NCBI GenBank assembly: GCA_017509375.1
Contig: JAFWPT010000290.1
Coordinates: forward strand, 1 to 27,050
Origin: Bacteroidales bacterium
GTDB taxonomy: Bacteria; Bacteroidota; Bacteroidia; Bacteroidales; UBA932
Direction of reading: 5' to 3'
Length of the DNA: 27,050 nucleotides
Shown here: positions 1-27,050 of the stretch, one piece after another
How positions within the stretch are numbered: the first letter of the stretch is position 1
Layout of the letters: every line of letters starts with the position of its first letter
Position numbers and translations under genes: made by a program
Notes under the pieces: model-generated
What the model saw: the letters and a program-made list of their open reading frames with translations, nothing else
What the model was told of the DNA's origin: nothing
The model's database searches: none

Positions 1-159
1 CTCCTCCGGTCTCCGACTATTATCCCCCGCTGCTTCGCAGCTGCCCCCAGGGGCACGGGGGGCGTTCCCCCCGAAACCGGCCTCCGCCGGTCTCCGACTA
101 CTATCCCCCGCTGCTTCGCAGCTGCCCCCAGGGGCACGGGGGGCGTACCCCCCGAAACC
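1..159. repeat. 81-bp palindrome-rich tandem repeat, two units, in frame inside the methyltransferase gene
   Basis: Two copies occupy 1-78 and 79-159 with an 81-bp period. They differ at only about three positions (around 5/86, 21/102 and 66/147). Each copy contains a small perfect hairpin (GCTGC-TTC-GCAGC) and G-run/C-run arms that can pair (CGGGGGGCG...CCCCCCG). The left copy reaches the window edge, so more units may exist. Because 81 is a multiple of three, both units translate without stops in the minus-strand methyltransferase frame, giving a repeated peptide with APRAPGGSCEAAGD. Confidence 0.85.
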
Positions 160-684
160 CCCTGCTAGGGATAGGGAGGTGCGTTCGAAGTTCCCGCGCG
201 CCCAGGTGACGACCTGGCGTACCGAGTCGAGATGCGTGACATCGGCACCTCCTGCACGTGCGGCCAGCGACGCTGCACCGGTGTAGGCGAACAGGTTGAG
301 CACGCGAGGGTGGTCCAATTCGCGGCATTTCCGGTAGATGAACTCCCAGTTGGGAGCCTGCTCCGGAAACACGCCCACATGCTTGAAGGAAGTGAGCCCG
401 AGCCTAAGAGCCAAGGATTTATATTTGATCCACCACTGGTCCTCCATCTTGTGGAGGCGATCCCAAGTGCCGCTGTCTTCTTTGCCGGCCTTCCCGAAGC
501 CCGCCCCGGGAGTAAAGCGCGTATGTGCCATCCGGTTCCACTCCGACTGGGGAAGGCTTTTGTCCCACAGTGCTTTAGGCTCCGGCCTTGCAAGCACGTA
601 AGCGCCGAAGCGTTCAAGCTTCTCGCCGGCTCCGCAGTCAATCAGCTCATAATCTTTCCAAGAAATGTCGGGGAACTCTACCAT
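1..684 (-). CDS. Class I SAM-dependent methyltransferase (RlmI-like), 3' end beyond window, with in-frame repeat insertion
   Basis: The reading frame starts at the ATG at 684 and stays open to the window edge (228 codons seen). Residues 1-166 read like the Bacteroidota class I methyltransferases related to RlmI. Conserved segments include KDYELIDCG near residue 10, RPEP near 33, SEWNRMAHTRF near 48, LTSFKHVGVFPEQAPNWEF near 97 and the SAM-binding motif I LNLFAYTGAASLAA at 129-142, followed by the acidic loop (VTHLD). The family is normally about 285-300 aa, and the catalytic DPP segment should follow motif I. Instead, after residue ~167, the frame enters a Gly/Pro/Arg-rich 27-residue repeat encoded by an 81-bp tandem DNA repeat. 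Either the enzyme resumes beyond the window (in-frame insertion) or the gene is disrupted. The start fits a -7 box at 691-699. Substrate (rRNA or other) is inferred only from the family. Confidence 0.8.
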   Translation of the reverse strand, partial: MVEFPDISWKDYELIDCGAGEKLERFGAYVLARPEPKALWDKSLPQSEWNRMAHTRFTPGAGFGKAGKEDSGTWDRLHKMEDQWWIKYKSLALRLGLTSFKHVGVFPEQAPNWEFIYRKCRELDHPRVLNLFAYTGAASLAARAGGADVTHLDSVRQVVTWARGNFERTSLSLAGGFGGYAPRAPGGSCEAAGDSSRRPAEAGFGGNAPRAPGGSCEAAGDNSRRPEE

Positions 685-690
685 AATAAT

Positions 691-699
691 GCAAAGATA
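691..699 (-). promoter_or_regulatory. -7 promoter box (TATCTTTGC) of the methyltransferase gene
   Basis: On the minus strand TATCTTTGC matches the Bacteroidetes primary-sigma -7 consensus TAnnTTTG. Only 7 bases separate the box's TTTG from the ATG at 684, so the transcript is probably leaderless or nearly so. No clear -33 TTG is seen at the usual distance. Confidence 0.6.
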
Positions 700-743
700 C
701 TGCTTTTTCCCAATATCCCACTCTCGCTTTGTAAATCAGTGTG

Positions 744-767
744 TTGTTATCTTGAGCATAATAACAA
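744..767. other. Inverted repeat TTGTTAT-N10-ATAACAA
   Basis: A perfect 7-bp inverted repeat with a 10-bp spacer lies in AT-rich DNA about 45-70 bp upstream of the methyltransferase -7 box. It could be an operator or a small hairpin. Nothing in the window identifies a binding protein. Confidence 0.35.
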
Positions 768-821
768 TTATTCCATAATCCGGCTTCTGCTATCCAGCAT
801 GGCTTGTCGTCCCTAATTCAT

Positions 822-1154
822 GGGAGCGAATCACCGCATTTCGCTCCCGAAAAGGCTGGCAAATGGTAATCTGGGAGCGAGTCATCGCCTCTCGCTCACG
901 AAACAGTGGAAAAGCAGTCAAACGGGAGCTAAACACAGTGCTCCACTCCCGAAACGGTGGAAAAGTGGTAAAACGGGAGAGAAACACAGTGCACCTCTCC
1001 CGAAAAGGCAGAAATTTGGCGAAATGGGAGCGAATCATCGCATTTCACTCCCGAAAAGGCTGGCAAATGGTAATCTGGGAGCGAATCACCTCATTCCGCT
1101 CCCGAAACGGTGGAAAAGCAGTCAAACGGGAGCGAATCTTCGCATTTCGCTCAC
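822..1154. repeat. Array of seven 27-bp hairpins with exact 51-bp period
   Basis: Units start at 822, 873, 924, 975, 1026, 1077 and 1128, always 51 bp apart. Each 27-bp unit is an imperfect to perfect palindrome (type: GGGAGCGAA-N9-TTCGCTCCC) separated by 24-bp spacers beginning GAAA. The spacers are also repeats: the same two successive spacer types occur after units 1-2 and after units 5-6. Unit 4 keeps its stem through a paired change (GGGAGAG...CTCTCCC instead of GGGAGCG...CGCTCCC). Units 3 and 4 share a different loop (AAACACAGTG). The array lies between the methyltransferase promoter and the pgk terminator. Several frames are open across it because 51 is divisible by three, but no convincing protein is seen. 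Function unknown. Confidence 0.9.
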
Positions 1155-1176
1155 GCTGACGTGTAGGCCTTGATGC

Positions 1177-1320
1177 TGTCTCTCAGGTCGCCTGTTGTCT
1201 CTCAGGTTCCCCCGCTGTCTCTCAGGTCCCCCGCTGTCTCTCAGTTCCCCCGCTGTCTCTCAGGTCTCCCGTTATCTCGCAGGTCCTCCCGCTGGCGCGC
1301 AGATGAGGGCGCTGGCGTGC
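1177..1320. repeat. Degenerate 19/20-bp tandem repeat (core TGTCTCTCAGGT)
   Basis: About eight units begin at 1177, 1196, 1216, 1235, 1254, 1273, 1293 and 1313. The core is TGTCTCTCAGGT followed by a C-run and CGC. The last three units are increasingly diverged (TATCTCGCAGGT, TGGCGCGCAG, TGGCGTGC). This is a simple minisatellite immediately beside the 51-bp hairpin array. No coding or known regulatory role is evident. Confidence 0.8.
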
Positions 1321-1337
1321 TGCTATGCCAATTAATG

Positions 1338-1369
1338 AAAAAAGAGGGGCCGCGAAAACCGGTCCCTCT
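1338..1369 (-). terminator. Rho-independent terminator of pgk
   Basis: Read on the minus strand, AGAGGG-A-CCG pairs with CGG-C-CCCTCT (10-bp stem including one G-U, loop of 7) and is followed directly by a run of T (complement of AAAAAA at 1338-1343). It begins about 20 bases after the pgk stop codon. Confidence 0.85.
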
Positions 1370-1387
1370 AAATACGATGTGAAATCA

Positions 1388-2641
1388 TTATTTCCTGATG
1401 GCAGCTATGCCGGGGAGTTCCTTGCCTTCGAGGGCTTCGAGCATTGCGCCGCCGCCGGTGCTCACGTAGCTGACCTTCTTGGCGAAGCCCATCTGGGTCA
1501 CGGCTGCAACTGAATCGCCGCCGCCTACGAGAGTGTAGGCTCCGGCCTCGGTAGCCTTTGCCAGAAGCTCGGCTATCTTAAGGGTTCCGTTCGCAAAAGG
1601 AGCTATCTCAAATACGCCCACGGGTCCGTTCCAAAGGATGGTCTTGGAAGCGAGGATGACCTTCTCCCAGATTGCAAGAGATTCGGGACCGGCATCGACA
1701 CCCTCCCATCCTTCGGGGATAGCATTGGAAGGAACTATCTGGGTATTGGCGTCTGCGCTGAAGTCGTCTGCGACCAGAGTCTGTACTGAAAGATAAATAT
1801 TTACGCCCTTCTCCTTGGCCTTTGCGAGAATCTCGAGAGCCTGGGGTATGAGCTCATCCTCATGGAGGGAGTTGCCGATCTGGCCTCCCTGAGCCTTGAT
1901 GAAGGTATATCCCATTCCACCGCCGATGATGAGGTTGTCAACCTTCTCGAGCATATTCTCAAGGACGGCGAGCTTGCTGGACACTTTGGATCCGCCGATG
2001 ATAGCGGTGAAGGGGTGCTTGGCGTTGCTGAGCACGTTGTCGATAGCCTTGATTTCACCTTCCATCAGGTAGCCGAACATTTTGTCCTCGGGGAAATACT
2101 CGGCTATGAGGGCGGTAGATGCGTGGGCGCGGTGTGCGGTACCGAAAGCATCGTTGATATAGCAGTCTGCATAAGATGCGAGAGTCTTGACGAAATCCTT
2201 CTGGGAAGCCTTCACGGCAGCCTTTGCAGCCTTCTTCTCCTCGTCGCTTGCATCCTCTGCAAGTCCGCGGGGTTTGCCCTCCTCCTCGGCATAGAAGCGG
2301 AGGTTTTCGAGCAGCAGAGCCTCTCCGGGCTTCAGCGCGGCAACCTCTGCCTGGGCTTTCTGGCAGTCGGCGGCGAACTTGACGGGAACTCCGAGGCACT
2401 CGGAAACGTGAGCCAGGATATGACGGAGGGAGAACTTGTCAGTCACGCCTTTCGGACGTCCGAGGTGAGACATGATAATGAGAGCGCCACCGCCCGCAAG
2501 CACCTTTTTCAAGGTAGGGATAGCTGCGCGGATGCGGGTGTCGTCAGTGATTTCGAAATTGTCGTTTAGGGGGACGTTGAAGTCAACGCGTACGATCGCC
2601 TTTTTGCCGGTAAAATCGTAGGAATCGATGTGCTTTTGCAT
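1388..2641 (-). CDS. pgk: Phosphoglycerate kinase
   Basis: Cytoplasmic glycolytic enzyme that transfers phosphate from 1,3-bisphosphoglycerate to ADP. The 417-residue protein has the usual family length. It opens with the substrate-binding N-domain ([10 protein letters not shown] near residue 18, then SHLGRPKG near 58) and ends with the nucleotide-binding C-domain, including WNGPVGVFE and the C-terminal GGGDSVAA and [18 protein letters not shown] motifs. The ATG at 2641 gives a complete N-terminus. A -7 box lies 21 bases upstream and a strong terminator follows the stop, so it is probably monocistronic. It is divergent from the RND efflux operon. Confidence 0.98.
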
Positions 2642-2662
2642 AATGTTGTTCTAAAAATCCTA

Positions 2663-2670
2663 CAAAAATA
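2663..2670 (-). promoter_or_regulatory. -7 promoter box (TATTTTTG) of pgk
   Basis: TATTTTTG on the minus strand fits TAnnTTTG and lies 21 bases before the pgk ATG, in an AT-rich stretch. No clear -33 element was found. Confidence 0.5.
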
Positions 2671-2799
2671 ATAAAAATCCGTAACTTTTGTACGAGGATA
2701 TCCTTTAAGCGTTATAAATATGACGCGAAAGACCGTGCGTCCGCCACCGGTTCAGATGGTACAATTTTTGCAGCAAAATTGCGCCTGTTATTATTGTGT

Positions 2800-4221
2800 A
2801 TGAAGAAGTCGTTATTTACTGTTCTGGTACTTTCAGCAGCGCTTTTCTGCGCCCGGGCACAGGAGCCTGCATACCTTTCCCTGGACCAGATTCTGGAGAT
2901 TGCACTTAGCGAGAATGCTTCGGTACGGGTTGCCGACCTTGAGATAGAACGAACCGGATATGCCCGCAAGGGCAGTTATGCCGCATTGTTCCCGCAGATT
3001 GACGGTTCCGGTACTTACCAGCGCACCATCAAGAAGCAGGTGATGTATATGGATTTCGAACTGCCCGGCTTGGGCGGCGGAGCCGGAGCTTCGGAAAGCG
3101 GCTCTGACGGCAGTGCCGGCGGAGGCAGCCGCGACGGTTTTGAGGTGGGACGCTGGAACACTTGGTCGGCCGGCGTATCAGCCACTATGCCCCTGGTCAA
3201 CGCCCAGTTGTGGAAAAGCCTGAAAATCAGCGACCAAGACGTGGAACTTGCGGTGGAAAAGGCTCGCAATTCCCGCTTGGAGACAGTCACTCAGGTGAAA
3301 AAGGCCTTCTATACCGTACTGCTTGCAAAGGAGGCCCTTAAAGTATATCAGTCGGTATATGAGAATGCGGTAGAAAATCTGGAACTCACCCAGAAGAAAT
3401 ATAACGCCCAGCGTGCCTCGGAGCTCGACCTTACCCGGGCCAAGACTGCCCTGGCGAATGCAGTTCCCAATATGTACGATGCCGCCAACTCGGTAGAGCT
3501 CAGCCTCTGGCAGCTGAAAGCCGTCATGGGCGTAGAACTGGGCAGCGCCATTGACGTAGCCGGATCCCTTACCGATTATTCCGGTCAGATGGAAGAGAGC
3601 TACAACCCCGGCACAGACCTCGGCGGCAACTCAGCCCTGCGTCAGCTCTCCATACAGGCGGAGCAGCTCGCATCGGCAGTGAAAATGCAGCAGTATGCTT
3701 ACCTGCCCTCACTGGCCCTGGCTTTTTCCTACAGCTTGAACGCAATGGCCAACGATTACAACTTCAGCCAGTACAAGTGGTCCCCCCATTCTTACGTGGG
3801 ACTTAGCCTCAGCATCCCTATCTTCTCCGGCGGAAAAAGGCTGAACGCGGTGCGGCAGGCAAAAGTACAGGCCGCCGAGCTTGATATCCAGCGTACCAAC
3901 ACCGAGCGTCAGCTGCAGATAGCCATACGTCAGCTTCTCGGCACCATGGATACGGCCACCAAGAGCTATGCCTCCGCCGCGAGCGCCGTAGAATCGGCCA
4001 TGAAGGCTTATTCCATAGCCCGCCAGTCCTATGACGTGGGCCGCAGTACCCTGACCGACCTGAACGATGCCCAGCTTGCCTTGACCCAGGCCAAGCTCGG
4101 AGAGTGCCAGGCTATATTCAACTATGTTTCCGCGAAGTCCGACCTGGAGGGTACCCTGGGTGCGGATTTTATAGGCCCGGACGGCCGTCCCCAACTGAAA
4201 AACAGCAAATACAATGAATAA
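2800..4221 (+). CDS. TolC-family outer membrane efflux protein
   Basis: Outer membrane channel of a tripartite RND efflux pump. The ATG at 2800 is chosen over an in-frame TTG at 2779 because it starts a clean signal peptide (MKKSLFTVLVLSAALFCARA, cleavage likely before QEP). The mature part has the TolC pattern: an N-terminal LSLDQILEIALSENASVRVADLEIE helix, long amphipathic helices, then a second copy with the SYDVGRSTLTDLNDAQLALTQA-type helix near the C-terminus. A Gly/Ser-rich insertion around residues 85-115 is unusual in composition and probably forms an extracellular or strand-connecting loop. The 473 aa length is normal. The gene overlaps the next one by 8 bp and starts the operon. A T-rich, TTTGC-containing stretch near 2759-2771 may hold the promoter but is not a clean match. 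Confidence 0.93.
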   Translation: MKKSLFTVLVLSAALFCARAQEPAYLSLDQILEIALSENASVRVADLEIERTGYARKGSYAALFPQIDGSGTYQRTIKKQVMYMDFELPGLGGGAGASESGSDGSAGGGSRDGFEVGRWNTWSAGVSATMPLVNAQLWKSLKISDQDVELAVEKARNSRLETVTQVKKAFYTVLLAKEALKVYQSVYENAVENLELTQKKYNAQRASELDLTRAKTALANAVPNMYDAANSVELSLWQLKAVMGVELGSAIDVAGSLTDYSGQMEESYNPGTDLGGNSALRQLSIQAEQLASAVKMQQYAYLPSLALAFSYSLNAMANDYNFSQYKWSPHSYVGLSLSIPIFSGGKRLNAVRQAKVQAAELDIQRTNTERQLQIAIRQLLGTMDTATKSYASAASAVESAMKAYSIARQSYDVGRSTLTDLNDAQLALTQAKLGECQAIFNYVSAKSDLEGTLGADFIGPDGRPQLKNSKYNE

Positions 4222-5239
4222 AAAACTCTTTTTTGCCGCCGCGTTGTTGCTTTCTGCATGCGGTCAGCAGGCTGCCCGGCAGGGCGCGGCGCAGCCGGCG
4301 GAAGCCCAGCAGGCGAGCGCCCCCATGGTTTCCGTAGTAACAGCCGCATACGAACACGTGCCCCAGACGGCCGTGTACTCCTCGAACGTGCAGGCCAACG
4401 TGGTCAACAACATAGCGCCCCAAAGCGGAGGCCGCATCCAGAAGCTGAACGTGGAGGTTGGAGATTTCGTGGCAAAAGGCCAGGTGCTGGCCGAAATGGA
4501 CCGTGTGCAGCTTGACCAGGCCGGCCTGAAGCTCCGCAACGACGAGACTGAACTCGAACGCGTGCGCGCCCTGCTTGCCCAGGGAGGCATTTCCCAGGCC
4601 GATTTCGACCAGCTGGAACTCGCCTGCAACGTGAGCCGCAGCAACTATCGCAACATAGAGGAAAACACCATACTCCGCAGCCCCGTGAGCGGTGTAGTGA
4701 CCGCCCGCAACTACGACCGCGGCGATATGTTCGCCATGGCGCAGCCCATTTATACCGTGCAGCAGATCACTCCGGTGAAGATTCTGGTGGCTATTTCCGA
4801 AACGGACTACACCCGCGTCAAGAAGGGAGACAAGGTAAGCATCACGGCCGATGCGCTCCCCGGCAGCGCTTTCAGCGGAACCGTCAACCGCCTGTATCCT
4901 ACCATGGATGCCGCCACCCATACCTTCAACGTGGAGGTGCTGGTGCCCAATTCCCGCAGGGAACTGCGCCCCGGCATGTATGCCCGCGTGACCGTCAATT
5001 TCGGCGACAGCTACAGCATCACAGTGCCCGATACCGCAATCTCCAAGATGCAGGGGGCCGGTACCAGGACTGTGTTCGTGGTGGATGAAGAAGGCTGCGC
5101 CCAGTTGAAAGTGGTCACTCTCGGCCGCCATTTTGACGGAAAATATGAAATTACCTCCGGCCTGAGCGAAGGCGACCGCGTAGTTGCAAAGGGAGGCTCA
5201 TCTCTCAAGTCCGGACAAAAAGTTGAAGTAGCACAATAA
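4214..5239 (+). CDS. RND efflux periplasmic adaptor (membrane fusion protein), lipoprotein
   Basis: Adaptor linking the inner membrane RND pump to the TolC-like channel. The N-terminus is a lipoprotein signal with lipobox LLLSAC (Cys16), so the protein should be tethered to a membrane. The lipoyl/biotinyl half-motifs are visible: APQSGGRIQKLNVEVGDFV with GQVLAEMD around residues 70-100, and NTILRSPVSGVVTARNYDRGD after a short alpha-hairpin. The beta-barrel (VLVAISETDYTRVKKGDKV; LRPGMYARVTV) and membrane-proximal domain follow. Length of 341 aa is typical. The start overlaps the tolC-like stop by 8 bp and the stop overlaps the pump start (TAATG), implying translational coupling. Confidence 0.95.
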   Translation: MNKKLFFAAALLLSACGQQAARQGAAQPAEAQQASAPMVSVVTAAYEHVPQTAVYSSNVQANVVNNIAPQSGGRIQKLNVEVGDFVAKGQVLAEMDRVQLDQAGLKLRNDETELERVRALLAQGGISQADFDQLELACNVSRSNYRNIEENTILRSPVSGVVTARNYDRGDMFAMAQPIYTVQQITPVKILVAISETDYTRVKKGDKVSITADALPGSAFSGTVNRLYPTMDAATHTFNVEVLVPNSRRELRPGMYARVTVNFGDSYSITVPDTAISKMQGAGTRTVFVVDEEGCAQLKVVTLGRHFDGKYEITSGLSEGDRVVAKGGSSLKSGQKVEVAQ

Positions 5240-8200
5240 TGAGCATATACAGGACAGCGGTCAAGAACCCCGTAACCACCGCGCTCATATTCATTGCCTT
5301 CATGATATTCGGCATCTTCTCGCTGAGCCGGACCAGTATCGCCCAGTTCCCCGAGTTCGATTCCAATACCATTATGGTGATGTCGTCTTATCCGGGCGCC
5401 AATGCCGCAGATATCGAGACCAACCTTACAAAGGTGCTGGAGAATGCCCTCAACGGCGTTGAGAACCTCAAGGAGCTTAATTCGCGTTCCAAGGAAAACA
5501 TTTCCCTCCTCACCCTTACCTTTGAATACGGGACGGACATAGAAGAAGCCACCAACAACGTCCGCGACAAGCTGGACATGGTGAACTCCAATCTTCCCGA
5601 CGGAGCTTCTATGCCCGTCATCTTCAAGTTCAGTGCGGATGATATGCCCATCATGCTGCTCACAGCTACCGCCGACGAGAGTCTTCAGGGCCTGGACAAG
5701 ATTCTGGATGACCGTCTGGCTACCCCTCTGGCACGCGTGCCGGGAGTAGGCACCGTGAGCGTGGCGGGCGCACCCACCCGTGAGATACAGATTTACTGCG
5801 ATCCCACCAAGCTTCAAGCTTACAACCTGAGTATCAATGCTATATCCGGCATTATCGCGTCTGAGAACAAGAACCTTCCCTCCGGCAACATAGATATAGG
5901 TTCCAGCACTTACACCCTCCGTGTGCAGAAAGAATTCACGGACCCTTCGCAGTTGCTGGACGTAGTGGTCGGCAATGTCGGAGGCCGTATCATCTACCTC
6001 AGGGACGTGGCCACGGTGCGCGACGGCTCAGAAGAAAGGGAGCAGGAATCTTACACCGACGGCATTCGTTCCGCCCGTATCATCATTCAGAAACAGGCCG
6101 GAGCAAACACCGTCAATGTAATCCGCGGGGTTAAGAAGCAGCTGGCCAAGATTCAGCCCACATTGCCTGCCGACGTAAACGTCACCATCCTGGTGGACGG
6201 CTCTACGGAGATTATCAACACCATCAAGACTTTGCGCGACACCATCATCATCACTTTCCTGGTGGTGATGCTCATAGTGTTCATATTCCTGGGCAACTTC
6301 AAGTCCACCTTTATCATCGTGCTGTCCATCCCTATGGCGCTGCTGGCGTCGCTGGTGTATCTGTTCGCCACTGGCAACACGCTGAATATCATTTCCATGT
6401 CGGCTCTTGCCATAGCCATAGGAATGGTGGTGGACGATGCCATTGTGGTGCTGGAGAACGTGTCCACGCACTTGTCCCGCGGTGAGCGGCCAAAGGAGGC
6501 GGCGGTGCACGGGACCTCGGAAGTGGGCATCTCGGTTATCGCTTCCACCCTTACCATGCTCTGCGTGTTCCTGCCGCTTACTATGATAAACGGTATGGCC
6601 GGCATCATGTTCCGCCAGCTCGGCTGGATAGTGAGCATCATTATGATAGTGTCCACTACGGCGGCTCTTACATTGGTGCCTATGCTCTGTTCCCGCTGGC
6701 TTAAGCAGAACGAAAGCCATGGCAAGGTGTATAAGGCCATTTTCGACCCTATCAATCGCTTCATCGATTGGATTTCAAGAGGATACGGTCATGTGATCCG
6801 CTGGGCTACCGGCCATCGCGCCCTGGTTATCCTCGGCTTTGCGGCAGTTTTCGCAGCAGTCGTGCTGCTTCTTGCCCCCGGTGTGAAGACCGAATTCTTC
6901 CCCCACAGCGATACGGACCGCGTATCGGTGAATATAGAGTTGCCCATGGGTACCGCCCAGGAGATAACGCGCGATTTTGCATTCCGCCTGTACGACGAGG
7001 TGAAGGAAGCCGTTCCGGAGGCGCAGCGCATCAACTTTACCTTCGGCCAGGCCGACACGGACAACACCTTCGCCAACATGCAGAACAACGGCACGCACGT
7101 CATATCCATGAACGTGCGCATCGGTACCAGCAGCACGCGTGAGCGCAGCAGTGCCGAGATAGCCGACGTGATCCGCGGCATCCTGAGGAAGTATCCCGAC
7201 ATCCACCGCGCCATGGTTACCGAAGGCGGCGGCGGAATGGGCGGCGCCTCGACGGTCAAGGTGGAGGTGTACGGCTACAGCTTCGAGACCACTGACCGCA
7301 TAGCCAGGGAGCTGCAGACGAAGATGCTTCAGGATCCCGCCTATGCTCAGGTTACCCTGAGCCGCGATGAATATACCCCCGAGTACCAGATGGACTTCGA
7401 CCGCACCAAGCTGGCCCTTAACGGGCTCAATTCCACCACGGCGGGTGCGGCATTCAGCTCTGCTATGAGCGGCACCATCGCTTCCTTCTACCGTGAGGAT
7501 GGGGAGGAGTATTACATCCGCGTGCGCTATGCCCCCGAATTCCGTACCAGCATCGAGGATATGGAGAATATCATCGTGGTAAACGGGCAGGGACGGCCGG
7601 TGCGGATGAAGGAACTCGGAACCATAGTGGAGACGCTGGTGCCTCCTACCATTGAGCGCAAAGACCGTGAGAGACTCATTTCCGTGACCGGAATCGTGGG
7701 CCGCGGCGTCGCCCTGTCGGATGCGGTAGCGGCCGCACAGCGTGCCATCGATGCCACCGACGTGCCCTCTGAGCTCGCAATCCAGATTGCCGGCGACTAC
7801 GAGGAACAGCAGGATATGTTCGCCGACCTGTTCGTGCTTATCGTGCTGATTATCCTTCTGGTATATATGGTCATGGCCTCCCAGTTCGAGTCGTTCATGA
7901 GTCCTTTCGTGATTATGTTCAGCGTACCGTTCGCCGTGGTGGGCGTGCTGCTCGGCTTCGCCGTCACCGGAACCAGCCTGGGCATGATGTCGCTGGTGGG
8001 TATCATAATCCTGCTCGGTATCGTGGTGAAGAACGGTATCGTGCTCATAGATTACACCATATTGCTCCGGGAGAGGGGCGTGAGCGTGAGGGATGCGTCC
8101 GTAGAAGCCGCCCGCAGCCGTCTGCGCCCTATTTTGATGACCACCTTGACCACGGTGCTGGGTATGCTTCCTATGGCAATAGGTACCGGCGAGGGCTCCG

Positions 8201-8343
8201 AATTATGGCGCTCCCTCGGAGTTACGGTATGCTGGGGTTTGTCCGTCTCCACGCTGGTGACCCTGGTGCTCATACCTACCGTGTACTGCGCAATATGCGT
8301 CCGTCAAGAGAAACGTAAGAACAAGAAATCGGCGACAAAATGA
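5239..8343 (+). CDS. RND-family efflux transporter permease (AcrB/MexB-like)
   Basis: Inner membrane, proton-driven drug or metabolite exporter. The 1034-residue protein has the full family length. It shows the N-terminal TM1 (NPVTTALIFIAFMIFGI), first porter loop, TM4 with the paired acidic residues D399-D400 in AIGMVVDDAIVVLEN, the second half with a large periplasmic loop, and TM10 with K931 in GIVVKNGIVLID. These match the proton-relay D407/D408/K940 of AcrB, so the pump should be active. A Gly-rich run near residues 660-670 (EGGGGMGG) sits in the second porter domain. Substrate cannot be told from sequence. It overlaps both the adaptor gene (TAATG) and the downstream PII-like gene (ATGA). 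Confidence 0.96.
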   Translation: MSIYRTAVKNPVTTALIFIAFMIFGIFSLSRTSIAQFPEFDSNTIMVMSSYPGANAADIETNLTKVLENALNGVENLKELNSRSKENISLLTLTFEYGTDIEEATNNVRDKLDMVNSNLPDGASMPVIFKFSADDMPIMLLTATADESLQGLDKILDDRLATPLARVPGVGTVSVAGAPTREIQIYCDPTKLQAYNLSINAISGIIASENKNLPSGNIDIGSSTYTLRVQKEFTDPSQLLDVVVGNVGGRIIYLRDVATVRDGSEEREQESYTDGIRSARIIIQKQAGANTVNVIRGVKKQLAKIQPTLPADVNVTILVDGSTEIINTIKTLRDTIIITFLVVMLIVFIFLGNFKSTFIIVLSIPMALLASLVYLFATGNTLNIISMSALAIAIGMVVDDAIVVLENVSTHLSRGERPKEAAVHGTSEVGISVIASTLTMLCVFLPLTMINGMAGIMFRQLGWIVSIIMIVSTTAALTLVPMLCSRWLKQNESHGKVYKAIFDPINRFIDWISRGYGHVIRWATGHRALVILGFAAVFAAVVLLLAPGVKTEFFPHSDTDRVSVNIELPMGTAQEITRDFAFRLYDEVKEAVPEAQRINFTFGQADTDNTFANMQNNGTHVISMNVRIGTSSTRERSSAEIADVIRGILRKYPDIHRAMVTEGGGGMGGASTVKVEVYGYSFETTDRIARELQTKMLQDPAYAQVTLSRDEYTPEYQMDFDRTKLALNGLNSTTAGAAFSSAMSGTIASFYREDGEEYYIRVRYAPEFRTSIEDMENIIVVNGQGRPVRMKELGTIVETLVPPTIERKDRERLISVTGIVGRGVALSDAVAAAQRAIDATDVPSELAIQIAGDYEEQQDMFADLFVLIVLIILLVYMVMASQFESFMSPFVIMFSVPFAVVGVLLGFAVTGTSLGMMSLVGIIILLGIVVKNGIVLIDYTILLRERGVSVRDASVEAARSRLRPILMTTLTTVLGMLPMAIGTGEGSELWRSLGVTVCWGLSVSTLVTLVLIPTVYCAICVRQEKRKNKKSATK

Positions 8344-8630
8344 AAGCATTGTTCATAAGTTACAACCAGGCATACAGCGACGAGGTGGTGGAACTGCTGG
8401 AATCGTTCGGACAGAGGGGCTTTACCCGTTGGGTGGACATACAGGGCCGCGGAAGCGCGGACGGCATCCCCCATCTGGGCAACCATGCGTGGCCGGAGCA
8501 GAACCATGCCGTCCTGAGCTGCGTTCCCGACGAAAAAGTGCAGCCAATCTTGACTGCACTTAGGGAAAAGGATCTTGCTTCTCCAGATCTTGGCCTGAGG
8601 GCCTTCGTGTGGCCCGTAGAAGCCTGGTAA
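8340..8630 (+). CDS. PG0541-family transporter-associated PII-like protein
   Basis: A 96-residue cytoplasmic protein with no signal peptide. It resembles the small PII-like (ferredoxin-fold) proteins found directly downstream of RND pumps in Bacteroidota, named after PG0541. Visible signature: a KALFISYN start, then GFTRWVDIQGRGS near residue 27, a PHLGNHAWPEQNHA loop, and a C-terminal strand (LRAFVWPVEAW). By analogy with PII proteins it may sense a ligand and modulate the pump, but this is inference. The ATGA overlap with the pump gene indicates translational coupling. Its stop is one base from the stop of the convergent Spy-like gene. Confidence 0.85.
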   Translation: MKALFISYNQAYSDEVVELLESFGQRGFTRWVDIQGRGSADGIPHLGNHAWPEQNHAVLSCVPDEKVQPILTALREKDLASPDLGLRAFVWPVEAW

Positions 8631-8631
8631 A

Positions 8632-9216
8632 CTACTGGTTCTGAGCGGTTTTTTGCGGTCTTTGGCCGTTGCCCTGGCGCTGGCCTTCGCCGGGACGCTG
8701 CCCGTTGCCGCGATGCCGGCCGTTGCCGTTGCGGAAGGCTCCGTTACCACCTTGCCCGTGACCGCCCTTAAGCTTGCCTATCTGCTGCCTGCGGAATTTT
8801 TCCTCGCAGGTGAAGAACTTGGCGGTCTTTTCCGCTGAAAGCACCTTCTGGTACTTCTTGGCGTTGGCGACGTGGAGATTCACGTTCTCGCCCTTGGCTT
8901 TAAGGTAGGCATCCAGAAGGGCTTGTACGTTGCCTTCTCCGCTCGAAAGGGCTTTGTTCAGTTCCATGAAGGCCTTGCGCTCCGCTTTCATCAGGGCTTT
9001 CTGCTCGGTCTCAATCTGGTTGTACACGGGCCAGAAGGCTTCGGCTTCTTTCTCGGTGAGACCTACTTCGGAAGTGATGAAGGCAATCTTTTCCAGTTTA
9101 AGCTTTTCCGCGGCTGCCTGGCCGTGGCCGCCCTGGGCCTGCCTTCCGCCTTGCGGCTGTGCGAAAGCCGCCGAGGCAATGCTGAGTGCCAGCAAAAGGG
9201 AAATCATCTTTTTCAT
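8632..9216 (-). CDS. Spy/CpxP-like periplasmic protein with Gly/Gln/Arg-rich tail
   Basis: Predicted secreted protein of 194 aa. The ATG at 9216 gives a clean signal peptide (MKKMISLLLALSIASAAFA, cleavage before QPQ); an upstream in-frame TTG at 9222 is less likely. The mature core is helical and charged (EKLKLEKIAFITSEVGLTEKEA, AFWPVYNQIETEQKALMKAERKAF, LSAEKTAKFF), resembling the LTxxQ-type Spy/CpxP envelope stress chaperones. The last ~45 residues are low complexity, with repeated GNGQRPGEGQ-type units. It is the third gene after an ECF sigma factor and a putative anti-sigma factor, which fits an envelope-stress output. Assignment to Spy/CpxP rests on pattern and context. Confidence 0.7.
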   Translation of the reverse strand: MKKMISLLLALSIASAAFAQPQGGRQAQGGHGQAAAEKLKLEKIAFITSEVGLTEKEAEAFWPVYNQIETEQKALMKAERKAFMELNKALSSGEGNVQALLDAYLKAKGENVNLHVANAKKYQKVLSAEKTAKFFTCEEKFRRQQIGKLKGGHGQGGNGAFRNGNGRHRGNGQRPGEGQRQGNGQRPQKTAQNQ

Positions 9217-9228
9217 AACCAAAACATA

Positions 9229-9498
9229 TTAATAATTATACATATCGTCCTCTAGTTGTGCAAGGGTGGTACCCGAGTCTATGAGGTATTCTATTATCTC
9301 TTCGTCCGAAGCCGGCTGGCTTGCGGTAGTCTTTGTCAGGATGTAATTGCCGGCGAGCAGTGCCAGTGCGAAACTGGCTGCAAGTGCCAGATAAGGCGTG
9401 AGCTTGATGCCGGTCCTGCGTTGAGGAATGTCCGAAAGCCTGGTCTGCAGGCTGTCGAAGTACCTTGCGGGTGTGGAGTATGGTAGTTTCTGTTTCAT
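9229..9498 (-). CDS. Small single-TM protein, putative anti-sigma factor
   Basis: An 89-residue protein with a 32-residue N-terminal cytosolic part (PYSTPARYFDSLQTRLSDIP), one transmembrane helix (TPYLALAASFALALLAGNYIL, about 34-54) and a short acidic C-terminal tail (SDEEIIEYLIDSG...DDMYNY). The N-terminal YFxxLxxRLxxIP pattern is common in short Bacteroidota membrane proteins encoded after ECF sigma genes. The HxxxCxxC zinc anti-sigma motif is absent. It lies between the sigma gene and the Spy-like gene (12 bp gap) and has its own copy of the presumed ECF promoter. Anti-sigma function is inferred from context and topology only. Confidence 0.65.
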   Translation of the reverse strand: MKQKLPYSTPARYFDSLQTRLSDIPQRRTGIKLTPYLALAASFALALLAGNYILTKTTASQPASDEEIIEYLIDSGTTLAQLEDDMYNY

Positions 9499-9507
9499 TT
9501 CGCTGTT

Positions 9508-9537
9508 TTAGACGCAAAACGCGACGGGAAGTTTAAT
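9508..9537 (-). promoter_or_regulatory. Putative ECF-sigma promoter P2, upstream of the anti-sigma and Spy-like genes
   Basis: ATTAAAC-N11-TTTTGCGTCTAA on the minus strand, identical in both blocks and spacing to the element before the sigma gene. AAAC and CGTC are 16 bp apart, as expected for ECF -35/-10 pairs. The -35 block contains the sigma gene's TAA stop. The -10 block ends 9 bases before the anti-sigma ATG. Confidence 0.75.
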
Positions 9538-10039
9538 CGGTTTCGGAAAGATATGCTTTTACTTTCTCGAAGGCTATGTGGTAGGAGGCTTTAAGCGCGC
9601 CTACCGAGGTGCCGGTTATCTCTGCAATCTGCTCGTAACTCAGGTCCTGCCAGTAACGCATGGAAAATACGAGGCGTTGCTTGTCGGGCAGGTCGGCAAG
9701 CGCTTTGCGGAGCTGCCGGAGCGCCTTGTCGCCGTCGAAATAAGGGTCGGGATCGGTCACCCGGGCAGCTTCCGCGTCGATGCGGGAGAAGCTGAGGGCG
9801 GCGCGTACACGGGCTTTGCGCAGAAAGCTGAGGGCTTCGTTGGTGGCTATGCGCCAGAGCCATGTGAAGGGGTCGGAGTCGCCCCTGAACCCGGGCAGCG
9901 CCTTCCATACTTTGATAAAGATGTCTTGCAGGAGATCGTCGGCGTCTTCGTGGCTGCCCACAAGGGTGCGCACGTGCCAGTACAGCGGCTGACTGTACTG
10001 GTGCACCAAGTCGTTGAAATATTGTTCCTGCTCCTGCAT
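9533..10039 (-). CDS. ECF-type RNA polymerase sigma-70 factor
   Basis: A 168-residue sigma factor with only regions 2 and 4. Region 2 includes DADDLLQDIFIKVWKAL and DPFTWLWRIATNEALSFLRK. Region 4 includes LPDKQRLVFSMRYWQDLSYEQIAEITGTS followed by VGALKASYHIAFEKVKAYL, the DNA-reading helix. The ATG at 10039 (MQEQEQYF) is preferred; an in-frame GTG lies two codons upstream. It heads a three-gene unit with a putative anti-sigma protein and a Spy-like periplasmic protein. Identical promoter-like elements stand before this gene and before the anti-sigma gene, suggesting autoregulation. Confidence 0.95.
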   Translation of the reverse strand: MQEQEQYFNDLVHQYSQPLYWHVRTLVGSHEDADDLLQDIFIKVWKALPGFRGDSDPFTWLWRIATNEALSFLRKARVRAALSFSRIDAEAARVTDPDPYFDGDKALRQLRKALADLPDKQRLVFSMRYWQDLSYEQIAEITGTSVGALKASYHIAFEKVKAYLSETD

Positions 10040-10046
10040 ACGCACG

Positions 10047-10076
10047 TTAGACGCAAAACTTGTACCGGGGTTTAAT
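10047..10076 (-). promoter_or_regulatory. Putative ECF-sigma autoregulatory promoter P1
   Basis: ATTAAAC-N11-TTTTGCGTCTAA on the minus strand, ending 7 bases before the sigma ATG at 10039. The same 19 fixed positions and 11-base gap recur at 9508-9537, while the gap sequences differ. This is the pattern expected of a conserved -35/-10 pair, not of a local duplication. Confidence 0.75.
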
Positions 10077-10123
10077 TTGGGTGCAAGAGATTACCGGTTC
10101 ACCGGGCAGAAGCCGCAGACGGC

Positions 10124-11920
10124 TTAGCTGTCAAGCTTGAGAACCGCCATGAAGGCGCTCTGCGGCACCTGCACGGTACCTATCTGCCGCATACGTTTCT
10201 TGCCTTCCTTCTGCTTTTCCAGCAACTTGCGCTTGCGGGTGACGTCGCCGCCGTAGCATTTGGCAGTCACGTCCTTGCGCACCTGTTTCACGGTCTCGCG
10301 GGCAATGATCTTGGCTCCTATGGCTGCCTGGATGGGGATGTCGAACTGCTGGCGGGGAATGAGGTCCTTGAGCTTCACGCACATCTTGCGGCCGAAATCG
10401 TAAGCGTTGTCCTCATGGATAAGGGTGGAAAGCGCATCGGCGGGCTCTCCGTTGAGCAGTATGTCCAGCCTCACGAGCTTTGCGGGGCGGAACTGGGTTA
10501 CGTGGTAATCGAATGACGCATAGCCCTTTGAGATGGTCTTCAGCTTGTCGTAGAAGTCGAACACTATTTCGCTCAGCGGGATGTCGTAGTTGAGTTCCAC
10601 GCGCTCGGCGGTGATGAAATGCTGGCTTGCGAGGGTGCCGCGGCGGTCCAGGCAGAGTTTCATGATGGGGCCGAAGAACTCGGCCTTGGAAATAATCTGG
10701 GCGCGTATGTACGGCTCCTCGATGTGGTCTATGAGCGTGGGGGCGGGCAGTCCGGAAGGGTTGTGCACGTCCAGCACCTCGCCCTGCATGGTGTACACCT
10801 TGTAAGACACGTTGGGAACGGTGGTTATCACGTCCATGTCGAACTCCCGGAAGAGGCGCTCCTGCACGATTTCCAGGTGCAGCAGGCCCAGGAAACCGCA
10901 GCGGAAGCCGCTTCCCAGGGCGAGCGAGCTTTCCGGCTCGTACACGAAGGAGGCGTCGTTGAGCTGGAATTTCTCCAGCACCGCCCGCAGTTCCTCGAAT
11001 TTGTCGGCCTGCACGGGGTACATTCCGGCGAACACCATTGGCTTTACCTCTTCGAAGCCGGCGATGGCTTCGCTGCAGGGTTTGGCTACGTGGGTGATGG
11101 TGTCGCCCACCTTCACTTCTACGGCGCTCTTGATGCCGGTGATAATGTAACCTACGTCACCGCAGCCCACTTCCGTGCCCGGGACAAGCTTCATCTTCAG
11201 CGAACCTACCTCCTCCACTTCATACTCCATCCCGGTAGCGAAGAACTTCACTTTGTCGCCTTTGCGTATGCTGCCGTTCTTGATTTTGAAATAAGCTATG
11301 ACGCCACGGAAAGAATTGAACACGGAGTCGAAGATGAGGGCCTGGAGCGGCGCCTGCGGGTCTCCGGCCGGAGCGGGAATCTTTTCTACGATGGCGTCCA
11401 GGATGGGCGCAACTCCCTCGCCGGTGCGGGCCGAAACCTTGAATACATCGTCAGGGTCGCAGCCGAGCAGGTCGCAGATTTCGTCTGTAACCACCTCTAT
11501 CTGAGCGGACTCCATGTCTATCTTGTTGAGCACGGGTATGATTTCCAGGCCGTGGTCGATAGCCATATACAGATTGGAAATAGTCTGGGCCTGAACGCCT
11601 TGCGAGGCATCCACCACCAGCAGCGCACCTTCGCAGGAAGCGATGCTGCGGGATACTTCGTAGGAGAAATCAACGTGGCCGGGAGTGTCTATCAAGTTGA
11701 GCCTGAAGTCTTCCCCTTTGTACTTGTAGGTCATCTGGATGGCGTGGCTCTTTATGGTGATGCCCTTTTCCTTTTCCAGGTCCATGTCGTCCAGCACCTG
11801 GTTCTCCATATCCCTGGCAGACAGGGTGCTGGTGAGTTCAAGCAGACGGTCCGCCAGCGTGCTCTTGCCGTGGTCGATGTGAGCTATGATGCAGAAGTTG
11901 CGTATGCGGTTCATTTCCAT
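10124..11920 (-). CDS. lepA: Translation elongation factor 4 (LepA), ribosome-associated GTPase
   Basis: Translational GTPase that acts on ribosomes (back-translocation and initiation roles have been described for the family). G motifs are clear near the N-terminus: [13 protein letters not shown] (G1), [15 protein letters not shown] (G3) and LNKIDM (G4). The EF-G-like domains II, III and V follow, then the LepA-specific C-terminal domain with [20 protein letters not shown] and [15 protein letters not shown]. Starting at the ATG at 11920 gives 598 aa (MEMNRIRN...); the ATG at 11914 gives 596 aa and is equally plausible. Far upstream in-frame starts would add a non-homologous extension into the transketolase gene. 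The -7 box is only 8 bases from 11920. Confidence 0.97.
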
Positions 11921-11927
11921 AACGAAT

Positions 11928-11936
11928 GCAAAGATA
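11928..11936 (-). promoter_or_regulatory. -7 promoter box (TATCTTTGC) of lepA
   Basis: TATCTTTGC on the minus strand fits TAnnTTTG and is followed by CATT and an ATG after 8 bases, almost identical to the arrangement before the methyltransferase gene. The mRNA is probably leaderless or has a leader of a few bases. The box sits back-to-back with the transketolase -7 box 13 bp away. Confidence 0.65.
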
Positions 11937-11949
11937 CTGTTATTTTTGT

Positions 11950-11957
11950 TATCTTTG
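11950..11957 (+). promoter_or_regulatory. -7 promoter box (TATCTTTG) of the transketolase operon
   Basis: TATCTTTG on the plus strand, 33 bases before the ATG at 11991. The position where its -33 element should lie coincides with the divergent lepA -7 box, so the two promoters overlap. Confidence 0.6.
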
Positions 11958-11990
11958 TAAACTTGTAAAGAATTCAATAACCACAAGAAT

Positions 11991-12830
11991 ATGGCAAATA
12001 CCCAAGAACTAAGCAAAATTGCTTCCCAGGTGCGCAGGGACATCGTGCGCATGGTTACGACGGCCAAATCCGGCCATCCGGGCGGCTCCCTGGGCATCAC
12101 GGATGTGATGACCACCCTTTACTTCAGCGAGATGAAACACGACCCGGCGACCTGGACGCGCAGCGCTGAAGGTCAGGACGCTTTCATTATTTCCGCAGGC
12201 CACCTTGCGCCGGTGTATTATTCCGTCCTTGCCCGTGCCGGCTATTTCCCCGTAAGTGAACTGGGCACGCTCCGTAAATTCGGAAGCCGCCTCCAAGGCC
12301 ACCCTTGCATCACGGATGCATTGCCAGGCGTATTCCAAAGCTCCGGCTCCCTCGGGCAGGGCCTTTCCTGCGCAGCCGGCATTGCTCTCGGCAAGAAGCT
12401 GTCAGGCGACGGCCGGAGGGTATTCTGCCTGCTGGGTGACGGCGAAAGCGAAGAAGGCCAGATTTGGGAAGCCGGAATGTGGGCCGCACACCATCAGCTG
12501 GACAATCTTGTGGCTTTCACCGACTGGAACGGACAGCAGATAGACGGCCCCGTGGACAAGGTGGGCGGAGTCGGCGACCTTCGCGACAAGTGGACCGCTT
12601 TCGGATGGGAAGTGATAGAGGCCGACGGTCACGACTATGAGTCGATTCAAAAGGCCTTCGAGATTGCCCGTGCCGAAAACGGCAAGCCGAAGATGATACT
12701 TTTCCGCACTGAAATGGGACACGGCGTGGATTTTATGGCCGGTACTCACAAGTGGCACGGCAAGGCTCCCAGCGCCGAGCAGTGTGAAGAAGCCCTCAAA
12801 CAACTCGAAGAAACTTTAGGAGACTATTAG
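11991..12830 (+). CDS. Transketolase, N-terminal (thiamine-binding) subunit
   Basis: Pentose phosphate pathway enzyme half carrying the pyrophosphate-binding domain. The 279-residue protein begins [23 protein letters not shown], has the active-site GHLAP and FGSRLQGHP segments, and the thiamine diphosphate motif [14 protein letters not shown]...FTDWN around residues 148-185. It ends where the N-terminal subunit of split transketolases ends. The pyrimidine-binding half is encoded by the next gene, one base downstream. Together they transfer two-carbon units between ketose and aldose phosphates. Confidence 0.95.
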
Positions 12831-12831
12831 C

Positions 12832-13785
12832 ATGAAGAAATATACAGACCAGGGTAAGGTAGATACCCGCAGCGGCTTCGGAGCAGGGCTCGTTGAGGCC
12901 GGACGCAAGGACGAACGTGTACTTGCCCTCACGGCAGACCTTAAGGGTTCGCTGAAAATGGATGCTTTCGCCGCCGAATTTCCGGACAGGTTCATCCAGT
13001 GCGGCATAGCTGAATCCAATATGGTAGGCGTAGCCGCAGGACTCGCTATTACCGGGAAAGTGCCTTTCATCGGCTCTTTCGCAGAATTCGTAACCGGCCG
13101 TGTTTACGACCAGCTCCGCCAGGAGGTCGCCTATGGCCATACTAATGTGAAAATAGCTTCATCCCACGCCGGCATCACTCTCGGAGAGGACGGAGCCACC
13201 CACCAGACTATGGAGGACCTGGCCCTGATGCGCGCCCTTCCCGGAATGGCGGTAGTGGTCCCCTGCGATTACAACCAGACCAAGAACGCCACCGTAGCGG
13301 CCGCAGAATGGGACGGTCCCGTGTACCTCCGTTTCGGACGCCCCTCGGTGCCTAATTTCACCGACCCGGACGAGCCTTTCGTAATAGGCAAGGTTTACAA
13401 GCTAAACGAGGGCAAAGACGTAACTATTATCACTTGCGGGCACCTTGTATGGGAAGCTCTTCAGGCTGCTGAAGCCCTTGAAGCAGAAGGCATTGGCGCC
13501 GAGGTACTGAATGTTGCCACCGTGAAGCCGCTGGATGCTGAGGCAATCCTGGCTTCGCTTCGCAAAACCGGATGCGCCGTAGTGGCCGAGGAACATAATA
13601 TGGCGGGCGGTCTCGGAGAGACGGTTGCCGCGGTTGCCGCAGCAGCTATGCCGGCTCCGCTCGAATTCGTGAACGGCGCGGACAAGTTCGGTCAGTCCGG
13701 CACTCCCGCAGAGCTCATGAAGGCCTGGGGCTTCGACGCCGCAAATCTGGCAGAAGCCGCAAAACGGGCAATAACCCGCAAATAG
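12832..13785 (+). CDS. Transketolase, C-terminal (pyrimidine-binding) subunit
   Basis: The 317-residue partner of the preceding gene. It shows DTRSGFGAGLVEAG, the catalytic glutamate in QCGIAESNMVGVAAGLA (E61), the FAEFVTGRVYDQLRQEVAY helix, SHAGITLGEDGATHQ and PGMAVVVPCD, then the transketolase C-terminal domain (VITCGHLVWEALQAAEALEAEG, VAEEHNMAGGLGE). Only one base separates it from the N-terminal subunit gene, so the two are co-transcribed and must be made in equal amounts. A strong hairpin lies about 50 bp after the stop. Confidence 0.95.
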   Translation: MKKYTDQGKVDTRSGFGAGLVEAGRKDERVLALTADLKGSLKMDAFAAEFPDRFIQCGIAESNMVGVAAGLAITGKVPFIGSFAEFVTGRVYDQLRQEVAYGHTNVKIASSHAGITLGEDGATHQTMEDLALMRALPGMAVVVPCDYNQTKNATVAAAEWDGPVYLRFGRPSVPNFTDPDEPFVIGKVYKLNEGKDVTIITCGHLVWEALQAAEALEAEGIGAEVLNVATVKPLDAEAILASLRKTGCAVVAEEHNMAGGLGETVAAVAAAAMPAPLEFVNGADKFGQSGTPAELMKAWGFDAANLAEAAKRAITRK

Positions 13786-13831
13786 TCCACGTCGCAGTCA
13801 TTCTCCGCAATCGACTGCTGCAGAGTATTTT

Positions 13832-13866
13832 AGATATCCTGGCGGCATGAGTCCGTCAGGATATCT
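13832..13866 (+). terminator. Hairpin after the transketolase genes, probable terminator
   Basis: AGATATCCTG-G-CGG pairs with CCG-T-CAGGATATCT: a 14-bp stem with one G-U and a 7-base loop. The downstream T content is modest (TTGGCTTTCGG), so termination strength is uncertain. The rest of 13786-13970 shows a smaller GCAGTC/GACTGC inverted repeat and AT-rich DNA, with a near -7 match (TATCTTTC) before the next gene. Confidence 0.6.
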
Positions 13867-13970
13867 TGGCTTTCGGCGTTTCGGTGGAAATGCTTCTATC
13901 GTATAATGTTTTGATTATTTTTTGCCTTGCCTCTTCTTTTTCGTATCTTTCGGCGAATAACAGAAGGAAT

Positions 13971-14420
13971 ATGAGATACCTGATACGCTCGATAAAGTAT
14001 TTCGTCCAGCTGATGGTGATACTTGCGCTCATCATCGCGGTACTTATCCTGGCCAAAGTGGTGGATGCCGATATATCCAAGGTGTTCGTGAACGGCTACG
14101 ATTCGCTTTGGCAGATTGCCCTTATGATGGCGGTTTTCGCCGCTATTTACCCACGCTTCGGCTATGTGAAGCGCCAGGCACTTGTGCCAGGAGACGACGC
14201 CGAGGCTGAGGCTGTGCTGCGCCGCGTCATGGAAGCCCACGGCTACGAGCGCGAGCAGCGTAAGGACGGCGTCCTATGCTACCGCAAGCGGGCTGCCGGA
14301 GACCGTCTTACCCGTCTGTGGGAAGACCGCATCACCGTGTCCCGCATCATCACCGGTTATGAGCTGGAAGGCATTGGACGTGACGTGCTGCGCCTTGTCA
14401 ATGCATTAAGGGATAATTAG
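13971..14420 (+). CDS. Conserved-looking small membrane protein of unknown function
   Basis: A 149-residue protein that I do not recognise. The ATG at 13971, preceded by AGAAGG, is preferred to a far upstream TTG. Two hydrophobic helices (VQLMVILALIIAVLILAKVV about 13-32, and LWQIALMMAVFAAIYPRFGY about 44-63) are followed by an ~85-residue soluble, charged domain (EAEAVLRRVMEAHGYEREQRKDGVLCYRKR, then a C-terminal amphipathic helix ending LRLVNALRDN). The layout suggests a membrane-anchored cytoplasmic domain. It stands alone between the transketolase genes and the convergent gnd gene (24 bp between stops). Confidence 0.75.
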   Translation: MRYLIRSIKYFVQLMVILALIIAVLILAKVVDADISKVFVNGYDSLWQIALMMAVFAAIYPRFGYVKRQALVPGDDAEAEAVLRRVMEAHGYEREQRKDGVLCYRKRAAGDRLTRLWEDRITVSRIITGYELEGIGRDVLRLVNALRDN

Positions 14421-14444
14421 TTCCTGCTATCTGCCGCTAACTTG

Positions 14445-15854
14445 CTACTGCCACTTGGTGTGGAAGAACTGTCCGCGGGGACTGTCGGTGCGCTCATATT
14501 GATGGGCCCCGAAGTAGTCGCGCTGAGCCTGCAGCAGATTTACGCCCGAGCGGGGGCAACGGTAACCGTCGTAATATGCCAGGGCCGATGATAGGGCGGG
14601 AATAGGGATGCCGCTTTCTGCAGCGGCGCATACCACGGTCCGAAGGCTGCTTTGCACCTGCGACAGTTTTTCTGAGAAGTAACTGTCCGTCATCAAGTTA
14701 TCCAGAGCTGGCCTGCGCCCGAAAGCCTCCTGAATCCTGCCCAGGAATACGCTGCGTATAATGCAGCCGCCACGCCAAAGGCCGGCTATCTCACCGTAGT
14801 CAAGCGGCCAGCCATAGTTGTCCGCAGCCTCCCGCATAAGGGAGAAGCCCTGGGCGTAGGAGATTATTTTGGCGGCCAGCAGAGCCTGCTGAAGATGTTC
14901 TGTAAGTCGTTGATTTACAGCTACACCGGCTGCCGGGCCAGCCAGCACTTTGGAAGCAGCGAGTCTTTCCTCTTGCCTGGCCGACAGGCAGCGGGCGAAT
15001 ACCGCTTCGCCTATCAAAGGCAGCGGGACGCCTGCGTCTAGTGCCGCATGTACTGTCCATTTGCCGGTACCCTTTTGCCCGGCGGTGTCCAGAATGGTAT
15101 CCAGCACAAAGGCTCCGCTGGAATCCTTTTTGCCCAGGATATCTGCGGTAATGCCTATCAGGTAGCTGTCCAAGTCGCCCCGGTTCCACTCGGTAAACAC
15201 CTGCTGCATTTCGGGATTGCTCATCCCGAGGGTATCCCGCATAATTTGGTAGCACTCGCAGATGAGCTGTATGTCGCCATACTCGATGCCATTGTGGACC
15301 ATCTTGACAAAGTGGCCGGCACCGCCGGGGCCTATCCACCCGCAGCAGGGACTGCCGTCGGGGGCTTTTGCGGCAATGGCCTGAAATACAGGGCACACGA
15401 TAGGCCAGGCCGCAGGGGAGCCGCCGGGCATCATCGAAGGGCCTTTCAGCGCCCCTTCTTCGCCTCCGGATACTCCGCAGCCGACATAGAGCAAGCCGGC
15501 CTTTTCCACAGTCTCCATTCGCCTCCGGCTGTCTTCGAAGTGGGAATTACCGCCGTCGATGATGACGTCTCCGGGTTCCAGTACAGGCAGCAGTCCGTCA
15601 ATCACTTCATCTACCGCTGCTCCTGCGGTAACCATCATAAACACCTTCCTTGGCCGCTCGAGGGACGCCGCAAGCGAAGCGTAGGAATCTGCCGCAATAA
15701 AGTTCCGCCCCTGCTCTTTTGCCATAAACTCCACAGTGACAGGGGGTACGTAGTTGTACACGCTTACCTGGAAGCCCTTGCCCTCCATGTTCCTGGCTAA
15801 CGAGGCTCCCATTACTCCCAGGCCCACGAGGCCTATATCGGACTTTTCTTTCAT
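14445..15854 (-). CDS. gnd: 6-phosphogluconate dehydrogenase (decarboxylating)
   Basis: Oxidises and decarboxylates 6-phosphogluconate to ribulose 5-phosphate. The ATG at 15854 gives 469 aa, the family length, and overlaps the upstream kinase stop (ATGA). Visible motifs: dinucleotide-binding GLVGLGVMGASLARNM (8-23), IIDGGNSHFEDS, VGCGVSGGEEGALKGPSMMPGG, the catalytic GAGHFVKMVHNGIEYGDIQ, and the C-terminal QAQRDYFGAHQYER. Odd point: at the end of beta-2 the sequence is YNYVPP (residues 33-38), where NADP-dependent enzymes such as E. coli Gnd have NRS/NRT. The arginine that contacts the NADP 2'-phosphate is therefore missing, so NAD may be preferred. Last gene of the LacI-linked operon. Confidence 0.95.
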   Translation of the reverse strand: MKEKSDIGLVGLGVMGASLARNMEGKGFQVSVYNYVPPVTVEFMAKEQGRNFIAADSYASLAASLERPRKVFMMVTAGAAVDEVIDGLLPVLEPGDVIIDGGNSHFEDSRRRMETVEKAGLLYVGCGVSGGEEGALKGPSMMPGGSPAAWPIVCPVFQAIAAKAPDGSPCCGWIGPGGAGHFVKMVHNGIEYGDIQLICECYQIMRDTLGMSNPEMQQVFTEWNRGDLDSYLIGITADILGKKDSSGAFVLDTILDTAGQKGTGKWTVHAALDAGVPLPLIGEAVFARCLSARQEERLAASKVLAGPAAGVAVNQRLTEHLQQALLAAKIISYAQGFSLMREAADNYGWPLDYGEIAGLWRGGCIIRSVFLGRIQEAFGRRPALDNLMTDSYFSEKLSQVQSSLRTVVCAAAESGIPIPALSSALAYYDGYRCPRSGVNLLQAQRDYFGAHQYERTDSPRGQFFHTKWQ

Positions 15855-16909
15855 CGTAATACTCTTGCATTGCCCTCCCAGATGCTCCATATCTGGGCCT
15901 CGTCGGCCGGACGGGCGTAATCGCTTAAAAATGTAACCGCAAGGACTCCGGAAGCCCATGCAAACTGTGCGCATTTCTCGGGGGACCACGATTTCAGCAG
16001 TCCGTAGAGCAATCCGCCGGTGAATCCATCCCCGCCGCCAATACGGTCAAGCACCTTTATCTCCCGCGGAGCTATGTTAACGTACTCGCTGCCGGAGGAC
16101 ACAATGGCGCCCCAGAGGTGCGTGCCGGCGTCTTTCACTTCCCGCAGCGTGGTGGCCACAGTTCGGGCGCGCGGGAAACGTTCCCGCACCTTGCCAAGCA
16201 TCTCCTTGAAAGCCAGCTCTTTGGCTGCGAGCCCGCGGCCTCCGGCATCTGGTCCTTCCAGTCCGAGCGCCAGCTGGAAGTCTTCTTCGTTGCCCACCAA
16301 TATGTCCGCAGCCGATGCAATGCGGCAGAAAGTGTCTCTCAGCCTTTCCTCCTGCCCTGCCCAGAAGGAAGCACGGTAGTTTATGTCGAAGCTCACTTTG
16401 GCGGAATGTCTTCCGGCAGCATCCACCAGATCCAGGCAAAATTGCGGGGCAATGGCGGCGATGAGGCCGCTCAGGTGCATAATCTGCACGCCTTCGGTGC
16501 CGAAAATGCGTTCCAGATCGAAGTCGGCGGCATCAAGGCAGCGGCCCGCCTCTCCGGCGCGGTCGTTCCATACCCGCGGGCCGCGGGAGCCGAATCCGCT
16601 GTCGGCCAGATTGATCTGGTGCCTGAGGCCCCACGGTCCGCCCTGGGGCAGGGACGGTCCTTCCACGTCCATACCGCGGGCTTGGAGATCGCTGCGGATG
16701 TAATCGGAAAAAGGATGGCCTTGCACGAAGGCGCTGAGCACCTTTACAGGCATACCGAGGAAGGATGCAATGCTGGCGGCATTGGTTTCAGCGCTGGTAG
16801 CTTGAAGAGCCAGGGGGCCTCCGCACTGGAGCGGCTGTCCGTTGAAGGGGCATAGCCTGAGGCCCATGCTGGTGGGGACCAGGAGGGCGTATTTTGCTGA
16901 AGCAGGCAT
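15851..16909 (-). CDS. PfkB-family sugar-acid kinase (2-dehydro-3-deoxygluconokinase type)
   Basis: A 352-residue ribokinase-fold kinase. The ATG at 16909 (MPASAKYALLVPTSMGLRL) is chosen; upstream in-frame codons belong to the transporter gene. The catalytic signature near the C-terminus is DRIGGGDGFTGGL with D294 as general base, the KdgK-type variant of the PfkB motif (DTTGAGDAF in many sugar kinases). VSFDINYRASFW and ILVGNEEDF are also typical of KdgK-like enzymes. It probably phosphorylates a keto- or sugar acid. With gnd overlapping immediately downstream, a product convertible to 6-phosphogluconate is plausible. Classical KDG aldolase is not encoded here. Two bases separate it from the transporter gene. 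Confidence 0.85.
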   Translation of the reverse strand: MPASAKYALLVPTSMGLRLCPFNGQPLQCGGPLALQATSAETNAASIASFLGMPVKVLSAFVQGHPFSDYIRSDLQARGMDVEGPSLPQGGPWGLRHQINLADSGFGSRGPRVWNDRAGEAGRCLDAADFDLERIFGTEGVQIMHLSGLIAAIAPQFCLDLVDAAGRHSAKVSFDINYRASFWAGQEERLRDTFCRIASAADILVGNEEDFQLALGLEGPDAGGRGLAAKELAFKEMLGKVRERFPRARTVATTLREVKDAGTHLWGAIVSSGSEYVNIAPREIKVLDRIGGGDGFTGGLLYGLLKSWSPEKCAQFAWASGVLAVTFLSDYARPADEAQIWSIWEGNARVLR

Positions 16910-16911
16910 TG

Positions 16912-18168
16912 TTAAAGGAGTTTTCCCAGCGCTACCACGCCGGTGTAAGATACTATGCAGGCGAAAACGAATGCAAGGCACATCAGGGCCGTGAGCGCAA
17001 TGGGACGTTTATCTCCGGATACGCTGCGTTTGTTGAGCATGAATATCATCAGCAGGATGACCAGAGGCAATACGAACACCAGGGTAACCTGCGACGCAAT
17101 CTGGGTTATTACAGGGCTCTTGCCGAGGATGGGGATTGTGAGTCCGACCAGTGCGGCGATGCCGGTCAGAATCTTGAACAGGGGCGTGCCGGTCTGCATC
17201 TTCCCGTCTCGGTAGTCGCTGACGAGTTCGGGAGCCAGCATCATTATGGGAAAGAGGGAGGAGAGCCCGGCGCTTAGCAGGCCCACCACGAACAGAGCCA
17301 CCGCGAAGCGGCCTGCTATGGGTTCCAGCACGTAGATCATGTCCAGTACCTTTTCCACCTGGATGCCGCGTGAATGCAGTACGCCGGCGGCACATATCAT
17401 TATGGATGCCGAAATGATGAAAGTAAGAGCAGCGCTCACGGCGGCATCGCGCCTCTGGGCGTGCATGTCATTCCGGCCCCAGCCCTTGCTCTTGATAATC
17501 ATAGGACGTATAACGAAAGTGGGGGATGACATTGTGGTGCCCACGAACGCCGCCACGAAGAGCCTGGCTTCGAAGCCTTCCGGCAGACTGGGTACGAAGC
17601 CCCTGGCTATTGCTCCGGGAGAAGGCAGCTGGATGAACATAGACAATATGAACGCCAGGCCCATGAGCGTCACCAGAACTGACAGAATCTTCTCGAATGT
17701 ACTGTAGTTGCCGCGGTTGAGGACAGCCCAGACCGTGCCTGCGATGAGCACTGCGCAGCCCAGTACAATCCAGTATGCCGCTCCCTCGGAAAGACTTGGG
17801 ATGCACAGGTAAAGCACTTCCGAAACGGCATTTGAGGTGATGTTGAGAATGCTGGAGAGGCTTATCCACTGGCTGACCACGAGCCCTGAGATGAGTATCA
17901 CGGCCCATATCCTGCCTCCCTTCAGCCGCGTCTTGATGCCGTGAATGGCAGTGTCGCCGGTGAGGATGCCGAAACGTCCGTAGGCTTCTGTCATCACCCA
18001 AGTGAAGAAGGCGCTGATTGCCAGCACCCATAGCAGCCGGGTGCCGTACACGCTTCCGGACTTGACCATTGAGGTCACACTACCCGTACCTATGGTAAAG
18101 CCCAGACAAAACAGCCCGGGCCCTACCATTGCAATCCAGCGCAATATGTTTTTAAAGAATTTATTCAT
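16912..18168 (-). CDS. NRAMP-fold transporter lacking the canonical metal-binding motifs
   Basis: Polytopic inner membrane protein of 418 aa with about 11 TM segments and the NRAMP-family layout (WIAMVGPGLFCLGF, LLWVLAISAFFTWVMTEAYGRF, TGDTAIHGI). In true Mn/Fe NRAMP transporters TM1 carries DPGN and TM6 carries MPH. Here the TM1 position reads GTGS (residues 27-30) and TM6 reads MSS (213-215), so the coordinating Asp, Asn and Met-x-His set is absent. The protein lies inside a sugar-acid operon (SDR, kinase, gnd), so an organic acid or sugar-acid substrate is a reasonable inference. The start overlaps the SDR stop (TGATG), and the kinase starts two bases after its stop. Confidence 0.85.
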   Translation of the reverse strand: MNKFFKNILRWIAMVGPGLFCLGFTIGTGSVTSMVKSGSVYGTRLLWVLAISAFFTWVMTEAYGRFGILTGDTAIHGIKTRLKGGRIWAVILISGLVVSQWISLSSILNITSNAVSEVLYLCIPSLSEGAAYWIVLGCAVLIAGTVWAVLNRGNYSTFEKILSVLVTLMGLAFILSMFIQLPSPGAIARGFVPSLPEGFEARLFVAAFVGTTMSSPTFVIRPMIIKSKGWGRNDMHAQRRDAAVSAALTFIISASIMICAAGVLHSRGIQVEKVLDMIYVLEPIAGRFAVALFVVGLLSAGLSSLFPIMMLAPELVSDYRDGKMQTGTPLFKILTGIAALVGLTIPILGKSPVITQIASQVTLVFVLPLVILLMIFMLNKRSVSGDKRPIALTALMCLAFVFACIVSYTGVVALGKLL

Positions 18169-18923
18169 CAGGAGAACAGGCACCCTCCGTTTATATCAAT
18201 TCCCGTGCCTGTAACATATTCCGATTCCCCGCTCGCCAGGAAACATACGAGCCCGGCAACCTCGGCTGCGTCTCCCTCCCTGCGGAGGGGCGCGCTGCGG
18301 TGCAGGGCCTCCCGGTTTGCGGGTGCGGTGAAGGTGTCGTGGAAGTAAGTGTCTATCATTCCGGGACAAACGGCGTTTACGCGTATGCCCTGCGGGCCGA
18401 GCTCCTTGGCCATAGCCCTGGTGTGGCAGAGCATCGCCGCCTTGCCGCAGGCATAGATGGACGAGCCGGGGCCGCCCCCGTCACGCGCTGCCTGGGAGGA
18501 TATGTTCACGATTGCCCCGCCCTTGCCCATATACTTCAGGACTTCGCGCGTGCAGAGCCAGCAGCTCTTGAAATTCAGGTCCAGGACCTTGTTGTACCAG
18601 GCCTCGTCCTGTTCTTCGATGGATTTGCGGCCAACTATGCCGCCGGCGTTGTTGACGAGTATGTCGATGCTGCCTCCGAATGTCCGGGCGGCAGCGGCGA
18701 ACAGTTCAACGACTTCGCTTTCCTTTGTCACGTCCGCTTTGCAGATTATGGCTTCTCCGCCGGCCTTCCGTATAGCTTCCAGGGTTTCTTCCGCCTTGGA
18801 CTGGTCGTGGCAGTAATTGATGCAAACCTTGACTCCTTCGCTTGCCAGCTTCAGGGAAACTGCGCGGCCGATGTCCCGCGAACCGCCGGTCACGACAGCC
18901 ACTTTTCCTTTAAGATTCTTCAT
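18168..18923 (-). CDS. SDR-family NAD(P)-dependent oxidoreductase
   Basis: A 251-residue classical short-chain dehydrogenase. The ATG at 18923 is preferred; upstream codons cross the promoter and operator. Motifs: cofactor-binding TGGSRDIGRAVSLKLA (a TGxxxxIG variant with Asp in place of the middle Gly), ILVNNAGG, catalytic Ser in NISSQAA and Tyr/Lys in SIYACGKAA, and VCPGMIDT after the active site. It probably interconverts a hydroxy and a keto group on a sugar acid, judging from the downstream kinase and gnd. It is the first gene of the operon, and its promoter carries a LacI-type operator. Exact substrate unknown. Confidence 0.9.
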   Translation of the reverse strand: MKNLKGKVAVVTGGSRDIGRAVSLKLASEGVKVCINYCHDQSKAEETLEAIRKAGGEAIICKADVTKESEVVELFAAAARTFGGSIDILVNNAGGIVGRKSIEEQDEAWYNKVLDLNFKSCWLCTREVLKYMGKGGAIVNISSQAARDGGGPGSSIYACGKAAMLCHTRAMAKELGPQGIRVNAVCPGMIDTYFHDTFTAPANREALHRSAPLRREGDAAEVAGLVCFLASGESEYVTGTGIDINGGCLFS

Positions 18924-18932
18924 TTCCTTTGC

Positions 18933-18951
18933 TTGTGTGTCCGCACACAAA
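18933..18951. promoter_or_regulatory. LacI-type operator O1 at the SDR promoter
   Basis: TTGTGTG-TCCG-CACACAAA: nearly perfect inverted half-sites around a 4-bp centre, sharing TGTGTG-N4-CACACAAA with the site at 20137-20154. It overlaps the -7 box and start region of the minus-strand SDR promoter, an arrangement typical of repression. Confidence 0.75.
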
Positions 18952-18977
18952 GGTAGATAAAAAATGTTTAAATGCAA
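18948..18977 (-). promoter_or_regulatory. Promoter of the SDR-transporter-kinase-gnd operon (TTG-N19-TACCTTTG)
   Basis: On the minus strand TTG (18977-18975), 19 bases, then TACCTTTG (18955-18948): a full match to the Bacteroidetes -33/-7 architecture. The last bases of the -7 box are also the first half-site of operator O1. The leader to the ATG at 18923 is about 20 nt. Confidence 0.75.
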
Positions 18978-18996
18978 ACAGCTGCACTTTTTTTTG

Positions 18997-19005
18997 TATA
19001 TTTGC
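18997..19005 (+). promoter_or_regulatory. -7 promoter box (TATATTTGC) of the LacI-family gene
   Basis: TATATTTGC fits TAnnTTTG and its TTTG ends 8 bases from the ATG at 19013, predicting a leaderless or near-leaderless mRNA. No clear -33 TTG is visible. Operator O1 is about 50 bp upstream, so direct autorepression is less certain. Confidence 0.6.
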
Positions 19006-19012
19006 AGTCTCC

Positions 19013-20083
19013 ATGGCGCAGCAACTGACAATTAAGCAAATAGCACAAGAGGCAGGTGTGTCCGTAGGGACTGTAGACCGTGTGCTCCACAACCGAGGTA
19101 AAGTTTCCCCTAAAGCTCTGGAAGCTGTACAGGCGGTGTTGAATACCCAGTCTTATAAGTACAATCTCCATACTTCCGCCGTTGCATTCAAGAAAACGCG
19201 GAAATCTTTGCACGTAGTCATTTCAATCCCCTCTTCGGAGAAGGGGGAGTACTGGGATTTGATGAAAAATGGGCTGGACCGGGCATTCCGTGAGTACAGC
19301 GATATTTCAATCCAGTACGAATACTTCTTCTTCGATCAGTTCAACTCTCTCTCCTGCCGGGAAGTTTACCGTTCCGTTGCTGGAATGAACTGCTCTGCCG
19401 TCATTCTGGCTACCACTTTCATCGAGGAGACCAGGGAATTGTGTTCCCGGCTTGACGAAAGCGGCATCCCTTATGTTTTCGTGGACGGTTTTGTGTCCGG
19501 CACCCATCCTGTAGGTGCCTTTATGGTGGACCAGATCAGCTGCGGCCGTCTGCTGGCGCGCCTGATGGACGGCTTCACTCCTGCGGATTCCGAAATCGCG
19601 GTTCTGTTGCCCAAACGTATAGGTACCCAGATTTCCAACAACTCTGCCCTGCGTTTACAGGCGTTCAAGTCTTTCTTTGCAGAACACAACTCTCCGCGGG
19701 TGCTCAAGGAGGGCTTCTTTTCTATGGAAGGGAACTCTTCCATTTCCTCGGAAATCAATGATTTCTTGAGCGGAAACCCCAATGTGGGAGGAATCGCCGT
19801 GGTAATCTCTGCCGGGTATTATGTGGCCGATGCACTTGCCGCCTCCGGGCGCAGTGACCTGGTGGTAGGCGGCTTTGACATCACTGATGGCAACGCCCGC
19901 TGCGTGGAGGCCGGGAGCATGGACTTCCTTATCAACCAGCACCCGGGCAAACAAGGCCTCTATGCCGTGGAGTCTATGTTGCATTACCTTCTGTACGGCG
20001 CACCGGACAAGAACAGGAAAGAGCGCCTGCCCATCGATATTGTGCTACGGGAGAACCTCGACTCCTGGCGGGGCAGTGAATAA
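19013..20083 (+). CDS. LacI-family transcriptional regulator
   Basis: A 356-residue regulator. The N-terminal helix-turn-helix reads LTIKQIAQEAGVSVGTVDRV and continues LHNRGKVSPKALEAVQAVL (hinge helix region to about residue 60). The C-terminal periplasmic-binding-protein-like ligand domain includes VISIPSSEKGEYW, ILATTFIEE and VVGGFDITDGNARCVEAGSMDFLINQHPGKQG. The subtype, with VGTVDRVLHNRG and a sugar-binding fold, is common among Bacteroidota sugar regulators. The start at 19013 (MAQQLTIKQ) fits the HTH position. The gene sits between two units whose promoters carry the same TGTGTG-N4-CACACAAA site, so it probably represses both until a sugar acid or derivative binds. The ligand is not identifiable from sequence. 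Confidence 0.93.
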   Translation: MAQQLTIKQIAQEAGVSVGTVDRVLHNRGKVSPKALEAVQAVLNTQSYKYNLHTSAVAFKKTRKSLHVVISIPSSEKGEYWDLMKNGLDRAFREYSDISIQYEYFFFDQFNSLSCREVYRSVAGMNCSAVILATTFIEETRELCSRLDESGIPYVFVDGFVSGTHPVGAFMVDQISCGRLLARLMDGFTPADSEIAVLLPKRIGTQISNNSALRLQAFKSFFAEHNSPRVLKEGFFSMEGNSSISSEINDFLSGNPNVGGIAVVISAGYYVADALAASGRSDLVVGGFDITDGNARCVEAGSMDFLINQHPGKQGLYAVESMLHYLLYGAPDKNRKERLPIDIVLRENLDSWRGSE

Positions 20084-20099
20084 AAATAGCATTTAAGTA

Positions 20100-20130
20100 T
20101 TGTTTTTAAAAATATTATTGGTACCTTTGC
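20100..20130 (+). promoter_or_regulatory. Promoter of the peptide/GLUG lipoprotein unit (TTG-N19-TACCTTTG)
   Basis: TTG (20100-20102), 19 bases, then TACCTTTGC (20122-20130). The -7 octamer and the spacing are identical to those of the SDR operon promoter. It lies 17 bases after the LacI-family stop codon and just upstream of operator O2. Confidence 0.75.
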
Positions 20131-20136
20131 CCCAAA

Positions 20137-20154
20137 TGTGTGCGCACACACAAA
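20137..20154. promoter_or_regulatory. LacI-type operator O2
   Basis: TGTGTG-CGCA-CACACAAA, matching O1 at 18934-18951 in both arms and spacer length. A 14-bp perfect palindrome (TGTGTGCGCACACA) is embedded at 20137-20150. The site starts about 7 bases after the -7 box and so covers the likely transcription start of the downstream unit. Confidence 0.75.
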
Positions 20155-20203
20155 CCCTATGGTTGCGTTATTGTTTTGATTATTAGGTGACAACAAGCAT
20201 AGT

Positions 20204-20344
20204 ATGAAAAAAAGAAAATACTTCTCTCCACTATGTGCTTCCTCTTTTGCGGAGGAAGCAGACTTGCTCTGCATAAGTATGGACAGCAGCGACCGTGAAC
20301 TCGATTCTCTCGAGGATGCGTCAGGCGACTGGATTTTGATTTAA
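20204..20344 (+). CDS. Small peptide (46 aa) preceding the first GLUG lipoprotein
   Basis: ATG-to-TAA frame starting MKKRKYFSPL, with a central LLCISMDSS and an acidic tail (RELDSLEDASGDW) ending in hydrophobic residues. No signal peptide is evident: the start is basic, but no long hydrophobic run follows. It aligns with the peptide at 23216-23365 as K(R)K-x-Y...LC[IV]-x-S...D-x-L...G-x-x-W, so the two look homologous. Only 14 bp separate it from the lipoprotein gene, and it is the first gene after the LacI-controlled promoter. I do not recognise a characterised function. Short Bacteroidota peptides of this style (basic start, central Cys, acidic end) are often annotated as hypothetical. Confidence 0.65.
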   Translation: MKKRKYFSPLCASSFAEEADLLCISMDSSDRELDSLEDASGDWILI

Positions 20345-20358
20345 AACAGAGGTAAGCC

Positions 20359-23205
20359 ATGAAAAAGTATTTTTGCATAATTCTCAGCGTTTTTGCTTTT
20401 GCTTCCTGCGCAAAGGAAATCGAAATATCTCTGATTGAATCCGATGCTGTTCATTCAGGGCAGCCGTCGCTTGTTCCCTTGACATTCCAGGCCAAGGCCG
20501 AACTTATGGGCACCAAGTCGGATATAAGTTTCCCAAGCATACTTTGGGAGGCCGATGATGAACTGGCAGTATTCGACGGCTCCGCATTCAATAAGTTTTC
20601 CGTTGTAAACCTCTCTGACGATGGCCGTACCGCCACTTTCTCCGGTTCTGCTGCGGATGCCGCAAGCTATTATGCCATAGCACCTTACTCGGCAGCCACC
20701 AATATCAGTACGGAGAACACCAGGCTGAGCGTCAAGATTCCGTCCACACAGACTATCATTGGCAGCCATTGCGTAGATACCGGTTCCTTGGTGTCAACTG
20801 CAGTCGATGACGGCAACGGCGGGCTCGTGTTTACCAATCAGTTCTCGCTCATGAAGGTGAAGCTGGACCGGAATGATGTTGTGTCCGTTATGCTCCGTGG
20901 CAACGACAGTGAAAACGTCGGAGGCACCAACCATTTCTACTATGGCGGCGAAGGCGCCCCGCGTATGGATTTTTCCAATGCTGCAGGCAAGTCCGTGAGA
21001 ATCGTGTATAAAGCTTCTGCGGATAGTGAGGCTTCTGCCTTCCCGGCCGGAGAATACTATATCGTGCTGTGGCCTACCACTTTCAGTGAAGGCTACACTG
21101 TTGTGATTACTACGGAAGAAGGGGCTAAGGGGGCAAAGAAGAAGACCTTCCAGCAGGTGCTTGTGCGCAACAGCGGACAGGATGTTTCCACTGTGGACAA
21201 TGTAAATTACTGTCCTGCGGAGATTGTCACTGCGGCTCAGCTCAAAACCTGGCGCAACCTTGCTGAGATAGGCGTTTATGGCGAAGGTGACGAGGTAAGG
21301 CTCGGGGCAGACATCGACCTTGGCGGTTATGACTGGAAGCCTGTTACCAATTACCTTGGCATCTTTGACGGACAGGGACATAAGATATACAACTTCAAGG
21401 TCGGATACGCATCCGACAACCGTATGGGTTTCCTCAGGACTCTCGGATCATCTTCCGGAGAGTTTGCGGTGCTGAAGAATGTGATATTCGGCTCTTCGGA
21501 CGGTTCGTCATGGGACGGGTCAAGCCAGATAGAGCTGCTTAACAGCAGTGCGGATTCCTGGTCTTATGCCGGATTGGTGGGGTACGCCCACAAGAACAGC
21601 GTCATAGAAAATGTGGTTAACTTCGTTCCGGTAACTGCGTCCGCAGCGGTAACTACAAGACACGCCGTGGGAGGTATTTCGGGTGCGGCAGGCGACTACG
21701 CAACAATCAAGGACTGTGTGAATTACGCTACCATAACTAGCAAAGCCGCCTGTGAAACCACGGAGGATTCCGCCGTGGGAGGCATTCTTGGGGCGACAGG
21801 AAGCAAAGATGTAAGCGTGATTTCCTGCACCAACGAAGGCAGCATTGACAATACCTGCGTCGGTGTGTCCACCATCGGCGGCGTAGTCGGCAAATCCACC
21901 GGGACCGGACTGCTTGTAGATGGATGCGTGAACGCTGGAAGCGTAAGCAATTCGGCGGCAAGTATGGGAAGCACCAAAGGAAACTGGGATATTTATGTGG
22001 CCGGGGTGCTCGGTTTCATGGGCAATACGACCGTTGTCAACGAGTGTACCAATACCGGCAAGCTATATCAGGCAGCGGCCACGAATTCGGCTTATGATGT
22101 GTGCTTCGGCGGCATCGTAGGCGGTTCCACCAAGAATGGCTGCATCATCAAAGGTTGTACTAATAGTGCGGAATTCTGTTACGAAATGACGGAGTTCTCC
22201 TCCTGGCTGGCTGCCGGAGGCATACTTGGTTACACCCGAGGAAGCGTGACCATTACCAAGTCCGACAATGGCAGCCCCACGGTAAATACCGGGCAGTATT
22301 TCCAGAGGCGCAACCATACAAAGAACATGTATGTGGGCGGAATCGCCGGCTTGATTGAAAAGCAGACAGGCTCCATCATTGAATACTGCACCAACGAAGG
22401 CCGCATAGTGGGCTTTGGCGACCAGAGTACTGCGAAAGTGGAGTTTTATGGCGGCGGTATTTGCGGCGGCGCTTCCTCAGGTGTTCTCAGCAACTGTGTC
22501 AACAACGGCTTCCTCATCGCCAGGAGCGGCAATCATATCGCATATTTCGGCGGAATCGCAGGCTCCAAGAACAAGTATCCTACAAGTATCCTGGGATGCA
22601 TCAACAACGGTACCGTCAGCGGTTACAATTCCAGCGGAAGTACGCGTCTGGGAGGTATCCTCGCCGTGTTCCAGGCAGATAAGACTGAAGTTCGCAACTG
22701 CCTGAGCAACTGTCTGATAACAACAGGGAACGTATATACCAACTCAAGTGGCAACACAGCTGGAGAGCCCATTAATTTCCAGTCCAAAGACTACTATAAG
22801 GGAGGTCTCTTCGGAGAAGTCCTTGCCCCCGGCGCAGATGTTACGGACAACGTAACCGGCTGCATCGTGAATTGTACCCTCAGTAACCAGAGCCCATCCA
22901 AGGAAGGATGGACCGGTATAGTTGCCGGACAGACTAAGAGTACCTCGAGTACTTCGTACAAACTGGCTTTCGGTACGGCCTCCGACCCAATTTTGATTGT
23001 CAATACATCCAAAATCGAGTATGGCTCCAACTCTAATCCCGCAACCATTACTCCCGGCGATGTAATCAATACTACAGCCAATGCATATAAGTGGCTTATG
23101 GGAACTGAGAGTAAGCTGTACAACGCCTCCACCGGCAGCAGCAATACAGACAAAGTTGACTTCAATTTCACAATTGTGTCACCAACCCAGGCAGGAATAG
23201 AATAA
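20359..23205 (+). CDS. Fimbrillin-like/GLUG-repeat surface lipoprotein 1
   Basis: A 948-residue predicted lipoprotein. The signal peptide ends in the lipobox FASC (Cys17), followed by AKEIEIS, an acidic stretch that could favour surface export. Residues ~40-290 resemble the fimbrillin (Mfa-like) fold: TKSDISFPSILWEADDELAV near 51-70, TFSGSAADAASYYAIAPYSA, and a VPAGEYY-like FPAGEYYIVLWPT. From about residue 315 (LGADIDLGGY, then LGIFDGQGHKIYNFKV) come about a dozen GLUG-type repeats built on GG[ILV]xG followed by a Cys-containing strand (for example AVGGILGATGS, NCVNNG), predicting a long right-handed beta-helix. It ends AGIE. An adhesin or glycan/peptide-binding role is likely but unproven. 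Collinear paralogue at 23387-26254. Confidence 0.85.
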   Translation: MKKYFCIILSVFAFASCAKEIEISLIESDAVHSGQPSLVPLTFQAKAELMGTKSDISFPSILWEADDELAVFDGSAFNKFSVVNLSDDGRTATFSGSAADAASYYAIAPYSAATNISTENTRLSVKIPSTQTIIGSHCVDTGSLVSTAVDDGNGGLVFTNQFSLMKVKLDRNDVVSVMLRGNDSENVGGTNHFYYGGEGAPRMDFSNAAGKSVRIVYKASADSEASAFPAGEYYIVLWPTTFSEGYTVVITTEEGAKGAKKKTFQQVLVRNSGQDVSTVDNVNYCPAEIVTAAQLKTWRNLAEIGVYGEGDEVRLGADIDLGGYDWKPVTNYLGIFDGQGHKIYNFKVGYASDNRMGFLRTLGSSSGEFAVLKNVIFGSSDGSSWDGSSQIELLNSSADSWSYAGLVGYAHKNSVIENVVNFVPVTASAAVTTRHAVGGISGAAGDYATIKDCVNYATITSKAACETTEDSAVGGILGATGSKDVSVISCTNEGSIDNTCVGVSTIGGVVGKSTGTGLLVDGCVNAGSVSNSAASMGSTKGNWDIYVAGVLGFMGNTTVVNECTNTGKLYQAAATNSAYDVCFGGIVGGSTKNGCIIKGCTNSAEFCYEMTEFSSWLAAGGILGYTRGSVTITKSDNGSPTVNTGQYFQRRNHTKNMYVGGIAGLIEKQTGSIIEYCTNEGRIVGFGDQSTAKVEFYGGGICGGASSGVLSNCVNNGFLIARSGNHIAYFGGIAGSKNKYPTSILGCINNGTVSGYNSSGSTRLGGILAVFQADKTEVRNCLSNCLITTGNVYTNSSGNTAGEPINFQSKDYYKGGLFGEVLAPGADVTDNVTGCIVNCTLSNQSPSKEGWTGIVAGQTKSTSSTSYKLAFGTASDPILIVNTSKIEYGSNSNPATITPGDVINTTANAYKWLMGTESKLYNASTGSSNTDKVDFNFTIVSPTQAGIE

Positions 23206-23215
23206 ACGAACAGAT

Positions 23216-23365
23216 ATGAAAAGAAAGAATTATGTAGATTATCTTACTCCGGAATGTAAGATTATTATGCTGGCGCAGCGCATTCAACTGTGCGTTGCCA
23301 GTGAGCAAAACTCACGTAGTTTTGATGCTTTGTCATCCGGCCCAGAATGGGATAGTGAAGATTAA
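23216..23365 (+). CDS. Small peptide (49 aa) preceding the second GLUG lipoprotein
   Basis: Starts MKRKNYVDYLTPECK, has a central IQLCVASEQ and an acidic end (SSGPEWDSED). It matches the 46-aa peptide at 20204-20344 in length, basic N-terminus, central LC[IV]-x-S and G-x-x-W near the end. It sits 10 bp after lipoprotein 1 and 21 bp before lipoprotein 2, repeating the peptide-then-lipoprotein order. No promoter or terminator is seen on either side, so it should be co-transcribed. Function unknown; the conservation of order argues that it is a real gene. Confidence 0.65.
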   Translation: MKRKNYVDYLTPECKIIMLAQRIQLCVASEQNSRSFDALSSGPEWDSED

Positions 23366-23386
23366 CTAATTAAAAAGCATTGTGTT

Positions 23387-26254
23387 ATGAAAAAATATCT
23401 TCATTATTTTATATTGAGTCTGGCATCTCTTGCCGTATTGTCATGCACCCAGAAGATTACCCCGGAAGAGAATTCCTCTCCCGAAGAAGGAACAGTTGTA
23501 GAGTCCAACAAGATACCAATGGTTTTCTCGGCTTTTACCGAGCAGACTAAGGCGGACATCAGCGGTACTTCAATTCTGTGGGAAGACGGAGATGAAATCG
23601 CCATCTTCGACGGTACCGACCTTAATAAGTTCACCACATCCAGTGTTTCAGCCACCGGAACCGGAGCCGAGTTTTCCGGCTCTGCGGCGAGTGCGGGAAC
23701 CTACTATGCGGCAGCTCCTTTTTCTGCAGCAAGCAATGTCAACGCTACGAACTCCTGCTTCAGCCTGACCATTTCAAGGAACCAGACTATCAAGGGTTCC
23801 CATTGCGTAGATCCCAATGCTTTGGTCTCGACGGCAGTGGCTACAGATACGGACAACCTGACATTTACCAACCAATTCGCCCTTGTTAAAGTAAGCATTA
23901 CCAGGTCTGACGTGGCAACTGTGCTCCTCAAAGGCAATTCAAGTGAAAAAATCAGCGGAAGCAACCATTTCTTCTATGGTGGCGAAGGTGCTCCCCGTAT
24001 GGATTTGACCAACGCCGGCGGCGATCACGTATTGCTGAAATATCAAGACGGAGAGGGTGCGGAGGCTGTTTTCCCTGCCGGAGATTATTATATAGCAATC
24101 TGGCCTACGGAATTCAGCGCAGGATTCAAACTCATACTCACCGCTTCCGATGGCAGCAAGACTTTGCTGAGTTCTTCATCCACAAGTAATCTCGTACGTA
24201 ACGGAGGCCTTGACTTGGGAGCCGTTGACAATGTCGGCACCTGGTGTCCTCCCGTCATCATGAACGCAGCCCAGCTGAAAATGTGGCGCAGGGTGGCTTC
24301 TGCTGGCGGGTATGAGGAAGGTGATGAGGTCAAGCTCGGCGCCGACATCAATCTCGGCGGCTATGCCTGGACGCCTGTACCCGAGTACCTTGGCATCTTC
24401 GACGGCCAGAATCATAAGATTTACAACTTTACCATATCTTCCGATGCGGCCAATGTAGGATTCATCGGAACATTGGGTTCATCGAATGAGGAAGAGGCGG
24501 TCCTTAAGGATGTCGTGTTCGGTTCATCGAACGGCACAAGTGCTGACGGAAGCAGTTCCATCACTGTTACCGGCGCCAGAAGCGGCTGGACTTACGGCGG
24601 CATAGTCGGTTATGCGCATAAGAAGACGACCATCAGCGGCGTTACCAACTTCATGCCCGTTACTGTTGCATCTTCTGTGACAGGCAAGCATGCGGCGGGC
24701 GGCATCTCTGGCTCCTGCAACGGTGGCTCCGGCAACGGAATCACAATTACCGCTTGCCACAACTATGGCGCAATTACCGACAATTCCGCAAGTGAGACCA
24801 CTGATAATTCTGCAATTGGCGGAATCCTGGGTGCTACAGACGGGTCCTATGCGCTTGTGTCATCGTGCGTCAATCACGGTGAAGTCCACAATTACTGTAT
24901 CGGCGTTTCCCGCATTGGCGGTATAGTAGGAAAGGCCTGGGATGCGAACGCTACGATTGATAGTTGCGACAATGAGGGTAATATCATCAACGAAGCCGCT
25001 TCAGTTACGGATAAAACAAGTTCTTGGGATAACGCAGTAGGAGTTGGTGGCGTGCTGGGTGCTTTTACGGCCAAGAATGGCGGTCTTCTGGTCAACAAGT
25101 GTTCCAATTCAGGACAGATATTCTTCAAGGCTGCGACCAACGGCTCATACCGTCAGGCATACGGAGGAGTTGTCGGACTGGTTACTTACGCCGGCACCAT
25201 TAAGGGTTGCTACAACTCGGGAAAGCTTTATGACGATGCGGCTTGCGAGTCACACTTAGCCATGGGCGGTATACTTGGTGTGTGCAACACGAAGAATCTC
25301 GTCGTAACGAAGGCGGACGACGACACCTATAACGTGAACGACGGAGAGATATTCCATTACAAGGCCCACACCGACTGCGATACCTGGATCGGCGGAATCG
25401 TAGGACTCCAATATGCAGCCACGACTCCGGTGGAGTACAGTATCAACAACGGACGCCTTGTCAGCGATCCGAGCGGGCAGGGTACGGCGAACTACTATTC
25501 CGGGGGAATTTGCGGCTCCTGCAAGGGCGTTATCCGGCATTGCACCAACAACGGATACATCTTTACCTGGGCCGGAAGTCTCACTGTCTGGATTGGCGGT
25601 ATCTCCGGCGGAAAAGATGCCCCGCAGGAAATCAGCAATTGTACGAACAATGGCTGGATCAGCGCTTACAAAACTTCGGGCTCTTCGGTCAGCGCAGGCA
25701 TTCTTCCCATCCTGTCTCCCAACACGACTTCAGTAAGCTACTGTACCAATACGGGTATGGTAACTACCGGAAACTTCTATTCCGGCGGTACAGGCAATAC
25801 TCCCAATTCCACTCTGAGTACTTTCGAGTCCAAGGATTATTACATGGGTGGTCTGTTCGGCTATGTGAACGCACCTACTGCTGACGTTACCGTAGCGGAA
25901 GGTTGTATAGTAGCCTGCACGTTCGGTCAGAGAACAGGTTCCGAAAGCAAAGATAATTATAAGGGGATTATTTGCGGGCAGTGTAAGAGCAAGGGCTCTA
26001 CAAGCTATAAAGTTACTTTCGGCTCATCGGGCGCTCCCGTCCAGGTTGTGAACACTACCAAGTTCCAATATGGCACCAATGCAGATCCGGCCGTCATTAC
26101 GCAGGGGGATATAATTACCTCCACGGCACTTGCAAACAAGTGGCTTATGGGAAGTTCCAGCTCTCTGTACAGCGCTTCTGATGGAAGCAGCAATACCGCA
26201 AAGGTTGATTTCAACTATACCCTTGTAACCTCTGCCCAGGCAGGAATCGAGTAG
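23387..26254 (+). CDS. Fimbrillin-like/GLUG-repeat surface lipoprotein 2
   Basis: A 955-residue paralogue of the preceding lipoprotein, alignable end to end. The lipobox is AVLSC (Cys20), followed by TQKITPEENSSPEEG, rich in acidic residues. The fimbrillin-like part shows TKADISGTSILWEDGDEIAI, GAEFSGSAASAGTYYAAAPF and FPAGDYYIAIWPT. The repeat domain begins near residue 317 (LGADINLGGYAWTPV, LGIFDGQNHKIYNF) and carries about a dozen GG[ILV]xG repeats with Cys-containing strands, ending WLMGSSSSLYSASDG and AGIE. Divergence is greatest in the repeat loops, and the framing segments are kept. Last gene of the unit; a strong terminator follows 40 bp later. Confidence 0.85.
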   Translation: MKKYLHYFILSLASLAVLSCTQKITPEENSSPEEGTVVESNKIPMVFSAFTEQTKADISGTSILWEDGDEIAIFDGTDLNKFTTSSVSATGTGAEFSGSAASAGTYYAAAPFSAASNVNATNSCFSLTISRNQTIKGSHCVDPNALVSTAVATDTDNLTFTNQFALVKVSITRSDVATVLLKGNSSEKISGSNHFFYGGEGAPRMDLTNAGGDHVLLKYQDGEGAEAVFPAGDYYIAIWPTEFSAGFKLILTASDGSKTLLSSSSTSNLVRNGGLDLGAVDNVGTWCPPVIMNAAQLKMWRRVASAGGYEEGDEVKLGADINLGGYAWTPVPEYLGIFDGQNHKIYNFTISSDAANVGFIGTLGSSNEEEAVLKDVVFGSSNGTSADGSSSITVTGARSGWTYGGIVGYAHKKTTISGVTNFMPVTVASSVTGKHAAGGISGSCNGGSGNGITITACHNYGAITDNSASETTDNSAIGGILGATDGSYALVSSCVNHGEVHNYCIGVSRIGGIVGKAWDANATIDSCDNEGNIINEAASVTDKTSSWDNAVGVGGVLGAFTAKNGGLLVNKCSNSGQIFFKAATNGSYRQAYGGVVGLVTYAGTIKGCYNSGKLYDDAACESHLAMGGILGVCNTKNLVVTKADDDTYNVNDGEIFHYKAHTDCDTWIGGIVGLQYAATTPVEYSINNGRLVSDPSGQGTANYYSGGICGSCKGVIRHCTNNGYIFTWAGSLTVWIGGISGGKDAPQEISNCTNNGWISAYKTSGSSVSAGILPILSPNTTSVSYCTNTGMVTTGNFYSGGTGNTPNSTLSTFESKDYYMGGLFGYVNAPTADVTVAEGCIVACTFGQRTGSESKDNYKGIICGQCKSKGSTSYKVTFGSSGAPVQVVNTTKFQYGTNADPAVITQGDIITSTALANKWLMGSSSSLYSASDGSSNTAKVDFNYTLVTSAQAGIE

Positions 26255-26293
26255 TCTCAGCATCTGGCCGGAAGCTCCGGTCCCGGATCTATG

Positions 26294-26334
26294 AATGTCG
26301 TCGGAAGTGCCCGTGCTGCACTTCCGGCGACATT
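26294..26334 (+). terminator. Strong hairpin terminator after GLUG lipoprotein 2
   Basis: AATGTCG-T-CGGAAGTGC pairs with GCACTTCCG-G-CGACATT: a 17-bp stem with one T-G pair and a 7-base loop (CCGTGCT), followed by TTGTTC. It marks the end of the lipoprotein unit and may act in both directions between convergent genes. Confidence 0.75.
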
Positions 26335-26392
26335 TGTTCAGAATACTCTGGCGGCGATCTCTTCCCCGACGCATATCGGTCCCGCCCCGTGC

Positions 26393-26473
26393 CAGGTCTG
26401 CCATCCTCCGGCAGGACCTGCTACGAAATCGCCCCAAATTGTGCCAGGTCTCACCACATTATAAGCAGACCTG
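26393..26473. repeat. Two inverted repeats sharing CAGGTCT arms
   Basis: CAGGTCTGCC (26393-26402) faces GGCAGGACCTG (26410-26420). CAGGTCT (26445-26451) faces AGACCTG (26467-26473) across the stop codon of the Rpn gene. The 11-base segment GTGCCAGGTCT occurs directly repeated at 26389 and 26441. These may be termination or mobile-element related structures; no T-run follows on either strand. Confidence 0.5.
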
Positions 26474-27050
26474 CTGCAGAGCAGCAATCTCCTCCAAAGA
26501 TAGACCGGTGTATTTAACGATGAGTGATGTATCGACACCATCAGCCAACATCGCCCGAGCATATTCCGCTTTCGCTTCCGCTCTCCCTTCCGCTCTCCCT
26601 TCCGCTTTCCCTTTCCAATAACGACTGTTGACAATATCGTCTATATCCCACTGTGTTGTCATATCATTTCTATAATCTTTACGTTCTTCAGAATTCAGTG
26701 CGCTCACTTCGCACGCCTCGAATATCTTCGCGAAGACCTCCTCCATCAGCGCCATAGGGCGCTCCGTCAGTGACGACATATGCGTGAGTGCCCACGAGAG
26801 CTTCTCGGCGAAGGAGTCTTCCGGATGGGGCTCATCGTAGCCGCGCTTGTAGTTCGTCATCTCCAGAAAGATGAAGTTCACCCGGTCCGTCATCAGCTCC
26901 CCGCTCTCCCGCTCACGGAGGTCGTATCGGTACACTATCCGCTCCGAGAACGGGTGGAACGAGAAGTTCAGGAAACTCACCACGTACACCGGCGGGTAGT
27001 CGAAATGCAGGTCGTGCGTCTCCGGCCTCAGCCCCAACTCCATCTCCGCC
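26459..27050 (-). CDS. Rpn-family / PD-(D/E)XK nuclease-type transposase protein, 5' end beyond window
   Basis: The frame is open to the right edge, so the ATG at 27043 is probably internal and the nuclease core (N-terminal ~130 residues) lies outside. What remains matches the C-terminal half of Rpn/PD-(D/E)XK family proteins: PPVYVVSFLNFSFHPFSER near the edge, VNFIFLEMTNYKRG, then WKGKAEGRAEGRAEAKAEYA followed by the small terminal helical domain (MLADGVDTSLIVKYTGLSLEEIAAL). These proteins are widespread in Bacteroidota and have been linked to RecA-independent recombination in E. coli. Complete copies are about 280-320 aa. Whether this copy is intact cannot be judged here. Confidence 0.85.
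   Translation of the reverse strand, partial: AEMELGLRPETHDLHFDYPPVYVVSFLNFSFHPFSERIVYRYDLRERESGELMTDRVNFIFLEMTNYKRGYDEPHPEDSFAEKLSWALTHMSSLTERPMALMEEVFAKIFEACEVSALNSEERKDYRNDMTTQWDIDDIVNSRYWKGKAEGRAEGRAEAKAEYARAMLADGVDTSLIVKYTGLSLEEIAALQQVCL
26567..26614 (-). repeat. 12-bp tandem repeat encoding the AEGR linker of the Rpn-family protein
   Basis: CGCTCTCCCTTC occurs twice exactly (26579-26590, 26591-26602), flanked by degenerate copies (CGCTTTCGCTTC, CGCTTTCCCTTT). On the minus strand it encodes a K/A/E/G/R tetrapeptide linker (KAEGRAEGRAEAKAE). Gain or loss of whole units keeps the frame and changes linker length. Confidence 0.7.

Follow-up and report, generated by a model that had tools for sequence, protein, structure and literature searches.

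A LacI-family regulator encoded in the window, the whole stretch of 27,050 nucleotides analysed here, probably controls both an SDR-Nramp-PfkB-Gnd operon (the SDR operon) and a unit of small peptides and lipoproteins through a shared palindrome, within a putatively sugar-acid-induced glycan regulon that would include SusC/SusD. The LacI protein would bind TGTGT(G/C)CG(G/C)ACACA at a position that covers the -7 box or lies slightly downstream of it, and the bound repressor would block transcription of the SDR operon and of the peptide/lipoprotein unit until released by a common inducer; this inducer would derive from the glycan taken up, and a sugar acid is the most likely candidate. Both units would then come on together, along with the SusC/SusD operon and the glycan-cleaving enzymes that have the same site in relatives. 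The lipoproteins, with a fimbrillin-like stalk and GLUG repeats, would have their role on the cell surface, probably in the capture of the glycan, and the SDR operon would reduce and phosphorylate the sugar acid to 6-phosphogluconate, which Gnd would convert to ribulose 5-phosphate. For uncultured Bacteroidales, the analysis defines a candidate operator of a LacI-family regulator together with a list of its putative targets; two named relatives are MAGs with RUG labels, which we take to indicate a rumen origin.

Operators and promoters beside the regulator gene

The regulator (19013..20083, + strand; 356 aa) combines an N-terminal LacI HTH (PF00356, 43.2 bits) with a periplasmic-binding-protein-like effector domain, Peripla_BP_4 (PF13407, 93.9 bits), both over their cut-offs, which places it in the LacI family and suggests a sugar-sensing repressor. 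As a sequence-only reading of the window had claimed, the gene lies between two promoters of the same -33/-7 architecture, that of the SDR operon (18948..18977, - strand) and that of the peptide/lipoprotein unit (20100..20129, + strand). Both are pattern matches to TTG-N19-TACCTTTG, which occurs twice in the window against 0.02 expected; the looser TTG-N19-TANNTTTG occurs four times against 0.12 expected. The Bacteroidota -33/-7 consensus consists of TTG, a spacer of about 19 nt and TANNTTTG, and the window promoters conform to it.

Both promoters carry the same candidate operator, a LacI-type even palindrome of 14 nt with a central CG. Its core, TGTGTSCGSACACA, has exact copies at 18936-18949 and 20137-20150, and up to two mismatches gave three matches in the window (0.21 expected), a number reached by none of 100 shuffles. 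The longer TGTGTGNNNNCACACAAA is likewise exact at both promoters (18934-18951 and 20137-20154) and is less well defined than the core; with up to three mismatches it gave 7 matches against 1.59 expected, all of them on these two stretches. Operator 1, TGTGTCCGCACACA (18936..18949, no strand assigned), overlaps the SDR operon's -7 box, the last two bases of the box being the first two of the operator. Operator 2, TGTGTGCGCACACA (20137..20150, no strand assigned), lies downstream of the -7 box of the peptide/lipoprotein unit, with 15 nt from box start to operator start. The sequence-only reading had described a TGTGTG-N4 site: the matching sites are there at both promoters, but the spacer is no free N4, the whole being a palindrome with a central CG. 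Even palindromes with a central CG are the commonest LacI-family sites, at 1173 of 1303 regulators in PMC4052901; the window sites have this form and lie near the promoters of the putative targets, with a conserved core here of 14 nt. A word search of main texts gave no literature match for the operator word TGTGTGCGCACACA.

The 20137 palindrome can self-pair as RNA, and the palindromes might accordingly be read as a hairpin that terminates or attenuates transcription behind the LacI gene, or as chance occurrences, instead of operators. We consider this highly improbable: folding of the leader does not exceed that of shuffled sequences (z 0.50), on which ground an RNA hairpin or terminator at 20137 was ruled out, no T-run follows the palindrome, and the same 14-mer recurs at a fixed distance from the -7 boxes of different operons.

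The spacing of putative operator and -7 box recurs in relatives. At all eight SDR promoters, those of the window and of the first seven genomes, the distance from box start to operator start is exactly 6 nt, and TTG lies 19 or 20 nt upstream of the box. The distance is 15-16 nt at the first peptide promoter in the window and in G002, G155 and G013, and 11-18 nt at six SusC-type promoters from these first seven genomes. An operator that covers the -7 box or follows it closely suggests that the bound protein would repress by blocking polymerase. Several sites are without the upstream TTG/-7 pair, which weighs against the shared-control model: no -7 box is within reach of those that precede the second peptide in G002 and G155, and at the sites of LamG-type genes and the peptide sites of G084 and G091 the box lies downstream of the operator or TTG is missing at 17-21 nt. 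In G002 and G155 a third operator lies between lipoprotein 1 and peptide 2 (L002 14322-14335 and L060 14595-14608). The window is without this third operator, and there the gap between lipoprotein 1 and peptide 2 is only 10 nt.

The palindrome and its regulator across genomes

The palindrome was fixed from the window, L001 of genome G001 and L002 of genome G002 before other genomes were tested. The regulator was sought in overlapping draws of 200, 398 and 400 genomes around G002 and G155, and orthologues (61-76% identity) were found in 21 of them, with seven (including G001 and G002), nine and five new per draw. Exact copies of TGTGTSCGSACACA numbered 26 in the first seven of these genomes (7/7 positive), 20 in the next nine (7/9) and 12 in the last five (5/5). 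With G001 and G002 left out, exact sites occur in 17 of 19 orthologue genomes and in one of 60 without an orthologue, absence in the 60 being defined at the search cut-off (1e-60 for 20 genomes, 1e-120 for 40) and, for G221-G240, read from non-listing among the matches of the 398-genome search. The relatives are non-independent samples, G518, G537 and G565 being nearly the same at the locus; the Fisher tests, made on the first 16 orthologue genomes, assume independence and in two of three cases include the two genomes that fixed the motif.

Two orthologue genomes without an exact site also weigh against shared control: G514 has three sites with one mismatch each, and G480 keeps the regulator (64% identity) with no site even at one mismatch. 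One-mismatch matches carry little weight, since they are found in 5/20, 3/20 and 11/20 genomes without an orthologue. The regulator of G480 (L126, G480:C1, 7197-10302) has genes for a GDSL-type esterase and an MFS transporter as its neighbours, without operator or gnd. Near a start there are 48 sites, at a largest distance of 239, and eight of the 48 also lie within a reading frame of 150 aa or more; this nearness is weak evidence, since 45-aa ORFs are common by chance, and the target start is ambiguous at L113:6201 and L124:5893.

It is at this point that a paralogous LacI-family protein has to be weighed as the main reader of the palindrome, with the regulator between the two units controlling one of them or neither. 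The paralogues share the recognition helix VSxGTVDR, nearly the same as that of the regulator, so that another LacI protein could read the site; G223, whose LacI relative reaches only 28%, has eight exact copies (six of them at least 389 bp from any listed start), and two of ten paralogue-only genomes (42-48%) have one exact copy each. However, the palindrome goes with the orthologue in the comparison of 19 and 60 genomes, and 23 paralogue loci of about 4 kb each contained no exact site, which makes control by a paralogue unlikely. By association, the putative reader of the palindrome would be the regulator that lies between both units. As a separate observation, one pair of exact 14-mer copies in G223 precedes a SusC-like gene.

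Target genes in relatives and the place of SusC/SusD

The sites are kept beside orthologous genes in the three closest relatives, G002, G155 and G013, where they precede both the SDR operon and the peptide/lipoprotein unit. In G002 and G155 the order is SDR operon, LacI gene, site, peptide and lipoprotein; in G013 the LacI gene, site, peptide and lipoprotein follow one another, and a different contig ends in the SDR operon with its own site. The sequence-only reading had named a lack of conserved sites beside orthologous genes as a refutation, and the outcome is the opposite. That the LacI protein controls both units, as this reading had proposed, is well supported by these conserved sites, by gene order and by a palindrome that tracks the regulator.

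That reading had further held that fimbrillin/GLUG lipoproteins stand in place of SusCD, so that surface-display lipoproteins and peptides would be coupled to sugar-acid metabolism. Inspected by eye, the window shows only the operon, the regulator and the lipoprotein unit, with no SusC/SusD among its ORFs, and the lipoprotein unit lies downstream of the regulator in G002, G155 and G084. Yet SusC/SusD follow the same exact site in 14 of the 21 orthologue genomes (G001, G002, G013, G036, G084, G155, G498, G501, G508, G512, G518, G600, G622 and G635), and four of these, G002, G155, G013 and G084, have both a site-preceded SusC/SusD pair and the lipoprotein unit. We therefore think a replacement of SusCD improbable. 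SusC/SusD were identified by Pfam in G155 and G036 and by BLAST to these or by eye in the others; in G600 and G635 the displayed SusC frame begins before the site, so that the SusC start is not fixed. The pair comes directly after regulator and site in G635; in G498 no other plus-strand gene separates it from the regulator, but two small minus-strand genes lie between. In G002, G013, G084, G155 and G501, the first gene of the SusC/SusD operon encodes a lipoprotein of the Exo_endo_phos kind.

Further genes preceded by the site encode LamG-type proteins, an MGH1-like glycosidase and a type I phosphodiesterase; a Melibiase-like protein, divergent from a GDPD phosphodiesterase, also has a site. 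The MGH1-like protein has no solved-structure relative at E 0.001, and the target survey covers part of the sites in G537, G565 and G600. In L068 of G013 (4627-7743), an exact operator is followed by a peptide and then by a fimbrillin-type lipoprotein with a glucuronyl-esterase domain. Since in relatives carbohydrate-active enzymes (MGH1-like, Melibiase-like) stand beside the sites and the site also precedes a SusC/SusD pair, the targets look like one glycan-use regulon of the PUL type, not an odd coupling of metabolism and surface display, and the lipoproteins look like additional surface members of it. The window's own genome would be expected to have a SusCD part as well. In Bacteroides, ManR (GntR family) and AraR (NrtR family) are likewise single regulators that join catabolism in the cytoplasm to a SusC/SusD operon and to enzymes outside the cell (PMC3878776); they belong to other regulator families, and act on other sugars, than the LacI protein of the window.

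Sugar-acid metabolism, lipoproteins and peptides

The SDR operon lies on the - strand and comprises an SDR-family dehydrogenase/reductase (18168..18923; 251 aa), an Nramp-family membrane protein (16912..18168; 418 aa; PF01566, and NF037982 over its cut-off), a PfkB-family sugar or sugar-acid kinase (15851..16909; 352 aa; PF00294) and a decarboxylating 6-phosphogluconate dehydrogenase, Gnd (14445..15854; 469 aa; TIGR00873, 692.5 bits, cut-off 426.7). Among the matches listed, NF005559 'glucose 1-dehydrogenase' (223.3, cut-off 215) is the only subfamily model that the SDR protein passed. The kinase reached no NCBIfam cut-off, and its nearest solved structure is the 2-keto-3-deoxygluconate kinase 2afb (97 bits). 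In Proteobacteria, 2-ketogluconate or idonate/5-ketogluconate catabolism proceeds through a reductase and a kinase to 6-phosphogluconate. The window operon would resemble these routes in also joining a reductase and a kinase that lead to 6-phosphogluconate, and differs in a kinase without NCBIfam assignment and an Nramp-type membrane partner.

Across 16 orthologue genomes gnd is present in 15, on the contig of the SDR operon in 12 of these and on another contig in G501, G512 and G514. The sole genome without gnd, G480, is also without the site and without the SDR operon beside its regulator. No zwf was over its cut-off in any of the 16, the one weak match being in G498 (18.5 bits). With gnd in 15 of 16 genomes and zwf over cut-off in none, a sugar acid should be the source of 6-phosphogluconate; genes may be missing from draft genomes, but the absence of zwf carries weight since it is repeated across genomes. 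The SDR operon may thus feed a sugar acid into 6-phosphogluconate, which points to a route that does not start from glucose 6-phosphate; the 'glucose 1-dehydrogenase' match would also allow oxidation of a free sugar as the first step. For the Entner-Doudoroff exit, eda is over cut-off in three of the 16 genomes, with weaker matches in nine more. Rhamnose was rejected as the sugar: RhaA and an FGGY kinase adjoin the regulator in L001, and BLAST gave no RhaA, RhaB or RhaD match in 40 mapped stretches. In G001, the regulator is followed by a convergent class II aldolase gene, which lies next to RhaA.

The LacI-family sugar regulons of Bacteroides, namely KdgR (BT0487), UxaR, UxuR and UxmR, offer the closest comparison in regulator family, being LacI-family regulators of sugar-acid use; they serve uronate pathways, whereas the window operon is composed of SDR, Nramp, PfkB and Gnd genes (PMC3878776). 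The regulons of KdgR and UxmR, among others, contain a limited number of periplasmic or extracellular genes, and the words 'Fimbri' and 'lipoprotein' are absent from the main text of that source.

On the other side of the regulator, the + strand encodes small peptide 1 (20204..20344; 46 aa), lipoprotein 1 (20359..23205; 948 aa), small peptide 2 (23216..23365; 49 aa) and lipoprotein 2 (23387..26254; 955 aa). Lipoprotein 1 has a lipobox (by eye), a fimbrillin-like N-terminal part and beta-rich GLUG repeats (PF07581, 26.7 bits); lipoprotein 2 is 49% identical to it and has no Pfam match. Neither lipoprotein matches a fimbrillin Pfam family at E 0.001, the likeness being at the level of fold, and no fimbrial assembly or anchor genes were seen by eye in the window. 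A predicted model of lipoprotein 1 (pLDDT 82.7, pTM 0.80, 10 sequences) retrieved with Foldseek the fimbrillin-type adhesion proteins 3ufi, 4k4k and 5nf4 (E 3.6e-5 to 1.3e-4, over about 290-340 alignment columns of 948 residues), the other top matches being IgA1 proteases and 3n6z. The model would thus match FimA/Mfa-type fimbrillins and Bacteroides 'putative cell adhesion' proteins in part, since TM-scores by query length are 0.14-0.23 for the top ten.

A profile HMM built from the N-terminal 270 residues of ten GLUG lipoproteins was applied to 16 proteins. At E 7.5e-9 or better it recognised four Exo_endo_phos-type lipoproteins (a type confirmed with Pfam for G155 and G084), the lipoprotein with a glucuronyl-esterase domain and another two lipoproteins, so that the same N-terminal part appears to carry either GLUG repeats or enzymes. 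A third further lipoprotein and the MBL, SDR, BACON and SusD proteins were at E 0.4 or worse, and LamG, LacI and SusC proteins and a 322-aa Exo_endo_phos protein were not among the matches. These results would tie the fimbrillin/GLUG lipoprotein family to glycan use, with an N-terminal domain common to Exo_endo_phos-type and glucuronyl-esterase-type lipoproteins.

Small peptide 1 aligned with 16 others from these loci, small peptide 2 being assigned by the same alignment. In the 17 peptides M, Y and P are invariant and W is present in at least 90%; they are roughly 45-55 aa long, follow the pattern Y..P....LC.S...W and are the first gene after the operator in several genomes, with a peptide of this kind 21 nt after the site in G013. 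Small peptide 2 is without a separate operator in the window, even with two mismatches allowed. A peptide profile search found 48 proteins among 69 candidates, the few named ones being 'hypothetical protein'. The analysis as a whole would link these unnamed micropeptides to a defined regulon. It is conceivable, if rather doubtful, that they are distinct glycan-induced micropeptides acting with the adjacent fimbrillin-type lipoproteins in maturation, in export or as a tip subunit, and that the LacI repressor would switch on a peptide-dressed surface layer for glycan capture.

A gene for a transposase of the PD-(D/E)XK nuclease family (26459-27043) adjoins lipoprotein 2 and has a short E/R-rich repeat near its end. 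By eye, repeated protein frames occur at the start of the contig (1-684) and repeated words at 820-1173.
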